Shown piece after piece: positions 1-64,000 of a DNA stretch of 64,000 nucleotides (positions are counted from its first letter, which is position 1; every line of letters starts with the position of its first letter). Below the pieces are notes generated by a model. That model saw only the letters and a program-made list of their open reading frames with translations. It made no database searches and had not been told where the DNA came from. The position numbers and the translations under genes are program-made. Location of the stretch: positions 1-64,000 of the forward strand of contig NZ_JARDUA010000003.1 of the NCBI RefSeq assembly GCF_029360645.1, read 5' to 3'. This stretch comes from Pontibacter litorisediminis (GTDB lineage Bacteria; Bacteroidota; Bacteroidia; Cytophagales; Hymenobacteraceae).

Positions 1-102
1 ATGGCCCCGGTGAGCACCTCTTCCCATTCCGAACAGAGCAGTTAAGCCCGGGAGCGCCGATGGTACTGGGGTCACACCCGGGAGAGTAGGTGGCCGCCAA
101 CC
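1..102 (+). rRNA. rrf: 5S ribosomal RNA, 3' part (5' end outside the window)
   Basis: The first hundred bases contain the conserved 5S core CCATTCCGAACAG followed by the GATGGTACTG and GGGAGAGTAGGT blocks. About ten 5' bases are missing because the window begins inside the gene. This is the end of an rRNA operon read on the plus strand. The exact 3' end is estimated from the usual pairing region and could be off by a few bases. Confidence 0.93.
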
Positions 103-110
103 CCAACAAG

Positions 111-150
111 AGGGCCCCTCGCGCAAGTGAAGGGCCCTTCTTCTTTTTCC
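111..150 (+). terminator. Terminator of the rRNA operon
   Basis: A GGGCCC-containing hairpin with arms at about 111-117 and 131-138 is followed by a pyrimidine-rich TTCTTCTTTTTCCC tract directly after the 5S gene. From here to about 310 I see no gene. Confidence 0.75.
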
Positions 151-311
151 CACCACCACCACAAGCAAAGGCCATGGGAGGCCCAGCACCTACGAACGTA
201 ACTGTTGATTGCCTCTGAGCACGTTGGGAACGCGTTGAAAAAAGCAGGCAGGTTTTACAGAAGATATTTTCTACACCTGGTACCAGGAAAGAACAGATGA
301 TAACATACAAG

Positions 312-344
312 AAAGGCGTCACGGTACATACCATGACGCCTTTT
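312..344 (-). terminator. Terminator of aspA
   Basis: Inverted repeat AAAGGCGTCA / TGACGCCTTT with a 12-base loop, about 60 bases past the aspartase stop codon on the minus strand. On that strand the stem is followed by only a short T stretch, so it may be a weak or partly Rho-dependent terminator. Confidence 0.6.
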
Positions 345-403
345 GCCTTTTAACCTTACCTATAAATGCTAGAGTAGATTACTGTTCTGAATTTATCTAC
401 ACA

Positions 404-1813
404 TTAGCTGTTGATAAATTTTGGATGGATCAGGTTCTCGATAGAAAAAACCTCCTCCCATTTCTCCTGCGTAATTCGCTTACGCTCTACAACGGTAATA
501 TCATGTATAGACTTGCCTGTGGCTAAGGCTTCTTTGGCAATAGAAGCAGACTCTTCATAACCCAGGATCGGGTTAAGGGCTGTTATAATGCCGACACTGT
601 TCATCACCATGTTAGCACAAATCTCCTCATTAGCGGTTATACCTTTCACACACTTGTTGGTTAAAGTATAGCAGGCGTTCTCCATGTATGACAGAGAACT
701 GAAAAGGCTGAAAGCAATGACAGGCTCCATGACGTTTAACTGCAGCTGGCCCGCCTCGGCCGCCATTGTCACAGTCATGTCCGTTCCAATCACATAATAA
801 GCTGTTTGGTTTACCACCTCCGGAATGACAGGGTTCACCTTGCCTGGCATAATAGATGATCCTGGCTGCATGCGCGGCAGGTTGATTTCGTTTATCCCTG
901 CTCTAGGGCCAGAAGACAATAGGCGAAGGTCGTTGCAGATTTTGGAGATCTTGATGGCTGAACGTTTCAAGACACCTGAAACCTGCACATAGGCACCAGT
1001 GTCGCATGTGGCTTCTATAAGATCTTCTGCCAGCACAACCGGTATGCCTGTCAAATCGCGGAGGTGCTCCGTTACCCGCTGGGGGTAGCCTTCAGGCGCG
1101 TTGATGGAAGTGCCGATGGCCGTGGCGCCCATGTTGATCTCAGAGATAAGCATCTTGGCCTCATTCAGGCGCTGAATATCTTCTTTGATAGTAGTGGAAA
1201 AGCCGTGGAATTCTGCTCCCAAAGTCATTGGTACAGCATCCTGCAGTTGCGTACGGCCCATTTTCAGCACATTCTTAAACTCCTCTCCCTTGTGGGCAAA
1301 AGCCTCCTGAAGCGCCTCTAAGCTCTCTATGAAACTTTCGATCTTGCGATACAGGGCCAAGCGGAAGGCAGTAGGATAGGCATCGTTTGTGGATTGGGAG
1401 AAATTTACGTGGTTGTTAGGGTGCACGTACTGGTATTCTCCTTTCTTATGCCCTAGGGCCTCCAGCGCCAGGTTTGCCACTACCTCGTTCACGTTCATAT
1501 TTACAGAGGTGCCAGCGCCGCCTTGTATCATGTCGGTCACAAACTGGTCCATGTACTCACCCGCGATCAGTTTGTCGCAAGCTTTGCAGATGGCATCTGC
1601 TATTTCTGGCTTTAGTACACCACAATCGCGGTTGGCGAGTGCGGCTGCTTTTTTAACATAGCCAAAGGCTTGTATAAAGAGGGGCTCTCTGGAAACTGGG
1701 ATGCCGGTAATATAGAAATTATCTAAAGCACGGGCTGTCTGGATACCGTAATAGGCGGAATCCGGGATTTCCATTTCACCAAGGAAGTCGTGCTCTGTTC
1801 TGAACTCGCTCAT
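404..1813 (-). CDS. aspA: Aspartate ammonia-lyase (aspartase)
   Basis: Catalyses reversible deamination of L-aspartate to fumarate and ammonia in the cytoplasm, feeding amino-acid nitrogen and carbon into the TCA cycle. The 469-residue protein has the length of the aspartase/fumarase superfamily and shows its three signature blocks: GGAGTS near residues 98-103, STNDAYPT near 141-148, and the mobile catalytic SS loop GSSIMPGKVNP at about 318-328. The N-terminal pattern EHDFLGEMEIP and YYGIQTARA fits aspartase better than class II fumarase, but I cannot exclude fumarase from sequence reading alone. It starts 27 bases downstream of the RNase D stop on the same strand, so the two may be cotranscribed. 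Confidence 0.93.
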   Translation of the reverse strand: MSEFRTEHDFLGEMEIPDSAYYGIQTARALDNFYITGIPVSREPLFIQAFGYVKKAAALANRDCGVLKPEIADAICKACDKLIAGEYMDQFVTDMIQGGAGTSVNMNVNEVVANLALEALGHKKGEYQYVHPNNHVNFSQSTNDAYPTAFRLALYRKIESFIESLEALQEAFAHKGEEFKNVLKMGRTQLQDAVPMTLGAEFHGFSTTIKEDIQRLNEAKMLISEINMGATAIGTSINAPEGYPQRVTEHLRDLTGIPVVLAEDLIEATCDTGAYVQVSGVLKRSAIKISKICNDLRLLSSGPRAGINEINLPRMQPGSSIMPGKVNPVIPEVVNQTAYYVIGTDMTVTMAAEAGQLQLNVMEPVIAFSLFSSLSYMENACYTLTNKCVKGITANEEICANMVMNSVGIITALNPILGYEESASIAKEALATGKSIHDITVVERKRITQEKWEEVFSIENLIHPKFINS

Positions 1814-1840
1814 GTTAAGGGGATTATTATAGAATGCTTG

Positions 1841-3025
1841 TTAACTACTCGGTTCTTCTTTCTGGACCGGAGCCGGCAACTTAACGCCGAGCTCTTCGGC
1901 CGTTTCCATGACAATGGCCGTAGCGTACTGCTTGGTGCAGCGCAGCTCACCGCTGAAGCTGTAGTCGTTGATCACGCTTTGGGTGATAACCATCCGCGCA
2001 GCGTACTCGCCATACTTGGCAACAATCTGCTTCTGTACCTTTGTTAGCTCCTCTTTGCGTTGCTCTGTCTCGGGCGTCCGCAGAGGGCGTTGCCACCGGC
2101 TTTCCGGGTAGTCGTGGCTAATGTTGTGCTCTTTGGCGGCCTCCTTGGCATCACGCAGAGTATCTTTCAACAGTTTTTCGTTTCGGGAGCGTTTTAAGCC
2201 GCCATGTATGCCGCGCGTGTGGTTCAGCCATTCATGTATATCCGTGTCCGGATGGTTTGCCAGATCTACAAGGGCATCGTTAGAGATAACGAACGGGGCA
2301 GGCTTGTTAAACTGCTTTCCCATCTGCTCCCTAAAAGTGAACAGGTTCTTGAGGATGTACTGCTGGTAGAAGTTAAGCCTGTTGGCGTTCCGCAGCCTCA
2401 GGTGCGGGTTGTCAGGCTCGGAGTAGGTAAGGGTTTCCAGCAGGTGGTTTTCCTCCTGCAGCCAGTGCGAACGCCCCAGTTGCTCTACCTCCTGAAGCAG
2501 CTTTGCTTTGATCCGGTGCAGGTAGATCACATCTATCGCTGCATACTGTAACTGGGCCTCCGTTAGCGGCCGCTTGTTCCAGTTGCTGGATTGCTGCGAC
2601 TTGTCTATTTCTATGTTGAACTCCTCCTTCAGCACCGTAGCCAACGAGGATCGTTCGTAGTTCAGGATTTTAGCGGCCACATCGGTATCCATTACTCCTT
2701 TGATACGGCACCCCAGTTTATCCAGCAAAAGAATATCGTTGTTGGAATGATGGATAATCTTGGTGATAGAGCCATTCTCCAGTAACTCAAACAATGGCTG
2801 CAGGTTAGTTACTGTAAAGGGATCGATGATATAGCAGACTCCGCTCTCGTCAGCGATCTGCACGAGGCAAAGGTTAAAACCGTAAGTAAAGCGATTCTGA
2901 TCGAACTCCAGGTCCAGGGCCAGCTCTTTGTTCTGGCTCAGTAGGTTAACCACCTCTTGCAACTGCTCCTGCTGGTCGATCAGTTTTATCGTTACGCCAT
3001 CGAAACTCAGCGTTGTATTTTCCAT
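1841..3025 (-). CDS. rnd: Ribonuclease D (DEDD 3'-5' exonuclease with HRDC domain)
   Basis: 3'-5' exoribonuclease for tRNA and other RNA 3' maturation. With the chosen start the protein is 394 residues. DEDDy motifs are visible: D38/E40 in ALDLEFD, the HHSNNDILLLD block near 92-102, and Y161/D165 in QYAAIDVIYL. A helical HRDC-type nucleic-acid-binding domain follows (about 225-300). The reading frame stays open upstream to 3208, but that stretch holds the terminator of the neighbouring lipoprotein gene, and family similarity begins at MENTTLSFDG. I therefore place the start at 3025. It is the first gene of a likely rnd-aspA pair. Confidence 0.92.
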   Translation of the reverse strand: MENTTLSFDGVTIKLIDQQEQLQEVVNLLSQNKELALDLEFDQNRFTYGFNLCLVQIADESGVCYIIDPFTVTNLQPLFELLENGSITKIIHHSNNDILLLDKLGCRIKGVMDTDVAAKILNYERSSLATVLKEEFNIEIDKSQQSSNWNKRPLTEAQLQYAAIDVIYLHRIKAKLLQEVEQLGRSHWLQEENHLLETLTYSEPDNPHLRLRNANRLNFYQQYILKNLFTFREQMGKQFNKPAPFVISNDALVDLANHPDTDIHEWLNHTRGIHGGLKRSRNEKLLKDTLRDAKEAAKEHNISHDYPESRWQRPLRTPETEQRKEELTKVQKQIVAKYGEYAARMVITQSVINDYSFSGELRCTKQYATAIVMETAEELGVKLPAPVQKEEPSS

Positions 3026-3106
3026 TCCTAAAGATAAAAAGGTTAGAGCAGATTCTGATTTCCAGCGCCTTCTTTTTATACGCCTTCCATCAGGGGGTAA
3101 AGGCAT

Positions 3107-3140
3107 AAAAAAAGTCCCTACCGGCAAGGGAGGGACTTTT
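3107..3140 (-). terminator. Terminator of the small lipoprotein gene
   Basis: Stem AAAGTCCCT / AGGGACTTT followed on the minus strand by a run of T. It sits between the lipoprotein stop (3162) and the RNase D start (3025), which argues against the upstream extension of the RNase D frame. Confidence 0.85.
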
Positions 3141-3161
3141 GAGTATAATGTATAAGAACCG

Positions 3162-3404
3162 TTACTGTACGGGAGGCTGCTCTTCCTCGATCTCGTCTGC
3201 AACACCATCGTTCACGGTAGTGTCTTCTACCATAATGGTAGTGTCTTCCTCCATACCGGTATCAGCATCCATGTTCATATCGGTTTCTACCTCGTCCGTC
3301 GTTTCCATTGTTTCAGACTCAGTAGTTGTATTATTATCGGAGCCGCAAGCCGTAAAAGCGAAAGCTGCAAAGGCGGCAAAGGCGAATTTCCAAATCTTTT
3401 TCAT
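3162..3404 (-). CDS. Small acidic lipoprotein of unknown function
   Basis: 80 residues. A lysine-rich start, an alanine/phenylalanine hydrophobic core and the lipobox FTAC (Cys20) indicate a signal-peptidase-II lipoprotein. The mature part is almost entirely Thr, Glu, Asp and Met, with iterated ETM/DTT-like words, and probably lacks a fold. Small acidic lipoproteins of this kind are common and uncharacterised in Cytophagales. It has its own terminator and no operon partner. I do not recognise a family. Confidence 0.75.
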   Translation of the reverse strand: MKKIWKFAFAAFAAFAFTACGSDNNTTTESETMETTDEVETDMNMDADTGMEEDTTIMVEDTTVNDGVADEIEEEQPPVQ

Positions 3405-3656
3405 AATCGTTTAGTTATTGATTTTGTACTTATTTATACGAAACCGTTATAAAAGTAACCCTACTGGTGATATAAAGGGAGGTGTTTTAAAGTAAACGGC
3501 TTTAGAAGAACTGTAAACAATAATAAAATTAATGTGAGCAGCTCATTAGGTGAAGAAGGCAAAGGGGTGGAATTGTGATGTTTTATAGGTAAATTTTACT
3601 TTGGCAAATTCAGCTGTACCTGAATAGTTATATTCTCTGACGCGCCACCAGTAGAT
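3405..3656. other. Intergenic, no gene seen
   Basis: AT-rich spacer between the acidic lipoprotein and the M28 peptidase terminator. It presumably contains the lipoprotein promoter on the minus strand, but I could not identify a clean TAnnTTTG box. Confidence 0.5.
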
Positions 3657-3703
3657 AGTAATAAGAAAGCCTGCTGCTCAGTGCAACAGGCTTTCTTATT
3701 ACT
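3657..3703 (-). terminator. Terminator of the M28 peptidase gene
   Basis: Near-perfect 17-bp inverted repeat (AGTAATAAGAAAGCCTG and its complement) with a 13-base loop, immediately after the peptidase stop codon. The stem is AT-rich at the base, so it is bidirectional in form. Confidence 0.8.
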
Positions 3704-3715
3704 ATGCTGAATCCT

Positions 3716-5449
3716 TTACCTGGAGGAAGAAGCACGGGAGAGGGTCTCCTCTCGCTTCGCCTTAAACTCTGTGCCGTCCTTCCACTCCGGAAACTCCTCA
3801 GTATTCGCTACACGGTACCCAACGCGCAGGAACAGTTGCAGGTCTTCCACGGCGCCTTCCAGATTCCAGTCATCGCGCACCTCGTCCGAGAGCTTATGGT
3901 AGTCGTTGGCCGTATAGCGCTCCTTCCACTGCTTCACGTAATCGGCGGGCTGGTTACGGGCTTTAACGCCTGAGCCGGCATAGAGCGCGGGCACTCCCTG
4001 CTTGGCAAACTCAAAATGGTCGGAGCGGTAGAAGGAGCCTACCTCTGGCGTCGCCTCCGGCACAATGTGGCGGTTCTGCGACTTTGCTTCCTGCGCCAGC
4101 ACATCATCCAGGGTGGAGTTGCCAAAACCAACCACCACCACGTCCTCTGTTGGGCCATAGGCGTTCAGAACATCCATGTTGATAACGGCCACTGTTTTTT
4201 CCAGCGGGTACAGCGGGTTACTGCTGGCGTAGTATTTGGAGCCGAGCAGGCCCTTCTCCTCAGCTGTTACCGCCAGGAAAAGTATAGAACGTTTGGGCTT
4301 GGTCTCCATTTGACTAAAGGCTTTTGCCAGCTCCAGCAGGCCGGCCGTGCCGGTGGCGTTATCCAGGGCGCCGTTATAGATCTGGTCTCCCTGCAGGCTC
4401 GTGTCCTTGCCCAGGTGGTCCCAATGTGCTGTGTAAATAACGTACTCATCCTTCAGTTCCGGGTCAGAGCCCTCTAGCTTGGCTATCACGTTCTTCGACT
4501 GCACCTCGCGGAGCTTATTCTTGATGTCAAAGCTAGCCGTGGCCTTGAGAGGAACGGGCTTAAAGTCTTTCTTCTTGGCAGCCTCCTTTAGCTCTTCGAA
4601 GCTGCGGCCAAGGGCGGTGAACAACTCACGGGCCTTTGGCTCCGTGATCCACGCCTCCACTTCTGCACGGTTCATGTTTTTGTCTGGGGTGATAATTTCT
4701 ACCCCCTCACGACTGTGGCTGCCTGAGATAACTTCATAAGGATAGCCTGCCGGGCCAGTCTCATGTATGATGATGGCGGCGGCAGCCCCTTTCTCGGCGG
4801 CTATTTCATACTTATAGGTCCAGCGGCCATAATAGGTCATGGCCTTTCCGCCAAACATGGTGCTGTCCAGCTGCTGCGGGTTTTGCGGGTCCGGCACTGG
4901 CGGGTCGTTCACCAGCATCACTATGGTCTTGCCTTTCACATCAAGGCCTTTGTAATCATCCCAGCCATACTCGGGTGCTACCACGCCATAGCCAACAAAC
5001 ACCAAGTCCGAGTTATTTACCTCCACATTCTCCACATAGCGGCGGGTAAGGGCCACATAATCCTCCGGAAAGCTAAGGGAGATCTGCTTGCCGTTGGCAG
5101 TGATGGTGGCCTTGGGCGTTGGGGTATAGCCGAACATCGGCACCTCCTGTACATATGTGCCGTTCGGGTTACCCGGCTGCAGGCCAAGCTGCTTAAACTG
5201 GCGGGTAAGGTAGGCAACCGTGGAGTCTTCGCCTACAGAGCCAGGGGCGCGGCCTTCAAAGGCATCAGAGGCGAGGGTGGTGGTATGGGCCAGCAGGCTT
5301 TCTGCGGTAATGCTTTGCAGGGCGGGTTGCAGGTTCGTGCTGTCTGCGGCAGCGGCTTCCTGCTCAGCTTCGCTTACCTGCCGTGAGTTTTCGTTGCAGC
5401 CCATGGCCAGCAAACCGAGCAGGCCCAGCAGCGGAATATGTTTCTTCAT
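3716..5449 (-). CDS. M28-family zinc peptidase lipoprotein with PA domain
   Basis: Predicted exported aminopeptidase-like enzyme, anchored through a lipobox Cys at residue 18 (GLLAMGC). A PA (protease-associated) insert spans about 150-240, where [13 protein letters not shown] is typical of bacterial M28 proteins. The di-zinc catalytic domain shows TAHWDH (His342), ALDNATG (bridging Asp363), TAEEKG (general base Glu397 and ligand Glu398), NMDV (Asp426) and the final ligand His in [12 protein letters not shown]. All metal ligands are present, so it should be active. Length 577 residues is normal for the PA-containing subgroup. It stands alone with its own terminator. Confidence 0.9.
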
Positions 5450-5518
5450 AGGGCAAAGTATAGGTTAGTGTCCCCTCAAGATAACGAAAAATCTATACTT
5501 TGTACTTATTTATCAAGC

Positions 5519-5989
5519 CTAAGCTGCTAATTCCCAGCTCTCAGGCACGCCATGGTGCAGCACCCGGATCAGGGCCACTATGCTTGGTTGGCTCTGCTTT
5601 AGCTGGCACTCCCACACCACCAGGCGCTTCCAGCCAGCCTCGCGGTACATGTACCTGTACTTTGCATCGCGAGCCTTGTTGTTCTCAAACTTTTGATGCC
5701 AGAAGTCGGCATTGGTTTTGGGGTGGCTAGGTATGCAATAGGGGCAGCGGTGCCAGAAGCAGCCGTGCACAAATATGGCCAGGCGGCGGGAGGGGTAGCA
5801 GATATCCGGCTTTCCGGGAGCCTTGGGCCAGTGCACCCGGTAGCCGCGCAAACCCGCCTGCCAAAGCGCCCTACGCAGCCTCAGCTCCGGCTGCGTGTTC
5901 TTGGCCTTGTTGCCCCGCATGTAGCGGCTTACCTTCTCCTGTGCAGTGAGAGGCGCCTGGGGCTTGTTATACTTTCTTTTCCTGGGCAA
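5519..5989 (-). CDS. vsr: Very-short-patch repair endonuclease (Vsr family)
   Basis: Nicks DNA at T:G mismatches that arise by deamination of 5-methylcytosine. The 156-residue protein shows the family order: SRYMRGNKAKNTQPEL (the SRxM..I/NKxKxTxPE start), GKPDI with catalytic Asp62, VHGCFWH (74-80) supplying metal and catalytic His, KTNADFW, and the C-terminal LVVWECQL. In characterised systems vsr is linked to a C5-cytosine methyltransferase (dcm); none is present in this window, so this copy is orphaned locally. It could also serve a restriction-modification system elsewhere. Confidence 0.93.
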   Translation of the reverse strand: MPRKRKYNKPQAPLTAQEKVSRYMRGNKAKNTQPELRLRRALWQAGLRGYRVHWPKAPGKPDICYPSRRLAIFVHGCFWHRCPYCIPSHPKTNADFWHQKFENNKARDAKYRYMYREAGWKRLVVWECQLKQSQPSIVALIRVLHHGVPESWELAA

Positions 5990-6124
5990 TGCTGTACCTG
6001 TACTTTTTGCACAGGCATAACATTAATTACCAGGGCATAGTTTAACCCACGCTGCAATTGTGCTTGAGCACAGGCAGGCGGTCTTCATAACTTGGAGAGG
6101 CGTACGCGAAGTAGAAAGTCTGTT

Positions 6125-6424
6125 TCAGATGCGGTAGTAAATGCGGGTCATCGAGCTGTCATAAGGATCGTAGCCGGGGCGCTTCTTGCTGAAGCGCTCC
6201 TCCAGGATCTTTGTGTGCTGCATGTGGCTCAGCAGGTAACAGTTCCATCCAGGCTTCTGCTGCCCATCTTTGCCCGTGTTCCAAGCAAGGAGGCACGACT
6301 CGTTCTGCTTGTTTTGCCCAAGCAGGTGCGGTTCGACGGTATGGCGCCCGTTCTCATACTCGAAGCTTACCAAGAGCCTGGCTCCGATTGCCTTCGATAG
6401 TTCTTCCAGCAAATAGCTATACAT
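6125..6424 (-). CDS. WYL-like domain protein, hypothetical
   Basis: 99 residues. The pattern LVSFEYENGRHTVEPHLLG followed by a short loop, GWNCYLLSHM and ERFSKKRPGYDP resembles the WYL/SH3-like ligand-binding domain of transcriptional regulators and CRISPR or phage-defence proteins, but there is no helix-turn-helix. Stand-alone WYL-like proteins of this size occur in Bacteroidota. It is followed by a 130-base gap and Vsr on the same strand. The domain call is by eye, so I am only moderately sure. Confidence 0.6.
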   Translation of the reverse strand: MYSYLLEELSKAIGARLLVSFEYENGRHTVEPHLLGQNKQNESCLLAWNTGKDGQQKPGWNCYLLSHMQHTKILEERFSKKRPGYDPYDSSMTRIYYRI

Positions 6425-6916
6425 GGTTTCCTATAGTTTAGGATGAAAATGTCTGCATTGCTGCTTGCCAACAGCCTCACTCTTTTAGCTCAGGTAGCAT
6501 ACACTACTTTACCACTATAAAGATGACATCATTCCTGCTCTTATAATAGGAAATAACAGAAGACAAAGTAACTATAATAAATCATGGTTTTTGTTGGCCT
6601 GTGTATGTGTAAGTATGCAGAGCATGTGCAGTCAGCTAGCCAGAAAGGTATAACGGAGTGGTATTTTAATCTGTAGACAGCCACCAAATGCACCTGAAAG
6701 AGGATAATTCTTTTCTTTGCCGGGGCAGCTGGCCCTGTTGCCGCACAATGCCTCGGGCGATAGTATAAACTCCGTTTGTGGCGGCGCCTGGCGAATAATC
6801 TATAGGATTAAGAGTTTAGAAGGCATAAAAAGTAACCGTAACGGGGAATACTCGGTATGATAAAGGAAGTTTTGTTCTTGATAATAAGGCATATTTGTTA
6901 ATGCGAATACGTGTTA
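6425..6916. other. Intergenic region upstream of sucA, no gene seen
   Basis: About 490 bases with no open frame worth calling on either strand. The sucA promoter lies at its right edge. The divergent gene at 6424 probably has its promoter at the left edge, but I cannot define it. Confidence 0.5.
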
Positions 6917-6946
6917 TTTGATTTTTCAATAATACCTCTAACTTTG
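6917..6946 (+). promoter_or_regulatory. Promoter of the sucA-sucB-lpd operon
   Basis: TTTG at 6917-6920, an 18-base spacer, then a perfect TAACTTTG -7 box at 6939-6946. This is the Bacteroidota housekeeping promoter form. Transcription should begin near 6952, which puts the upstream ATG at 6911 outside the message and fixes the sucA start at 6974. Confidence 0.75.
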
Positions 6947-6973
6947 CCTTTATCACATGCAGTAGTTTATACT

Positions 6974-9730
6974 ATGGATAAATATACCTACATCGCCAAT
7001 GCACACGGCGATTACATTGATGAGCTGTACAAGGCTTATCAGCAGGACCCGGAATCGGTAGATGCCGGATGGCGCAAGTTCTTCGAAGGCTTTGAGTTTG
7101 CCACCGCCTACGGCGAGAATGGCCATGAAGCCGCCGAAGGTACCATCGTCGCCCCTGCCAAAGGTGCCGCCGTTGCCGGCGAATCGGAGAAAGAGGTTGC
7201 CGTGCGCAACCTGATCCACGCTTACCGCACACGCGGCCACCTGCGCTCCAAAACCAACCCGGTGCGTGCCCGCAAAGACCGCAAGGCAAGGTTGGACCTG
7301 GCTGACTTCGGTTTAACAGAGGCTGACCTGGACACTGTGTTCCAGGTCGGGGAGATTATCGGCATCGGGCCGGCCACACTCCGCGATATCGAAGCAGCGC
7401 TGAAGAAGATCTACGAAGGCTCGATCGGCTTTGAGTACATGTACATCCGCGACCCGGAGGTGCTGGAGTGGTTTAAGCAGAAGGTAGAGCGCGACTCCCT
7501 GAATTTTAACCCAGGCATCGAGTATAAAAAGCGCATCCTGTCTAAACTGAACGAGGCGGTGGTGTTCGAGAACTTCCTGCACACGAAGTTCTTGGGCCAG
7601 AAGCGCTTTTCCCTGGAGGGCGGTGAAACCACGATCCCTGCCCTGGATGCCGCGATAGACAAGGCATCGGAGCTCGGCGTGGAGGAAGTAGTGATAGGCA
7701 TGGCGCACCGCGGCCGCCTGAACGTGCTGGCCAACATCATGGGCAAAACCTATGAGCAGATCTTCTCTGAGTTTGAGGGTACTGCCGTGCCAGACCTGAC
7801 CATGGGCGACGGAGACGTGAAGTACCACATGGGCTACTCGTCTGAGGTTACCACGCCATCCGGTAAGAAAGTAAACCTGAAGCTGGCTCCCAACCCATCG
7901 CACCTGGAGGCGGTGAACCCGGTAGTGGAAGGCTTTGTGCGCGCTAAAATTGACTGCATGTACGGCAAAGATGCCGATAAGGTACTGCCTATACTGATCC
8001 ATGGGGACGCTGCCGTTGCAGGCCAAGGCATCGTGTACGAGGTGACGCAGATGGCAAACCTGGAAGGCTACAATACTGGCGGCACCATCCATTTCGTGAT
8101 CAACAACCAGGTTGGTTTCACCACCGATTTTGAAGACGCCCGCTCGTCGATCTACTCTACCGATGTAGCCAAGATAATAGATGCGCCGGTGCTGCACGTA
8201 AACGGTGACGACCCGGAGTCGGTGGTGTTTGCCATGCGCATGGCCATGGAGTACCGCCAGCGCTACAACAACGACATCTTTGTAGACATGGTGTGCTACC
8301 GCCGCCATGGCCACAACGAGTCTGACGAGCCGAAATTCACGCAGCCACAACTGTACAACCTGATCTCGAAGCACGCCAACCCACGCGAAGTATACAACAA
8401 ACAGTTGATCTCGCGCGGCGAGGTGGATGCAGAGCTGGCCAAGAATATGGACAAGGAGTTCCGCAGCCTGCTGCAGGACCGCCTGGACATGGTAAAGCAG
8501 AAGCCGCTGCCTTATAACTACCAGCAGATGGAGAAGGAGTGGCAGTCGCTGCGCCGCTCTAAGCCTGAGGACTTCAATCAGTCTCCTGAAACTGGCGTTT
8601 CTGCAGAAGCTGTGGAGGCGGTAGGTAAAGCTTTGACTACTTTGCCGCAGGGCTTCAAGCCGCTGAAGCAGATCGAGAAGCTGCTTAAGGAGCGTAAGGA
8701 AATGTTCTTTGAGACCAAGCAGCTGAACTGGGCAGCCGGTGAGTTGCTGGCTTACGGGTCTGTGCTGCTGGATGGAAAGGTGGTGCGTTTCTCTGGCCAG
8801 GATGTGCAGCGCGGAACGTTCTCGCACCGCCATGCGGTGCTGCACGATGCCGTGACAAGCGCCCCGTACAACAACCTGAACCACATGACAGACAACCAGG
8901 GCTCTTTCGAGATCTACAACTCCCTGCTGTCTGAGTATGGCGTGCTGGGCTTTGAGTTCGGCTATGCCATGGCGAACCCGAATGCATTGGTGATCTGGGA
9001 GGCGCAGTTCGGCGACTTTGCCAACGGTGCCCAGGTTATGATCGACCAGTTCATCTCTGCTACAGAATCGAAGTGGCAGCGCATGAACGGCCTGGTGATG
9101 CTGTTGCCGCACGGCTACGAAGGCCAGGGGCCAGAGCACTCCAACGCACGCCCTGAACGCTTCCTGCAGCTGGCAGCCGAGAACAACATGTTCGTGACTT
9201 ACATCACCACACCTGCCAACCTGTTCCACTTTATGCGCCGCCAGTTGGCCTTGCCGTTCCGCAAGCCTGCCGTAAACATGTCGCCCAAGTCGTTGCTGCG
9301 CCATCCGGCCGTGGTTTCCCCGGTAGAGGACTTCACAAGCGGCAGCTTCAGAGAAGTGATCGGCGATACCTACGCACCGGCTAAGTCAGTGAAGAAAGTG
9401 CTGCTGTGCTGGGGCAAAGTATACTTCGACCTGCTGGAAGAGCAGCAGAAGAACAACCGCAAGGACGTGGCCATTATCCGCATGGAGCAGTTGGCGCCGT
9501 TCCCGAAGGTGCAGCTGGAGGCAGAGCTTGGCAAGTATAAAAACGCTAAAGTATACTGGGTACAGGAAGAGCCTGAGAACATGGGTGCCTGGACCTACAT
9601 CCTGCGTATCATGCGCAATGGCGTGGAAGACGTAGTAGCCCGCAAGGCAAGTGCGTCGCCGGCAACCGGCTACCTGAAGGTGCATGCCAAAGAGCAGCAG
9701 GAGCTAATCGAAAGAGCGTTTGCTGTATAG
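6974..9730 (+). CDS. sucA: 2-oxoglutarate dehydrogenase E1 component
   Basis: Thiamine-diphosphate enzyme that decarboxylates 2-oxoglutarate and transfers the succinyl group to the lipoyl arm of SucB. 918 residues from the chosen ATG, the usual length. The N-terminus YIANAHGDYIDELY matches the E2/E3-binding segment of SucA. Internal landmarks are GMAHRGRLNVL, HGDAAVAGQG, the ThDP block INNQVGFTT, RRHGHNESDEP, SHRHAVLHD and the C-terminal EEPENMGAW. The frame is open to 6911, but a promoter occupies that stretch. First gene of an operon with sucB and lpd, although each junction is interrupted by a small repeat-framed gene. Confidence 0.97.
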   Translation: MDKYTYIANAHGDYIDELYKAYQQDPESVDAGWRKFFEGFEFATAYGENGHEAAEGTIVAPAKGAAVAGESEKEVAVRNLIHAYRTRGHLRSKTNPVRARKDRKARLDLADFGLTEADLDTVFQVGEIIGIGPATLRDIEAALKKIYEGSIGFEYMYIRDPEVLEWFKQKVERDSLNFNPGIEYKKRILSKLNEAVVFENFLHTKFLGQKRFSLEGGETTIPALDAAIDKASELGVEEVVIGMAHRGRLNVLANIMGKTYEQIFSEFEGTAVPDLTMGDGDVKYHMGYSSEVTTPSGKKVNLKLAPNPSHLEAVNPVVEGFVRAKIDCMYGKDADKVLPILIHGDAAVAGQGIVYEVTQMANLEGYNTGGTIHFVINNQVGFTTDFEDARSSIYSTDVAKIIDAPVLHVNGDDPESVVFAMRMAMEYRQRYNNDIFVDMVCYRRHGHNESDEPKFTQPQLYNLISKHANPREVYNKQLISRGEVDAELAKNMDKEFRSLLQDRLDMVKQKPLPYNYQQMEKEWQSLRRSKPEDFNQSPETGVSAEAVEAVGKALTTLPQGFKPLKQIEKLLKERKEMFFETKQLNWAAGELLAYGSVLLDGKVVRFSGQDVQRGTFSHRHAVLHDAVTSAPYNNLNHMTDNQGSFEIYNSLLSEYGVLGFEFGYAMANPNALVIWEAQFGDFANGAQVMIDQFISATESKWQRMNGLVMLLPHGYEGQGPEHSNARPERFLQLAAENNMFVTYITTPANLFHFMRRQLALPFRKPAVNMSPKSLLRHPAVVSPVEDFTSGSFREVIGDTYAPAKSVKKVLLCWGKVYFDLLEEQQKNNRKDVAIIRMEQLAPFPKVQLEAELGKYKNAKVYWVQEEPENMGAWTYILRIMRNGVEDVVARKASASPATGYLKVHAKEQQELIERAFAV

Positions 9731-10168
9731 AATTAAGAATTAGGAATTTGAAATTAAGAATGTGAAAGCAGAGAATGTGTTACTTACTAAGAGTTATGCC
9801 TTTGCTATTCGCATCGTTAATTTATATAAATTCCTATATCAGGAGAAGAAGGATGTTGTTATGTCAAGGCAGGTTCTTCGAAGTGGTACATCTATAGGGG
9901 CAAATGCTGAGGAAGCGATAGGTGCCCAGAGCAAGAGGGATTTTATATCAAAGGTGTCTATTGTGTATAAGGAAGCCAGAGAAACAAACTATTGGCTAAG
10001 GCTATTAAGAGACACTGGCTTTATGAACCAAGAGCAGGCGACTTCGTTGCTTATAGATTGTGAAGAACTGTTGAAGATTACTGGCTCAATACTGAAAACA
10101 ACAAAACAGAATACCGGTACTTAATTCTGCATAAATAATTCTTAATTATTAATTCGTAATTCCTAATT
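9731..10168 (+). repeat. Inverted-repeat-framed element A in the sucA-sucB spacer
   Basis: The left arm (9731-9761) begins directly after the sucA stop codon and is built from AATTAAGAATTAGG-type words. The right arm (10137-10168) is an imperfect, gapped inverted copy ending about 10 bases before the sucB ATG. Shared blocks are AATTAGGAATT and AATTAAGAAT. The enclosed gene is a four-helix-bundle protein. The arms could pair in the polycistronic mRNA and close the insert as a stem-loop. See the related elements at 11771, 16605 and 18094. Confidence 0.75.
9762..10124 (+). CDS. Four-helix-bundle protein, 23S rRNA intervening-sequence (S23) family
   Basis: 120 residues starting at GTG 9762. It carries the hallmarks of the family: a first helix with FAIRIVNLYKFL, the conserved SGTSIGANAEEA segment after VLRSG (about 41-52), the second motif FISKVSIVYKEARETNYWLRLL, and a final helix ending in a Lys/Thr-rich tail. 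Members are encoded inside intervening sequences of 23S rRNA in some bacteria, and a related fold (Avd) works with diversity-generating retroelements. No molecular role is established for stand-alone copies. This one sits between sucA and sucB inside inverted-repeat arms, and a paralogue sits between sucB and lpd. Confidence 0.9.
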   Translation: MKAENVLLTKSYAFAIRIVNLYKFLYQEKKDVVMSRQVLRSGTSIGANAEEAIGAQSKRDFISKVSIVYKEARETNYWLRLLRDTGFMNQEQATSLLIDCEELLKITGSILKTTKQNTGT

Positions 10169-10177
10169 GAATAAAAT

Positions 10178-11749
10178 ATGAGCTTAGAAGTTAAAGTGCC
10201 TGCCGTAGGTGAGTCGATCACTGAGGTAACCATAGCCCAATGGCTAAAGAAAGATGGCGACCGAGTGGAGATGGATGAGGTGATTGCGGAGCTGGAATCT
10301 GACAAAGCCACATTCGAACTGCCAGCCGAAGCCGCAGGCATTTTACGCATTGTAGCACAGGAGGGCGACACCATAGACGTGGGTGCTGTCATCTGCCGAA
10401 TCGATCAGGACGGTGCTGCTGCATCTGCCCCTTCGGCCCCTGCTGCTGAGCAGGCGGCTGCCCCTGCCGCCCAGGAACCTGCCCCGGCTGCTACTACTGG
10501 CGGCGCCGGCGAGGCCGTGGAGATGAGAGTGCCAACCGTAGGCGAGTCTATCTCGGAGGTAACCATTGCCAGCTGGCTGAAAAACGAAGGCGACCGGGTG
10601 GAGATGGACGAGGTGATTGCGGAGCTGGAATCTGACAAGGCGACGTTTGAGCTGCCGGCTGAGGCTGCAGGAACGCTGCAGATCATCGCGCAGCAGGGCG
10701 ACACCGTAGAGATTGGCGGGCTGCTTTGCAAGATCGTGCCAGGCGCCGGCGCCGCGAAAGCCAACGCACAGGCCAACGCCAAGCAGGAGGCAGCCAACCA
10801 AACTGTTGCCTCTCAGCCAGCCGCTGCCGCTACTTCAGGCGCGCAAACGTACGCTTCTGGTACGCCGTCTCCGGCTGCCGGCAAAATCCTGGCAGAGAAA
10901 GGTATAAACCCAGCGGATGTGCAGGGTTCTGGCCGCGATGGCCGCATCACGAAAGAGGATGCGCAAAACGCGCAGAAAGCTGCCGCTAAGCCCGCCGCTG
11001 CTGCGCCGGCCGCCAAGCAAGAGGCTGCTGCCCCTGCCGCCACTGGCGACCGTAACCAGCGCCGCGAGAAAATGAGCTCGCTGCGCAAAACGGTGTCTCG
11101 CCGCCTGGTGCAGGTAAAGAACGAAACGGCCATGCTTACTACCTTTAACGAGGTAGACATGAAGCCAATCATGGATATCCGCGCCAAGTATAAGGAGAAG
11201 TTCAAGGAGAAGCACGACGTAGGCCTGGGCTTTATGTCCTTCTTCACGAAGGCCTGTACGGTAGCCCTGCAGGAGTGGCCGGCAGTAAACGCCCAGATCG
11301 ATGGCAACGACATGATCTTCAATGATTTTGTGGATGTGTCAATCGCAGTTTCCTCTCCGAAAGGCCTCGTGGTGCCGGTTATCCGTAACGCTGAGCAACT
11401 GACACTGGACGGTATCGAGAAAGAAGTGATTCGACTGGCGAAGAAAGCCCGCGACGGTAAACTTTCTATCGAAGAGATGACAGGCGGTACCTTCACAATA
11501 ACCAACGGTGGTGTGTTCGGCTCCATGATGTCTACGCCAATCATCAACGCGCCGCAGTCAGCTATATTGGGTATGCACAACATTGTGCAGCGCCCGGTAG
11601 CCGTGGACGGACAAGTGGAAATTCGCCCGATGATGTACCTGGCGCTGTCTTACGACCACCGCATCATCGACGGCCGCGAGTCGGTAAGCTTCCTGGTACG
11701 CGTGAAAGAGCTGCTGGAAGACCCGATGCGCTTATTGCTGGGCGTCTAA
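10178..11749 (+). CDS. sucB: 2-oxoglutarate dehydrogenase E2 (dihydrolipoyl succinyltransferase), two lipoyl domains
   Basis: Core of the OGDH complex: carries succinyl on a lipoyl-lysine and hands it to CoA. 523 residues. Two tandem lipoyl domains (about 1-77 and 114-190), each with [13 protein letters not shown]; the lipoylated lysines should be K43 and K154. Ala/Pro/Gln-rich linkers separate them. The peripheral-subunit-binding domain follows ([20 protein letters not shown]), then the catalytic acyltransferase with [11 protein letters not shown] (His494, Asp498). Many SucB proteins have a single lipoyl domain, so this one is longer than usual. It sits between the two four-helix-bundle elements. 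Confidence 0.96.
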
Positions 11750-11770
11750 CGCCGCTTGCGCACTAAGCGC

Positions 11771-12256
11771 AGTTAAGAGTTAAAAGTTATGAGTTAAGAG
11801 TGATTTTGGATTTAAAGTATAGAATCTGCGTAATCAACTTTTAACTCATAACTCTAGACTTTTAACTATAAAAGCATGGCTGATAGCATTGTAGCGCAGA
11901 AATCATTTCAGTTTGCATTAAGGATTACCAAACTCTATCTGTACCTGAAAGATCAAAAGCAGGAGTTTATACTCGCAAAGCAACTGGTTAGAAGCGGTAC
12001 ATCTATCGGTGCCAATACTGAAGAGGCTGTAGCGGCACAATCCAAGCCTGATTTTATTCATAAGCTGCAGATTGCTTTAAAAGAAGCACGGGAAACCAGC
12101 TATTGGCTAAGGCTGTTACATGCGGTTAATTTAATTGAAACAGCAGCCTTTGAAAGTATCCACAAAGACTGCGTTGAGTTGCAAAAGATGTTAAGCAGCA
12201 TCATTCTTACTTCAAAAAAGAACAACTCTTAACTCATAACTTTTAACTCTTAACTT
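11771..12256 (+). repeat. Inverted-repeat-framed element B in the sucB-lpd spacer
   Basis: The left arm at 11771-11801 pairs perfectly over 31 bases with the right arm inside 12224-12256. Both consist of TTAAGAGTTAAAAGTTATGAG-like iterations. A second inverted copy (11838-11853) of part of the left arm lies just upstream of the enclosed gene, so alternative hairpins are possible. The right arm contains the stop codon of the four-helix-bundle gene and runs up to the lpd start region. The design matches elements A, C and D, but the arm sequence is different. Confidence 0.88.
11876..12232 (+). CDS. Four-helix-bundle protein, 23S rRNA intervening-sequence (S23) family
   Basis: 118 residues, a paralogue of the protein at 9762. 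Shared landmarks: KSFQFALRITKLYLYL, LVRSGTSIGANTEEAVAAQSK, HKLQIALKEARETSYWLRLL, then a terminal helix with ELQKMLSSI. The two proteins share the family core but differ along most of their length, so they are not a recent duplication. The stop codon is formed inside the right inverted-repeat arm. No function is established for stand-alone members; an RNA-binding or element-maintenance role is inference from the location. Confidence 0.9.
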   Translation: MADSIVAQKSFQFALRITKLYLYLKDQKQEFILAKQLVRSGTSIGANTEEAVAAQSKPDFIHKLQIALKEARETSYWLRLLHAVNLIETAAFESIHKDCVELQKMLSSIILTSKKNNS

Positions 12257-12263
12257 GAACGAA

Positions 12264-13667
12264 GTGAAATACGATGTAACTGTAATCGGTTCTGGTCCTG
12301 GCGGCTATGTGGCAGCGATCCGTTGCGCGCAGCTGGGCCTGAAAACCGCGATCATAGAGAAGTATAACGTGCTGGGCGGTACTTGCCTTAACGTGGGCTG
12401 TATTCCTTCCAAGGCGCTCCTGGATTCATCCGAGCACTTCCACAACGCCGCGCATACCTTCTCCACGCACGGCATCGAGCTGGAAAACCTGAAGGTGAAC
12501 ATCCAGCAGATGATCAAGCGCAAGGGCGAGGTGGTGAAGTCGAACAACGACGGCATCGCCTTCCTGATGAAGAAGAACAAGATCGATACCTACTATGGCC
12601 TGGGCTCTTTCGTGAACAAGAACACGATCAAGATCACAGACGCAGAAGGAAAAGAGCAGCAGATCGAGACAGACAAGACGATCATCGCGACAGGCTCTAA
12701 GCCGACTGCCCTGCCGTTCCTGCCAATCGATAAGAAGCGCATCATCACATCTACAGAAGCCTTAACACTGACAGAGGTTCCGAAGAACCTGATCGTGATC
12801 GGTGGCGGTGTGATCGGCCTGGAGCTGGGTTCGGTTTATGCCCGCCTGGGAGCGAAGGTGCAGGTGATCGAGTACATGGACGCCATCATCCCGACCATGG
12901 ACCGCGCGCTGGGCAAAGAGCTGCAGCGTGTGCTGAAGAAAACGCTGGGCTTCGAGTTCTTCATGAGCCATAAAGTAACCGGTGCCACCAACGAGGGCGA
13001 AACGGTGAAAGTAACGGCCGAGAATCCAAAAGGCGAGGCGGTAACGTTTGAAGGCGATTACGTGCTGGTATCTGTTGGGCGCAGACCTTATACAGAAGGT
13101 CTCGGCCTGGAGAACGCCGGTGTGCAAATGGGCGAGCGCGGTATGATTGCCGTAAACGACCACCTGGAGACAAACGTGCCGGGCATTTTCGCGATTGGCG
13201 ACGTGGTGCGTGGCGCTATGCTGGCGCACAAAGCCGAGGAAGAAGGCGTGCTGGTGGCAGAGTACATGGTAGGCCAGAAGCCGCACATCAACTACAACCT
13301 GATACCTGGGGTAGTTTATACTTGGCCTGAGGTGGCAGGCGTAGGCTTTACCGAAGAGCAGCTGAAGGAGCAGGGACGCGCCTACAAGTCCGGTTCATTC
13401 CCGTTCAAAGCATCTGGCCGCGCCAAAGCATCCGGCGACACAGACGGTTTCGTGAAGGTGTTGGCTGATAAGGAAACTGACGAGATCCTGGGCGTGCACA
13501 TGATCGGCCCGCGCATTGCTGATTTGATTGCCGAGGCGGTAACCGCCATGGAATTCCGCGCCTCTGCCGAGGATGTGGCCCGCATGAGCCACGCGCACCC
13601 AACCTTTGCCGAAGCCATGAAAGAAGCGTGTCTGGCCGCTACGGAGAACCGTGCCATTCATATCTAA
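12264..13667 (+). CDS. lpd: Dihydrolipoyl dehydrogenase (E3)
   Basis: FAD-dependent enzyme that reoxidises dihydrolipoyl groups of SucB with NAD+. The protein shows the FAD-binding IGSGPGGYVAA, the redox disulfide in GGTCLNVGCIPSK, the NAD-binding VIGGGVIGLELGSVYARLG, and the C-terminal HAHPTFAEAMKE with the active-site His of the partner subunit. I chose GTG at 12264 (467 residues, beginning KYDVTVIG) because family similarity starts there. TTG at 12255 in the same frame lies inside the repeat arm of element B. Third gene of the complete OGDH operon, followed by a strong terminator. Confidence 0.96.
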   Translation: MKYDVTVIGSGPGGYVAAIRCAQLGLKTAIIEKYNVLGGTCLNVGCIPSKALLDSSEHFHNAAHTFSTHGIELENLKVNIQQMIKRKGEVVKSNNDGIAFLMKKNKIDTYYGLGSFVNKNTIKITDAEGKEQQIETDKTIIATGSKPTALPFLPIDKKRIITSTEALTLTEVPKNLIVIGGGVIGLELGSVYARLGAKVQVIEYMDAIIPTMDRALGKELQRVLKKTLGFEFFMSHKVTGATNEGETVKVTAENPKGEAVTFEGDYVLVSVGRRPYTEGLGLENAGVQMGERGMIAVNDHLETNVPGIFAIGDVVRGAMLAHKAEEEGVLVAEYMVGQKPHINYNLIPGVVYTWPEVAGVGFTEEQLKEQGRAYKSGSFPFKASGRAKASGDTDGFVKVLADKETDEILGVHMIGPRIADLIAEAVTAMEFRASAEDVARMSHAHPTFAEAMKEACLAATENRAIHI

Positions 13668-13691
13668 GCGAAGCTAAAAAGTACAAAACGG

Positions 13692-13729
13692 ATAAGCGCC
13701 GCCCTGTTAAGGGTGGCGCTTATTGTTTT
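13692..13729 (+). terminator. Terminator of the suc-lpd operon
   Basis: Strong stem ATAAGCGCCGCCCT / GGGTGGCGCTTAT with a short loop and a T-rich tail, 25 bases after the lpd stop. Confidence 0.85.
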
Positions 13730-13850
13730 AGAAGCGAAGTGTAAGCAGGTAAGCATAAATATTTTAGGAGCCCAGGCAACCTCTCTTATACTTCCTGCAT
13801 CTTTACTACCGAACACCACTTGTAAAGTATAACCTTAACCATACACGATG

Positions 13851-14639
13851 ATGAGAAAAGTATCTTTACTACTCGTACTGCTTATGCTGCCACTGCTGAC
13901 CTGGGCGCAAACCAAAGTAAACGCTTCGGAAGTTCTGGCCAAAATAAACCGTGGCGAGGCTGTGAGCTACAAGAACGCCGAGATTGTGGGCGACCTGGAC
14001 ATGACGAAGCTGCAGAACATGAAGCTGGAGAAAGGCGGCGACAGCAAGAACACCACCAAGGAGTATGTGAGTACGGTAACAGCCCCACTTACTTTTGTGA
14101 ACTGCACTTTTACAGGCGACGTGCTGGCGTACTTCAACCCGGATAACGAGCTGAATCTGAAAAAACCGAACAACGAGGTGTACAACACCAACTTTGAGGA
14201 AGATGTACTGTTTGAGAACTGCAACTTCAAACAGAAGGCTGCCTTCAAGTACAGCGAGTTCGAAGGGAAAGCATCGTTTCTGAGCAGCCGCTTTGCAGAG
14301 GAGGCTAACTTTAAGTATGCCGATTTTGAGCAAAGCGTAAACTTCAGCAACGTGCGCTTCGGCGGGGAGGCTAATTTCAAGTATGTGGAGTTTCCGGAAC
14401 GTGCCAGCTTTGCCGGGGCCACCTACAAGGGAGAGGCGAACTACAAGTATGCTAAGTTCGAGCGCGGCGCCAACTTCGAAAAGGCCTTGTTTGATGGCAC
14501 TGCCAACTTCAAGTACACCAAAGTGTCAGGCGATTTCAACATCAAAGGCGCTGATTTCCGTGGCGGCAACGATTTTAAGTATACCGAGGTCAATAGCAGA
14601 AAGGTAACGCTGGCATCCTTGCAGAGCATGAACCGATAG
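13851..14639 (+). CDS. Secreted pentapeptide-repeat protein
   Basis: About 262 residues (ATG at 13848 gives one extra Met). A signal peptide with cleavage after TWAQ predicts export. The second half contains the pentapeptide-like pattern in which a central Phe recurs every five residues in the form (A/V)(N/S)F(K/S)xA/Vx: ANFKYADFEQSVNFSNVRF is one example, and ANFKY-type units recur about every 20 residues. Such repeats fold as a right-handed quadrilateral beta-helix. Function is unknown; exported pentapeptide proteins in Bacteroidota are uncharacterised. Single-gene unit with a terminator after it. Confidence 0.85.
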   Translation: MRKVSLLLVLLMLPLLTWAQTKVNASEVLAKINRGEAVSYKNAEIVGDLDMTKLQNMKLEKGGDSKNTTKEYVSTVTAPLTFVNCTFTGDVLAYFNPDNELNLKKPNNEVYNTNFEEDVLFENCNFKQKAAFKYSEFEGKASFLSSRFAEEANFKYADFEQSVNFSNVRFGGEANFKYVEFPERASFAGATYKGEANYKYAKFERGANFEKALFDGTANFKYTKVSGDFNIKGADFRGGNDFKYTEVNSRKVTLASLQSMNR

Positions 14640-14660
14640 TTACATTATACTTGTGCGGGC

Positions 14661-14696
14661 AGAGCCACCTCCTAACAGGGGTGGCTCTGTTATTTT
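14661..14696. terminator. Bidirectional terminator between convergent genes
   Basis: Stem AGAGCCACC / GGTGGCTCT with a T-rich tail on the plus strand. It lies between the pentapeptide-repeat gene (plus) and the unknown gene ending at 14695 (minus). Confidence 0.75.
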
Positions 14697-15252
14697 ATAC
14701 TTCCCCCACTACCAGCTCCAGCACCCTCCCCAGGCCTTCGTCAGCAGTATAGGCAGGCACCGGCGACAGCCCCAGCCACTCCGCCCGCACCTGGTTCAGC
14801 AGCTGCAGGTTTATACTGTGGCCGTACTTTATACTTGCCACGGCAACAGCCAGAGCCGTTTTGAGGTGGTTTGCCTTTACCCGCAGCGTGTGCAGTGCGT
14901 AGCGGCCGGGGTGCAGGTGCACGTGCCGGCCTTGGTGCACGCCCCAGCGCAGCGTCCAGGCGGAGCCGTCGGAGAGGGTGCAGAGGCGGTAGCCACCGGG
15001 GGAAAGGTGCTGGCGGTAAGTTTTGGGAGGCAGCAGGAGGTGTTGGGTCAAGTATGCTATCACTTCCTCCGAGATCTGCAGCGGCGAGAGCGGTCCGACG
15101 TAGAGGTCCAGCTGGGAGCCGCCTATTCTTTTCAGCGCCTGCCGGAGTTCCTGCTCCGGCACTGCTACGCTGCGCGCTGTAAAGGCCTTTACATAGCCCA
15201 GGTGGTGCTTGAGCGGGTGAAACAGGATAGGTTTAGGTAACGGCAGCTCCAT
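14695..15252 (-). CDS. Hypothetical protein, about 185 residues
   Basis: I do not recognise this family. The sequence is soluble-looking, with no signal peptide or membrane segment, rich in Leu, His and Gln, and contains conserved-looking blocks such as HPLKHHLGYVKAF, LYVGPLSPLQISEEV and WTLRWGVHQGRHVHLHPGRY. The start could be Met1 (15255) or Met2 (15252). A plus-strand frame of similar length overlaps it (14653-15240) but has no protein-like character. The minus strand is preferred because hydrophobic and charged residues alternate normally there. I see no clear promoter box upstream. Confidence 0.55.
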   Translation of the reverse strand: MELPLPKPILFHPLKHHLGYVKAFTARSVAVPEQELRQALKRIGGSQLDLYVGPLSPLQISEEVIAYLTQHLLLPPKTYRQHLSPGGYRLCTLSDGSAWTLRWGVHQGRHVHLHPGRYALHTLRVKANHLKTALAVAVASIKYGHSINLQLLNQVRAEWLGLSPVPAYTADEGLGRVLELVVGEV

Positions 15253-15353
15253 CATTATGTATATTCATACCTTATAGGCTTGTGCCTGAGTTACAATAAG
15301 TTTTGTTACTTATATTAAAAATGCTATATTCAACAAACTAATCCTGAAAGACT

Positions 15354-15575
15354 ATGGCAAGTTTAGGCTTCTTATTTATTGGGGGGATAGGGCTGATGGA
15401 ATTACTCATCCTGCTGATCCCGCTGGTAATTTGGGGCCATGCCATTTTAGAAGTAGCTACGGGTACGTTCAAAGACAGCACCGATAAGATTGTGTGGCTG
15501 CTGGTGGTGCTCATGGTTCCGCTCGTTGGCGTTGTCCTGTACTACCTTATCGGCAGGAGAAAGTTGGCTAACTAA
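15354..15575 (+). CDS. Small membrane protein with PLDc_N domain
   Basis: 73 residues with two membrane-spanning stretches: residues about 5-30 (LMELLILLIPLVIWGHAIL) and 46-66 (IVWLLVVLMVPLVGVVLYYLIG), ending in the positively charged GRRK. This is the PLDc_N (cardiolipin synthase N-terminal) architecture without a nuclease domain. Stand-alone versions are common in Bacteroidota and of unknown role. Single-gene unit followed by a terminator. Confidence 0.85.
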   Translation: MASLGFLFIGGIGLMELLILLIPLVIWGHAILEVATGTFKDSTDKIVWLLVVLMVPLVGVVLYYLIGRRKLAN

Positions 15576-15596
15576 ACCGGCTTTACAGAAAGCACA

Positions 15597-15637
15597 AGCC
15601 CATCAGGAGCAACCTGAGGGGCTTTTTTGTTTATTTT
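15597..15637 (+). terminator. Terminator of the PLDc_N gene
   Basis: Hairpin AAGCCCATCAGG / ACCTGAGGGGCTT (one bulge) followed by TTTTTTG, about 20 bases after the stop codon. Confidence 0.75.
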
Positions 15638-15903
15638 CTGAGGTGCAGGCAACTAAGGCGCTACCTGCTGCATCTATATCCTACCAAGCCGCAACAACGG
15701 TATCTTCCTGCTTTACACTTACCACCCTTACCCGCTCACTAAAATGCCACCGCTGTTTAGCCGCGTTGGTAGATCAGGACATAAGGTAGGTCGATACAAA
15801 AGCGTTGTAAGTATAATTTAAAGAATTATTTGTTTACAGTCGGTACCTTGCATAACATACTACCGTAAAACCTAAAGAGTAGTTACCGCTAAAGCCATTG
15901 CCT
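15638..15903. other. Intergenic, upstream of the exporter operon
   Basis: About 265 bases without a gene. A TACCTTGC sequence near 15844 resembles a degenerate -7 box, but no convincing -33 element accompanies it. Confidence 0.4.
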
Positions 15904-16629
15904 ATGATACAGCTCCAGGACATACACAAGTACTACGCCGTAGGGCACAACAGGCTGCATGTGCTCAAGGGCATCGACCTGCACATCCAGGAGGGGGAGT
16001 TCGTGTCGATCATGGGCTCTTCGGGCTCCGGAAAGTCTACGCTGCTCAACATCCTGGGCATTCTGGATGACTATGACCAAGGAGATTATACTTTGGCAGG
16101 CACTCCCATTAAGAACCTGAGCGCGGCCAAGGCAGCCTATTACCGAAACCGCTTCCTGGGTTTTGTGTTTCAGTCGTTTAACCTGCTCTCTTTTAAAAAC
16201 GCGATGGAGAACGTGGCCCTGCCGCTGTATTACCAGAAAGTAGGCCGCCGGGAGCGCAACAAACTGGCGCTGCAGTACCTGGAGATGGTGGGCCTGAAGG
16301 AGTGGGCCGAGCACTCGCCCAACGAAATGTCGGGTGGGCAGCGGCAGCGGGTGGCCATTGCGCGGGCGCTTATCTCGCAGCCCAAGCTTATCCTGGCCGA
16401 CGAGCCGACGGGCGCGTTGGATACCCAAACCTCCTACGAGGTGATGGACATCTTTAAAGAAGTGAACCGCAAAGGCATGACGGTGGTGATTGTGACGCAC
16501 GAGAACGACATAGCCGCCCAGACGCAGCGCGTGATTCGCCTAAAAGACGGCCTGATCGTCAACGACGACCATGGCCTGCTGGAAACCGCCGCTGGGGAGC
16601 ATGGAATTTTGAATGAGCGAGTTAAGTAA
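15904..16629 (+). CDS. ABC exporter ATP-binding protein (MacB/LolD type)
   Basis: ATPase subunit of a type VII (MacB-like) exporter; it powers the two permeases encoded just downstream. 241 residues from ATG 15904 (TTG at 15898 is the alternative). Walker A is GSSGSGKST at 38-46, then the Q-loop in FVFQSFNLL, signature MSGGQRQRVAIARAL, Walker B LILADEPTGALD and the H-loop VTHEN. The last seven codons (ILNERVK then stop) are encoded by the first copy of a GAATGAG-type repeat arm of element C, so the natural C-terminus may have been altered by insertion. Confidence 0.94.
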   Translation: MIQLQDIHKYYAVGHNRLHVLKGIDLHIQEGEFVSIMGSSGSGKSTLLNILGILDDYDQGDYTLAGTPIKNLSAAKAAYYRNRFLGFVFQSFNLLSFKNAMENVALPLYYQKVGRRERNKLALQYLEMVGLKEWAEHSPNEMSGGQRQRVAIARALISQPKLILADEPTGALDTQTSYEVMDIFKEVNRKGMTVVIVTHENDIAAQTQRVIRLKDGLIVNDDHGLLETAAGEHGILNERVK

Positions 16630-16835
16630 TTTTGAATGAGCGGATGAGTGAATTTATACTTTGTGTGCCATGGTCTCCGCCTTAAGAGAGTCCAGGAAGT
16701 ATGAAAAGTCCCAACAATTAACAATCACTCATTAACGATTCAGTCATTCAACAACAAAACATTCGCTCATCCGCTCAGTCACTCATTCAAAATTAGATTC
16801 CATCCGCTCATTCACTCATTCACTCACTCAAAACT
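16605..16835 (+). repeat. Stem-forming element C between the exporter ATPase and permease 1
   Basis: Built from iterated GAATGAG/GGATGAG words on the left (16605-16655) and their complements on the right (16761-16794 and again 16801-16835). The left core TTTTGAATGAG...CGGATGAGxGAAT pairs with the right arm across an 8-base gap. The loop contains a segment (about 16654-16730) clearly homologous to the loop of element D: both read TTATACTTTGTGT, then CCAxG, then CAGGAAGT, then an ACAATTAAC-rich stretch. There is no ORF. Confidence 0.8.
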
Positions 16836-16843
16836 AACCAGAC

Positions 16844-18088
16844 ATGTTCGACATAGATAAATGGCAGGAGATACTGGGTACGATGCGCAAAAACAAGCTG
16901 CGCACCTTCCTTACGGCCTTTGGGGTGTTCTGGGGCATCTTTATGCTGGTGCTGTTGCTGGGAGCGGGCAAGGGCCTGGAGAATGGCGTGATCAACCGCT
17001 TCGGCGACGGGGCCAAGAACAGCATTTTTGTGTGGAGCGGCAAGACAGCCGTGGCCCACAAAGGCATGAAGCCCGGCCGCGAGATCAAGTTCACCAACCA
17101 GGACCTAGGCGCCATTGAACGCGAGTTAGTTGACTTGAACATGCTGGCGCCGCGCAACCGCATCTGGGGCGAGTACACGATCAACTACAAAGACCAGAAC
17201 GGCTCCTACCAATTGCTCGGTGCCGGCCCGGACTTTATGGAGATGAACGGCGAGCGCGCTTTCCGGGGCCGCATCCTCAACGAGCTGGACGAGCGGGAGA
17301 AACGCAAGGTGATCGTGCTGGGGGAGCAGGCGGCGCAGGTGTTGTTCAAAGGTCAGGATCCGGTAGGCGAGTATGTGAACATCCGGGGCATTTATTTTAA
17401 GGTGGTGGGCACTTTCAGGGTGCGAGGCAACAACAGCGGTCGTCGTGAAGAGCGCGCCTATATCCCGTTCTCCACGCTGCAAACAGCCTTTAACCAGCCT
17501 AACCAGGTGCAGATGATGCTGCTTACTGCTCGGGAGGGCGTGCCAGCCAAGGAAATGGAAGACAAACTGCGCACCCTGCTGGCCCAGCGCCATAAGTTCT
17601 CTGAGACCGACGACATGGCCATCGGGGTGGAGAATACCGAGGCAGAGTACCTGAAAGTGCAGGGCTTGTTCAGCGGCATCCGCATTTTCGTCTGGATCGT
17701 GGGCGTCGGCACCCTGATCGCCGGTATCGTGGGCGTGAGCAACATCATGCTGATCATTGTGAAGGAGCGTACGCGGGAGATCGGGGTGCGCAAAGCGCTG
17801 GGTGCAACGCCATTTTCCATTGTGAGCCTGATCCTGCAGGAGTCGGTGGTGATCACGGCTTTTTCGGGGTACATGGGGCTGCTGTTCGGCACAGCTATAC
17901 TGGCGCTGCTGGAGTACCTGCTGGTGTCGTCGGGGGCGGAGCTGCCGTTCTTTGCGAACCCGGAGGTGGATCTGGGGGTGGCGGTGGCGGCTACGGTGGT
18001 GCTGGTGCTATCCGGTGCCATTGCCGGCCTGATGCCTGCCCTGAAGGCCGCCAACATCAAACCCATCGAGGCGCTGCGGGCGGATTAG
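16844..18088 (+). CDS. MacB-type ABC exporter permease 1
   Basis: 414 residues with MacB/FtsX topology: an N-terminal membrane helix (FLTAFGVFWGIFMLVLLLGAG, about 22-42), a large periplasmic MacB_PCD domain (about 45-280), then three C-terminal helices including VGVGTLIAGIVGVSNIMLIIVKERTREIGVRKALGA, the coupling region seen in all MacB permeases. It works with the ATPase before it and, presumably as a heterodimer, with the paralogous permease 2. Exported substrate unknown (lipids, peptides or antimicrobials are known for the family). Element C separates it from the ATPase gene. Confidence 0.93.
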   Translation: MFDIDKWQEILGTMRKNKLRTFLTAFGVFWGIFMLVLLLGAGKGLENGVINRFGDGAKNSIFVWSGKTAVAHKGMKPGREIKFTNQDLGAIERELVDLNMLAPRNRIWGEYTINYKDQNGSYQLLGAGPDFMEMNGERAFRGRILNELDEREKRKVIVLGEQAAQVLFKGQDPVGEYVNIRGIYFKVVGTFRVRGNNSGRREERAYIPFSTLQTAFNQPNQVQMMLLTAREGVPAKEMEDKLRTLLAQRHKFSETDDMAIGVENTEAEYLKVQGLFSGIRIFVWIVGVGTLIAGIVGVSNIMLIIVKERTREIGVRKALGATPFSIVSLILQESVVITAFSGYMGLLFGTAILALLEYLLVSSGAELPFFANPEVDLGVAVAATVVLVLSGAIAGLMPALKAANIKPIEALRAD

Positions 18089-18093
18089 TTTAG

Positions 18094-18298
18094 AATTTTG
18101 AATGAGTGTTTGAGTGAATGAGTGAATTTATACTTTGTGTACCAGGACCTCCACTACAGAAGCATTCAGGAAGTGTAAAAGCATCAACAATCAACAATTA
18201 ACAATTAACAACCATTTAACCATTCAGCAATAAACATTCACTCATTCACTCAAACACTCATTCAAAATTAGCTACCAATCACTCATTCGCTCATTCAA
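18094..18298 (+). repeat. Stem-forming element D between permeases 1 and 2
   Basis: A perfect 34-base inverted repeat: 18094-18127 pairs with 18236-18269. The arms are iterations of GAATGAGTG/TTTGAGTGAATGAG. The 108-base loop has no ORF and is homologous in its first 75 bases to the loop of element C. A further unpaired copy of the arm words follows at 18280-18298, as in element C. The arms differ from those of element C, yet each is complementary to its own partner. Confidence 0.88.
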
Positions 18299-18309
18299 AA
18301 CTGAAAAGT

Positions 18310-19560
18310 ATGATCGACATCGATAAATGGACCGAGATCTACAACACCGTCAAGAAGCACAAGCTGCGGACGGCGCTGACAGCTTTTGGCGTGTTCTGGG
18401 GCATCTTTATGCTGGTGGTGTTGCTGGGCGCGGGCAAAGGATTGGAGAACGGCATCACCAGCGAGTTCAACATCGCCAAAAACGCCGTGTTCATCTGGAC
18501 ACAGCGCACCAGTGTGCCTTACATGGGCATGAACGCCGGACGGATCGTGCAGATGACGAATGATGATGTGACAGCCATCGGGAGGAGCATTCCGGAGGTG
18601 GCGGTGGTGGCGCCGAGCAGCCAGCTGTGGGGCGACTTTACCGTGAACTACAAAGACAAAAGCTCCGCCTTCACCGTGAATGGCGAAACCCCGGACATGC
18701 TGTTCGTGAAGCCGCTGACCCTGAAGACCGGCCGTTTTGTGAATGATATTGACCTGCAGGAGAAGCGAAAAGTGGCGGTAGTGGGGCCGCGGGTACTGGA
18801 GGTGCTTTTCCCGAACGAAAAGAACCCGATAGGCAAGTACATCAGCATCAAAGGCAGCTATTTTCAGATAGTAGGCACTTTTGAGCCAGTGGGCAAGGGC
18901 GAAGACGTGGTGGAGGATGCCAAGGTGATTTACATCCCGCTAACGGCCCTGCAGCAGACTTACAACCAAGCGAATAAAATTGGCTTTATGGCCATGGTGC
19001 CCAAGCCGGGTGTGCCCGCCGCCGTGATAGAGGAGAAGACCAAAACCCTGCTGATGCAGCGCCACCGTGTAGCCCCCACCGACCTGAAGGCATTCGGCTC
19101 GGCCAACGTGGAGAAGGAGTTTCAGGAGGTGCAGGGGCTGTTTGCCGGCATTGCCGGCTTTAGCTGGCTGGTAAGCATTGGCACCATCGTGGCGGGCATT
19201 ATCGGGGTAGGCAACATCATGCTGATCGTGGTAAAGGAGCGCACCAAAGAGATTGGCATCCGCAAGGCACTCGGGGCCACGCCGCTTTCCATCATCAGCC
19301 TGATCATTCAGGAATCAATCGTGATAACCGGGCTGGCAGGTTATGTGGGCCTGCTGGCCGGTACCGGCATCATCGCCCTGATAGAATACTTCATGCGCAA
19401 GTATGATGTGCAGGCGGGCTTCTTCGGCATTCCGGAAGTGAACCCAAGTATAGCCGTTACGGCCACCGTGCTGCTGGTGGTAACGGGCGCACTGGCCGGT
19501 CTGATTCCGGCCACCAAGGCTGCCCGGGTAAATCCGGTGGTGGCGCTGAAAGACGAGTAA
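18310..19560 (+). CDS. MacB-type ABC exporter permease 2
   Basis: 416 residues, a paralogue of permease 1 with the same order: IDIDKWTEIYNTVKKHKLRTALTAFG is nearly superimposable on its N-terminus. It then has the TM helix FWGIFMLVVLLGAG, the periplasmic domain, and C-terminal helices with IGTIVAGIIGVGNIMLIVVKERTKEIGIRKALGATPLSI. Tandem non-identical MacB permeases with one ATPase are a common Bacteroidota arrangement and suggest a heterodimeric channel (inference). It is followed after 45 bases by the adaptor gene. Confidence 0.93.
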   Translation: MIDIDKWTEIYNTVKKHKLRTALTAFGVFWGIFMLVVLLGAGKGLENGITSEFNIAKNAVFIWTQRTSVPYMGMNAGRIVQMTNDDVTAIGRSIPEVAVVAPSSQLWGDFTVNYKDKSSAFTVNGETPDMLFVKPLTLKTGRFVNDIDLQEKRKVAVVGPRVLEVLFPNEKNPIGKYISIKGSYFQIVGTFEPVGKGEDVVEDAKVIYIPLTALQQTYNQANKIGFMAMVPKPGVPAAVIEEKTKTLLMQRHRVAPTDLKAFGSANVEKEFQEVQGLFAGIAGFSWLVSIGTIVAGIIGVGNIMLIVVKERTKEIGIRKALGATPLSIISLIIQESIVITGLAGYVGLLAGTGIIALIEYFMRKYDVQAGFFGIPEVNPSIAVTATVLLVVTGALAGLIPATKAARVNPVVALKDE

Positions 19561-19605
19561 TTATATACAGCAAAGTATAAACAAACACAAAATCAATCAT
19601 CAACT

Positions 19606-20700
19606 ATGAAAAAGGTATTATTAGGCGTATTCATCCTGATTTTCCTGGGCCTGTCGGGCTGGCTGGGCTACTACTTCTACAACAAGGCCAACACCGATCC
19701 TGTGGTGTATAAAACCGAGGCTCCCTTTGAGACCCAGATCGTGAAGAAGACGGTGGCCACGGGCGCCATCGTGCCGCGAAAAGAAGTGGAGGTAAAGTCG
19801 CAGGTGTCGGGGATTGTGGAGGAGCTGTACGTAGAGGCCGGCGAGTTGGTAAAAAAAGGGCAGCTGCTGGCCAAGATCCGCATCGTGCCCAACATGGTGA
19901 GCGTGAACAACGCCGAAACGCAGCTGCAGACGGCCAAGTTGAATTTTGAGGAAGCCAAGCGGGAGCTGGCAAGGTATGAGCAGCTGTATGCCGACAAGGT
20001 GATTCCGGAGCAGGAGTTCCGCAAGTATAAGGCTGATTTTGAACTGAAGCGCGAGAACCTCTCCGCCGCTGAAAGCAACCTGCAACTGGTGCGCGAGGGC
20101 TCCTCGCGCAAACGCGGACAGCAATCCAACATGGTATACTCCACCATCGACGGCATGCTGCTGGATGTGCCGGTGAAAGTGGGTTCCTCCATCATCGAGC
20201 GCAACAACTTTAATGAGGGCACCACCATTGCCTCGGTGGCCGACATGCGCAGCCTCATCTTTGAGGGTAAGATCGATGAGTCGGAGGTGGGCAAGCTCAA
20301 AGAGAACATGGACCTGCTGCTGACCATCGGGGCCATCGAGGGCCGTGTGTTTAACGCCAAGCTAGAGTTCATCGCCCCGAAAGGCGTGGACGAGGAGGGC
20401 TCCATCAAGTTCCCGATACGGGCGCGGGTGCTGCTGGATGAGAGCGACTTTATCCGTGCCGGCTACAGCGCCAACGCCGACATTGTGCTCGACAAGCGCG
20501 ACAAGACCCTGGCCATAAAGGAGAGCATGCTCAAGTTTGAAAAGGAGCAGCCGTACGTGGAAGTGGAAACGGCGCCGCAGCGCTTTGAGAAACGCAAGAT
20601 CAAAACCGGCCTGTCAGACGGCATCAACATAGAGGTGGTGTCGGGGCTGCAGAAAAACGAGAAGGTAAAAGTGCCGGAGACCAACACGGTGCAGAGCTAA
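19606..20700 (+). CDS. Periplasmic adaptor of the MacAB-like exporter (HlyD/RND membrane-fusion family)
   Basis: 364 residues. An N-terminal membrane anchor (LLGVFILIFLGLSGWLGYYFY) is followed by a half-lipoyl segment with GAIVPRKEVEVKSQVSGIVEELYVEAGELVKKGQLLAKI, a helical hairpin (about 90-160, alternating charged residues), the second half-lipoyl unit, beta-barrel and membrane-proximal domains ending in EVVSGLQKNEKVKVPE. It bridges the inner-membrane permeases to an outer-membrane channel; no TolC-type gene is in this window. Last gene of the exporter operon, followed by a strong terminator. Confidence 0.92.
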   Translation: MKKVLLGVFILIFLGLSGWLGYYFYNKANTDPVVYKTEAPFETQIVKKTVATGAIVPRKEVEVKSQVSGIVEELYVEAGELVKKGQLLAKIRIVPNMVSVNNAETQLQTAKLNFEEAKRELARYEQLYADKVIPEQEFRKYKADFELKRENLSAAESNLQLVREGSSRKRGQQSNMVYSTIDGMLLDVPVKVGSSIIERNNFNEGTTIASVADMRSLIFEGKIDESEVGKLKENMDLLLTIGAIEGRVFNAKLEFIAPKGVDEEGSIKFPIRARVLLDESDFIRAGYSANADIVLDKRDKTLAIKESMLKFEKEQPYVEVETAPQRFEKRKIKTGLSDGINIEVVSGLQKNEKVKVPETNTVQS

Positions 20701-20736
20701 CGTAAAAATGTGTTTGTTGTTTGTTTAAGGGAAGAG

Positions 20737-20763
20737 AGCGGGCTTTTTAGGCCCGCTTTTTTT
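20737..20763 (+). terminator. Terminator of the exporter operon
   Basis: AGCGGGC / GCCCGCT stem with a five-base loop and a run of eight or more T. Confidence 0.9.
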
Positions 20764-20907
20764 ATGCCGTTTGGCAGGAGCTAGCCCCTAGAAACATATT
20801 TGTGGCCTAAGTGCCTGCCAAGGCTCACGGAATAGTAGTTTTCTGTATAAACAACTGATGATGAGTGAAGTATACTATAAATATATCCTGTTAAAAGTTA
20901 TAGCGCT

Positions 20908-21387
20908 ATGAAAAACAAGTATACAAACTATGTGATTTGCCTGCTGCTGTTACTCAGTGGCTTGCTAACAGCCTGCGACGACGATGATGATGAGGCTGGC
21001 CTGGATACAGAGCTTGAATTTAACGGTGTAGGCTTGTTGGGTACCAACGAGCGGCCGGTGGTGATGAGTGAGGGGGCAGGTGAGATGGATGCTGTGTTCA
21101 ATGAGCTGAACAACACGCTGAGCTACACGATTACCTGGCAGCTAGGCAACCCAAATGATGCTACGACGGCCATGCACTTCCACGGCCCGGCAAACCGGGA
21201 CTCCAGTGCGCCGCCCATCATCGACATTGAGGAAGGGTTTAACCAAGGCGCCAGCGGCACCATTTCCGGCACTACCCGCCCTCTTACCCAGGCCGAGGAA
21301 AAGGACCTGAAGGCAGGTCTCTGGTATGTGAACATCCACAGCACCTCTCACCCAACTGGCGAACTGCGCGGCAACCTGATACCGTAG
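20908..21387 (+). CDS. CHRD-domain lipoprotein
   Basis: 159 residues. Signal sequence with lipobox LLTAC at about 19-23, followed by an Asp-rich stretch (DDDDDE) typical of exported Bacteroidota lipoproteins. The rest matches the CHRD domain: FNGVGLLGTNERPV, YTITWQLG, AMHFHGPA, LKAGLWYVNIHSTSHPTGELRGNL. CHRD domains bind unknown ligands; the name comes from chordin. Single-gene unit between the exporter operon and a convergent membrane-protein gene; role unknown. Confidence 0.88.
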   Translation: MKNKYTNYVICLLLLLSGLLTACDDDDDEAGLDTELEFNGVGLLGTNERPVVMSEGAGEMDAVFNELNNTLSYTITWQLGNPNDATTAMHFHGPANRDSSAPPIIDIEEGFNQGASGTISGTTRPLTQAEEKDLKAGLWYVNIHSTSHPTGELRGNLIP

Positions 21388-21404
21388 AGCTACATTGTAG
21401 AGGG

Positions 21405-22004
21405 TTAGTTGAAAATCCACTGCAGCAGGAAGTGGGAGGGGAGGTACACGCCTATCGGGAAGATCAGCATCATCAAAGCAAAGTATAAGGGGGCAGGTAT
21501 CCTATGCTGGGGACTGTTGCCCGGGCCAAACACCCAGTTGATGTTCTCCTTTGGATTGGTGAGGAGGTAGGTGAGCGGCAGCACCACCCAGGCTAAGGCC
21601 GTTTGCCAGTAAAGCGCCTCCGGCTGATAGCCCCATTCTGTCAGCAGCCAAATCACCAGCACCGGCAGCACCACATGGAACAGGGATAGCCCCCGCAGAA
21701 ACAGGCTTTTGCTCTCGTCAAACATGTACGCGCTTAGGCCCAGCAACTGATGCCCCGTCAGTAGCCTGCCGAAGTAGTCCAGGTTCCAGATTAGCTCCAG
21801 GGCCAGTACGCCCACGGCCATCATACTTAGTAGCAGCTTACTGCCGGTCCAGAGCACGATGCCCACCGAGAATAGCGCGATATCGGAGAACCACAGGAAA
21901 TTACCTGGGCCATACTTTTTCCAGTACACCGGTACCAGCACCAGCAAAAACGCGGTGTACGCCAGTTGCAGCCATAGCGGAATAATAGACGCGTCGGAGT
22001 CCAT
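21405..22004 (-). CDS. Multi-pass membrane protein of unknown function
   Basis: 199 residues with about six hydrophobic helices, for example LQLAYTAFLLVLVPVY, FSVGIVLWTGSKLLLSMMAVGVLAL and LFHVVLPVLVIWLLTEWG. Conserved-looking loops include WFSDIALF, ELIWNLDYFGRLL and NPKENINWVFGPG. I recognise it as a recurrent hypothetical membrane protein but not as a named family. It starts about 110 bases from the divergent GNAT gene and ends close to the CHRD gene. Confidence 0.8.
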   Translation of the reverse strand: MDSDASIIPLWLQLAYTAFLLVLVPVYWKKYGPGNFLWFSDIALFSVGIVLWTGSKLLLSMMAVGVLALELIWNLDYFGRLLTGHQLLGLSAYMFDESKSLFLRGLSLFHVVLPVLVIWLLTEWGYQPEALYWQTALAWVVLPLTYLLTNPKENINWVFGPGNSPQHRIPAPLYFALMMLIFPIGVYLPSHFLLQWIFN

Positions 22005-22083
22005 AGTTTGTGGGAGTGGGTTGCAGCATAGTATACCGTAACCGTAAGTATAAAGTATAAGCCCGGCAGTCGGGGCGATTTTT

Positions 22084-22091
22084 TACCTTTG
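22084..22091 (+). promoter_or_regulatory. -7 promoter box of the GNAT gene
   Basis: TACCTTTG, a perfect TAnnTTTG box, 25 bases before the start codon. No clear TTG is found 19-21 bases upstream. Confidence 0.55.
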
Positions 22092-22115
22092 CAGCAATTA
22101 CACATTTAGCATACC

Positions 22116-22610
22116 ATGGCACAGCATTACAACACACCTTCTGCAATCCAGATCGTCGACTTTAACCTTTTCTACGCCAAGGCCTTCTACGACCTCAACC
22201 ACGAGTGGATCTCCAAGTACTTTGTGATGGAGGAGGCTGATAACAAATCCCTCAGCGATCCGCAGGGCTATATCATCAACAAAGGCGGCCATATCCTGAT
22301 GGCGCTCTTTAACGGGGAGCCGGTGGGTACCTGCGCGCTGCTAAACGAAGGCGATGGTGTATTTGAGTTGGCCAAAATGGCTGTGGCCCCTAAAATGCAG
22401 GGCATGAAGATTGGCAAGATGCTCGGAGAGGCCGCCATCGACAGGGCCCGCCGTGTAGGTGCGCGTAAAGTATACCTGCAGTCGAACCGCCGCCTGCAAA
22501 CGGCGCTTAACCTGTACCAACGATTGGGCTTTGTGGAAGTGCCGCTGCCTCCAAGTGTTTATGAGCGGGCGGATATACAGATGGAGTTGGTGTTGAAGGA
22601 GGAAGTATAG
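22116..22610 (+). CDS. GNAT-family N-acetyltransferase
   Basis: 164 residues. Acetyl-CoA-binding motif A is visible as ELAKMAVAPKMQGMKIGKMLGEAAI (about 86-110, with the Q/RxxGxG/A pattern as QGMKIGK). Motif B is ALNLYQRLGFVEVP. The substrate cannot be read from the sequence. Single gene with its own promoter; the region after it is a cluster of palindromic repeats. Confidence 0.88.
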   Translation: MAQHYNTPSAIQIVDFNLFYAKAFYDLNHEWISKYFVMEEADNKSLSDPQGYIINKGGHILMALFNGEPVGTCALLNEGDGVFELAKMAVAPKMQGMKIGKMLGEAAIDRARRVGARKVYLQSNRRLQTALNLYQRLGFVEVPLPPSVYERADIQMELVLKEEV

Positions 22611-22619
22611 GGTGTGCTA

Positions 22620-23160
22620 TTACTGGCGCAAGCGTCCGCTTGTGCCGTTGCCTAATTTATGGCGCAAGTCTCCAGACTTGTGTCCGGCTGTGGTGTTGGG
22701 TTTGTAACCCAACTGACTTGAAAAGCCATACTTTGTACTTGGGCTATACTTTCATAGCTACTGCTTCCTTCCATTTGAACCAAGCTATCCTTTCTAGCTC
22801 CCGCTCATCCTCTAGTTCCCACCAACCTATCGTTTCATCTCTGGCTTTGGCTCCCTCAAGGCCGGGAGGCCTCGCCTTTGGGCATCGCGCGGTGTACATT
22901 TCCTGCCCTCGTACCTCGGGCTGCCTACGGCACCGGAAATCTACAAGGCGCTCAACCCAAAGGCTGGGAACAGGTTCGGTAGCCGCTTGCTATGCAAGGT
23001 GAATCAAAGTGTCCCCTTGAGGACAAGTGAGAACGTGAGTTCGAAACTTGCGAGCGCAGCTCAAAAGGGTGTTAAAGCAGAACCTATGTAACTTATACTT
23101 CAGCACCAGTAACTACAGGCTCCCCTCCTTAGACAAGGAGGGGTAGGGGTGGTTGGACCC
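22620..23160 (+). repeat. Composite repeat, copy 1 (REP palindromes plus structured 350-base unit)
   Basis: In order: REP-like palindromes GGCGCAAGCG.CCGCTTGTGCC (22625-22646), GGCGCAAGTC.GACTTGTGTC (22661-22684) and GTTGGGTTTGTAACCCAAC (22695-22713). A 350-base unit (about 22740-23075) follows, shared with 42640-42990. Last is a CCCCTCCTT..AAGGAGGGG hairpin followed by TAGGGGTGGTTGG (23116-23155). The shared unit holds an imperfect inverted repeat (22880-22903 with 22935-22958). A 120-codon frame across it has no protein-like features. Confidence 0.8.
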
Positions 23161-23198
23161 GGTAAGTATAAACAGTCCTCCATACTTCAGGAAAGGAC

Positions 23199-25694
23199 TT
23201 AAAACTCATCCTCTTCCCCGCCGCCATTCTGCTCGCGTTGCTCGTTGCGGCGGTTACGGCGGTCGTTGTCGTCGCTGTGGAGGCGGTAGGTGAAGCCCAG
23301 GTACACGATGCGGCTCTGCCGGCGGTTCTCAAGCTCAGAGCGGAACTTAGGCCCATAGCTTAGGAAGTTAAATTGGCGGGTGTTAAACAGATCGGAGATA
23401 CGCAGCGAAACAGTGCCTTTCTTCTTGAGTACATCTTTTTTCATGCCCAGGTCGGTACTGAACATCTCCTCCATGCGCCCTTGTATATCGTTTCTGGGGG
23501 CGCGGTAGAAGCCGGAGAGCTGTATGTCCAGGTCTTTCCATACTGTCATGTTAGAGTTGAGCTTGGCGTTCCAGCTAAACTGCGCATTGCTGAGCTCGGT
23601 GTCGCCCTGGGTGGTGCTGAGTTCCGTTCTGAAGCCGGACCAGCTTGCATTCAGTCGCCACCAATTAGTAACAGGGTAATTGGTGCCAAACTCAAAGCCA
23701 TACGCCCTGTTGTCCGACAGGTTGATGAAGGACGTTAGTGTGCCCGGCTCTCCTTCTCCGCTTTCGATAATCTGCCCGTCACTATCAATCAGGATAGCCT
23801 CCCGAAAGCGCTCAATCTCGTCGGTGGTGTGGCGGTAGAAGACGGTGGCGTTAAACGAGGCCTGCCCCCAGTAGCGCAGGTAGCCCAGCTCCAGCGAGTT
23901 TACGAACTCCGGGTTTAAGTAGGGGTTGCCCTTCCTGCGGTTATAAGCATCTGAGATGTCCACAAAAGGATTCAGGAAACGGCTGCGCGGCCGGTTGATG
24001 CGGCGGCTGTAGCTAAACTGCAGTTTGTTGTCCTCATTAAAATCGTTGGTGATGAAGAGCGTGGGGAAAAGGCTGAAATAATTATTGCGGTATACCTCGT
24101 CCTGGTTACGCAGGTCCGACTTGGTGATCGTGTGCTCGGCCCGCACGCCTACCTGGTAAGTGATACTTTTATACTTGTTGCTGAAGTTGGTGTACAGGGA
24201 GTATACCTGCTGATCAAACACAAAGTGGTTGCTTTGGGTCGTGTCGTAGGCCATAAGTCCCGTCTCAGCGTCTTGGTTAAAAAACCGGGAGTCCTCGTCC
24301 AGCCGCTCAAAGGAGGTGCGGAAGCCTGCCTCCAGCCTGCTCTCCTCCGAGAAAGGATGCACGTAGTCGGCCTTGGTCACAAACTCATAGTTCTGGTCGT
24401 CCACCAGCGTCTCCTGCAGCTCTGCTCGCGTTTCGGAGCCAGTTACTCGCCGCTCATCAAACACAGCTACCTCGTCGTCCACGTTGGCATTATAGACCAC
24501 GTCAGCCGTCAGTTCTTGGCCTTTGCGCTCAAAGGTCTGGCGGTAGCCGATGGTTGCATCAAAGGCCTTTTCGTCCTCTACCTCGCGGGTGTTGCGGGTG
24601 CGGGTGCTTTGCAGCAGGCGGTTTTCGTCCAGGAAGCGGTAAAAGAGATCGTTGCTGCTCTCGTCCTGTCCAAAGCGGTACAAAGCCGAGGCCGACAAGG
24701 TATGCCTGTCGGTGAGGTAGTAATCAGCTCCCAGGCGGAAGTTGTGGGAGAGGTCGGTGCTGTTGCGCTCCCCTTCCAGCAGGTTATAGCTGGTGCTGTC
24801 TACCTGGCCGGCGTCGTTGAGGTAAAAATTGGTAGTGTTGTTCTTTTGCGTGCCGGGCCGTGTGCGCTGCCGAAAGTCATAGCCGCCATTCAACGACCAC
24901 TTGTTGTAGCGGTAGTTCAGGTTGAGTGCGGCGTTGTAGTTATCGTAGGTGCCGGCCGTGATAGAAGCCGAGCCGTTAAAGCCGGGCTTCTTCTCCTTTT
25001 TGAGCACCAGGTTGATGATGCCCGAGGTCCCTTCCGGATTATACTTGGAGGAGGGGTTGGTGATGAGTTCAATGCTCTCGATCATGTTGGCCGGGATCTG
25101 GTCCAGCGGAATCTCGGAGAGGGCCGAGCGCTTGCCGTCTATCAGAATAGTGACGTTGGAGCTGCCGCGCATGGCCACATTGCCGTCGATATCCACGTCC
25201 ACCGAAGGCAGGTTTTGCATTACCTCGGCCACCGTGCCGCTCTGGGCGTTCAGATCCTGGCTCACGTTGACCACCCGCTTGTCCAGCTCAAAGTCCACCA
25301 GTTGCCGCTGCGCCACCACCTCCACCTCGCCCAATTGGGTGGCAGAGGCCTTCATGCTGATGTTGCCCAGGGCAGCTTCGGGCTTGTTGGCGGAGATGCT
25401 GATGCCCGGCACATACTTAGTGGGATAGCCCACCATGGAAGCCCGCAGCACAAAGCGGCCTGTAGGTACCTTATCAAGTATAAACACGCCTTCTACATCG
25501 GTGGTGGCCCCGGTAACGAGGCTGGAGTCGGGGAGGGCCAGGAGCACCACGTTGGCAAAGCCGAGCGGCTTGCCAGTGCCGGCCTCCACCAGCTTACCGC
25601 TCACCTTGCCGCCGGCTTGGTCTTGCGCCGAAAGCGCCAGGGGAGCAAGTATAAACAGGAAATAAAGTAGCAAGTGTAAGTGCGTTTTCATCAT
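23199..25694 (-). CDS. TonB-dependent outer-membrane receptor with CarboxypepD-like N-domain
   Basis: 831 residues. Signal peptide ending ALSAQ, then a carboxypeptidase-regulatory-like beta-sandwich (about 28-110, GKVSGKLVEAGTGKPLGFANVVL), a plug domain (SGTVAEVMQNLPSVDVDIDGNVAMRGSSNVTILIDGK and GIINLVLKKEKK) and a long beta-barrel of the outer-membrane beta-barrel family 3 type, ending with LGFTYRLHSDDNDRR and an acidic/basic tail. No SusD partner is adjacent, so it is not a SusCD pair. Imported substrate unknown. The C-terminus extends beyond the barrel with a charged NDRRNRRNEQREQ tail, as often seen in this subfamily. Confidence 0.93.
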   Translation of the reverse strand: MMKTHLHLLLYFLFILAPLALSAQDQAGGKVSGKLVEAGTGKPLGFANVVLLALPDSSLVTGATTDVEGVFILDKVPTGRFVLRASMVGYPTKYVPGISISANKPEAALGNISMKASATQLGEVEVVAQRQLVDFELDKRVVNVSQDLNAQSGTVAEVMQNLPSVDVDIDGNVAMRGSSNVTILIDGKRSALSEIPLDQIPANMIESIELITNPSSKYNPEGTSGIINLVLKKEKKPGFNGSASITAGTYDNYNAALNLNYRYNKWSLNGGYDFRQRTRPGTQKNNTTNFYLNDAGQVDSTSYNLLEGERNSTDLSHNFRLGADYYLTDRHTLSASALYRFGQDESSNDLFYRFLDENRLLQSTRTRNTREVEDEKAFDATIGYRQTFERKGQELTADVVYNANVDDEVAVFDERRVTGSETRAELQETLVDDQNYEFVTKADYVHPFSEESRLEAGFRTSFERLDEDSRFFNQDAETGLMAYDTTQSNHFVFDQQVYSLYTNFSNKYKSITYQVGVRAEHTITKSDLRNQDEVYRNNYFSLFPTLFITNDFNEDNKLQFSYSRRINRPRSRFLNPFVDISDAYNRRKGNPYLNPEFVNSLELGYLRYWGQASFNATVFYRHTTDEIERFREAILIDSDGQIIESGEGEPGTLTSFINLSDNRAYGFEFGTNYPVTNWWRLNASWSGFRTELSTTQGDTELSNAQFSWNAKLNSNMTVWKDLDIQLSGFYRAPRNDIQGRMEEMFSTDLGMKKDVLKKKGTVSLRISDLFNTRQFNFLSYGPKFRSELENRRQSRIVYLGFTYRLHSDDNDRRNRRNEQREQNGGGEEDEF

Positions 25695-25887
25695 AGTTTT
25701 ACAGGATCTCTTGCCTCGGAGGCAGTAAGCAAAGTATAAAAGCAGCCTGCGGAGCGGCGGGTGAAGGCTCCGTTTATATATAGTGCGACAAAAAAGGCGG
25801 GTGAAGGTTTAAAGCCAGTGCAAGAATTTCTGTGATAAAGCGTGCTTTATACATGAATGGCACTGGTTGGCGCTGTGGCGGAGAGGC

Positions 25888-25917
25888 AAAAAAGAGCACC
25901 AGCCGTGGCCAGCGCTC
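25888..25917 (-). terminator. Terminator of the TrmH-type methyltransferase gene
   Basis: On the minus strand a GAGCGCTGGCC / GGCTGGTGCTC stem (with G-U pairs) is followed by TTTTTT, 23 bases after the stop codon. The remaining 190 bases toward the TonB-receptor start show only a short GGCGGGTGAAGG direct repeat. Confidence 0.65.
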
Positions 25918-25939
25918 CGGTACAGTTACTTACGGCGAT

Positions 25940-26479
25940 TTATACTTGCTGTGACAGCGTTTTGCTCAGGAAATCCCATACCACCACGCCGGTGGCCACC
26001 GAGATGTTAAGCGAGTGCTTGGTGCCAAACTGCGGAATCTCCAGCACAAAATCAGAATGGTTGATAACTTCCTGCTCCACCCCGAATACCTCGTTGCCCA
26101 GCACCAGCGCATACTTCTGACCCGGTTCTGGTGCAAATTCATTCAGCTTTATACTTCGCTCGGCTTGCTCCACCGAGCCTACCTGATAGCCCTGCGCCTT
26201 CAACTCCTTTACCAGCGCCAGCGTGTCCGGCACATGCTCCCAGGCCACCGATTCGGTCGCGCCCAGAGCGGTTTTCTCGATGTCGCGGTGCGGCGGCTTG
26301 CCCGTAATGCCGCACAGGTATACTTTTTCGGCCATAAAGGCGTCGGCCGTACGGAAAACGGAGCCCACGTTGTTGAGGCTGCGCACATTGTCGAGCACCA
26401 AGACTAACGGTATTTTTTTCTTATTTTTGAATTCTTCAACCGAGTCGCGGTTGAGGTCGTCCATTGAGAGTTTGCGCAT
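25940..26479 (-). CDS. SpoU/TrmH-family RNA 2'-O-ribose methyltransferase
   Basis: 179 residues, S-adenosyl-methionine dependent with the alpha/beta-knot fold. Motif 1 is NVRSLNNVGSVFRTADA (about 31-47), motif 2 LVLGNEVFGV (about 122-131) and motif 3 IPQFGTKHSLNISVATGVVVWD (about 147-168), all intact. The short length without an N-terminal substrate domain matches the single-domain SpoU proteins that act on tRNA or rRNA; the exact target cannot be told. Confidence 0.9.
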   Translation of the reverse strand: MRKLSMDDLNRDSVEEFKNKKKIPLVLVLDNVRSLNNVGSVFRTADAFMAEKVYLCGITGKPPHRDIEKTALGATESVAWEHVPDTLALVKELKAQGYQVGSVEQAERSIKLNEFAPEPGQKYALVLGNEVFGVEQEVINHSDFVLEIPQFGTKHSLNISVATGVVVWDFLSKTLSQQV

Positions 26480-26953
26480 GTTTTGTTGACAAAGGACTGT
26501 TTGACAAAAGACAAAGGACCCAATGTGCTTTGCCGCTGCAAAGGTCCGGCGTAATGAGCAGAAATCAAACCGCAGCTAAATTGTTTGATGGCTGCAGGGT
26601 GATATTGTTGGGGGAAGTACAAAGCATAAGTGGAGTACAAAGTATAAAAGTACTGCTGTTTCAATCGCTCTACCTACCCGCTCCCCGCTCTTTTGGATTT
26701 GCAATTCGAAAGTAGAATAGCCGCGGATTTGTAATCCGCAATAGCAAAGGCAGTGGCTACGGGCAGGAAAGCGGATTACAAATCCGCAGGAAACAAAGCT
26801 CTGGATTACAAATCCGGAACAGCATAACCAACAAAGTATAAATTCCCCTCCTCGGAGGGGTAGGGGTGGGTTAAGTCCATTCCCAAACATCAACTACAAA
26901 GTATAACTCGTGATGCACCAGCATCCGCCAAAGTATAAAGTATAAAAGGAAGT
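26480..26953. repeat. Intergenic repeat cluster upstream of mutS
   Basis: Holds iterated GACAAAGGAC/GACAAAAGAC words next to the methyltransferase start (26486-26520). Three palindromes of the GCGGATTTGTAATCCGC type follow (26723-26739, 26771-26787 and a shorter one at 26802-26817). A CCCCTCC/GGAGGGG hairpin with TAGGGGTGGG lies at about 26844-26872, and several AAGTATAA words follow. I see no gene in it. Confidence 0.75.
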
Positions 26954-29587
26954 ATGAAAGGAGGAAACAAAGGCACAGTAACCCCACTGATGAAGCAATA
27001 CAACGCCATCAAGGCGAAGCATCCGGGGGCGCTGCTGCTGTTCAGGGTAGGGGATTTTTACGAGACTTTTGGCGAGGACGCCATCAAGGCAAGTAAGATT
27101 CTGGATATCGTACTGACCAAACGCGGCAACGGCTCGGCCTCCGAAACGGCGCTGGCCGGTTTCCCGCATCACTCTTTAGACACGTACCTGCCCAAGCTGG
27201 TGCGGGCCGGCGAGCGCGTGGCCATCTGCGACCAGCTCGAAGACCCCAAAACGGTAAAGGGCATCGTGAAGCGCGGCGTGACGGAGCTCGTGACGCCCGG
27301 CGTGTCATTCAATGACCAGGTGCTCGAGCGCCGCAGCAACAATTACCTGGCCGCCGTGCACTTTGGCAAAACCGAGACGGGTGTTTCCTTTCTGGATGTT
27401 TCCACCGGCGAGTTCATCACAGCACAGGGTGATAAAAACTACATCGGCAAGCTGTTGCAGAGCCTGGCGCCAGCAGAGGTGCTCTTCTGCAAGCGCGAGA
27501 AAGAAACGTTTACAGAGCGCTACGGCCCCGACTTCCGCTATTATGCGCTGGAGGAGTGGGTGTTCAAGTATGATTTCGCCTATGAATCGCTGACGCGGCA
27601 GTTCGGAACCGCCTCGCTGAAGGGCTTTGGCATCGAGGGCATGCAGGAGGCGATCATCTCGGCCGGGTGCATCCTGCATTACCTTTCCGAGACACAGCAC
27701 CACGAGATCAGCCACATCGCCACCATTTCCCGCCTGGAAGAGGACAAGTATGTGTGGCTCGACCGCTTTACGGTGCGCAACCTGGAGCTGGTGTACCTGC
27801 AGCACCCGGAGGGCGTGCCCCTGATTCAGGTACTCGACCAGACGGTAACGCCGATGGGCGCCCGCCTGCTGAAGAAGTGGGTGGTGCTGCCGCTAAAGGA
27901 TGTGGTCCAGATCCGCCGTCGCCTCGACACGGTAGAGGCCCTTACCAAGCACCGCGAGTTGCTGGATGAGCTGGTGGGGCACCTGAAGCAGATCAACGAC
28001 CTGGAGCGCCTGATCTCGAAGGTGGCCGTGCGCCGCGTGAACCCGCGCGAGCTGGTGCAGCTGGCCAAGGCGCTGGAGGCTATACTTCCGATTCAGAAAA
28101 TTTTAGCTTTAAGTGATATTCCGGCGCTGCAAAAGCTGGCGGCACAGCTGGCGCCCTGCGACGGGCTGCGCGAAGAGATCCGCACCATCCTCAAGCCGGA
28201 GCCGCCGATGCTCACCAACCAGGGCAACATGATCAACGAGGGGGTGAACGCAGAGCTGGACGAGCTGCGCGCCATCGCCTTCTCAGGCAAGGATTACCTG
28301 GCGCAGGTGCAGCAGCGCGAGATCAAGAACACAGGCATCAGCTCCCTCAAAATTGCCTACAACAAGGTGTTTGGCTATTACCTGGAGGTAAGCAACGCGC
28401 ATAAAGACAAGGTGCCAAGCTCCTGGATACGCAAGCAGACGCTGGTGAACGCCGAGCGCTACATCACCGAGGAGCTGAAGACCTACGAGGAGAAGATCCT
28501 GAACGCCGAGGAGCGCATTTTTACGATAGAGTACAGTTTGTACAACGAGCTGGTGCTGCAGGCGCTGGACTATGTGGCGCAGGTGCAGCAGAACGCCAAG
28601 GTGATCGGGGTGATCGACTGCCTGAGTGCCTTTGCGGGCATCGCTGTGGCAAGTAATTATGTGAAGCCGGAGGTAAGCGACAGCCACGCGCTCGACATCA
28701 AAAAAGGCCGCCACCCGGTGATTGAAAAGCAGCTGCCGCTGGGAGAGACCTACGTGCCAAACGATATCTTCCTGGACAACGAGGAGCAGCAGGTCATCAT
28801 CATCACGGGGCCTAACATGGCCGGTAAGAGCGCCCTGCTGCGCCAGACGGCCCTGATCGTGCTCATGGCTCAGATCGGGTGCTTTGTGCCCGCAGAGGCC
28901 GCCAAAATCGGCATCATCGATAAGATCTTTACCCGCGTGGGGGCATCGGATAATTTATCTCGGGGCGAGTCTACCTTCATGGTGGAGATGACCGAAACGG
29001 CCAGCATCCTCAATAACCTCTCAGACCGCAGCCTGGTGCTCATGGACGAGATTGGCCGCGGCACCAGCACCTACGACGGTATCTCCATTGCCTGGGCCAT
29101 TGTGGAGCACCTGCACAACCACCCGAAGTATAAAGCCAAGACGCTCTTTGCCACGCACTACCACGAGCTGAACCAGCTGGCCGAGGAACTGCCCCGTGTA
29201 AAGAACTATAACGTATCGGTGCGCGAGGCGGGCGGTAAAATCCTGTTCATGCGCAAACTGGTGCCGGGCGGCAGCGAGCATAGCTTTGGTATACACGTGG
29301 CGCAGATGGCGGGTATGCCTAACAACGTGGTGCTGCGCGCCGATGAGATCATGCACCACCTGGAGAAGGAGAAGGTGTCGGAGCAGGCCCCGCAGCAGAA
29401 GATGAAGTCGGCACCGAAGAGCAATTACCAGCTCAGTATGTTCGAGCTGCACGACCCGCAGCTGGCGCGCGTGAAGGAGCTGATGGAGCAGCTGGACATT
29501 AACACCATTACACCCGTGGAGGCGCTGCTGAAGCTAAACGAGCTGAAGCTACTCCTGCAGGACAAGCAAAAGGCAGGGGCGCGGTAG
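26954..29587 (+). CDS. mutS: DNA mismatch repair protein MutS
   Basis: Recognises base mismatches and small loops and starts repair with MutL. 877 residues, normal length. Mismatch-contact motif LLFRVGDFYETFGEDA near residues 27-42 (Phe-x-Glu as FYE); the connector, lever and clamp regions follow. The ATPase has Walker A TGPNMAGKSALLRQ, Walker B LVLMDEIGRGTSTYDG, and FATHYHELN. The C-terminal segment ends in the dimerisation region NTITPVEALLKLNELKLLLQ. Single gene. It is preceded by a repeat cluster and followed by the tRNA locus. Confidence 0.97.
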   Translation: MKGGNKGTVTPLMKQYNAIKAKHPGALLLFRVGDFYETFGEDAIKASKILDIVLTKRGNGSASETALAGFPHHSLDTYLPKLVRAGERVAICDQLEDPKTVKGIVKRGVTELVTPGVSFNDQVLERRSNNYLAAVHFGKTETGVSFLDVSTGEFITAQGDKNYIGKLLQSLAPAEVLFCKREKETFTERYGPDFRYYALEEWVFKYDFAYESLTRQFGTASLKGFGIEGMQEAIISAGCILHYLSETQHHEISHIATISRLEEDKYVWLDRFTVRNLELVYLQHPEGVPLIQVLDQTVTPMGARLLKKWVVLPLKDVVQIRRRLDTVEALTKHRELLDELVGHLKQINDLERLISKVAVRRVNPRELVQLAKALEAILPIQKILALSDIPALQKLAAQLAPCDGLREEIRTILKPEPPMLTNQGNMINEGVNAELDELRAIAFSGKDYLAQVQQREIKNTGISSLKIAYNKVFGYYLEVSNAHKDKVPSSWIRKQTLVNAERYITEELKTYEEKILNAEERIFTIEYSLYNELVLQALDYVAQVQQNAKVIGVIDCLSAFAGIAVASNYVKPEVSDSHALDIKKGRHPVIEKQLPLGETYVPNDIFLDNEEQQVIIITGPNMAGKSALLRQTALIVLMAQIGCFVPAEAAKIGIIDKIFTRVGASDNLSRGESTFMVEMTETASILNNLSDRSLVLMDEIGRGTSTYDGISIAWAIVEHLHNHPKYKAKTLFATHYHELNQLAEELPRVKNYNVSVREAGGKILFMRKLVPGGSEHSFGIHVAQMAGMPNNVVLRADEIMHHLEKEKVSEQAPQQKMKSAPKSNYQLSMFELHDPQLARVKELMEQLDINTITPVEALLKLNELKLLLQDKQKAGAR

Positions 29588-29800
29588 CATACCTGTATGC
29601 GGGGAGTTTATACTTGCTCTAGCGGTTAGATGCCGATTTAAAGTATAAATTTCCTTGCTTTCCGGTTGCTGAAGTATAAATTTACAGGAGCAAACAAGCA
29701 GAGCGGCTGGCTCGGTATGCATGACAGGAAAAAGTATGAAAATTTTCTTGCTGATAATCAGCAGGGAAGCGTGTTGGGGCTGATTTTTTTTACAGCAGCT
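29588..29800. other. Intergenic between mutS and the tRNA promoter
   Basis: Contains three AAGTATAA/TTATACTT words (29608, 29639, 29671) and no gene that I can support. The plus-strand frame 29666-30286 runs through both tRNAs and is not coding. Confidence 0.5.
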
Positions 29801-29801
29801 A

Positions 29802-29831
29802 TTGACATCTCAGATTTTGTCTCTATCTTTG
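29802..29831 (+). promoter_or_regulatory. Promoter of the tRNA-Gly/tRNA-Leu unit
   Basis: TTG at 29802-29804, a 19-base spacer, and TATCTTTG at 29824-29831: an exact match to the Bacteroidota consensus. Expected start near 29837, 34 bases before tRNA-Gly. Confidence 0.85.
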
Positions 29832-29870
29832 CATCACTAAATCACTACGGCGGTTTAGGAAAAACAAAAA

Positions 29871-29943
29871 GCGGGAGTAGCTCAGTTGGTAGAGCGCGAC
29901 CTTGCCAAGGTCGAGGCCGCGGGTTCGAATCCCGTCTCCCGCT
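29871..29943 (+). tRNA. tRNA-Gly (anticodon GCC)
   Basis: 73 bases. The acceptor stem GCGGGAG pairs with CTCCCGC, D-arm AGCTCAGTTGGTAGAGC, anticodon arm CGACC-TTGCCAA-GGTCG with anticodon GCC, T-arm with GGTTCGAATCC. CCA is not encoded. Confidence 0.97.
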
Positions 29944-30025
29944 CTCGAAAAGCAAGACAGAAGACGTTGTGATAAGCAACGTCTTTGTTTTTTACACTCA
30001 TTTCTTCGGGAATAGCCCGGAGGTT

Positions 30026-30109
30026 GCCGGGATGGTGGAATTGGTAGACACGCAAGACTTAAAATCTTGTGGCCGCAAGGCCGTGCGGGTTCGATTCCCG
30101 CTCCTGGTA
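30026..30109 (+). tRNA. tRNA-Leu (anticodon TAA)
   Basis: 84 bases with a long variable arm as expected for tRNA-Leu. Acceptor GCCGGGA / TCCTGGT (two G-T pairs), D-arm TGGTGGAATTGGTAGACA, anticodon loop CTTAAAA with anticodon TAA, T-arm GGGTTCGATTCCC. Its last 21 bases plus one are duplicated at 31751-31772, which marks it as an integration site. Confidence 0.96.
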
Positions 30110-30110
30110 C
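30089..30110 (+). repeat. Attachment-site repeat, left copy (inside tRNA-Leu)
   Basis: 22 bases covering the T-arm and acceptor end of tRNA-Leu, repeated exactly in the same orientation at 31751-31772. A direct repeat of a tRNA 3' end is the classic footprint of tyrosine-recombinase integration. Confidence 0.88.
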
Positions 30111-30123
30111 GATTTTTTTATAT

Positions 30124-30159
30124 AAAGCCCTGTAAATCAAGCATTTGCAGGGCTTTTTT
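30124..30159 (+). terminator. Terminator after tRNA-Leu
   Basis: AAAGCCCTG...CAGGGCTTTTTT hairpin beginning 14 bases after the tRNA. It lies inside the insertion, next to the left end. Confidence 0.8.
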
Positions 30160-30160
30160 G

Positions 30161-30192
30161 CTGACGCAAATCCCTGCGTCAGTAGGCGTCAG
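30161..30192. repeat. GCGTCAG words, left end of the insertion
   Basis: CTGACGCA (30161-30168, inverted), TGCGTCAG (30175-30182) and GGCGTCAG (30185-30192). Four more occur near the right end. Confidence 0.8.
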
Positions 30193-30404
30193 TGCGCCAC
30201 TTTTCTCCTCCAAAAAGCCCCTTGTAGTACCCGTTAAGCCACTTTTTAAGCAAAAGGAGCGGGGTAGGTGTTCCCGCTCCTTTTGAAATAAATATTTCCT
30301 ATAAATATTTCTGTTCTTATATTAATACAATATTATATATACCTTAAGGTAGCAATTGGAATAAGTGAAAAAACTTTATGAAAAGATAATTATATATCTA
30401 AACT

Positions 30405-31598
30405 ATGAAACAAGCACAAACTAGTAAGAGTCATATCAGTAAATCAAGTCTTGATAAGCTAAAAGAGTTTTACCTTGCTGTTCGGATCATGTATGATTTG
30501 GAGAAGCTAATTAAAGAAGGCAAGTCTTACCATATACCAACTGTCTATGGCCAGCTTAGAGCTTTGTTAACTGACAAGACAAAAGAAAAGAGTAAGGAAA
30601 AGAAGCCCCTCTTTGATATAGCAAGCATATTAGGAGAAGAGATAAAGATCTACTATATGCCTAAAAGATCAGAAGAGCACTCTAACTTTGGCAATCCCTT
30701 CTTAGATATTTCTTCTTTGCCAATTTCTATAGAAAGGCAACTTGTAAATCAAATTGAGATTTCCCTAGAAGATTATTTGAATGTAGAGGTAGTACAGTAT
30801 CAAGGAGAGAGCTATACTGCCTCCGATATAATAAATCTACTATCAAATAAGTACGGAGGTTCCCACTATGATACCAAAGTGCCACAGTATATTGCGGAGT
30901 TGATGTCAATTGGTTTTGGTAGGCAACCTGTTTTGGATAACCTCATTATTCAAATCGCTAACTTGTTTTTGAAGGTTGGGCTAAAGCTTTTAAAGAAGGT
31001 GACGGATTTCGAACTTTTTGTCGCATTGAAGCCAAGTACATTTAGCGTTGAAGAGAACTTTTTCTTCGATTATGTCCTGCCAAATTTACCTGCAAGAATC
31101 TCATTATTAACTTACCAAGGGAAGTTAAGGCTCTTCTTGGCCGATATTTTAGGTAATGCTGCTAGTATAGGTATAGAGAAAGTACTTGAGCCAAATCAGA
31201 ACTACATAGTTCATATAACTCATAGAATCACTCCAGATCTAAGATCAGAGGTCAAGGTCAACCTTAATGGGGAAAATGTATTTGAAGAATTATATTTTGA
31301 ACCCTTGTTGGTTTTAAATGAGATTAGGAGCTATCAAGGGTACATCAATAGGTCTCAAGAAAAGGAGTTTCAAAAGTTTGAATTCGGATTAGGTAGGTTA
31401 ATGATGTTCTCTTCTGTTTTAGGGGAGTTAGAGAGATATAGGATGTACTCAGACTTTCTCGGGAAAGATAGCTCTGTAATGCTTTGGTTTAATGAGTCTA
31501 GCTATGGACACTCAGCACCAGGTACAGGAGATATAAGTATGGAAGGGCATGTTGAGCAAAAGGATAATGAGGAAGTATTTTTAAAAGATTGGAGGTAA
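30405..31598 (+). CDS. Unrecognised protein of the tRNA-Leu insertion (397 residues)
   Basis: I do not recognise the family. The N-terminal third is helical and Lys-rich (LKEFYLAVRIMYDLEKLI, then DKTKEKSKEKKP). The middle has mixed alpha/beta character (VEVVQYQGESYTASDIINLL, LFLKVGLKLLKKV). The C-terminal half looks beta-rich (RISLLTYQGKLRLFLADILG, YIVHITHRITPDLRSEVKVNL) and ends with FEFGLGRLMMF and SYGHSAPGTGDI. No signal peptide or membrane helix. Codon use is AT-rich, unlike the neighbours, consistent with horizontal transfer. It is the only gene on the insertion, so it could be a defence, anti-defence or maintenance gene; that is speculation. Confidence 0.7.
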   Translation: MKQAQTSKSHISKSSLDKLKEFYLAVRIMYDLEKLIKEGKSYHIPTVYGQLRALLTDKTKEKSKEKKPLFDIASILGEEIKIYYMPKRSEEHSNFGNPFLDISSLPISIERQLVNQIEISLEDYLNVEVVQYQGESYTASDIINLLSNKYGGSHYDTKVPQYIAELMSIGFGRQPVLDNLIIQIANLFLKVGLKLLKKVTDFELFVALKPSTFSVEENFFFDYVLPNLPARISLLTYQGKLRLFLADILGNAASIGIEKVLEPNQNYIVHITHRITPDLRSEVKVNLNGENVFEELYFEPLLVLNEIRSYQGYINRSQEKEFQKFEFGLGRLMMFSSVLGELERYRMYSDFLGKDSSVMLWFNESSYGHSAPGTGDISMEGHVEQKDNEEVFLKDWR

Positions 31599-31611
31599 TA
31601 AAATATAATTT

Positions 31612-31658
31612 TGCGTCAGTTTTTGCGTCACTGGATTCTGCGTCAGAATCTGCGTCAG
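31612..31658. repeat. GCGTCAG words, right end of the insertion
   Basis: TGCGTCAG at 31612, TGCGTCA at 31624, TGCGTCAG at 31639 (inside the perfect palindrome GATTCTGCGTCAGAATC) and TGCGTCAG at 31651. All are in the same orientation. Such iterated words near att ends are often recombinase arm sites, but this is inference. Confidence 0.8.
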
Positions 31659-31750
31659 TAGCAGGTAAATAACCTCTAATTTCAGTTTAAACAAACATCA
31701 AATAAACGCAGTATAGGCTATTTTTAGGTGCGGGGCATTCGGGTAATCGC

Positions 31751-31772
31751 GTTCGATTCCCGCTCCTGGTAC
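31751..31772 (+). repeat. Attachment-site repeat, right copy
   Basis: Exact copy of the last 22 bases at the tRNA-Leu locus. Only the T-arm 3' side and acceptor are present; the rest of the tRNA is absent. Confidence 0.88.
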
Positions 31773-31806
31773 TAAACTTGCTATATTTGCAGAAGCAGAT
31801 ATACTG

Positions 31807-31841
31807 AAAAACCCGCTTAAAAGTAGTTTTAAGCGGGTTTT
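31807..31841 (+). terminator. Probable original tRNA-Leu terminator, displaced by the insertion
   Basis: AAAACCCGCTTAAAA / TTTTAAGCGGGTTTT hairpin 35 bases after the right att copy, at the distance expected for the ancestral tRNA terminator. Confidence 0.7.
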
Positions 31842-31850
31842 CGCTTTTAT

Positions 31851-32081
31851 AGCCTTTCCTGAATATACCCCGCTTTTCCCCTTGTTTTGATGTTCGAGCG
31901 GTCAGTCTATTGTTTATTCTAGAGGCAGAAGCAAAGCCGGGATGGACTACACCGCCTGCACCAACCCCATAGGCTACTCAGGTTAGACAGGTTTTGTCAA
32001 TTCCAAAGGATAAATGTACCTGTTCAGGATTCCTGCAAGGGAGTTTGTAAAGGCAAACAGAAAGCGGCTGGCAGAACGGGC
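31851..32081. repeat. 220-bp diverged repeat, copy 1
   Basis: Related along its length to 33138-33359: AGCCTTxCTxAATATACCCCGCTTTT and TTGTTTTGATGTT at the left end, CGCCTGCACCA in the middle, GGGAGTTTGTAAAGGCAA and AGAAAGCGGCTGGCA at the right end. On the minus strand both copies encode a short related peptide (FAFTNS-type) interrupted by stops in copy 1, so these may be decayed gene fragments. Unidentified. Confidence 0.65.
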
Positions 32082-32214
32082 TTTGTGCAATGGCAGTTGA
32101 ACCTTTCCAGCATCTATTTTTAGGGTACAGATTTCCCTCAGTATGGCTATGGCTACCCCAACGCTAACAGGCTCCTTGTAAGGCAGCTTAACATTATAAT
32201 TGTTGTTAAATGTA

Positions 32215-32949
32215 TTATCCCTTCTGCCTTGGCTTCTTGGTGATCATCGCTTCATATTCGGCCATAGTATTATCCGGAATAGCCTGTAAGTAAACATCCC
32301 GCTTATACAGGAACCACTTTCTTTTCAACAAAGTATAGGGATAGTATCCACAGCTTTTGCAGCCTTTCAGAGAGGCTGTGTTATCAATTTGAACAAAGGT
32401 GATTGTCTCACTTGCACCAATGTCTTTAGCCTTCTCAGATATCTGATACATGGCATCAGGCATAACACCTAAACCGCGGTAAGATGGGTGCATGTATGCT
32501 CCCTCAAGGAGAGCCTCATGCTCTTTCAACTTAGGGAATAGGCCCCTGAAGGATTTAAGGATGTTTTTATTTTCTGCAGGGCCAATTAACCACTGCATGT
32601 AGCATGGTGTATCATCATTGGTTACAGCTACATAGCAGTTTTGAAAATTGGCATTCAGCAACTTGCGCTGCCAGCCAACAACCTTCGCCTCTTCTGCAGT
32701 CATGCCATCAGTGCTCAAAAGATAACTCAGGTCACGCTGTTCGATTAGGCGGACAGCTATATCTATCTTAGCTTTAGGTTTCTGAAACACCTCTTCTAAG
32801 TTTCTTCTCATCCCAAACCAGGTATCCTCAGAATAAAGCTGTTTTTGTGCAGCCATCCATGCCTTTGAAAGTTGTCTATCTAACAGTAAGTTGGCCGTCC
32901 TGTTCAGCCTCATGGAAAGGCTATTCTCTCTGAGTTGTGACAAATTCAT
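32215..32949 (-). CDS. GNAT-like acyltransferase
   Basis: 244 residues. The acetyl-CoA motif is seen in EGAYMHPSYRGLGVMPDAMYQISEKA (about 150-175), followed by ITFVQIDNTASLKGCKSCGYYPY, the usual motif-B position. The N-terminal 60 residues are helical and not part of the GNAT core. The C-terminal segment KWFLYKRDVYLQAIP resembles acyltransferases found near surface-polysaccharide genes. Substrate unknown. It is flanked by the two copies of a 220-bp repeat and sits in the accessory stretch after the tRNA-Leu insertion. Confidence 0.75.
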   Translation of the reverse strand: MNLSQLRENSLSMRLNRTANLLLDRQLSKAWMAAQKQLYSEDTWFGMRRNLEEVFQKPKAKIDIAVRLIEQRDLSYLLSTDGMTAEEAKVVGWQRKLLNANFQNCYVAVTNDDTPCYMQWLIGPAENKNILKSFRGLFPKLKEHEALLEGAYMHPSYRGLGVMPDAMYQISEKAKDIGASETITFVQIDNTASLKGCKSCGYYPYTLLKRKWFLYKRDVYLQAIPDNTMAEYEAMITKKPRQKG

Positions 32950-33137
32950 ACCTCTATACTTATATCCTATGATATTACGATAATCATATTAAAAATGTTA
33001 AATCTTATATTTATTTAGAAAAAATGCTGTGCGTGTTAAGTGGGTTTACTCCTATGTACTTTCAGGTAGTTTGCTGTTTGGCGGTAGGATGCACTTGGTA
33101 AATTTAGGAAAGCATTTGCAGGTGCTCTTGCTTTCAC

Positions 33138-33359
33138 AGCCTTCCTTAATATACCCCGCTTTTTTCCTTGTTTTGATGTTTAAGAGACCAATTATTCTTT
33201 CCTCTGGAACTAAGAAGAAAGCTCAAACAAACTGCCGCGCCTGCACCATCCCCACAGGTTTGACAAAACTCGCTAATACCAAAGAGCAGGTGTACTTGTT
33301 CGAGATTCTTACATGGGAGTTTGTAAAGGCAAGCAGAAAGCGGCTGGCAAGATGGGCCA
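33138..33359. repeat. 220-bp diverged repeat, copy 2
   Basis: Partner of 31851-32081, in direct orientation on the other side of the GNAT-like gene. A 147-codon plus-strand frame (33029-33472) overlaps it but shows no family features. I treat the region as non-coding or as a decayed gene. Confidence 0.65.
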
Positions 33360-33614
33360 TAGCTAATTGGTTACGCAATCTTTATATTCTTGAGCTCCAG
33401 GGCTTCTTTATCTGGTTCTTACAAGAAGAAGCGAGGCAGAAAGGTAATGTGGTAAAGTATCCGCAGAGCTGAAACAAAAGGCGAAGGGGAACAACCAGAC
33501 ACTCCTCAGTAGTAGAAACAAACACATATACAGAGCAAACTTGCAGCAGGTAAATGATTTTGCAAACTTTAAACTGCTTGAGGAGTTAAAGCTTTAATTT
33601 GCTTACTAAATATA

Positions 33615-33622
33615 TACCTTTG
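33615..33622 (+). promoter_or_regulatory. -7 promoter box before the 142-residue protein
   Basis: TACCTTTG at 33615-33622, 34 bases before ATG 33656. It excludes the upstream TTG start at 33599. The -33 element is not clear. Confidence 0.55.
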
Positions 33623-33655
33623 AAATGTAGAACCTGCTTAGTAAGCTTTGATAAA

Positions 33656-34084
33656 ATGCAGCAACTAATTAGAAATGCTTTTGGGAGGGTCTTCTATCGG
33701 ATAGAGTACAGAAAGGACCTGAATATTGTGGAGGCTGTTTGGGAAGGCACTGCTTCCCAGAGCGACTTAAAGCATGCGGTAACTGCAGGTCTGCAGTTGC
33801 ATGAGCACACGCGTTGCCCCTACAGATTGAATGACAACACAAATTTTTTTGGCCCTTGGGCAGATGCTGTATCTTGGCTTGAGAAAGAGTGGCTGCCACG
33901 CGCCTACACTTCTGGCATAAGATATTTGGCGCATGTAGCGCATCCGAGTTCCTTTGGAGAGCTGGCAGGGGAAGAGCTACTGAAAGGAAAGATTGGCGCC
34001 ATTATACAAGTGCGCCTCTTCACAAACAGGAATGATGCCCTGCAGTGGCTCAAAACAAAACAGGAAGCCAACCTGATAGCCTAA
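33656..34084 (+). CDS. STAS-like / SpoIIAA-like cytoplasmic protein, hypothetical
   Basis: 142 residues from ATG 33656. The layout is beta-alpha with a start strand FYRIEYRKDLNIVEAVWEGTAS, then LNDNTNFFGPWADAVSWLEKEWLPRAYTSGIRYLAHV and the end VRLFTNRNDALQWLK. This resembles small STAS/SpoIIAA-like proteins expanded in Hymenobacteraceae, where the FGPW and EWLPRA blocks recur. Function unknown, possibly stress or signalling related. Single gene with its own promoter box. Confidence 0.7.
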   Translation: MQQLIRNAFGRVFYRIEYRKDLNIVEAVWEGTASQSDLKHAVTAGLQLHEHTRCPYRLNDNTNFFGPWADAVSWLEKEWLPRAYTSGIRYLAHVAHPSSFGELAGEELLKGKIGAIIQVRLFTNRNDALQWLKTKQEANLIA

Positions 34085-34256
34085 CCCACACTGCCTAAAA
34101 CAACCTTTACTCGTTGTGGAGCCTCCTTTATAAAGTTTGATCGTCCTGCTCCCACTCCTGGAGGCTGGCTAACAAAGGTACAACGGCGCACTTCTGCAGC
34201 TAGGTACAACTGAGGAAGAAAGCAGAAAGCTATCATCAGTCCCGCAACGCTCCTCC

Positions 34257-34352
34257 CTACTTATAGTGTGCAGTCCTTTCTGCCATCAGTTCATAGCCCA
34301 GGTATAGCACCGAACCGGCTAGCATGATAGAAACCATTATGCCTGGTGTCAT
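34257..34352 (-). CDS. Possible 31-residue membrane peptide
   Basis: A short frame encoding a single hydrophobic helix (MVSIMLAGSVLYLGYEL) with a charged end (MAERTAHYK). It lies between the STAS-like gene and rodA in a 430-base gap that otherwise shows nothing. No clear promoter or ribosome-binding site can be assigned, and Bacteroidota often lack Shine-Dalgarno sequences, so this is only a candidate. Confidence 0.3.
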   Translation of the reverse strand: MTPGIMVSIMLAGSVLYLGYELMAERTAHYK

Positions 34353-34515
34353 AGCTTAGAAATTTAAGGTAAAACAAATTCTGAAGCACATGAGCTTCAC
34401 CCCTTTAAGAACACCCTTGCAATGGTATTGTTTTGAGCAGCAACAGGTTTTGCTCTAATGTAAGCTGCAGTAGTGCGTAAATAGGAAAAAGGGAAGAATG
34501 GGGCATGAATGCCTG

Positions 34516-35835
34516 CTACCTTGCCAAATCCTTTGCGCGATTCGCATCTATCGCTATAAGTATAAACAGCAGGATGGTGAATGACCACAAGGAGGAGCCG
34601 CCGTAGCTGAAGAATGGTAGCGGAATTCCCACCACAGGTGCCAAGCCTATCGTCATGCCTACGTTCACCAGAAAATGGAAAAAGATAATGGAGGCCACAC
34701 AGTAGCCGTAGGTGCGCGCAAACACCGACTTCTGCCGCTCGGCAATGTTTACGATCCGGACGAGCAGCAGGAGGAATAAGCCGATAAGAATGGTGCTGCC
34801 TACCCAGCCATGCTCCTCACCAATGGTGCAGAAGATGAAGTCCGTACTTTGCTCTGGCACAAAGTCAAATTTAGTTTGGGTGCCTTCCAAAAAGCCCTTG
34901 CCCCAGAAGCCGCCAGAGCCAATAGCGATCTTCGACTGCGTAACGTTCCAGCCGTAGCCCAGGGGGTCTGCTTCCGGGTTAATGAGTGCCTTGATACGGT
35001 TTTGCTGGTGTGGCTGCAGTACATCGTTCACAAAGAAGTCCACGCTGAAGATCATGCCTACCACCACAACCCAAAGCCCGATCATCACCTTAAAGCGACG
35101 CAGCAGGCGGTAATCGAGCCAGGTGGCCAGCGCCATGAGTATGGTGAGCCCGGCTATAAGGTAAAGCTTGGGCACCAGGAGTGTAAGTATGAAGATGGCA
35201 GCGGCGCTGCCTCCAATGATCAGAATAAGCGGCGACATCCCCTCGCGGAAGTAAGCCAGTATAAAGGCGGCAAACACCAGGGCCGAACCTGTCTCGTTCT
35301 GTAGGATAATGATAACAGGCGGCACAAAGGTGATGGCTGCCAGGATCATCTGGTCCTTGAAGTTCTGCTGGCGCAGGTTTATACTCCCCAGAAACCTGGA
35401 GGCGGCCAGCGCAGTGGCGAATTTGGCCAGCTCAGCAGGCTGCAGGCGTATGCCTCCCCCTAAATCAAGCCAGGAGCGGGAGCCGGCGATAGGCTTGGCC
35501 ACCACCAATGTTACCAGCAGCAGCAGTATGATAAAGCCATAAATAGGGTAAGCCAGGTGCTCGTACACTTTATAATCCACCACCAGCAGCACGATGATCA
35601 GCAGAAAGGAGGCGCCTATCCAAGCCAGCTGTTTGCCCGAGTTAATGTCGAAGCTCAGGATGTTCACCACGTTGTCAGGGCTGTAAACAGCGGCGTAGAT
35701 GTTCATCCAGCCCAGGGCCACCAACAGGAAGTATAGCAGAATGGTTACCCAGTCCAGGTGCGGGGCTATGGAGCCGGAGCTACGGCGGCTGCGGGGCGCG
35801 GTGCTTGCTAGTCTTTGTCCAAGTACTTTCTCCAT
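34516..35835 (-). CDS. rodA: Rod-shape-determining peptidoglycan polymerase RodA (SEDS family)
   Basis: Glycosyltransferase that polymerises lipid II during cell elongation with its transpeptidase partner PBP2. 439 residues and about ten membrane segments. SEDS landmarks include SRSWLDLGGGIRLQPAELAKFA, ALIIL-type helices, QSTDFIFCTIGEEHGWVGS and the C-terminal VGIPLPFFSYGGSSL. It follows mrdA with a 3-base gap and is the last gene of mreB-mreC-mreD-mrdA-rodA. The loop around KSVFARTYGYC is normal for the family. Confidence 0.95.
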   Translation of the reverse strand: MEKVLGQRLASTAPRSRRSSGSIAPHLDWVTILLYFLLVALGWMNIYAAVYSPDNVVNILSFDINSGKQLAWIGASFLLIIVLLVVDYKVYEHLAYPIYGFIILLLLVTLVVAKPIAGSRSWLDLGGGIRLQPAELAKFATALAASRFLGSINLRQQNFKDQMILAAITFVPPVIIILQNETGSALVFAAFILAYFREGMSPLILIIGGSAAAIFILTLLVPKLYLIAGLTILMALATWLDYRLLRRFKVMIGLWVVVVGMIFSVDFFVNDVLQPHQQNRIKALINPEADPLGYGWNVTQSKIAIGSGGFWGKGFLEGTQTKFDFVPEQSTDFIFCTIGEEHGWVGSTILIGLFLLLLVRIVNIAERQKSVFARTYGYCVASIIFFHFLVNVGMTIGLAPVVGIPLPFFSYGGSSLWSFTILLFILIAIDANRAKDLAR

Positions 35836-35838
35836 CTC

Positions 35839-37668
35839 TTACTTCGATCTAATGTTCAGGTACTCACGGCTCAGCACCCATTTCTCCTGCTCTTTAATCG
35901 TCACCGTGTCCGTCAGGTACTTCTCAATCATCAGGCCGGCAATTGGAGCAGCCGACTGGCCTCCCCATTTGCCGTGCTCCACGTAAACTGCAATAGCAAT
36001 TTTAGGGTTGTCCTTGGGGGCGAAGGCCACGAACACCGCGTGGTCTGCGCCCTGTGGGTTCTGGGCTGTACCGGTTTTGCCGCACACCTCTATGCCTACC
36101 TTTTGTAAGTTGGCGCGGCGCCCTGTACCGGCACGCACCACCTCCGCCATGCCTGCTATGATCGGCTCGAAGTGCTGCGGGCTCACCGAAGAATGATGTT
36201 TCTCCTGGTACTCCCTCAGCGGCTTGCCGTTGTCGCCCACCGAGCGGATGATGTGTGGTGTAACGTAAAACCCTCTGTTGGCAATAACAGCCATGAAATT
36301 AGCCATCTGCAGCGGCGTTACGCCCAGCTCTCCCTGGCCTATACTGAGGGAGTAAATGGTGGAGTACTTCCAGCGGTTCTTGCCGTACACGCGGTCGTAG
36401 AGGTCGGTTGAGGCAACAATGCCTTTTTTCTCGCCGGGTATGTCGATGCCCAGCTGCTGGCCGAAGCCAAAGGTGAGTACCTGTTCCCGCCACTCCTTCA
36501 GACCGATCGCAGTGTCTGTAAAGGTGTTTTTAGACTTGCCCTGGTTGATGAGGGCCTTGTAGGCCTGGTAAAACCAAGGGTTGCAGGAGTGCTGTACCGC
36601 ACCATACAAGTTAAGCGGAGAAGGGTGGGCGTGGCAGTTCACCAACGCCTTGTTGCACGCAAACGTGGTATTCGGGGTAATGACTCCCTCCTCCAGGGCA
36701 ATTAAGGCCTGGGTAAGCTTAAAGATAGAACCCGGTGGGTTCTGGTCGGCCATGATGGGGCGGTTGAACATGGTCTTGTTCGAGTCCTGCAGCAGCTCCA
36801 TATAGTTCTTGCCGTAGTCTTTGCCGGTAAACAGGTTGGGGTCGTAGAACGGGGCCGATACATAGGCCAGCACCTCGCCAGTGGCAGGCTCAATGGCCAC
36901 GATACTTCCCTTGGCGCCATTCATCAGGTACTCCCCGTAAGCCTGCAGGTCCAGGTCGATGGTGCTTACCAAATTCTCCCCAGCCACAGCCAGGGTATCG
37001 AAGGCACCGTCGCGGAAGGAGCCTTTCTCCACGCCGCGCACGTTCACCATTTTATACTTCACGCCGCGCTGGCCCATCAGGTACTTCTCGTACTCCAGCT
37101 CTATGCCGGCCTTGCCAATGTAGTCGCCGGGGCGGTAGCCGCGGTAGGTGCTGTCCTCCAGCTGTCGCGGGCTAATCTCGGCAATGTAGCCGAGGGCGTG
37201 CGCCAGGCTCTGGTGCGGGTAGCCACGGGCCGTGCGGGCGTTAATGTAGAAGCCCGGAAAGTCTATGAGGTTGTTCTGGATATAGGCGAACTCCTGTGTG
37301 CTGAGTTTTTGGTAGAAGGGGGAAGGCTGCACGTAGGAGAAGGAGCGGGCCTTCTTCAGGCGCTCGCGCACGTCCTCCAGTGGCAGCTTTACCAACTCGG
37401 CCAGGCGCAGGGTATCTAGGTTCTTCACGTCCTTCGGCACCACCATCAGGTCATAGACTGGCGTGTTCTGCACCAGCAGTTTGCCGTTGCGGTCGTAGAT
37501 CAGGCCCCGGAAAGGGTACTGGACGATGGGCTTGATGGCGTTGGTCTCGGCAGCCTGCTTGTAGCTGCTGTCTACCACCTGAATATAGAAAAGCCTGATG
37601 GCGAACATGATCCCCACCAGCAGGAAGATACCCTGAATGACGTATTTTCTGTTTTCTAAGTAATTCAT
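35839..37668 (-). CDS. mrdA: Penicillin-binding protein 2 (elongation transpeptidase)
   Basis: Cross-links peptidoglycan strands during lateral growth. 609 residues: N-terminal membrane anchor (IQGIFLLVGIMFAIRLFYIQ), pedestal domain, then the transpeptidase with active-site SxxK in NPPGSIFKLTQ, SxN as HSCNPWF and KTG in CGKTGTAQNPQ. The linker is of the class-B PBP2 type. It overlaps mreD by 4 bases (ATGA) and abuts rodA, so translation is probably coupled. It is a target of beta-lactams such as mecillinam in homologues. Confidence 0.96.
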   Translation of the reverse strand: MNYLENRKYVIQGIFLLVGIMFAIRLFYIQVVDSSYKQAAETNAIKPIVQYPFRGLIYDRNGKLLVQNTPVYDLMVVPKDVKNLDTLRLAELVKLPLEDVRERLKKARSFSYVQPSPFYQKLSTQEFAYIQNNLIDFPGFYINARTARGYPHQSLAHALGYIAEISPRQLEDSTYRGYRPGDYIGKAGIELEYEKYLMGQRGVKYKMVNVRGVEKGSFRDGAFDTLAVAGENLVSTIDLDLQAYGEYLMNGAKGSIVAIEPATGEVLAYVSAPFYDPNLFTGKDYGKNYMELLQDSNKTMFNRPIMADQNPPGSIFKLTQALIALEEGVITPNTTFACNKALVNCHAHPSPLNLYGAVQHSCNPWFYQAYKALINQGKSKNTFTDTAIGLKEWREQVLTFGFGQQLGIDIPGEKKGIVASTDLYDRVYGKNRWKYSTIYSLSIGQGELGVTPLQMANFMAVIANRGFYVTPHIIRSVGDNGKPLREYQEKHHSSVSPQHFEPIIAGMAEVVRAGTGRRANLQKVGIEVCGKTGTAQNPQGADHAVFVAFAPKDNPKIAIAVYVEHGKWGGQSAAPIAGLMIEKYLTDTVTIKEQEKWVLSREYLNIRSK

Positions 37669-38198
37669 CGGTAATCTATTCGCTCTCGCTTAGGTGAGAA
37701 GAACAGAAGTTGTAAGATAACCACAACGATACCCGTAAAGAGTGTGCTGAGCAGCGTCTTCGCCAACGTGTACAGTGCCGTCTGGAAATTAATGGTCTCC
37801 AGGAAGAACACCGCCGTATGGTGAAACAGGATCAGCGTGAAGGCATAGGTCAGAAACCAGCTTGTGCCCATCACATGGATATTTATCGTATCGCTGCTGT
37901 CGTAACCATCGCGTGGTGTGAGAAGGTTCAAAACGTGCGGCCTCAAAAAAGCCAGCAGCACACTGGCAGCGGCATGTATGCCCATGGTGTCGTAGAAGAC
38001 ATCCACCGTGAAACCAACTATAAATCCGAGGAAGAGCAACCATACCCTGTTGATAGTCAAGGGTAAGTATAGCAGAAAGGCAACGTAAATAAAGCAGAAG
38101 CCCATGCTGTAGAGCACCAGGTTATCCATGAGCAGCACCTGCAGCGCCACAAACAAAAAAAACTGGGCGATATGGTTCAAGCCAAAGCTATTGTTCAT
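37665..38198 (-). CDS. mreD: Rod-shape-determining membrane protein MreD
   Basis: 177 residues with five or six hydrophobic helices (LFVALQVLLMDNLVLYSMGFCFIYVAFLLYLPL, FTVDVFYDTMGIHAAASVLLAFLRP). The position between mreC and mrdA and the DxFYDTxGxHA pattern identify it. It is part of the elongasome with MreC, RodA and PBP2. It overlaps mreC by 11 bases. Confidence 0.9.
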   Translation of the reverse strand: MNNSFGLNHIAQFFLFVALQVLLMDNLVLYSMGFCFIYVAFLLYLPLTINRVWLLFLGFIVGFTVDVFYDTMGIHAAASVLLAFLRPHVLNLLTPRDGYDSSDTINIHVMGTSWFLTYAFTLILFHHTAVFFLETINFQTALYTLAKTLLSTLFTGIVVVILQLLFFSPKRERIDYR

Positions 38199-39054
38199 CT
38201 GGTATGATGCCTGTGTTTTGTTCCAAGCTGTCGCGTTCTTGCTTGTAGGTGTTCTTGACTACGTACACGTAAGAGAGCTGCGCAAAATCCACGCTCAGCT
38301 GGACGCCAATCGTATAAAAGCTCTTGTCCGGCTCCTGCTCGATCGAACTGATGGTGCCCACCATGATGCCCTCCGGGAAAACGGTGTTGAAGCCGCTCGT
38401 TACCACCGTATCGCCCTCCTCGGGCTTCACGTGCAGCGGGATATAGTCGAGCAGGGCGGTACGGTAATCGCCTCCCTGCCACTTGATGGTCCCAAAGGTG
38501 TTATCCTTCTTGAGCTTGGCCGAGATCAGCATCTGCGAGTGCAGCAGCGAGGTAACCGTAGCGTAATGCTCTGACACGGTTTTAACGCGGCCCACTACGC
38601 CATCCGGTGACACCACCCCCATGCCTGGCTGCACCCCGTCTGCGGTGCCTTTCGCTATGGTCAGGTAATTGTTCATGCGGCGCACCGAGTTGTTGATGAC
38701 GCGGCCGGCCTGCAGCTGGTATGGGTATGCCAGGCTGCTGTCGGTAGCGGCAAAGTAAGTGGTGTCCAGCGTGGCGGTGCTGTCTTTCAAGGCGGCCAAA
38801 CGGTACTGCATCAACTCCTGGCGCAGGGTCGCGTTCTCGCTGGCCAGCGTCTGGTTGATGCCCGTTAGGCGGAAGTAGTCGGTAACGCCACTCTGAAACT
38901 CCAGTACCTGCCCCACATACCTGTTTGCCGAGTTAAAAAAAGCCGCACCCTGGTACGTGTTGTAGCGCACGATCAGGAACACGCACAGCGCCTCCAGCAG
39001 CAGGAACACGAGGAACGCACGGAACCGGTAAATAAATGCAAATAGATTCCGCAT
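38188..39054 (-). CDS. mreC: Rod-shape-determining protein MreC
   Basis: 288 residues. An N-terminal membrane helix (FLVFLLLEALCVFLIV) is followed by a coiled coil (NQTLASENATLRQELMQYRLAAL, about 64-90) and the double beta-barrel periplasmic domain with KGTADGVQPGMGVVSPDGVVGRVKTV and GDTVVTSGFNTVFPEGIMVG. MreC activates PBP2-RodA and scaffolds the elongasome. It lies 9 bases downstream of mreB. Confidence 0.95.
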   Translation of the reverse strand: MRNLFAFIYRFRAFLVFLLLEALCVFLIVRYNTYQGAAFFNSANRYVGQVLEFQSGVTDYFRLTGINQTLASENATLRQELMQYRLAALKDSTATLDTTYFAATDSSLAYPYQLQAGRVINNSVRRMNNYLTIAKGTADGVQPGMGVVSPDGVVGRVKTVSEHYATVTSLLHSQMLISAKLKKDNTFGTIKWQGGDYRTALLDYIPLHVKPEEGDTVVTSGFNTVFPEGIMVGTISSIEQEPDKSFYTIGVQLSVDFAQLSYVYVVKNTYKQERDSLEQNTGIIPDEQ

Positions 39055-39063
39055 GCGGCCCTG

Positions 39064-40089
39064 TTAGGTTAGCAGGACATTCTTGAACCCATCTATGTTT
39101 TTGATGGCGGCACCCGTGCCACGCACTACCGCTCTCAATGGGTCCTCGGCGATGTGGATCGGGAGCTTTGTCTTGGCAGCCAGGCGCTTGTCGAAGCCCC
39201 GCAGCAGGGCGCCACCGCCCGTCAGGTGGATACCGTTGTCGTAGATATCGGCTGAGAGCTCCGGCGGCGCGATTTCCAGCGCCTTCAGTACCGCCTCCTC
39301 AATTTTAGACACCGACTTGTCCAGCGCAATGGCGATCTCCTGGTACGTTACCTTGATCACCTTCGGGATACCCGTCATCAGGTCGCGGCCACGGATCTCG
39401 TAGTCTGCCGGTGGGTTTTCCAGCTCTGTGAGCGCGGCACCTACCTCAATCTTGATCTTCTCGGCAGAGCGCTCGCCAATCAGCAGGTTGTGCTGGCGGC
39501 GCATGTAATCCAGAATGTCTTTCGTGAACACGTCACCGGCGATGCGGATAGACTGGTCGCACACGATGCCGGAAAGGGCCACCACGGCAATCTCCGTCGT
39601 GCCACCCCCGATATCCACGATCATAGAGCCGATCGGCTGCTCCACGTCAATGCCGATACCTATGGCCGCGGCCATAGGCTCCTGTATCATCCATACTTCT
39701 TTGGCGCCAGCGTGCTGTGCCGAGTCGCGCACGGCACGTTTCTCTACCTCGGTGATGCCCGATGGGATGCAGATAACCATGCGGTGCGAGGGCTGAAACA
39801 AGCGGCGGCCCGTGTCGATCATCTTGATCATGCCGCGAATCATCTCCTCGGCAGCGTGGAAGTCGGCGATCACCCCATCCTTTAGCGGACGGATGGTTTT
39901 GATGTTCTCGTGCGTCTTCTCGTGCATCTGCATGGCATTGCGGCCAATGGCTAGCACGCGGCCCGTCGTGCGGTCCACGGCGATGATAGAAGGCTCGTCT
40001 ACTACAATTTTGTCGTTATGAATGATCAGGGTATTGGCGGTACCCAAGTCAATGGCTATATCGCTGGTTAAGAAGTTAAATAGTCCCAT
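39064..40089 (-). CDS. mreB: Actin-like cell-shape protein MreB
   Basis: 341 residues, cytoplasmic ATP-binding filament protein that orients the elongation machinery. Phosphate-1 motif IDLGTANTLI at about 14-23, phosphate-2 IVDIGGGTTEIAV, the adenosine motif LTGGGALLRGFD, and the connecting helix PHRMVICIPSGITEVEKRAV. First gene of the mre-mrd-rod cluster. A TAATTTTG box (40162-40169, minus) lies 73 bases before the start. Confidence 0.97.
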   Translation of the reverse strand: MGLFNFLTSDIAIDLGTANTLIIHNDKIVVDEPSIIAVDRTTGRVLAIGRNAMQMHEKTHENIKTIRPLKDGVIADFHAAEEMIRGMIKMIDTGRRLFQPSHRMVICIPSGITEVEKRAVRDSAQHAGAKEVWMIQEPMAAAIGIGIDVEQPIGSMIVDIGGGTTEIAVVALSGIVCDQSIRIAGDVFTKDILDYMRRQHNLLIGERSAEKIKIEVGAALTELENPPADYEIRGRDLMTGIPKVIKVTYQEIAIALDKSVSKIEEAVLKALEIAPPELSADIYDNGIHLTGGGALLRGFDKRLAAKTKLPIHIAEDPLRAVVRGTGAAIKNIDGFKNVLLT

Positions 40090-40161
40090 GGTGAAGTATG
40101 AAAGGCATGACGTTGCCTGTTATATTTTCAATATACAATATTTCTAGTCAAAAACTTGCGG

Positions 40162-40169
40162 CAAAATTA
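40162..40169 (-). promoter_or_regulatory. Candidate -7 box of the mreB operon
   Basis: TAATTTTG read on the minus strand (TAnnTTTG). A TTG lies 25 bases upstream, farther than the usual 19-21, so the match is partial. Confidence 0.4.
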
Positions 40170-40312
40170 GTGAAATTCAGTGGAATTAATAATGCAAGTT
40201 GTCTTCTGTTAGCCGAATAAACATTTATTTGTTCCGGAAATCTGCTCCAAACACAACGGATTGCTTAGCTAACGCGGCTGATGCGCTAAAATTGAGCTTT
40301 ACTTAGAAAACA

Positions 40313-40350
40313 TAAAAATCCCCGGCCTCTCAGGAAACCGGGGATTTTTA
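40313..40350 (-). terminator. Terminator of purN-purH
   Basis: AAAAATCCCCGG / CCGGGGATTTTT hairpin, 27 bases after the purH stop, with a T-run on the minus strand. It separates the purine genes from mreB. Confidence 0.9.
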
Positions 40351-40376
40351 TGAAAAGTAATATTAAGCTTAAGCGA

Positions 40377-41906
40377 TTAATGCTTAAAGTGGCGCACGCC
40401 TGTCATCACCATGGCCATGTTGTGGGCGTCGCAGTAATCGATGGAATCTTGGTCTTTGATGGAGCCTCCTGGCTGTACCACTGCCTTGATGCCTGCCTTG
40501 TCGGCGATCTCCACGCAGTCTGGGAACGGGAAGAAGGCATCAGAGGCCATCACAGTCTTGCTCACGTCGAACCCGAAGCTGTTAGCTTTCTCGATGGCCT
40601 GGCGCAGGGCATCCACGCGGGAAGTCTGGCCTACGCCGCTCGAGAACATCATTTTATCCGTAGCCAGCACAATGGTGTTGGACTTGGTGTGCTTGCATAC
40701 TTTAGCCGCAAACACCAGCGCCTTTTTCTCCTCGGCGGTTGGCTGGCGTTTGGTGGCGGTTTTAAAGTCTGCCTCTGTCTCAGTGGCTAAATCCTTGTCC
40801 TGCTCAATCACCCCGTTCAGTAGAGTCTTGAACAGCTTGGTAGGTAGCTCCACCGGCTTCTGCTTCAGCAGGATGCGGTTTTTCTTCGTCTTCAGCAGCT
40901 CCAGCGCGTCTGTATCGAACTCCGGCGCGATCAGCACCTCGAAGAACAGCTTGTTCAGTTCCTCGGCCACGGCCATGTCGATGGTACGATTGGCGATGAT
41001 TACGCCGCCAAAAGCAGACACCGGGTCAGAAGACAGGGCATTCAGGTAGGCCTCCTTCATGGTGTCGCCGGTGGCGCAACCGCAGGCGTTCGTATGCTTC
41101 AGGATAGCCACTACCGGCTCCTCGAACTCAGCGGCCAGGGCCACGGCAGCGTCCACGTCCACCAAGTTATTGTAAGAAAGCTGCTTGCCGTTCAGCTGCT
41201 CAAACAGGTCCTCCAGCTTGCCGTAGAAAGTGCCTTTCTGGTGCGGGTTTTCGCCGTAGCGCAGCGGCATGCTGTGCTGCACGCTCTGCTTAAACGCCTG
41301 AATCTCCTCACCGGCATTCATGTAGTTGAAGATATGGGTATCGTAGTGCGACGACACGTTGAAGGCCTTGGCGGCAAAGCGCTTGCGGTCTTCTAATTCT
41401 GTAGAACCGTTTTTCTCCCGCAGCAGCTCCACCACCTCATCGTACTGCTCACGCGAAGACACGATCAGCACGTCCTTGAAGTTCTTGGCCGCCGCACGGA
41501 TCAGGGAGATACCGCCGATGTCGATCTTCTCGATCACGTCTGCTTCTGACGCGCCGGAAGCAACAGTTTCCTCAAATGGGTAGAGGTCCACCACCACCAG
41601 GTCGATGGGCGGGATTTCATACTTCTCGCGCTCCGACAGGTCGCTCTGGTTGTCGCGGCGGTGCAGGATGCCCCCGAACACCTTGGGGTGCAGGGTCTTT
41701 ACGCGCCCCCCGAAGATAGAGGGGTAGTCGGTCAGGTCTTCCACGGCGACTACCTGAGCGCCTTGCTCCTCCAGAAATGTTTGCGTGCCTCCAGTGGAGT
41801 AAATAGTGACGCCGTGTTGCTTCAACAGCTCCACCAGCGGCTCCAGGCGGTCTTTATAGTACACTGATATCAGCGCGGATTTAATTTTAACGGGTTGCAT
41901 GGGCAT
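40377..41906 (-). CDS. purH: Bifunctional AICAR transformylase / IMP cyclohydrolase
   Basis: Catalyses the last two steps of IMP synthesis. 509 residues. The N-terminal IMP cyclohydrolase (MGS-like) domain has SALISVYYKDRLEPLV, YSTGGTQTFLEE and GGRVKTLHPKVFGGIL. The C-terminal AICAR transformylase domain has LRYGENPHQKG, KHTNACGCATG and SDAFFPFPDCVE. The start may be Met1 or Met3 (41900). It lies 32 bases downstream of purN, so the two should form one unit. Confidence 0.96.
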   Translation of the reverse strand: MPMQPVKIKSALISVYYKDRLEPLVELLKQHGVTIYSTGGTQTFLEEQGAQVVAVEDLTDYPSIFGGRVKTLHPKVFGGILHRRDNQSDLSEREKYEIPPIDLVVVDLYPFEETVASGASEADVIEKIDIGGISLIRAAAKNFKDVLIVSSREQYDEVVELLREKNGSTELEDRKRFAAKAFNVSSHYDTHIFNYMNAGEEIQAFKQSVQHSMPLRYGENPHQKGTFYGKLEDLFEQLNGKQLSYNNLVDVDAAVALAAEFEEPVVAILKHTNACGCATGDTMKEAYLNALSSDPVSAFGGVIIANRTIDMAVAEELNKLFFEVLIAPEFDTDALELLKTKKNRILLKQKPVELPTKLFKTLLNGVIEQDKDLATETEADFKTATKRQPTAEEKKALVFAAKVCKHTKSNTIVLATDKMMFSSGVGQTSRVDALRQAIEKANSFGFDVSKTVMASDAFFPFPDCVEIADKAGIKAVVQPGGSIKDQDSIDYCDAHNMAMVMTGVRHFKH

Positions 41907-41938
41907 GAAGGTATTGGGTTGATGGTTGATTTCTATCG

Positions 41939-42526
41939 TTAATTCTGTTCTAGCAGCAGCCTCTCTACCACTTCGGGCAGGTGCTTGTGCTCCAGCTGGA
42001 GTACACGGGCGGCCAGTTCTTCGGGCGTATCGGTGGGTTGTACCGGGCAGCGCTCCTGAAGTATAAACTCGCCTTTATCATACTCTTCGTTTATGTAGTG
42101 TATCGTAATGCCTGATTCCGGCTCCTGCGCCTGGATAACGGCCGCATGCACATGGCTGCCATGCATGCCTTTGCCGCCATACTTGGGCAGCAGGGCAGGG
42201 TGTATGTTGATGATGCGGTTAGGGAAGGCGCGCAGCAGGTTCTGCGGCACCAGCCACAGGAAGCCGGCCAGCACGATCAGGTCGGGCTTAAACTCCTGCA
42301 CCTGCTCCAACACCTGATCGGTGTTATAAAACGCATCGCGGGTAAACAAAAAAGCCGGGACGCGGAAGGTCTCGGCTCGTTGTAGGGCATACGCTTTCGG
42401 GTTGTTAGAGAACAGGGCGGCCACACGTATGGCAGGGTGGTGCTCGAAATGCTCCAGCAGGCGCTGCGCATTGCTCCCCGACCCCGAAGCGAAAATGACT
42501 ATGTTTTTCTTGTCCTTAGGTTCCAA
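41939..42526 (-). CDS. purN: Phosphoribosylglycinamide formyltransferase PurN
   Basis: 10-formyl-THF-dependent third step of purine synthesis. 195 residues: NIVIFASGSGSNAQRL phosphate-binding loop (about 8-23), the catalytic region IINIHPALLPKYGGKGMHG with Asn/His of the N-H pair, and GITIHYINEEYDKGEFI with the catalytic Asp. A TATATTTG box lies 24 bases upstream. It heads a purN-purH unit. Confidence 0.94.
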   Translation of the reverse strand: MEPKDKKNIVIFASGSGSNAQRLLEHFEHHPAIRVAALFSNNPKAYALQRAETFRVPAFLFTRDAFYNTDQVLEQVQEFKPDLIVLAGFLWLVPQNLLRAFPNRIINIHPALLPKYGGKGMHGSHVHAAVIQAQEPESGITIHYINEEYDKGEFILQERCPVQPTDTPEELAARVLQLEHKHLPEVVERLLLEQN

Positions 42527-42549
42527 AATATGGGATTGCGTTGAAGCTG

Positions 42550-42557
42550 CAAATATA
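42550..42557 (-). promoter_or_regulatory. -7 promoter box of purN-purH
   Basis: TATATTTG on the minus strand, a perfect TAnnTTTG match. The upstream TTTAC at about 18 bases is only a partial -33 element. Confidence 0.5.
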
Positions 42558-42602
42558 GCGGGTTTGGCGGGAGATGTAAATGGATAAGTATAAAATCATG
42601 GT

Positions 42603-43056
42603 TTATACTTTGTTTCTGCGGCAAGCGTCTGCTTGTGCCTCTTCTTAGCCGCTGCTTTCTGCAGTTGGAACCAAGCTATCCGCTAGCGCGAGCTTGAAGC
42701 TCGTGCTCTCCCTATTGCTACTGCTTTCTTCAGCTTGAGGCAAACTATCCTTTCTAGCTGCTGTTCATCCTCCAGACTCACTTACCTATCGTTGCATCTC
42801 CTGCTTTCTGCTCTCAAGCCCGAGAGGGCTCGTCCTCGGGCATCGCGCCTTCTACATTTCCTTTGCTCCTAACGTCGCAATGCCTCACTGGCGTTCGGCA
42901 CCGGAAATCTAGAAGGCGCTCAACCCAAAGACTGGGTTCTAGTTCAATAGCCACGGCCTTTGCTATGGGGCAAGTATAGCTCCCCTCCTTGGACTACCGA
43001 GAACATGAATTCGAAGGTAGCGAGCGTAGCTCTGAGGGGTTAGGGGTGGTTGGGCC
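42603..43056 (+). repeat. Composite repeat, copy 2 (REP palindromes plus structured 350-base unit)
   Basis: Same order and orientation as copy 1: REP palindrome GCGGCAAGCG.CGCTTGTGCC-like (42618-42639), an extra palindrome GCGCGAGCTTGAAGCTCGTGC-like (about 42686-42706), the shared unit (42660-43000), and a terminal CCCCTCC...GAGGGG plus TAGGGGTGGTTGG block. The inverted repeat 42838-42861 / 42903-42926 corresponds to that of copy 1 and shows a compensatory base-pair change (TTCTA/TAGAA here, TGTA/TACA there). No gene in this 580-base gap. Confidence 0.8.
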
Positions 43057-43105
43057 CTGTACTAGCTCCCTCTCCTGTTTTGAACCTTCTGACGTATAAA
43101 CCTGC

Positions 43106-43489
43106 TTACTCCCCCTCGTAAAAATCAATCAGAGCGGCGAAGTAGGCATCGTCCCAGCCTTCGGTGATGTCTTCGTAGGCTTCGTCAGGAATGTTGGTGT
43201 GGCGCAGCTCAGCGGAGGTGCCATACTTGTGCGGGTGCAGTTTGATGGTCACGATAGATGGCTCCTCCTGCTCGCCGAAATACCACTGTTGCACCAGCTT
43301 CTTGCCTTCTTCAAACTCAAGGTTTTTGCCCGTTATGCTGCCTTCCCACAGTGAGAACTCCGACCCCGGCTCGGTAGACATCTCCGCAGGTTCGCCTGTC
43401 CAAAGCTGCAACGTGTAAGGGTTGGTCAGGGCCACGTATACTTCCTCGGGCTCTGCAGGTATGATGTAGTATTTCTTGTATTCTTTCAT
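43106..43489 (-). CDS. SRPBCC (START/AHSA1-like) domain protein
   Basis: 127 residues forming one helix-grip domain: YYIIPAEPEEVYVALTNPYTLQLWTG at the start, then GSEFSLWEGSITGKNLEFEEGKKLVQQWYF, and the closing helix DDAYFAALIDFYE. This is the Bet v1-like AHSA1 pattern; ligand unknown. It lies 12 bases downstream of the HAD-phosphatase gene, so it is probably cotranscribed. Confidence 0.88.
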   Translation of the reverse strand: MKEYKKYYIIPAEPEEVYVALTNPYTLQLWTGEPAEMSTEPGSEFSLWEGSITGKNLEFEEGKKLVQQWYFGEQEEPSIVTIKLHPHKYGTSAELRHTNIPDEAYEDITEGWDDAYFAALIDFYEGE

Positions 43490-43501
43490 CTGTTTTATAC
43501 T

Positions 43502-44326
43502 TTATGTCCAGTGCTTCTCTATGGCCACGGCCACGCCATCCTCTGTGCTTTTCAGGGTAACCTCGTTAGCCACGGCTTTGACTTCTTCGCGGGCGTTGGC
43601 CACGGCAATGCCCAGGCCTACTTCCTGCAGCATATGGATGTCGTTGTAGTTGTCGCCGAAGGCCATTACCTCCTGCATGCCAATACCGAACCGTGCCTTC
43701 AGCAGCAGCTCCAACGCAGTAGCCTTAGAGATAGCGCGCGGGGCAATCTCCAGGTACGTGTCCTTTGAGTGGTAGGCATGCACCTGGTCTGCATAGTTGC
43801 TGTGCAGCTCCTGCTGCAGCGCATCAATCTCATCGGCAGGGCCCATGCACATCACTTTGTGCGCGCCTGTTTCAGCTTGCTGCCACCTCTGCAGTATCGG
43901 TGCCAGCTCCGCTACCTGAGGCGATACTTTCGTGATGCGCTGCTCCCGCTGTGCCCAGTAGTCGAGGGTGGGGGCATACCAGTTGTCCTGCTCGTACAGG
44001 CTCACGTGTATAGCCGTATTTGCGGTAAAATCATGGATTATCTGGCAAAGGGCGGGTTGTATCTGTACCGAGTCCAGCTGCAGCGGCTCAGTTTTTCCGT
44101 CCTCAAAATAAAGAACATAGCCCCCATTAAAGCATATGAGCGGGTGGTGCAGGATGCCCAGCTCCTCTTGCAGGTGGCGCATGGCGCTCGGCATACGCGA
44201 GGAAGCCAATATCATGGGTACGTCTTTATCCAGACTGCGGAAGGTATCGATAGTACGCTGCGATAACTGGCGCTCGCTGTTCAGCAAGGTGCCGTCGATA
44301 TCGGTGCATATGGCTCTGAATTTCAT
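43502..44326 (-). CDS. HAD-superfamily (Cof/YidA type IIB) phosphatase
   Basis: 274 residues. HAD motif I is CTDIDGTLLNSERQLS (nucleophile Asp9, acid Asp11), motif II MILASSRMP, motif III Lys in SKATALELLL, motif IV VMAFGDNYNDIHML. The large C2B cap between motifs II and III (about 80-190) is typical of sugar-phosphate phosphatases of the Cof group. Substrate not predictable. Upstream neighbour of the SRPBCC gene. Confidence 0.9.
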   Translation of the reverse strand: MKFRAICTDIDGTLLNSERQLSQRTIDTFRSLDKDVPMILASSRMPSAMRHLQEELGILHHPLICFNGGYVLYFEDGKTEPLQLDSVQIQPALCQIIHDFTANTAIHVSLYEQDNWYAPTLDYWAQREQRITKVSPQVAELAPILQRWQQAETGAHKVMCMGPADEIDALQQELHSNYADQVHAYHSKDTYLEIAPRAISKATALELLLKARFGIGMQEVMAFGDNYNDIHMLQEVGLGIAVANAREEVKAVANEVTLKSTEDGVAVAIEKHWT

Positions 44327-44409
44327 GGCTAGTGCTATGGTTTGGGCGCAAGTTACGAGTATAGCCAGCCAAAAGCGAATAGCAGCCGCGGGTTTAGCTG
44401 TCGCTGTGC

Positions 44410-44910
44410 CTATACTTGCAGCTTTGCCTTCAAAGACCAGGTAAAGCGAAAAGCGGCTACCTGATCCCCTGCCTCGTCTACGCCTATACTTGTAGCGACT
44501 ACCGTCACACCCTCGCCAGTGGCTTTTGTTTGTTCGGCGGCCTGCTGGAACTGGTGCCCATCGTGGCAGGTAAACGTAATCTTACCTACTGCTTTTTTGG
44601 TGAAGTTTGCCTCCATGTGCACCACCAGCATCGACACGGCTGGCCTGGAGTTGTACACATGCATCATGCAGAGCACCCCGGTAGACAGCTCGGCGGCCAT
44701 GCTCAGGCAGGCGAAATAAATGGAGTTGAAGGGGTTTTTGTTGACGTACTTGTAGGGGATGGTAACAGCAGCCTGATCCGGGGTAAGAGCAGCGATGCGG
44801 AGGCCGGCCAGGTATGCCATGGGCAGCTTGGAGAGCAGGAACAGCCGAAACTTAAGCGGTGAGGCAAGCAGTTTACGGAACGTTGCGGCGGTGTTTGGCT
44901 GGTGCTTCAT
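44410..44910 (-). CDS. DUF4442 hotdog-fold (thioesterase-like) protein
   Basis: 166 residues. The block AAVTIPYKYVNKNPFNSIYFACLSMAAELSTG has the hot-dog helix with its preceding Asn-Pro-Phe loop and matches the DUF4442/PaaI-like layout. VVHMEANFTKKAVGKITFTC supplies the edge strands. Probably acts on acyl-CoA or acyl-ACP thioesters, but no catalytic residues are established for DUF4442. It lies 83 bases upstream of the HAD gene on the same strand. Confidence 0.82.
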   Translation of the reverse strand: MKHQPNTAATFRKLLASPLKFRLFLLSKLPMAYLAGLRIAALTPDQAAVTIPYKYVNKNPFNSIYFACLSMAAELSTGVLCMMHVYNSRPAVSMLVVHMEANFTKKAVGKITFTCHDGHQFQQAAEQTKATGEGVTVVATSIGVDEAGDQVAAFRFTWSLKAKLQV

Positions 44911-44950
44911 GGGGTGGGGTTATAGACTTTGTACAGGTGTTGCGCAACGC

Positions 44951-45382
44951 CTAAATGCTGCTGTCCTGGCTGCAGCCTTTACACACGCCCTCTGCCGAAA
45001 AGTGCAGGCGGTCGGCGGTGTAGCCGTTAGGCAGCGTCAGGCGCGGAATGCCTACCTCGTTCAGGCAGAAGGTCTGCCCACATGTGTTGCAGTTGAAGTG
45101 AATGTGGTTCTCCTGGTGCTTGTCCTGCGAACAGGTATCGTCTTTACAGATGGCAAATTTTACCGCACCGCTCACATCGTTTATACTATGTATCAGCCCC
45201 TTTTCCTCAAAAGAGTACAGGGTGCGGTAAATGGTCACGCGGTCATAGGTATGCCCAAGCACCTTCTCCAGGTCAGCGTGTGAGAGTGCAAAGTCGTGCT
45301 CCAGGAACTGGTGTAGAACCTCTAGCCGGCATCCCGTTTTGCGTAAACCATAACCTTCCAGCAGCGCTTGTGCTTTGTCCAT
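44951..45382 (-). CDS. Fur-family transcriptional regulator
   Basis: 143 residues from ATG 45382. The N-terminal winged helix has KTGCRLEVLHQFL, SHADLEKVLG and DRVTIYRTLYSFEEKGLIHSI. The C-terminal metal domain has HIHFNCNTCGQTFCLNE and a final CKGC: two CxxC pairs for structural zinc. His-rich HQENHIHF marks the regulatory metal site. It could be a Fur, Zur or PerR relative. The frame is open to 45415, but a perfect promoter occupies 45413-45442, so the start is 45382. Confidence 0.92.
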   Translation of the reverse strand: MDKAQALLEGYGLRKTGCRLEVLHQFLEHDFALSHADLEKVLGHTYDRVTIYRTLYSFEEKGLIHSINDVSGAVKFAICKDDTCSQDKHQENHIHFNCNTCGQTFCLNEVGIPRLTLPNGYTADRLHFSAEGVCKGCSQDSSI

Positions 45383-45412
45383 TTTAGTTATTGTACCCAC
45401 TCCTAAAGATGT

Positions 45413-45442
45413 CAAATTTACTCAGTTACCTTGATAAGGCAA
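45413..45442 (-). promoter_or_regulatory. Promoter of the Fur-family gene
   Basis: On the minus strand: TTG (45440-45442), 19-base spacer, TAAATTTG (45413-45420). Exact match to the Bacteroidota consensus, 31 bases before the start codon. Confidence 0.85.
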
Positions 45443-45590
45443 TAAACGGACAAAAAGCATAAAGGATATATAGTAAAAAAAGTATCAAAAAAATGGAGCA
45501 AAAGCAACCGGCTGCCGTATGTATGCTAATAATTACTGCTTACACGCATATTATCATACCTCATATCAAAATTTTAAAGTTTTATCGCAA

Positions 45591-46325
45591 ATGAAAAAAG
45601 CTCTACATGTTGTTGCTACTGTTTTGGCCTTTGTCCTGGCAACAGGCGTTAGCATAGCACAAACTCAGGAACCTACTGTTGACGGAACCCTTGACACCTA
45701 TTCATCGCTTGCCGTTAACCAAGATATTCCGTGGCAGGCTCATATAAAAGGCTTTGACCGCCAGGGAGACAAAGTGAATTTGGAGATAAAGCTGCACAAA
45801 CCGACTCAGAGCGAGAGCTTTACGCTTTTATACAACACTAACCGCCAAGCAGCTACCGAAGAGGAGGCAAATTATGTAGAGGTGAACTTCGATAACGGCG
45901 TGGCCACTGTTGGCGCTGAGGGAGGAGAGGAGCTGCCCGCCTCTTATAAGGAGTACTTCAAGATCAACTTTTCCCAGCCTGGTATCTATGTTTATGACCT
46001 GATCCTGCGCCGCGAAGACGGCAACCCGCTCGTTTCTGTAACCGAGACGATTACAGTAGGCACGGTGGCCGGCATCGATGACATGATCGGGGACACGCGT
46101 GTGGCAGTTTACCCAACTGTTTCGCAGGGCGCTGTGAAGCTAAGCCTGGGCAACATACGCAATGCCAACGTGGCCGTGGTAGACATGCTGGGCCGCAAGG
46201 TGATGGAGTTCCGCAACGCAAACGGCACGGTGGAGATAAACACGCAGAATTATGCCCGTGGAACCTATTTCGTAAAGGTAATGGCAGAGAATGACGTTGC
46301 CTCCAGCCGCCTGATCGTAAAGTAG
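45591..46325 (+). CDS. Secreted protein with T9SS type A sorting domain
   Basis: 244 residues from ATG 45591. Signal peptide KKALHVVATVLAFVLATGVSIAQ. The central region (about 25-160) has no family I recognise; it begins with PTVDGTLDTYSS, like proteins with a domain of beta character. The C-terminal 75 residues are a type IX sorting domain: VAVYPTVSQGAVKLSL, VAVVDMLGRKVMEF, and YARGTYFVKVMAENDVASSRLIVK. It should be exported by the Por system and attached to the surface or released. Frame extension upstream (45519) precedes the signal peptide and is unlikely. Confidence 0.85.
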   Translation: MKKALHVVATVLAFVLATGVSIAQTQEPTVDGTLDTYSSLAVNQDIPWQAHIKGFDRQGDKVNLEIKLHKPTQSESFTLLYNTNRQAATEEEANYVEVNFDNGVATVGAEGGEELPASYKEYFKINFSQPGIYVYDLILRREDGNPLVSVTETITVGTVAGIDDMIGDTRVAVYPTVSQGAVKLSLGNIRNANVAVVDMLGRKVMEFRNANGTVEINTQNYARGTYFVKVMAENDVASSRLIVK

Positions 46326-46347
46326 ACTCTTTACTTATTGGTTACTT

Positions 46348-46381
46348 AAAAAGCCTGAGGTTGCCGCCTCGGGCTTTTTTG
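46348..46381. terminator. Bidirectional terminator between convergent genes
   Basis: AAAAAGCCTGAGG / CCTCGGGCTTTTTT with a six-base loop, between the T9SS protein gene (plus) and the UbiA gene (minus). Confidence 0.9.
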
Positions 46382-46383
46382 CT

Positions 46384-47226
46384 TTATAGCAACAGCATGG
46401 AGAGGATGCCGGTGAGCATGATGAGCTTGTTCAGGTTACTGAGGGAGGCAAAGTCGCGCTTGCGGTCGGCGCGCGCAAGTTTCACCACCAGCCATATACT
46501 TGGCGCCAGCACCAGTGCCCCCATATAGAAATCAAATACAAGCCCTGAGGCAGGATGAAGTATAACTATGACTACAAAAGCCTGAAATATGGCCAGGAGC
46601 GGGTACAGTACCAGCTTGGCGCCGCGCATGCCGACCACAATGGGTAAGGTGCGGCAGTCAAAGGAGGCGTCGCCCTTCATGTCCTCTATGTCTTTGATAA
46701 TCTCCCGGATAAGCGAGATGAGGAAGGCAAAAAAAGCATAGCCTAGCGTGATGCGGTTTAACTCATCGGCATACACCGCCACCACCAGTAACATGGATGC
46801 CGACAGCAGCGCAATCACCACATTGCCGACGAGCAGCATCTTTTTGAGCCTGGCCGAGTAACCCCACAGCAGCAACACCGCCCCCAGGTTGATGAGTGCC
46901 ACAGGTATGGAAAGCAGCAGGCCCAGGAGCACACCCACGCCTGACAGGATAAGGTGGGCGAACATAGCCCTGCGCCTGCGAATGCGCCGCCCCACCAGCA
47001 ACCGCTCCGGTTTGTTGATGGCATCGATTTTTACATCATAATAATCGTTGATGATGTAGCCGGCAGCGGCAATGCAGACGGTGGAGAGCACCAGTAGCCA
47101 GAAAAAACTCTCCTGCAGCCGTTGCCACTCCACCCCCGGCGCCAGCAGGCAAGCCTGCACCAGTACCTGGCTAAGCACAATCATCACCAGGTTGCGGGCA
47201 CGAATCAGCGTCAGGATATACTTCAC
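46384..47226 (-). CDS. UbiA-family prenyltransferase (geranylgeranylglycerol-phosphate type)
   Basis: 280 residues with about eight membrane helices. The two Asp-rich prenyl-diphosphate sites are visible: NDYYDVKID (about 60-68) and DIEDMKGDASFDCRTLP (about 176-192). Members of this Bacteroidota subgroup are annotated as geranylgeranylglycerol-phosphate geranylgeranyltransferases, but substrate prediction from sequence is unsafe. Single gene on the minus strand, upstream of the T9SS terminator. Confidence 0.85.
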   Translation of the reverse strand: MKYILTLIRARNLVMIVLSQVLVQACLLAPGVEWQRLQESFFWLLVLSTVCIAAAGYIINDYYDVKIDAINKPERLLVGRRIRRRRAMFAHLILSGVGVLLGLLLSIPVALINLGAVLLLWGYSARLKKMLLVGNVVIALLSASMLLVVAVYADELNRITLGYAFFAFLISLIREIIKDIEDMKGDASFDCRTLPIVVGMRGAKLVLYPLLAIFQAFVVIVILHPASGLVFDFYMGALVLAPSIWLVVKLARADRKRDFASLSNLNKLIMLTGILSMLLL

Positions 47227-47291
47227 GTCGGTAAAGGGTGGAGGGTTAGTTAGTTTCTGTAAAAATACCTACGGGAGAGTTAGCGGACAAT

Positions 47292-47319
47292 AAAAAAAGC
47301 CCCTGCAGTAGGGGCTTTT
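47292..47319 (-). terminator. Terminator of the cold-shock gene
   Basis: AAAAGCCCCTGC / AGTAGGGGCTTTT hairpin with a T-run on the minus strand, 26 bases after the stop codon. Confidence 0.85.
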
Positions 47320-47344
47320 CCTGTGCGTGTAAAGTATGTTTGAA

Positions 47345-47539
47345 CTAGTACTTCTTCACGTTTACAGCATTGATTCCTTTTTTGCCTTCTACTGTGTCAA
47401 ACTCAACACGGTCGTTCTGCTGGATCTGCAGACCGTTCAAGCCAGTCACATGTACAAAGAAATCCTCATTTGTCTCGTCCTCAGTGATAAAGCCGAAACC
47501 TTTTGACTCAATAAAGAACTTTACTTTTCCTGTCTTCAT
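47345..47539 (-). CDS. cspA: Cold-shock / CspA-type RNA chaperone
   Basis: 64 residues, one OB-fold cold-shock domain. RNP1 is KGFGFITEDE and RNP2 is DFFVHVTGL; the first strand reads TGKVKFF. Binds single-stranded RNA and keeps it unfolded. The AT-rich 5' leader (47540-47640) of about 100 bases is typical of cold-shock transcripts. Single gene. Confidence 0.95.
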   Translation of the reverse strand: MKTGKVKFFIESKGFGFITEDETNEDFFVHVTGLNGLQIQQNDRVEFDTVEGKKGINAVNVKKY

Positions 47540-47659
47540 AAAAATTGAACTGTTGATGGTAATTAAACTGATGGTAAACTAAAAATTATTTTCTATATAT
47601 GCAATAATGTATTAAATAAAATCTTCAATTTATTTGCAGAAAAGTATAACGCTTCTGAA

Positions 47660-48157
47660 TCACCAAGTGTCTTGTGCCTTCATGATGGTTTCTATCAACT
47701 CCCGTACGGCGCCCTTGCCGCCTTTTTTAGTGGAAACAAAGGTAGATAAGGCACGAATATCATCGGCGGCGTCAGCAGGGCAGGCACGCAGGCCGCAGCG
47801 CTGCATCACCTCAAAGTCAGGCATGTCGTCGCCCATGTAGGCCACGGTGGCAGGGTTTATCCCTTGCATGTACAGGTAGTCTTCCAGCGCCTCTACTTTA
47901 TCGTCTATCCCCAGAAAGATATCCTCTATGCCCAGTTGCTCCAGGCGGCGGCGCACACCCGGCTCGTTTTTGCCGGAGATGATGGCCACCCTAAACCCCT
48001 GGCTGATGGCGTGCTTGATAGCAAAGCCGTCTTTGATGTTGAAGGCACGCACCTGCTCCCCGTCGGCAAAGCAGTAAAGCAGGCCATCGGTAAGCACACC
48101 ATCCACATCAAAGATGAAGGTGTTGATACGGGTAAGATCTGTTTGGGTGATAGACAT
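47660..48157 (-). CDS. KdsC-like HAD phosphatase (KDO 8-phosphate phosphatase)
   Basis: 165 residues, a small capless HAD enzyme. Motif I FDVDGVLTDGLLY, motif II VAIISGKNE, lysine in DKVEALEDYL, motif IV YMGDDMPDFEVM. These and the tetrameric KdsC-type length fit 3-deoxy-D-manno-octulosonate 8-phosphate phosphatase, needed for lipopolysaccharide; a nucleotide-sugar-related or other sugar-phosphatase role is possible. The neighbouring DUF2520 and UbiA genes are frequent companions in Bacteroidota. Confidence 0.88.
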   Translation of the reverse strand: MSITQTDLTRINTFIFDVDGVLTDGLLYCFADGEQVRAFNIKDGFAIKHAISQGFRVAIISGKNEPGVRRRLEQLGIEDIFLGIDDKVEALEDYLYMQGINPATVAYMGDDMPDFEVMQRCGLRACPADAADDIRALSTFVSTKKGGKGAVRELIETIMKAQDTW

Positions 48158-48191
48158 AGTATAGGCTGTGAAGAAACAGTATATGGTGGAT

Positions 48192-48232
48192 AAAAAATGA
48201 AAGGCTCCTTCCGGGGAAAGAGCCTTTAAAAA
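48192..48232 (-). terminator. Terminator of fdx-iscX
   Basis: AAAGGCTC / GAGCCTTT stem with a T-run on the minus strand, about 42 bases beyond the iscX stop codon. Confidence 0.8.
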
Positions 48233-48274
48233 TATAGAAAATTCTGATTTTATGCTTTCAGGAGCGGCTAAGAT

Positions 48275-48511
48275 TTAGTCTTGGTTGTCGCGCCACTCAT
48301 AAACCCAGGCAGCCTGGATCTGCTCCAGGTGGCCTTCGTTGGCTTGTTCGCGGGTGCCTTCAAAATTGGGCAGCGACAACACCCACTCCAGCAGGTCGGT
48401 GAAGCGGATGCGGTAAATCTTAGACTCTGTGAAGTCATCGCCGAACTTCTCATAAAGCGCCATGGCAATGTCTTCGTAATCGTTCCAGTGTATTGGTGGC
48501 TCGTAGCTCAT
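48275..48511 (-). CDS. iscX: Fe-S assembly protein IscX
   Basis: 78 residues, acidic, matching IscX/YfhJ: IHWNDYEDIAMALYEKFGD, then IRFTDLLEWVLSLPNFEG and the C-terminal LEQIQAAWVYEWRDNQD. It binds IscS and iron and modulates cluster assembly. It lies 51 bases downstream of the ferredoxin gene, the fdx-iscX pair known from isc operons, although the rest of isc is not in this window. Confidence 0.94.
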   Translation of the reverse strand: MSYEPPIHWNDYEDIAMALYEKFGDDFTESKIYRIRFTDLLEWVLSLPNFEGTREQANEGHLEQIQAAWVYEWRDNQD

Positions 48512-48562
48512 ACTTTGTCAGTTATCAGTGGCTGATAATGTTACTTGTGAAATGATAATTGA

Positions 48563-48892
48563 TTAATGGCCCAGGAAGTCCTGCTCCGGGATGGTTACCA
48601 CGACGTCCTCATTGCCCTGCACCACGCATTGGCAGCCCAGGCGGGAGTTAATGCGCGGGTCAATGGCACGGTCAATGTAATCCTCCTCCTTGTCCGAAAT
48701 CTCCGGAAGGTCGTCCATGCCGGCCTCAACATAGACGTGGCAGGTGCTGCAGCCGCACACGCCGCCGCAGTTGTGCTGCAGCTTTATGTTGTTGTTCAGG
48801 GCCACGTCCAGCACCGATTCACCTTCAACAGCCGGGTGTGTTTCATCCGGGGAGCCGTCGGCAAACTTAAAGGTTATATTTACAACTTTCAT
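48563..48892 (-). CDS. fdx: [2Fe-2S] ferredoxin (adrenodoxin/Isc type)
   Basis: 109 residues from ATG 48892; similarity starts at KVVNITFKFADG. The cluster cysteines are in NCGGVCGCSTCHV with the fourth in LGCQCVV near residue 89-91, the pattern of adrenodoxin-type ferredoxins of the ISC system. A perfect promoter lies at 48917-48947, so the longer frame to 48946 is excluded. Cotranscribed with iscX. Confidence 0.93.
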   Translation of the reverse strand: MKVVNITFKFADGSPDETHPAVEGESVLDVALNNNIKLQHNCGGVCGCSTCHVYVEAGMDDLPEISDKEEDYIDRAIDPRINSRLGCQCVVQGNEDVVVTIPEQDFLGH

Positions 48893-48916
48893 GTTCTGTG
48901 TCTTTATGCTAAAGTA

Positions 48917-48947
48917 CAAAGTTACAAAGCTAGCATGCCGAATCAAA
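48917..48947 (-). promoter_or_regulatory. Promoter of fdx-iscX
   Basis: Minus strand TTTG (48944-48947), 19-base spacer, TAACTTTG (48917-48924). Exact match to the Bacteroidota consensus, 25 bases before the fdx start. Confidence 0.85.
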
Positions 48948-49002
48948 GTATACGTTCCGGCTTATGCATTGGCTTAGTGTAACAGGTACAAGGGGCAAAT
49001 GG

Positions 49003-49782
49003 TTAGGGCTTAACCGCAATGGCTTGTATGCTTTGCGTGAGCAGCCGGTAAATCTCCTGCAGGTGGGGGTGCTGCTGCAGCAGGTGCAGGTGCTCTTCTA
49101 TCACGTTTTGGTCGTGGCGGATGGCGGGGCCGGTTTGCACGGTATACGGGTTGTGCTGCATGGCCTTGGCAATCGTTTCCTGGATAAGGGGTTGCAGCAG
49201 ATGGTGGGGTAAATTGGCCTCCTGCAGCAGTTGGCGGCTGATGCCCAGGAGGTGGTTGGTAAAGTTGCACGCAAATACGGCCGCCAGGTGCAGTTGCTTT
49301 CTTGCTCCAGACGTCACGGCCTCTACAGTATTACTTATACTTTGCGCGAGCCTTTGCAGCAACTGTAGCGTCTCTTCATCCGTGGCCTCCAACAGAATGG
49401 GCACCTGCCTAAGGTCTACGGCTTTGGTCTTGGAGAAAGTCTGCAGCGGGTAAAAAACGCCTGTTCGCGCACCTTGCACGGGCGCAAGTACGCTTAGCGG
49501 CTGCGAGCCCGATGTATGCGCCACCACAGTGCCCGGCTTTACCTGCAGTGCCCCGGCCACCGCGGCAAGAGCGGCATCAGGTACCGCCACTAAAACCACA
49601 TCAGCGGCTATACTTAGCAGGTCAAGAGTGGCGATGGGCTGCGCCTGCGGCAGTAGCTGAGCCAGTTCCTCGCGTTGGGCGGCAGAGCGGCTATTGACAG
49701 TCGTAATCGTATGTCCGGCTGCCTGCAGCGCCTGCGCCAGGTGCCAGCCTACGTTTCCTGCTCCGATTAAGGCTATGTTCAT
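49003..49782 (-). CDS. Rossmann-fold / DUF2520 NADP-binding protein
   Basis: 259 residues. N-terminal dinucleotide-binding fold IGAGNVGWHLAQALQAAGH (about 6-24), with TVNSRSAAQREEL after it; the middle has VVAHTSGSQPLSVL. The C-terminal helical part (about 130-250) fits DUF2520. The family is related to pyrroline-5-carboxylate reductase and 6-phosphogluconate dehydrogenase folds, but the reaction is unknown. It starts 2 bases after the GT61 stop on the same strand, so it is likely cotranscribed. Confidence 0.88.
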   Translation of the reverse strand: MNIALIGAGNVGWHLAQALQAAGHTITTVNSRSAAQREELAQLLPQAQPIATLDLLSIAADVVLVAVPDAALAAVAGALQVKPGTVVAHTSGSQPLSVLAPVQGARTGVFYPLQTFSKTKAVDLRQVPILLEATDEETLQLLQRLAQSISNTVEAVTSGARKQLHLAAVFACNFTNHLLGISRQLLQEANLPHHLLQPLIQETIAKAMQHNPYTVQTGPAIRHDQNVIEEHLHLLQQHPHLQEIYRLLTQSIQAIAVKP

Positions 49783-49784
49783 CT

Positions 49785-50927
49785 TTAACTGTTAACGAAT
49801 TTAGACTGCAGCCACTTTTCCACTGCCTCCACAGGCACCACAAAGTCCTCGTGCTGGTCGCCGTTTGATCCTATGATGGGGGTGTAGTCAAAGCCAAGCC
49901 CCTTAGCCAGCAGCATGTAATGTGGTTTGATGATGTGCGCAGGGTGCAGCTCTAAGATTTTACAACTTTCGGAAAACAGGATGTTCGTCAGGCCTGCTCC
50001 ATGAGGTGATACAACCGCCTCCGCATCATAAAATAACTGGATTTGCTGCCCGTAATCTAATTCCTCAGCATAAATTGTTTTAAAGCCATGCTTCTTTAAT
50101 AGTGTAATTAGCTCTACTTCGTTTATAATTCGGCGCGTTTTCGCTTTACCACGACTGACATAGACACGAGATTTAAAGCTGTTATAAGTTATTTTGTAGC
50201 TATCCCATAGGTTCTTTCGGAGCCATGAGCTTATCTCGCCTGGAAGATATCCGCTGTATGAATTATTAACAAAAGAAGGTAAGCGAAAAGAAGCTATGCT
50301 GATATTCAAGTATTTACTAACGTACTTTATCTTGATGTTCGGGTATGCCCTTATTAGTGACTCTAAAGTATAGATTTGGTACAACGGAGCATCTTTACGC
50401 ATCAAGATTGTAACTTGTTCATTAACAAGCTGTGTTAATATGTAAAGCCTAGGAAGGCACTCTAGAAACCAGTGAGAGATATTATGATCGGCTAAGTGAC
50501 CATGTTGTATTGTAGTATAAACTCCTTCTTTATATGTTTTAGGGATTAGAATAGAGAAGTCTCTATATGTTTTGGTGCCGGTTAGCCGGTCTATGCTCAT
50601 ACCTGACTCAACTATGGGTTTGCCATTCTTTATGATGGCGCCAGTACGACTCAGGTACTTAACATCTTTGATTTCAAAAAGCTGCAAGGGGCTTTGCCTG
50701 TGTCCCATTGAGAAATCTGGTACTAAGTAGTTATAGGAGGCTGAACAGGTTTTAAGGAATTCCTTCTCGGACTTGGAGAACTCTATGATATAATCTGGCG
50801 CAAGCTCTGTTCTTGGGTAACGGTTATGAAGGAACTGGTAGTATGGATAGTAGTTAAAGAACCGTAGCAACACATAAAATGCGTTACTAAGCCTCTTTAG
50901 CAGCCACTTGGTTGGTTTTCGTGTCAT
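49785..50927 (-). CDS. GT61-family glycosyltransferase (DUF563)
   Basis: 380 residues from ATG 50927; a start at 51002 would add 25. The region YVSRGKAKTRRIINEVELITLLKKHGFKTI and the block AVVSPHGAGLTNILFSESCKILELHP near the C-terminus are hallmarks of glycosyltransferase family 61 / capsular polysaccharide proteins. It acts on a surface glycan, sugar unknown. AT-richer than its neighbours in the middle, suggesting transfer. It precedes the DUF2520 gene. Confidence 0.87.
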   Translation of the reverse strand: MTRKPTKWLLKRLSNAFYVLLRFFNYYPYYQFLHNRYPRTELAPDYIIEFSKSEKEFLKTCSASYNYLVPDFSMGHRQSPLQLFEIKDVKYLSRTGAIIKNGKPIVESGMSIDRLTGTKTYRDFSILIPKTYKEGVYTTIQHGHLADHNISHWFLECLPRLYILTQLVNEQVTILMRKDAPLYQIYTLESLIRAYPNIKIKYVSKYLNISIASFRLPSFVNNSYSGYLPGEISSWLRKNLWDSYKITYNSFKSRVYVSRGKAKTRRIINEVELITLLKKHGFKTIYAEELDYGQQIQLFYDAEAVVSPHGAGLTNILFSESCKILELHPAHIIKPHYMLLAKGLGFDYTPIIGSNGDQHEDFVVPVEAVEKWLQSKFVNS

Positions 50928-51010
50928 AGGGCAGGGGCGTTTGAACTGCTCTCCAAAGAGAATTCCCTTTCTTCTTACCGGTTGGTAAAACCTCTGTAGC
51001 AAAGCTAATA

Positions 51011-51041
51011 AAAAAGGCAGACGATGTCGTCTGCCTTTTTT
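51011..51041. terminator. Bidirectional terminator at the end of ccmF
   Basis: AAAAAGGCAGACGA / TCGTCTGCCTTTTT near-perfect hairpin just after the ccmF stop and upstream of the GT61 gene. Confidence 0.9.
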
Positions 51042-51062
51042 ATTATATGAATGCCAGCTTGC

Positions 51063-53657
51063 TTACGCAGCCTGTACTTCCCTCGTCTCTTTAGGAGCGG
51101 CTGCTTTGGCTTTAGGCCCGCTTTCCTTGCGGCGCACAATGGCCATCACAAAACCAATCGACATCACGATCGTGCCGATCCAGAGGATGTTCACGAATGG
51201 TTTCTCCACTGCCTTCAGGATGATGTAATCCTTCTGCGAGGCATTTACCCCAATCTTGAACGTGTTGTTTTCGGTGTCGATGCTCAGGAACGTGAGGCGT
51301 AAGCCAAGATCGGCAACTTCCTCCGGAACGCGGCCCACCATCTGGTCCTTGATCAGCATAACCGGGTGTGCGTGGTAATCCTTGCGCTCTCCGTAAATCT
51401 TCAGGTCGGCCTGTACGGCAACGTCGCCAGCTTTCAGCGCCACGCCCGGCACCTGGTTGATTTTCTCAACGCCATTGAACACCGCCACATAGTCGTTCAG
51501 GATAATGGTGTCGCCTACGGCCAAGTCATACTCCTGCAGCTCGCCCCAGTCTTTCTCCTCGTTCGGGTCCGGAATAGAAGACACGTGGGTATACAGGTCC
51601 ATACTAGCGAAATGCTTGATGTCCGGCGAGGCCAGCAAGCCCATGTTCGGGTTCACTTGGGCACGTGGATAAAGCGTAAATGTCTTGTCGCCCTCACGCT
51701 CCTTGTACTGCACTTCATAGAAGGTGTTTTCCGGAGAGTACATATCCAAGGTATCACCTGTCTCAAAGTAGAGTTTGTCTCCTACTTTGATCTGGCCGCG
51801 GGCAATGGATTTATAAGGGTCTGGGGTAGGCCATAGTAGCTCACGGTTCACATAACCCGGCACACCAATTACCTCCTGGAACTGGCCATGGTAGCTTACA
51901 GTGTATCGGTCCATGTCTACAGGGGTATTGCGCCACAGCAGCACGTTATCGCGGTTAATTTCGTCCGAGAACTCACGGGAGTATACCATGCCAGAAGTAT
52001 TCTGGGAGATGATGTTATCGTAACCCGAGGAGAACAGGATGCCTAGCAGCATCAGGGCGATGCCTATGTGAGCCACCGCACCGCCGGAAAGCGTGATCTT
52101 CTTGTGCAGCAGGCTCAGGATGATGCTCAGGTTAGCGAACACGGCAAACAGCGCCGATACCAGCAGGATGATGAAGACCGGGTTATCAATTGTCTCGTGC
52201 AGCATGCCCATTTTGGAAAGCACGATGATTAAGCTGGCAAACAGCAGCGTGAGCATGCCCGGCAGCGTGATGGCATCTATGAAGTTGCCCTTCTCGCCTT
52301 TGCGCCACCACAGCAGCTGCCCAATACCGGTAAGTATGGCCACGGCCACACCGCCCCATAGTTGGAACTTGGTATAGTGCGCGATCTGGTCGGCAGGCAG
52401 GGCGGCGTTAGACTCGATACCGATAAACCCTAAGAACGAGTTATAAACCGGGATAGAGGTCGTGAACAGCACTTGGAACGCCGCAAGGCACAGCACAATG
52501 GCCCCAATGAACACCCAGAACTCGCCGCTGTAAGTGGTAAGCTCTTTCTCCGTGGTTGGGATGCTCTTCCAGCGGTACACCAACAGGCCAACCGCCAGCA
52601 CGGCAAAAGCCGCTAAGTAAGTAAATAGCTGCCCCGAAAGGCCCAGGTCTGTAAATGAGTGTACGGAGGCGTTGCCCAGGATGCCGCTTCGGGTAAGGAA
52701 AGTGGCATACAGGATAAGTATGAATGAGGTGATGACGAGGATAAAGGAGGCCTTCAGGCCCGACTTGCCACGGTTGTAGGCAATCATGGTATGGATAGCG
52801 CCCACCAGAACCAACCACGGAATATACACGGCGTTCTCCACCGGGTCCCAATTCCAGTAGCCACCAAAGTTCAATGTTTCATAGGCCCAGTAAGCACCCA
52901 TCATGATGCCGATACCCAGTGACACCGCCGCAAAGTGCGACCATGGCAGCGCAGGCTTAATCCACTCGTGGAACTTGCCTTTCCACAGGCCGGCCATTGC
53001 GAAGGCAAAAGGCACCAGCGTGGCGGCAAAGCCCAGGAACAGCGTTGGCGGGTGAATCACCATCCAATAGTTCTGCAGCAGGGGGTTCAGGCCGGTACCG
53101 TCAGCAGGAACAAAGTTCGGGTCCATGGCAAACACCGGCGTGTCTGGCATGAAGTCGCGCATCAGGATGAAAGGAGAGGAGCCTATTTTAAGGTCGCCGA
53201 TCACCACACCCAGGATCATGGAGGTCAGGAAGAGCTGCACGAATGAGAACATACCCATTACCGGGGCTTCCCAGGCCTTGTTCCTTTTGCCGCTGTTGAT
53301 CAGCACCACACCCAGCACCACATGCCAGAAAACCCAAAGCAGGAAAGAACCCTCCTGGCCCTCCCAGAAGCTGGAAATCATGTAGTGCACCGGCAGGTGG
53401 TTGGAGGAGTGGCTCCAGGCGTAGTAGTACTCGTAGCGGTGCTCGTAGATGATGTTAAAGAGCGTGAAGATAATCATCATGACACCGGCGCTATGCACAT
53501 AGAAAGCCCAGCGGCCCATCTTATGCCAGCTATCGTCGCCGGAAAGCTCTACCTTGGCACGGGATGCCATAAAGTATGCGTAAGAGGACACGATGGCCGC
53601 CACAAAAGCCACAATCACACTCGCATGGCCAATATCCCCAATCAGCGTATTAATCAT
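51063..53657 (-). CDS. ccmF: Cytochrome c maturation heme lyase CcmF
   Basis: Attaches heme to apocytochrome c in the periplasm. 864 residues with about 15 hydrophobic helices. The tryptophan-rich WWD-type motif region is seen as WAYETLNFGGYWNWDPVENAVYIPWLVL. The N-terminal helices (GDIGHASVIVAFVAAIVSSYAYF) and HSFTDLGLSGQLFTY are typical. The periplasmic domain (about 590-830) includes DRYTVSYHGQFQEV. It follows ccmE across a spacer holding an inverted repeat. Confidence 0.94.
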   Translation of the reverse strand: MINTLIGDIGHASVIVAFVAAIVSSYAYFMASRAKVELSGDDSWHKMGRWAFYVHSAGVMMIIFTLFNIIYEHRYEYYYAWSHSSNHLPVHYMISSFWEGQEGSFLLWVFWHVVLGVVLINSGKRNKAWEAPVMGMFSFVQLFLTSMILGVVIGDLKIGSSPFILMRDFMPDTPVFAMDPNFVPADGTGLNPLLQNYWMVIHPPTLFLGFAATLVPFAFAMAGLWKGKFHEWIKPALPWSHFAAVSLGIGIMMGAYWAYETLNFGGYWNWDPVENAVYIPWLVLVGAIHTMIAYNRGKSGLKASFILVITSFILILYATFLTRSGILGNASVHSFTDLGLSGQLFTYLAAFAVLAVGLLVYRWKSIPTTEKELTTYSGEFWVFIGAIVLCLAAFQVLFTTSIPVYNSFLGFIGIESNAALPADQIAHYTKFQLWGGVAVAILTGIGQLLWWRKGEKGNFIDAITLPGMLTLLFASLIIVLSKMGMLHETIDNPVFIILLVSALFAVFANLSIILSLLHKKITLSGGAVAHIGIALMLLGILFSSGYDNIISQNTSGMVYSREFSDEINRDNVLLWRNTPVDMDRYTVSYHGQFQEVIGVPGYVNRELLWPTPDPYKSIARGQIKVGDKLYFETGDTLDMYSPENTFYEVQYKEREGDKTFTLYPRAQVNPNMGLLASPDIKHFASMDLYTHVSSIPDPNEEKDWGELQEYDLAVGDTIILNDYVAVFNGVEKINQVPGVALKAGDVAVQADLKIYGERKDYHAHPVMLIKDQMVGRVPEEVADLGLRLTFLSIDTENNTFKIGVNASQKDYIILKAVEKPFVNILWIGTIVMSIGFVMAIVRRKESGPKAKAAAPKETREVQAA

Positions 53658-53662
53658 TTTTG

Positions 53663-53757
53663 AAAGTTAGAGAGTTAAAGAGTTAGAGGGTTTGGGAGTA
53701 AGAGTAATTTGGAGCTAACACTTCTTTAACTCCTAAACTCATTGGCTCCAAAACTTA
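53663..53757 (-). repeat. Short-word repeat in the ccmE-ccmF spacer
   Basis: Left words AGTTAGAGAGTTAAAGAGTTAG (53666-53687) face right words CTTCTTTAACTCCTAAACTC (53721-53740), and TTTGGAGC / GGCTCCAAA forms a small hairpin (53710-53752). The pairing is weaker than in elements A-D, and there is no ORF. It may be a decayed relative. Confidence 0.5.
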
Positions 53758-53759
53758 AT

Positions 53760-54188
53760 TTACAGGCCTGCGGTTTTCCCGTCTTTTATCTCGGTCTCCA
53801 CGTACTTAGACGGGCACTTGAGTAGGATCTTATCGGCCACAAACACATCATTTTGCATGTTACCCGTAATCACGACCTGCTCTGAGCGCTCAAAGTCCTG
53901 TGGCTTCGGGTTAAAGTACACTACCTTCTGCTCATAGCGGTTGGTGTCCACCAGCATAAACGAGAAGTAGTTCGGGTCCTGGAGCGGGTCATAGTTCATG
54001 CCCACGATATGGCCCTGCTCATCCTTCTTCAGGCGGCCCACTACGTGTACCTTGGTCATGTCGCCGTCATCGGCACGCTCGATGGCCTCGCCGAAAGATA
54101 CGTAGGTGCTGGCATCGCCCACTGAAGACATAATGATAACGATAGCGACAGCGATCACTAAAATACCGATGATGTGTGTCTTTTTCAT
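53760..54188 (-). CDS. ccmE: Cytochrome c maturation heme chaperone CcmE
   Basis: 142 residues. Membrane anchor (IIGILVIAVAIVIIMSS), OB-fold domain with DMTKVHVVGRLKKDEQGHIV and QVVITGNMQNDVFVADKILLKCPSKY. In standard CcmE the heme-binding His lies in a KHDENY motif; here the corresponding segment is LLKCPSKYV, with Cys in place of His, the CxxxY type seen in some bacteria and archaea. Located between the CcmD-like gene and ccmF. Confidence 0.9.
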   Translation of the reverse strand: MKKTHIIGILVIAVAIVIIMSSVGDASTYVSFGEAIERADDGDMTKVHVVGRLKKDEQGHIVGMNYDPLQDPNYFSFMLVDTNRYEQKVVYFNPKPQDFERSEQVVITGNMQNDVFVADKILLKCPSKYVETEIKDGKTAGL

Positions 54189-54291
54189 CTTAGTAAAAGT
54201 ATGGATACTCTTTCGTTGTTAGCCTAACACACGACAGGTCATTTTAAATCCATCGTGCAAAAAACTATTTAAACTCTTTAAAGGGCTGGTT

Positions 54292-54576
54292 TTACCTGTT
54301 TACCAGGTCATCCTTCAGTTGCTTCTCCAGGCGGCTTACCTTGCGGTCTATAGTTACCAGGTAGGCGATAGTGCCCACCAGCACCGTTAGCAGCACGACC
54401 ACCACCACATAGATCTTACCGTCCTGGCGCAGGGTGTCCGCCATCTCGATATCCGTCTGCGGGGCTGACGAGAACTCAACCTCCGTTGTTTGGCCAGGCT
54501 GGGCCTGTGCCGGTTGCAGGCCAGCGGCGGCGCCAAGTATAAAGCACCACAGAGCCAGAATTCTAAACAGTTTCAT
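54292..54576 (-). CDS. CcmD-like small membrane protein
   Basis: 94 residues: signal-like N-terminus (LALWCFILGAAAGLQPAQAQ), a second hydrophobic helix (IYVVVVVLLTVLVGTIAYLV, about 55-74) and a charged coil (DRKVSRLEKQLKDDL). Size, topology and the position between ccmC and ccmE support a CcmD role in holding CcmE and CcmABC together. It overlaps ccmC by 14 bases. Confidence 0.78.
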   Translation of the reverse strand: MKLFRILALWCFILGAAAGLQPAQAQPGQTTEVEFSSAPQTDIEMADTLRQDGKIYVVVVVLLTVLVGTIAYLVTIDRKVSRLEKQLKDDLVNR

Positions 54577-55234
54577 ATAAGCGTTGTCTCAGTATTTCTA
54601 ATCTTGATTTCACGTTCACGATCCAGATGCCCAGCAATGCCCAGCCGATAACGGCAGGGTAGAAGACCATGCGCAGGCGGCTGTCCAGGTCGTAGGTGTT
54701 AAAGCCGGGGTTACCGCCGTTGCCAGGGTGCAGCGAGTCGGTAAGGCGCGGCAGGATGAAGAGCAGCGGGATAAGGGCGGCAAACGCGAAGATGTTGTAC
54801 ACGGCGCTGATACGGGCGCGTTGCTGCTGCTCGTTAAAGGAACTACGCAGCACCAGGTAAGCAAAGTAGATGAGCAAACCAATGGCCGAGGCGTTCTGCT
54901 TCGGGTCGTTGCTCCAATACTCGCCCCAGGTAAACTTGGCCCACTCCATACCCGTTACAATACCCAGCACCCCAAACAGGATTCCCACTTTGGCCGCCTC
55001 GTAGGCAATCACATCGTTCTCTACAGAAGGGGAGCGAAGGTACCGGATGGAGTACACCACCGAGACAAGCAGGATCAGGATCATGCCGAACCACATCGGC
55101 ACGTGGAAGTACAGGTTGCGGATGGTCTCGTTCAGGATAGCCAGCCGTGGCACTTCAGTAAGCATACCGGCCACTACGGTGTACACCAGTAGCACTATTG
55201 CCAGCACTTTCCACCAATTCTTTTTCATTTCCAT
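54563..55234 (-). CDS. ccmC: Heme-handling membrane protein CcmC
   Basis: 223 residues with six hydrophobic helices. The tryptophan-rich signature WAKFTWGEYWSNDPKQNASAIGLLIYFAYLVLR (about 101-133) and the His-containing helix region (YFHVPMWFGMILIL, about 42-55) are the WWD-type features. It loads heme onto CcmE. It lies after a 156-base gap downstream of ccmB; a TACCTTTG box in the 3' end of ccmB (minus strand, 55401-55408) could start a separate message. Confidence 0.92.
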   Translation of the reverse strand: MEMKKNWWKVLAIVLLVYTVVAGMLTEVPRLAILNETIRNLYFHVPMWFGMILILLVSVVYSIRYLRSPSVENDVIAYEAAKVGILFGVLGIVTGMEWAKFTWGEYWSNDPKQNASAIGLLIYFAYLVLRSSFNEQQQRARISAVYNIFAFAALIPLLFILPRLTDSLHPGNGGNPGFNTYDLDSRLRMVFYPAVIGWALLGIWIVNVKSRLEILRQRLYETV

Positions 55235-55390
55235 AAGCTAAGTACACAGGGACTGCAGGTTTGGTGAACCTCCGTGCTGCACCCTACATACAAGAGACAC
55301 TTAAATCTTTTAATTTGTTCTGTTTCTTGCCGATACAAGTATAACATAGCCTGTCTGTTACCCGGGCGCTTGTTTCCCGCATCTGCACCG

Positions 55391-56059
55391 TTACGAACGC
55401 CAAAGGTACGGGAATAAGATATAAGAAACAGTGACGACAATCATGTTTATGGCGAGCAGGGTGAGCAGTTCGTCGAGGCTGGCGCTACGCGCAAGGCCGT
55501 CCATGGCGTTTTTCGACATCTTAATAAGCATGAGCAGCATCGGCACGATCACCGGGAAACTGAGTATGGCCATGAGCGTGCTGCTGTTGGCGGCCTTGCT
55601 GGCGATGCTCGAGATCATGGTGAGCGAGGTGGAGAAGCCGATCGCGCCCAGCAGGATGGAGAGCAGGAACATGGGCACGTCCTCGACCGGGTTACCCAGC
55701 ACAAAGCCATAAAACACAAAACAGATGATGGCCAGTAGCAGCATCAGCAGGGTGTTGTAGATGATCTTGGCCAGGATGATGCCCTGCGGACTGACAATGG
55801 AGTAAAAGTACAGCAACCGCCCGCGGTTCTCCTGCAGAAAGCTTTTGGCAATCGCGTTAACCGACACAAACAGCAGGATGATCCACAGCATCGCGTTCCA
55901 GACCGGTGCCACGAGTATGTTCGGGCGCATGCCAAAGCTGAGGTAGCACACAAACACCACGCTGCCCACGTACAGCAGCATGCCGTTCAGGGCGTACTTC
56001 TGCCGCCACTCCAGCACCAGGTCCTTCCGGATCAGGTATAAAATCTCTTTAAACAGCAC
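55391..56059 (-). CDS. ccmB: Heme-exporter-type ABC permease CcmB
   Basis: 222 residues, six membrane helices. YLIRKDLVLEWRQKYALNGMLLYVGSVVFVCYLSF at the start and the VPMFLLSILLGAIGFSTSLTMISSIASKA segment match CcmB. It normally pairs with the ATPase CcmA, which is not in this window. A TACCTTTG box (56078-56085, minus) lies 19 bases before the start. Confidence 0.9.
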   Translation of the reverse strand: MLFKEILYLIRKDLVLEWRQKYALNGMLLYVGSVVFVCYLSFGMRPNILVAPVWNAMLWIILLFVSVNAIAKSFLQENRGRLLYFYSIVSPQGIILAKIIYNTLLMLLLAIICFVFYGFVLGNPVEDVPMFLLSILLGAIGFSTSLTMISSIASKAANSSTLMAILSFPVIVPMLLMLIKMSKNAMDGLARSASLDELLTLLAINMIVVTVSYILFPYLWRS

Positions 56060-56077
56060 GTCTCTTATATTTTACCG

Positions 56078-56085
56078 CAAAGGTA
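56078..56085 (-). promoter_or_regulatory. -7 promoter box of the ccm gene set
   Basis: TACCTTTG on the minus strand (TAnnTTTG), just before the ccmB start. No good TTG at the usual distance. Confidence 0.5.
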
Positions 56086-56231
56086 AGGCACAAATCATTA
56101 GAAAGTCGAAGAGATTGGGAAGTTAGAAGGCTAGAAAGTTAGAAAGTAAGGGCGCCGGTGCTTTATACTTTAAAGGTGTGGTGGTAAGCCTCCTCCCGCT
56201 CGCCCTCCCAGATCCTGAAAATCCGGGCAAA

Positions 56232-56267
56232 TAAAAAAGCACGGACCGCTGTGGCCCGTGCTTCTTG
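56232..56267 (-). terminator. Terminator of the pst-phoU operon
   Basis: AAGCACGG / CCGTGCTT stem with TTTTTTAT on the minus strand, just after the phoU stop codon. Confidence 0.88.
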
Positions 56268-56292
56268 CGTGCTTTATACTAGCGGGAGCAGC

Positions 56293-56976
56293 CTAGTCCT
56301 CCTTTTTCTTCTTTTTCTTGTCAGACCGGTGCTTCACCACCTTGGCATCGCGGTAGAAGATAATCTCCTCGGCAATATTGGTCACCTGGTCGCCTACGCG
56401 CTCCAGCTTTTTGATGATGGACAGCACAGCCAGCGCCTCGGAAATCTTGTCCGGGTTCTCGAACATGTATTGCGTTACGGTAACGTCAGACTTGCGGTAG
56501 ATCTTGTTCAGTGTTTTGTCGTGCTTGATGATGGCCTTGGCTAGCTCGGTGTTGTTGTTCTGGAAGGCGGTGCGGCAGTCGGCAAACATCTTCAGGGCCT
56601 CGTCATACATGTGCACCACTTTGGTGAGCTCCAGCAGCTGCGGGTTCACGGGAGCCTCCAGCTTCTTCACAAAGCGGGCAATACCCTCGGCCGTGTCGCC
56701 GAGGCGCTCCAGGTTAGAGTTGATCTTGAGCACAGCCAGCACCAGGCGCAGGTCCACGGCCACCGGCGTGAACAGCGCGAAGAAGTTCTCGCACATGCGG
56801 TCTATCTTGATGTCGAACTGGTTTACCTTGCGGTCACGCTTGATCACTTGCTTGGCCAGCTCTACATCAGCCTTTAGCATGGCCTCCCTGCCAGCCTGCA
56901 GCTGGTACTCCACCAGGTCCCACATCTCCAGGAGCTTGGACTTGAGGCGGTTTAACTCGGTATCTAATTGTGGCAT
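56293..56976 (-). CDS. phoU: Phosphate-signalling regulator PhoU
   Basis: 227 residues forming two three-helix bundles with the repeated E(x)DR/RD pattern: LAKQVIKRDRKVNQFDIKIDR (about 40-60) and LERVGDQVTNIAEEI near residue 190. The first bundle includes LERLGDTAEGIARFV. PhoU links Pst status to the PhoR-type kinase and curbs phosphate uptake. The C-terminal lysine-rich tail (DKKKKKKED) is unusual but seen in Bacteroidota. Last gene of pstSCAB-phoU. Confidence 0.93.
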   Translation of the reverse strand: MPQLDTELNRLKSKLLEMWDLVEYQLQAGREAMLKADVELAKQVIKRDRKVNQFDIKIDRMCENFFALFTPVAVDLRLVLAVLKINSNLERLGDTAEGIARFVKKLEAPVNPQLLELTKVVHMYDEALKMFADCRTAFQNNNTELAKAIIKHDKTLNKIYRKSDVTVTQYMFENPDKISEALAVLSIIKKLERVGDQVTNIAEEIIFYRDAKVVKHRSDKKKKKKED

Positions 56977-57035
56977 GTCGATTTGATTATTGAGGGTGAG
57001 AATCTACAAAATACAGGGCGCAAAGTATAACTAGA

Positions 57036-57797
57036 TCAACCGAAACGGCCTGTGATGTAATTCTGCGTGCGGTCGTCTTTCGGGCTTGTGAACATGGTCT
57101 TGGTCTTGTTGTACTCTACCAGCTCACCCATGTAGAAAAAGGCAGTATAGTCGCTTACGCGGCCCGCTTGCTGCATGTTGTGCGTCACGATCACGATGGT
57201 GTAGTCGTTTTTCAGGTCATAGATCAGCTCCTCGATCTTGGCCGTGGAGATGGGGTCCAGGGCCGAGGCCGGTTCATCCATCAGCAGCACCGAAGGCGAG
57301 ATGGCCAGCGCGCGCGCAATGCACAGGCGCTGCTGCTGCCCCCCCGACAAGGCCAGGGCCGACTTGTCGAGCTTGTCCTTTACCTCCTCCCAAAGGGCGG
57401 CGTGGCGCAGCGACTGCTCCGCAGCCTCCTCCAGCACCGACTTCTTCTTGATGCCCTGTATCTTCAGGCCATACACCACGTTCTCGAAAATGCTTTTGGG
57501 GAAGGGGTTCGGTTTCTGGAACACCATGCCCACTTCCTTCCGCAGCTCATCCACGCGCACCTCCTTGTCATAGATGTTCCTGCCGTCCAGTAGGATGTTG
57601 CCGTCCACCCGGAAGCCGTCGATGTAGTCGTTCATGCGGTTAAAGGTGCGCAGGAACGTGGACTTGCCGCAGCCAGATGGCCCAATAAAGGCGGTAACAG
57701 CCTTCTCCTCCATGGCGATGTTGATGTGCTTGAGCGCGTGGAAGTCGCCGTAGTATGCGTCGAGGTCTTTTGCCTCCAGTTTTATTTTCTTACTCAT
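57036..57797 (-). CDS. pstB: Phosphate ABC transporter ATPase PstB
   Basis: 253 residues. Walker [10 protein letters not shown] (about 38-46), signature [15 protein letters not shown], Walker [15 protein letters not shown]-loop IVTHNM. The PstB-specific [14 protein letters not shown] segment follows the Walker A. It powers phosphate uptake through PstC-PstA. It starts 7 bases after pstA. Confidence 0.96.
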
Positions 57798-57804
57798 GAG
57801 GTGT

Positions 57805-58662
57805 TTACCACTTAACCTTTTTCTGCTGCTTGTTGCGCAAGTAAACGGCGATGCCGTTCAGCAGGAAAGTGATGATCAATAATACAATGATGGCCGCCGC
57901 TGCGTTCGTCAGGAAGGCTTCCTGCGGCCTGGAGGTCCAGTTAAAGATCTGGATCGGCAGCACGGTAAACTCATCCAGCGGCGAGGCAGGCGTAAACGGC
58001 ACGTAAGCCAGCGCCCCGATCACGATCAGTGGGGCCGCCTCGCCCACTGCCCTGGATAACGCTAGGATAATGCCCGTCAGTATGCCCCCGAAGGAGGCTG
58101 GCAGCACCTGGTGCCACACTGTTTGCCACTTAGAGGCGCCCAGGGCAAAAGAGCCGTCGCGGATGCTACGCGGCACGGCTTTGATGGCCTCACGGGTGGT
58201 TACGATGATGATCGGAAGTATGAGCAGCGACAGGGTGAGCGCACCGGCCAACAGGCTGCCCCCCAGGCGCATCTGGCGCACGAAGATCTCCAGGCCCAGC
58301 AAACCGTAGATGATGGACGGTACGCCGGCCAGGTTGGCGATGTTTATCTCCAGAAAGTTAGCCCACTTGTTCTTCTTTCCATACTCCTCTAAGTATACGC
58401 CTGCTGCCACTCCCAGCGGAAAGGCGATGATGGTGGTAAGCACCAGTATCCAAAGCGTGCCTACCCAAGCGGTAAGTATACCGGCACGGCTGGCCCTGCG
58501 CGAAGGCAGGCTGCTCAGGAAGTCCCAATCCAGGCGCTGCACTCCCTCAATGATGATGTCGATCAGGAAAACGGCCAGCACTACCAGCCCGATGAAGGTA
58601 CAGAAGATACCGAACACCTGGAAGGCCTTATCCTTTAACCTGTTTTTTTCAGAGTTAGTCAT
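57805..58662 (-). CDS. pstA: Phosphate ABC transporter permease PstA
   Basis: 285 residues, six helices. Binding-protein-dependent transport signature [31 protein letters not shown] with the EAA loop, then [14 protein letters not shown]. It overlaps the pstC stop by 8 bases. Pairs with PstC as the membrane channel. Confidence 0.94.
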
Positions 58663-59530
58663 ACTTTTCCTGGTATTTCTTTTTGATCCAGAAGCTGAGG
58701 TTGTTCAGGGCGAACGTGAAGATGAACAGCGTGATGCCCGCCGCGAAGATCGTTTTGTACTCCAGCGAGCCCTGTGGCACGTCGCCCATACTTACCTGCA
58801 CAATGTAGGTGGTGATGGTTTCGATGGGCACCAGCGGGTTTAGTGTGAGGCGGGGCTGCTGGCCGGCGGCAATGGCCACGATCATGGTTTCGCCCACTGC
58901 CCTGGAGATGGCAAGTATAACCGATACCACAATGCCCGACGAGGCGGCCGGAACCATGACCCAGAAAGATGTCTGCAGCCTGGTGGAGCCCATGCCATAC
59001 GCCGCTTCCCGCAGCGAGCGGGGCACGGCGCTGATGGCATCCTCGCTGAGCGAGGAGATCATCGGGATGATCATAATGCCCATCACGATACCTGCCGATA
59101 AGGCGTTGAAGCCAGCCAGGCCAGGGATAAAACTTTGCAGAAAGGGGGTAACCACTGTTAAAGCGAAGAAGCCGTACACAACCGTCGGGATGGTGGCCAG
59201 CACCTCCAGCAGAGGCTTCACGATTTGCCGCATGCGGGCGTGGGCGTACTCGTTCAGGTAAACGGCGATGGTCAGGCCAATAGGGAGGGCCACCGCGATG
59301 GCCACAAAGGTGGTGAGCAGCGTGCCCGCCACCAGGGGCATAATACCAAACTTCTTGTCGGCAAAAAGGGGCGTCCACTCCTTCTCTGTCAGAAATTCTA
59401 CGATAGAAACTTCGCTGAAGAAGCTGATGGACTCAGAAAGCAGCACCCAGATGATGCCAACGGTAATTAGGATCGTGATTACGGCTGATAACCACAACAA
59501 GCCCTCGATTATTTTTTCGGATGCTCTCAA
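58655..59530 (-). CDS. pstC: Phosphate ABC transporter permease PstC
   Basis: 291 residues. Six helices, EAA loop [31 protein letters not shown] and [16 protein letters not shown]-terminal helix [21 protein letters not shown]. It lies 74 bases downstream of pstS; translational overlap with pstA. Confidence 0.94.
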
Positions 59531-59604
59531 GGTGCTGTTTATTTTATGGAGCCTAAGTGCAGCGGACTCGGGGGCAGCTGTACTTAGGCTGTAGGTCTTT
59601 TAGA

Positions 59605-60594
59605 TTACTGTTGCTGTTGGGCAGTGGCCTCTCCTTTACCAGAAACGAACTGCTCAAACTTCTGCTGCTGCTCTCTGTACTGCTCGTCCGTTAGGGGGAT
59701 GTAGCCTACCTCTTCGGCCAGCGCTCCGGCATTCTCCAGGTAGAAGTTCACGAAGTCTACCACCTCTGGGCGCTCCACAGCCTTAGAGTGCACATATATA
59801 AACAGCGGGCGCGAGAGCGGGGCGTACGAGCCATCTTTCACGGTCTCTATGGATGGCAGCACGGGGCCGTTGCCGTTGTTTACCGGAATGGCTCTCAGCT
59901 TGTCTTGGTTTTCCTCGTAGTACGCAAACCCAAAGAAACCCAGCGCATACTTGTCGGTAGACACGCCCTGCACCAGTACGTTGTCGTCCTCGCTGGCAGT
60001 AAAGTCGCCGCGGCTGGAGTGGCTCTTGCCCACGATGGCCTCTGTAAAGTAATCATAGGTGCCGGACTCCACGCCCGGGCCATACAGGTGAATTTCCTGG
60101 TCGGGCCACTCGGGGCGTATCTGGTTCCAGCGTGTGATCGTGCCTTGCGCCGCAGGCTCCCAGATCTTCTTCAGCTCCGCCACGGTAATCTCTTTCACCC
60201 AGTCGTTCTCAGGGTGCGCCACCACGGTAAGCCCGTCATAAGCCACCGACAGCTCTACAAAAGAAAGCCCGTTGCTCTCGGCTATTTTCGCCTCTTCGGC
60301 ACTGATGGAGCGGGAGGCGTTGGAGACATCGATCTCGCCTCTGCTGAACTTCTTAAAGCCGCTGCCTGACCCGGAGACGCCTACTGTTATTCTTACGTCC
60401 GGGGCCTCAGCGCGGTATTCTTCCGCCACGGCCTCCGTAATAGGGTATACTGTGGAAGATCCGTCTATCTGCACGCTACCCGACAGGTTATCCCCGCCGT
60501 TTGCCTGCTCAGACCCGCCACCGCAGGCGCTGAACAACATCGTAGCCCCCACCAGAACGGCGGCGTTTAGTTGATTAAGCTTAAACTTTAACAT
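59605..60594 (-). CDS. pstS: Phosphate-binding protein PstS
   Basis: 329 residues. Lipobox LFSAC at about 20-24 of the signal region, then DNLSGSVQIDGSSTVYPITEAVAEEYRAEAPDVRITVGVSGSGSGFKKF, the phosphate-binding pattern of PstS (SSTVYP and GSGSGF). The C-terminal tail is Gln-rich. It captures phosphate and delivers it to PstC-PstA. It lies 110 bases downstream of the porin gene. Confidence 0.95.
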   Translation of the reverse strand: MLKFKLNQLNAAVLVGATMLFSACGGGSEQANGGDNLSGSVQIDGSSTVYPITEAVAEEYRAEAPDVRITVGVSGSGSGFKKFSRGEIDVSNASRSISAEEAKIAESNGLSFVELSVAYDGLTVVAHPENDWVKEITVAELKKIWEPAAQGTITRWNQIRPEWPDQEIHLYGPGVESGTYDYFTEAIVGKSHSSRGDFTASEDDNVLVQGVSTDKYALGFFGFAYYEENQDKLRAIPVNNGNGPVLPSIETVKDGSYAPLSRPLFIYVHSKAVERPEVVDFVNFYLENAGALAEEVGYIPLTDEQYREQQQKFEQFVSGKGEATAQQQQ

Positions 60595-60704
60595 AAGCCA
60601 GTGTTTAGTTATAATGTTAGATATTAATCTGTTTTGCTGGCATCGGTTTCTGCCTTATACTTTGATGCCTTGTAAGTAGTTATGAATGCGCCGCAGGCTT
60701 ACCG

Positions 60705-61916
60705 TTAAAGGGCAACCTCCATCTGCAGCCTGAACATGTAGCTGTTGTCGCGGCCACTAACCTGCTGCAGCGTCAGGTCGCTCTGCACTTTTAGGCTATG
60801 GCCTACGATGTACTTGGACAGGCCCAGGGTATACTGGTCCTGCGCTCTGATGCCTGTGGCACTCTCTGGGTTGAAAGTGGTGTAGCGCCCGGCAACCTCC
60901 CAGTTGTTTTTGAAGATATAGCCCGCCTGCAGGTTAAGCGCATCGCCTGTGGTGAACGTCTCCTCCACCTGGCCTGTCTCGGTTCTGGCTACCACGGGGC
61001 CATTGGGGGCGTTGCGGTAGGCGTATTCGCCCATGGCCGAGAAGCCGCTGTACTTAAACATGGCATCCAGAAAGAAAGTGTGGAGGTCGCGCTGGCCTAC
61101 CAGGAAGTCACCTAGCTGGCCCCTGGCGCGGGAGGCGTTGTCGTTAAAGTCGTAAGAAGCGGCTATGGCCAGCTTTGGCGTTTCCTCACGGTAGATGTCG
61201 CCGCCTACATACTCGCCCTCGCCCTCAAACTCGCCAAGAGGCAATACCTCCAGCTGGGCAGTGTAGTTGTAGCCACCCGCGTTGTTCACGGTAATGTCGC
61301 GGCCCTCGCCCATAGACAAGGCCAGCTTCTCGCGGATAACCGCCCGGCCAGCCTGGTGCGCGTGGTGCAACTGCAAACCGGCGTCACGGTCCAGGTTAAA
61401 CTGTGCGTTGAGCAGGCTTCGGTCTACAAACTGCATTTTTTGGGAAGAGACCACACGCTCGCGGTTGCCCGGGAGCTTGGCTTGCCCTATCCACAGCTCC
61501 CAGCCAGGGGAGAAGTTCCACTTAGCTACCGCGTCCAGTATGATGTTGTCGGCGTTATTTGTCATGGCCGGGTTATCCGAGCCAATGTCGCTGTTGCTTA
61601 AGCCCAGTTCTATTTTGTACTCTAGTTTCGGAGAGAAGGCAAAGCCGTCGAACTTAAGTCGGGCTCTACGGATCAGGAAGCGATCTTCTATTTGGTCGTT
61701 GCCGTTTACCACGCCCTGGTAAAGCATCTGAAAGCGGGTTCCGAACTTCAGGCTGAAGGAGGAGTCGGCGGCTATAAATTGCAGGCCTTTGCCAAATTTA
61801 GTGTTGTTAACAGTCTGTGCTTCTGCCGCTGTGTTTAGTGCCAGGCAGCCCAGAGCTCCCAAAAGTGCGCTTCTTAGCTTTTTATACACGGTACTTGTTT
61901 GTTTGGTGAGAAACAT
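60705..61916 (-). CDS. OprP/OprO-like phosphate-selective porin
   Basis: 403 residues from ATG 61916; a signal peptide beginning SALLGALGCLALNTAAEAQ follows a short cytoplasmic stretch, and the frame extends upstream to 61964. Beta-barrel porin with FSLKFGTRFQMLYQG, RRARLKFDGFAFSPKLEYKIELGLS, and an aromatic C-terminus. The OprP/OprO family binds phosphate or polyphosphate. It precedes pstS on the same strand, which supports a role in phosphate uptake. Confidence 0.88.
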   Translation of the reverse strand: MFLTKQTSTVYKKLRSALLGALGCLALNTAAEAQTVNNTKFGKGLQFIAADSSFSLKFGTRFQMLYQGVVNGNDQIEDRFLIRRARLKFDGFAFSPKLEYKIELGLSNSDIGSDNPAMTNNADNIILDAVAKWNFSPGWELWIGQAKLPGNRERVVSSQKMQFVDRSLLNAQFNLDRDAGLQLHHAHQAGRAVIREKLALSMGEGRDITVNNAGGYNYTAQLEVLPLGEFEGEGEYVGGDIYREETPKLAIAASYDFNDNASRARGQLGDFLVGQRDLHTFFLDAMFKYSGFSAMGEYAYRNAPNGPVVARTETGQVEETFTTGDALNLQAGYIFKNNWEVAGRYTTFNPESATGIRAQDQYTLGLSKYIVGHSLKVQSDLTLQQVSGRDNSYMFRLQMEVAL

Positions 61917-62157
61917 TGTCTTAGTGGTGTGGCTAATATCAGTTTTTGCCATATACCTCTCCAAGTATACTTTCAGAATCTAAGCAGAATCTGAAGCAAG
62001 CACTTTTATTGCTCCTCCGGTGCCCCCAGTTAGTCAGGCTGCAGGCGCCGGCCCACTCTTCAAAGCCTTGTGGCTGCCTTAGTCAGAGGCAGCAAATAAG
62101 ACCCTCGAAATCATGGGGCAAAATAACTGCATTACTATTACTGCTGCTTTACCGCAA

Positions 62158-62175
62158 TGTTAAGCAAATGTTAAG
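62158..62175. promoter_or_regulatory. Candidate Pho-type box
   Basis: Two TGTTAAG units spaced exactly 11 bases apart, the geometry of PhoB/PhoP direct-repeat operators, between phosphate-acquisition genes. No Bacteroidota Pho box is firmly defined in my knowledge, so this is inference. Confidence 0.5.
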
Positions 62176-62407
62176 CTTTCAGTGGGTTCGCCTTTTTCAG
62201 GAATTTGGTGGAAGCCCTGTAAATGAAGGTGTAAAACCCCGTGGTTTGGGCAAAGGCCGTGAAAACACTGGAAATCAGCTATACTTAATATTGAGGTAAT
62301 ACTGTGGTAAAATATGCATAAAAGTGCAGTAACTGTTGCGTAACAAACCGCTGCGATACTTAACTGTAGCATAATCCCGCCTTAAACATCAGGTAAAGTA
62401 GCCGCTC

Positions 62408-62415
62408 TACTTTTG
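62408..62415 (+). promoter_or_regulatory. -7 promoter box of the TonB receptor
   Basis: TACTTTTG, a TAnnTTTG match, 27 bases before ATG 62442. The -33 position (around 62386) is not TTG, consistent with an activator-dependent promoter. Confidence 0.5.
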
Positions 62416-62441
62416 CAGCGAGACTAAACAACAGTATTTCC

Positions 62442-64000
62442 ATGAAAGCTTTATTCACGTTTCTCACCATGCTGGCCGCCACCGTTTGCGGCTTTGCCCA
62501 GCAAGGCACCTTAAAAGGCAAGGTCACAGACAAGCTAACCGGCGAAGAGGTTATCGGGGCGGTCGTCTTTATCAAAGGCACCCCTAAAGGCACTACCACC
62601 GATTACGAGGGTAACTTCACGCTGCCCCTGGAGGCGGGCACCCACAACATTTCTGTTACTTTTCTCTCTTATAAGCCTTACGAGCAGGCCGTGCAGGTAA
62701 CGGCGGGGCAGGTGAAGGAGCTGAACGTGCAGCTAGAGGAAAACACCACCCAGATACAGACAGTGGAGATAGTTGGTACCCGCCAGACCAATACCGAAAT
62801 GGCTGTGCTGGAGAGCATACGCCAGAGCGAGGTAGTGGTGAGCGGTGTGGCCGGCGAGCAGATCGCCAAGTCGCTGGACCGTGACGCGGCGGCGGTAGTA
62901 CGCCGCATACCAGGTGTAACCGTGATGAACGACCGCTACATCATGATTCGGGGCCTGAGCGAGCGTTATAATACCGTAATGCTGAATGACGCTTTGACGC
63001 CAAGCACCGAGCCGGACTCACGCGCCTTCTCCTTCGACATTCTTCCTACCAGCGTGCTGGACAGGATAATGGTATTCAAATCAGGTTCACCGGAGCTGCC
63101 CGGCGAGTTCGGGGGCGGGGTGATCAAAGTATACACGAAGAACTTCGCCAGCGAGAATACCACAAGCTTGGGTGTTTCAGGCGGCTACCGTGGCGGCACC
63201 ACGTTCAACACGATCCGCACACAGCAAGGCAGCAGCACCGATTTCCTGGGCTTTGACAATGGAAAAAGGGCTTTACCCGGTTCCTTCCCGTCGCACTTGG
63301 ACAATGTCAGTGGCGAGAGCCTGGTTAACGCAGCCAAGCAGCTCGACAGCGACTGGTCGATCAAGAGCAAACATGCCTTGCCGGACCTTCGCCTTTCCTT
63401 TGGTCTCACGCGCCGCTTCTTCCTCGGTAATACAGAGGCCAGCAACCTGACGGCGCTTTCTTACAGCAATACCAGCCAGCTAATTGAGGCGGAGCGGTAC
63501 CGCTACACCGCCTTTGATGAGCAGCAGCAGCGCAGCCCGCTGGAGTACAGGTACTTCGATACCGAGTCGAGCCAGAACACCCGCCTGGGCGTGATCAGCA
63601 ACTGGGCCTTCCGGCTAAATAATAACAACAAGATCGAGTTCCGGAACCTGTTCAACCAACTGGGCCAGTCGCAGGTGATTGAACGCGTAGGGCAGGAGCT
63701 GCAAGGCAAGGACGTAGACGTGCGAAACATCGCCCAACGCTACGAGAGCAGAACCATTTACTCCAGCCAGCTGCAGGGGACACATGATGCCGACAATGAG
63801 CGCACCACCTATACCTGGACGGCAGGCTATAACTACACCAATCGTAACGAGCCGAACTACAAGCGCGTCAGGTCGCAGCGTAACATTGGGAGCGAGGAGC
63901 CTTTCCGCTGGGTGATCCCTTATGCCGCCAACACCTTTGATGCAGGCCGCTTCTATTCTCAGATGCACGAGAACACGGTAATGGCAAGCGGGCAGGTAGA
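62442..64000 (+). CDS. TonB-dependent receptor (partial; continues past the window)
   Basis: At least 519 codons; no stop occurs before the window ends. Signal peptide LFTFLTMLAATVCGFAQ, carboxypeptidase-regulatory-like domain GTLKGKVTDKLTGEEVIGAVVF (about 22-110), plug with DAAAVVRRIPGVTVMNDRY, IMIRGLSERYNTVMLNDA and LPGEFGGGVIKVYTK, then the start of the barrel. The RGLSERYN plug type is common in Bacteroidota receptors. The divergent phosphate-uptake genes suggest a phosphate- or phosphonate-linked substrate (inference). Confidence 0.92.
   Translation, partial: MKALFTFLTMLAATVCGFAQQGTLKGKVTDKLTGEEVIGAVVFIKGTPKGTTTDYEGNFTLPLEAGTHNISVTFLSYKPYEQAVQVTAGQVKELNVQLEENTTQIQTVEIVGTRQTNTEMAVLESIRQSEVVVSGVAGEQIAKSLDRDAAAVVRRIPGVTVMNDRYIMIRGLSERYNTVMLNDALTPSTEPDSRAFSFDILPTSVLDRIMVFKSGSPELPGEFGGGVIKVYTKNFASENTTSLGVSGGYRGGTTFNTIRTQQGSSTDFLGFDNGKRALPGSFPSHLDNVSGESLVNAAKQLDSDWSIKSKHALPDLRLSFGLTRRFFLGNTEASNLTALSYSNTSQLIEAERYRYTAFDEQQQRSPLEYRYFDTESSQNTRLGVISNWAFRLNNNNKIEFRNLFNQLGQSQVIERVGQELQGKDVDVRNIAQRYESRTIYSSQLQGTHDADNERTTYTWTAGYNYTNRNEPNYKRVRSQRNIGSEEPFRWVIPYAANTFDAGRFYSQMHENTVMASGQV

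Follow-up and report, generated by a model that had tools for sequence, protein, structure and literature searches.

In REP/RAYT systems, a protein gene is bracketed by inverted palindromic repeats, of which many gene-less copies are dispersed. Heptanucleotide repeats are known from cyanobacteria as STRR sequences, to which the tandem heptads described here can be likened. Also close to our locus are the intervening sequences (IVSs) of 23S rRNA with an S23p ORF, e.g., in helix 45 of the Coxiella 23S rRNA, which encode the same protein family and carry terminal inverted repeats; passages of PMC4990558 describe excision by RNase III and, for one 23S IVS, heptameric repeats before the S23p ORF. 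For Beggiatoaceae, some Cyanobacteria, and five Bacteroidetes, PMC4679880 reports tandem TAACTGA units close to start codons. In that paper, a TAACTGA binder is proposed only, namely from the S1, Csp, and Csr families, and the terms '23S rRNA', 'S23', and 'four-helix' do not occur in its text. The paper also names a multicopy hypothetical protein, BOGUAY_0693, with 29 close matches in a heptamer-rich genome. According to PMC10053308, homology of Avd of diversity-generating retroelements (4DWL) with PF05635 (2GSC) is suggested. We found no open-access paper that connects heptad arms with the PF05635 family in general.

The Element between sucB and lpd

The window, i.e., the whole stretch of 64,000 nucleotides analyzed here, contains an operon in the order sucA-IVP-sucB-IVP-lpd (Table 1). 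An earlier note on this DNA had described a gene for a four-helix-bundle protein between sucB and lpd, framed by a perfect inverted repeat. Both statements are confirmed: the two arms are complementary at 31 of 31 positions, 423 nt apart, and the ORF between them matches PF05635 as well as TIGR02436. The element lies stop-to-start inside the operon. Its heptad word consists of AGTT followed by three nucleotides, with about five units per arm, and a search of the window for the 29-nt arm core with up to three mismatches returned two places only, namely the two arms (0 of 100 shuffles). The arm-ORF-arm layout was borne out here and in other IVP elements.

The right arm had been said to include the stop codon of the ORF and to touch the start of lpd. 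The first part is correct. The ORF list begins lpd at TTG 12255, and we prefer the GTG at 12264 from relatives; the arm then ends 8 nt before the likely start, a placement from which it could influence lpd translation. The inner array starts 66 nt from the start of the left arm, which lies inside the spacing range of 41 to 403 nt of arms-only hairpins in the genus.

An Rfam scan of the window revealed one 5S at the window start and two tRNAs only, and the element is not located inside a 23S rRNA gene. Among the collected loci, a 23S k-mer check returned only two weak matches (L109 and L165).

Table 1: Features of the sucA-sucB-lpd region; positions refer to the window.
Feature	Position	Strand	Remarks
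sucA (2-oxoglutarate dehydrogenase E1)	6911..9730	+	
Sister left arm	9731..9762	+	AATT heptads; directly after sucA stop
Second IVP gene, 120 aa	9762..10124	+	ORF and profile match
Sister right arm	10137..10168	+	five AATT heptads; ends 9 nt before sucB start
sucB (E2 acyltransferase)	10178..11749	+	
Left arm	11771..11801	+	heptads AGTTaag AGTTaaa AGTTatg AGTTaag AGTg; last unit reaches 11802
Inner array, right-arm type	11837..11867	+	84% complementary to left arm; upstream of IVP ATG
IVP/S23p four-helix-bundle protein gene, 118 aa	11876..12232	+	ORF and profile matches
Right arm	12225..12255	+	five heptads with AACT boxes, the first starting at 12224; contains ORF stop 12230-12232
lpd (E3)	12264..13667	+	GTG start inferred from relatives with ATG at the same place

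The IVP Protein Family

Against PF05635 (23S_rRNA_IVP), the sole Pfam match of the ORF, the profile search yielded an E-value of 5.2e-29 and 101 bits at a cut-off of 33.8; for TIGR02436 (four helix bundle protein), the score is 113.7 bits at a cut-off of 24. The PF05635 match places the protein in the same family as the proteins of 23S rRNA intervening sequences, as the earlier note had stated. Solved relatives with five chains are 2rld (E 3e-34) and 2gsc (a weak match, E 0.058), and a Xanthomonas protein is described as a toroidal homopentamer in PMC4990558 (title cited in PMC10053308).

The IVP protein is under purifying selection at most sites. At eight of ten sites, dN/dS ranges from 0.04 to 0.16 (pairs with dS 0.05-2); the outlying values are 0.72 at site L153, where two subfamilies are mixed, and 0.22 at site L163, obtained from one pair.

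Heptad Arms in Relatives of the Genus and the Order

We collected 132 IVP elements from genus and order relatives. They represent 127 loci, since broken IVP copies exist among the relatives and five of them (L035, L144, L154, L168, and L180) were each counted as two pieces. The set includes 60 places from the matches listed, lower-scoring ones being left out, and was grouped into 21 sites by single-linkage clustering of neighbor genes.

The flanks of these elements reveal a lag-7 identity of 16.8 and 17.6 of 24, versus 10.7 to 11.7 at the other lags from 4 to 11. Units per arm peak at five (66/132 and 59/132), while shuffles peak at two to three. Five-unit arm pairs above all 132 shuffles were found for 106 elements (105 loci) at 16 of the 21 sites; as the arm windows were picked for shared cores, core pairing is biased upward in this comparison. 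The remaining 26 elements fall below the threshold, and one site of seven elements is devoid of heptads. Counted by site, lag 7 scores at least 17 upstream at 11 of 21 sites and downstream at 16 of 21, and lag 8 does so at 3 of 21. A few elements have period 8 instead of 7. Array length varies as well, up to 23 units in a named locus (see below) and 26 in an order relative. Five units per arm are hence the mode, not the rule.

Two side observations concern unusual arms. In an IVP subfamily comprising L005 and L173, as well as L179 with the same upstream neighbor, the arms read in L005 and L173 repeat at 8-9 nt, of the GTTAGAAA type. In L026, a 57-nt inverted repeat surrounds the IVP gene and exceeds a five-heptad arm.

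In the 106 armed elements, the left arm starts a median of 1.5 nt after the upstream stop (located for 102) and the right arm ends at a median distance of 9 nt from the start that follows (located for 99); an arm window may be one unit off, which shifts these distances accordingly.

The Sister Element and the sucA-sucB Gaps

Between sucA and sucB, the window contains a second IVP gene with arms of its own and different heptads (AATT), which the earlier note had missed, as it had the inner array at sucB-lpd and the heptad structure of the arms. We examined this gap in 32 of the 50 genus genomes, 28 without and four with an IVP gene. At least four AATT heptads, one mismatch per heptad allowed, occur in the last 60 nt before sucB in 25 of the 28 IVP-lacking gaps (4 of 560 shuffles) and in the first 60 nt of the gap in nine of the 28. 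The heptads before sucB in these IVP-lacking gaps (L044-L071) hint at a leader function for the right arm.

According to a rival explanation, the IVP protein is a stationary autoregulator that binds heptads in mRNA leaders and controls translation of the next gene, the element not being selfish. The position of the right arm shortly before the next start and the heptads in IVP-lacking sucA-sucB gaps agree with it, as does the proposal in PMC4679880 that TAACTGA heptads near start codons are translational sites elsewhere. Against a regulator tied to its operon, IVP genes occur in unrelated gene sets, other neighbor pairs being thiolase/acyl-CoA dehydrogenase and MraY-like/MurD-like, as well as cas2/cas1, drmD/pglX, and hsdS/hsdR on plasmids; an IVP gene can run antisense to its neighbors; and the sucB-lpd alleles scatter on the species tree like shuffles (see below). 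We consider a stationary autoregulator unlikely.

A Shared Word rather than a Conserved RNA Stem

Inside one element, both arms carry one word in inverted orientation, and words differ between elements. The types found across elements are AGTTAAG, AATTAGA, GAGTTCT, TAGATGT, AGACACA, CACGTAT, GACAAAG, CAGTTAA, ATTGTTG, TCGTTGT, and TAGTTAT. Within sites where words vary, an arm pairs with its own partner at 23.1 of 32 positions versus 11.6 with the arm of another element (n=20), and at 23.2 versus 11.5 in a second comparison (n=13). The neighbor genes at the compared orthologous sites are mostly 76-97% identical, with a few short alignments at 53-74%. At seven of ten sites, the two arms of an element vary in concert (r 0.76-0.98); r is negative at the other three, where words hardly vary.

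Permuting the order of heptads does not lower arm pairing (106 elements, 16 sites; Wilcoxon p 0.81 over sites). The complementarity of the arms thus comes from the shared inverted word.

This result bears on the model put forward in the earlier note, an intervening sequence located in mRNA, in which RNase III would cut the 31-bp stem and either remove the IVP segment or separate sucB from lpd mRNA. The 23S IVSs with the same protein family, for which excision by RNase III as well as terminal inverted repeats are described (PMC4990558), provide a precedent, and for the sucB-lpd copy itself the predicted RNA fold of 11750-12290 holds the full stem with a z-score of -6.1, as anticipated. As a conserved feature, the stem was not borne out: pairing is no better than with permuted heptad order, site means of arm pairing range from 19 to 27 of 32 positions, and the left arm of the sucB-lpd copy has a competing partner in the inner array, which is of right-arm type. 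Furthermore, 36 of the 50 genus genomes have no IVP gene in the sucB-lpd gap. The strong stem predicted for the sucB-lpd copy is not a family rule. An RNase III-excised intervening sequence in mRNA is not supported as the general design, since the arms pair no better than their shared word entails, and we regard the model as improbable.

Replacement of Arm-Gene-Arm Cassettes

Word changes were counted on trees for six sites. Four of these have at least two automatically formed word clusters, and at all four the word needs a single change on the IVP protein tree, which is the minimum. On the tree of the neighbor genes, the same sites need 6, 5, 2, and 4 word changes versus 6.0, 4.8, 3.2, and 4.2 for shuffled words; three of them behave like shuffles and L126 is intermediate (2 changes, 32 of 200 shuffles as low). 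At site L122, the thiolase/acyl-CoA dehydrogenase gap, each of four word classes is one clade in the IVP tree (the minimum of 3 changes, reached by 0 of 200 shuffles), and the word needs 11 changes on the neighbor tree and 10 on the species tree versus 10.9 and 11.0 when shuffled. Since the word tracks the IVP tree and is random on the neighbor tree at three sites, arm, gene, and arm are replaced as one cassette. At orthologous sites the unit is swapped out of step with its flanking genes.

In the sucB-lpd gap of the 50 genus genomes, eight carry an IVP of class A, six an IVP of class B, and 36 an unrelated IVP-free spacer. The allele changes 13 times on the species tree (shuffled mean 13.2), and well supported sister species differ. 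Taken alone, the IVP-free class is slightly clustered (10 changes versus 12.3 shuffled, 27 of 500 as low). None of the 36 IVP-free spacers reaches a lag-7 score of 17. A comparison with such spacers, to find empty sites, had been suggested; the 36 spacers are different sequence, in which no junction is readable. Neither an empty-site junction nor a target duplication was found among the IVP-lacking spacers, and a simple insertion into such a spacer was rejected, as no common sequence is recognizable by eye. The IVP-free spacers contain a GGAGGAG...CTCCTCC hairpin plus differing families of other palindromes. Five aligned class-A carriers have a spacer identity of 0.77-0.86 versus 0.79-0.87 in the flanks. 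Class-A spacers have diverged about as much as their flanks, which indicates that their spread is not recent.

A homing-like co-conversion of sucB was considered and rejected: the sucB end is not significantly co-transferred with IVP-A (74 of 500 resamples reach the same value) and not at all with IVP-B (469 of 500).

For swaps within the genus, homologous spacer exchange is a serious rival. Cassettes would then be ordinary spacer alleles, swapped by homologous recombination via the conserved flanking genes, with no mobility of their own. The same sites are indeed reused across the genus (132 elements at 21 sites) and flank homology is available. In seven of seven sister pairs, moreover, the final 50 nt of sucB are less identical than the sequence directly preceding them, with a smaller drop, from 0.865 to 0.817, also between IVP-free genomes. 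Yet the resampling of the sucB end given above does not reveal a significant co-transfer, other phyla contain this architecture at places that are unrelated, and dispersed arms-only copies need another route. As an account that dispenses with mobility, homologous exchange appears rather unlikely to us, while deserving more weight than a regulatory role.

Named Loci and Plasmids in Other Phyla

Beyond the order, we inspected the best 80 of at least 591 pattern matches (named loci), a choice which leans to the IVP subfamily of the window and includes many MAGs. 78 of the 80 were testable; L218 and L225 were left out, their flank being cut by a contig end. As labelled, the loci belong to more than ten phyla, with Bacteroidota, Clostridia, Verrucomicrobiota, Lentisphaerota, Ignavibacteria, Acidobacteria, KSB1, Cloacimonadota, Bdellovibrio, Fusobacteriota, Chloroflexi, and others.

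Within these best 80, a lag-7 score of at least 18 of 24 was reached upstream by 69, downstream by 70, and in either flank by 75 of the 78 loci, versus 0 for shuffles and 2 of 146 for stretches 800 nt away. Units per arm again peak at five (33/78 and 37/78). An inverted repeat of at least 12 between a locus's own arms was found for 72 of the 78 (best 80), versus 1 in shuffles, 1 of 68 in far stretches, and 45 of 309 in cross-locus pairs; the latter reach 12 because many loci share AATT words. The arm-gene-arm architecture recurs across phyla.

Plasmids carry it, too. Out of 25 plasmid records with a match, eight were examined (H1-H6, H9, and H18), and in all eight, each flank scores at least 17; arrays exceeding five units are frequent. 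Their hosts are Bernardetia, Euhalothece, Treponema saccharophilum, Anabaena, two Nostoc, Planktothrix, and Monoglobus. One of these loci, L311, is weak, with A-rich arrays, other lags up to 17, and an inverted repeat of only 11.

Tandem repeats slip, and in quasi-palindrome correction one arm can serve as the template for the other. The arms could therefore be simple repeats that slippage and hairpin-templated correction keep alike, with the IVP gene being incidental; in line with this, most arrays lie away from IVP genes in two genus genomes listed at length. The tight tie to IVP genes in the best 80 named loci, compared with the far stretches, argues against it, and so does the unit number, which peaks at five while words change. 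Heptad order, moreover, is not mirrored between the arms, as template copying would give. This explanation is very improbable.

As to the neighborhood of plasmid IVP genes, L311, L315, L313, and L314 lie in cas2/cas1 (antisense to both), drmD/pglX, and hsdS/hsdR gaps. 18 IVP genes in cas loci are mentioned in PMC3936711.

Arms-Only Arrays

The earlier note had named arms without the ORF, and arms distributed independently of four-helix-bundle genes, as signs against its reading. Such signs are partly present, as arm sequences lacking an IVP gene occur elsewhere in the genome and 25 of the 28 IVP-lacking sucA-sucB gaps have AATT heptads before sucB; against them stands the strong link of arms with IVP genes (75 of the 78 testable loci among the best 80). 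A pattern of four AAYT heptads matches in each of the 50 genus genomes, including three in which no IVP match was obtained, and arms-only arrays are dispersed. Among 46 central arrays examined, 27 have five units and 20 an inverted partner within 600 nt, where the search patterns themselves demanded three or four units. The pattern matches given in this section overlap and count palindromic arrays on both strands and are not array numbers.

With own arms left out, the seven TAGA-word genomes contain 63, 30, 21, 0, 18, 100, and 10 TAGA matches, versus at most 17 in other genomes (p 8e-5, ignoring kinship); G066 is the TAGA-word genome with no TAGA matches beyond its own arms. The six AGAC-word genomes contain 2, 2, 7, 1, 9, and 13 AGAC matches (p 2e-4, ignoring kinship), and three TAGA-word genomes exceed them in AGAC matches. 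When corrected for the tree, the association of word and arrays comes to about 3:0 pairs, which is not significant with so few pairs. Arms-only arrays tend to use the word of the resident IVP, in statistics that ignore kinship. A reversed-pattern control also matches in several genomes, up to 63 times for TAGA in G068, presumably because TAGAT arrays satisfy the pattern in reverse as well. IVP gene number is no robust predictor of AAYT matches: rho is 0.50 raw, and 0.30 and 0.13 after removing four and eight matches per IVP gene, respectively.

In the window's own genome, a gap which we take to belong to a tldD-like gene (L042) contains an arms-only AGTT hairpin; in L011, L013, L015, L017, L019, and L023, this gap is the place of an IVP gene whose words are of the GAGT type.

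A Proposed Compact Mobile Element

We propose that the locus is a compact mobile, probably selfish intergenic element, consisting of an IVP gene between two inverted heptad arrays and encoding a presumably pentameric protein that would recognize its own arms. Binding and mobility are inferred from sequence comparison, and we put the chance of this reading at just short of even. Given five words in an arm and five subunits in the solved relatives, the pentamer may recognize its arms with about one word per subunit in a ring-like manner, the simplest geometry being a single strand winding around the ring. Arm recognition would mark the ends of the element for copying or replacement into operon gaps, and arms-only hairpins would be non-autonomous derivatives. 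Word and gene are physically linked, and their co-inheritance alone is no proof of recognition.

A diversity-generating retroelement or retro-mobility in cis was rejected: the genome of the window (G000) has no match to the reverse transcriptase profile RVT_1 (PF00078), and 24 of the 50 genus genomes have one somewhere. On contig C1 of G002, RVT_1 genes occur in repeated pairs about 1.9 kb apart, in six pair copies. Y1 transposase matches were found in 43 of the 50 genus genomes, G000 having five matches.

More tentatively, and as a possibility to which we assign less than even weight, IVP/S23p pentamers in general may read a five-word code, with each lineage using its own word; gene and arms would then be among the smallest mobile elements, and the 23S IVSs as well as the orphan heptamers of cyanobacteria and Bacteroidota would be offshoots. 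If true, this would join three puzzles, namely what a common family of pentameric proteins does, how 23S rRNA intervening sequences arose, and which protein binds the scattered heptamers. The layout may explain both the IVP protein and the puzzling seven-letter repeats, and the word/protein pairs at orthologous sites would constitute a natural series for reading a recognition code.

Comparison with Known Systems

Compared with the 23S IVSs, the element lies in operon gaps, not in rRNA, and two-sided heptads, the five-unit mode, word change, and cassette swapping are general here. The TAACTGA repeats are described as one fixed word, whereas words vary here and stand inverted around an IVP gene, whose product is a candidate reader; TAACTGA units are not the word in the window, which has words of the AGTTAAG and AATTAAG types. 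Like REP/RAYT systems, the family has dispersed gene-less copies of its arms. Unlike REP/RAYT with its HUH Y1 transposase, the gene encodes a PF05635 four-helix bundle and the arms are heptad arrays. The difference to diversity-generating retroelements is given by the lack of an RVT_1 match in this genome. Finally, the ring protein TRAP binds 11 RNA triplets. TRAP is unrelated to the IVP proteins, which are putative binders; the common principle that we propose is a symmetric ring reading tandem repeats.
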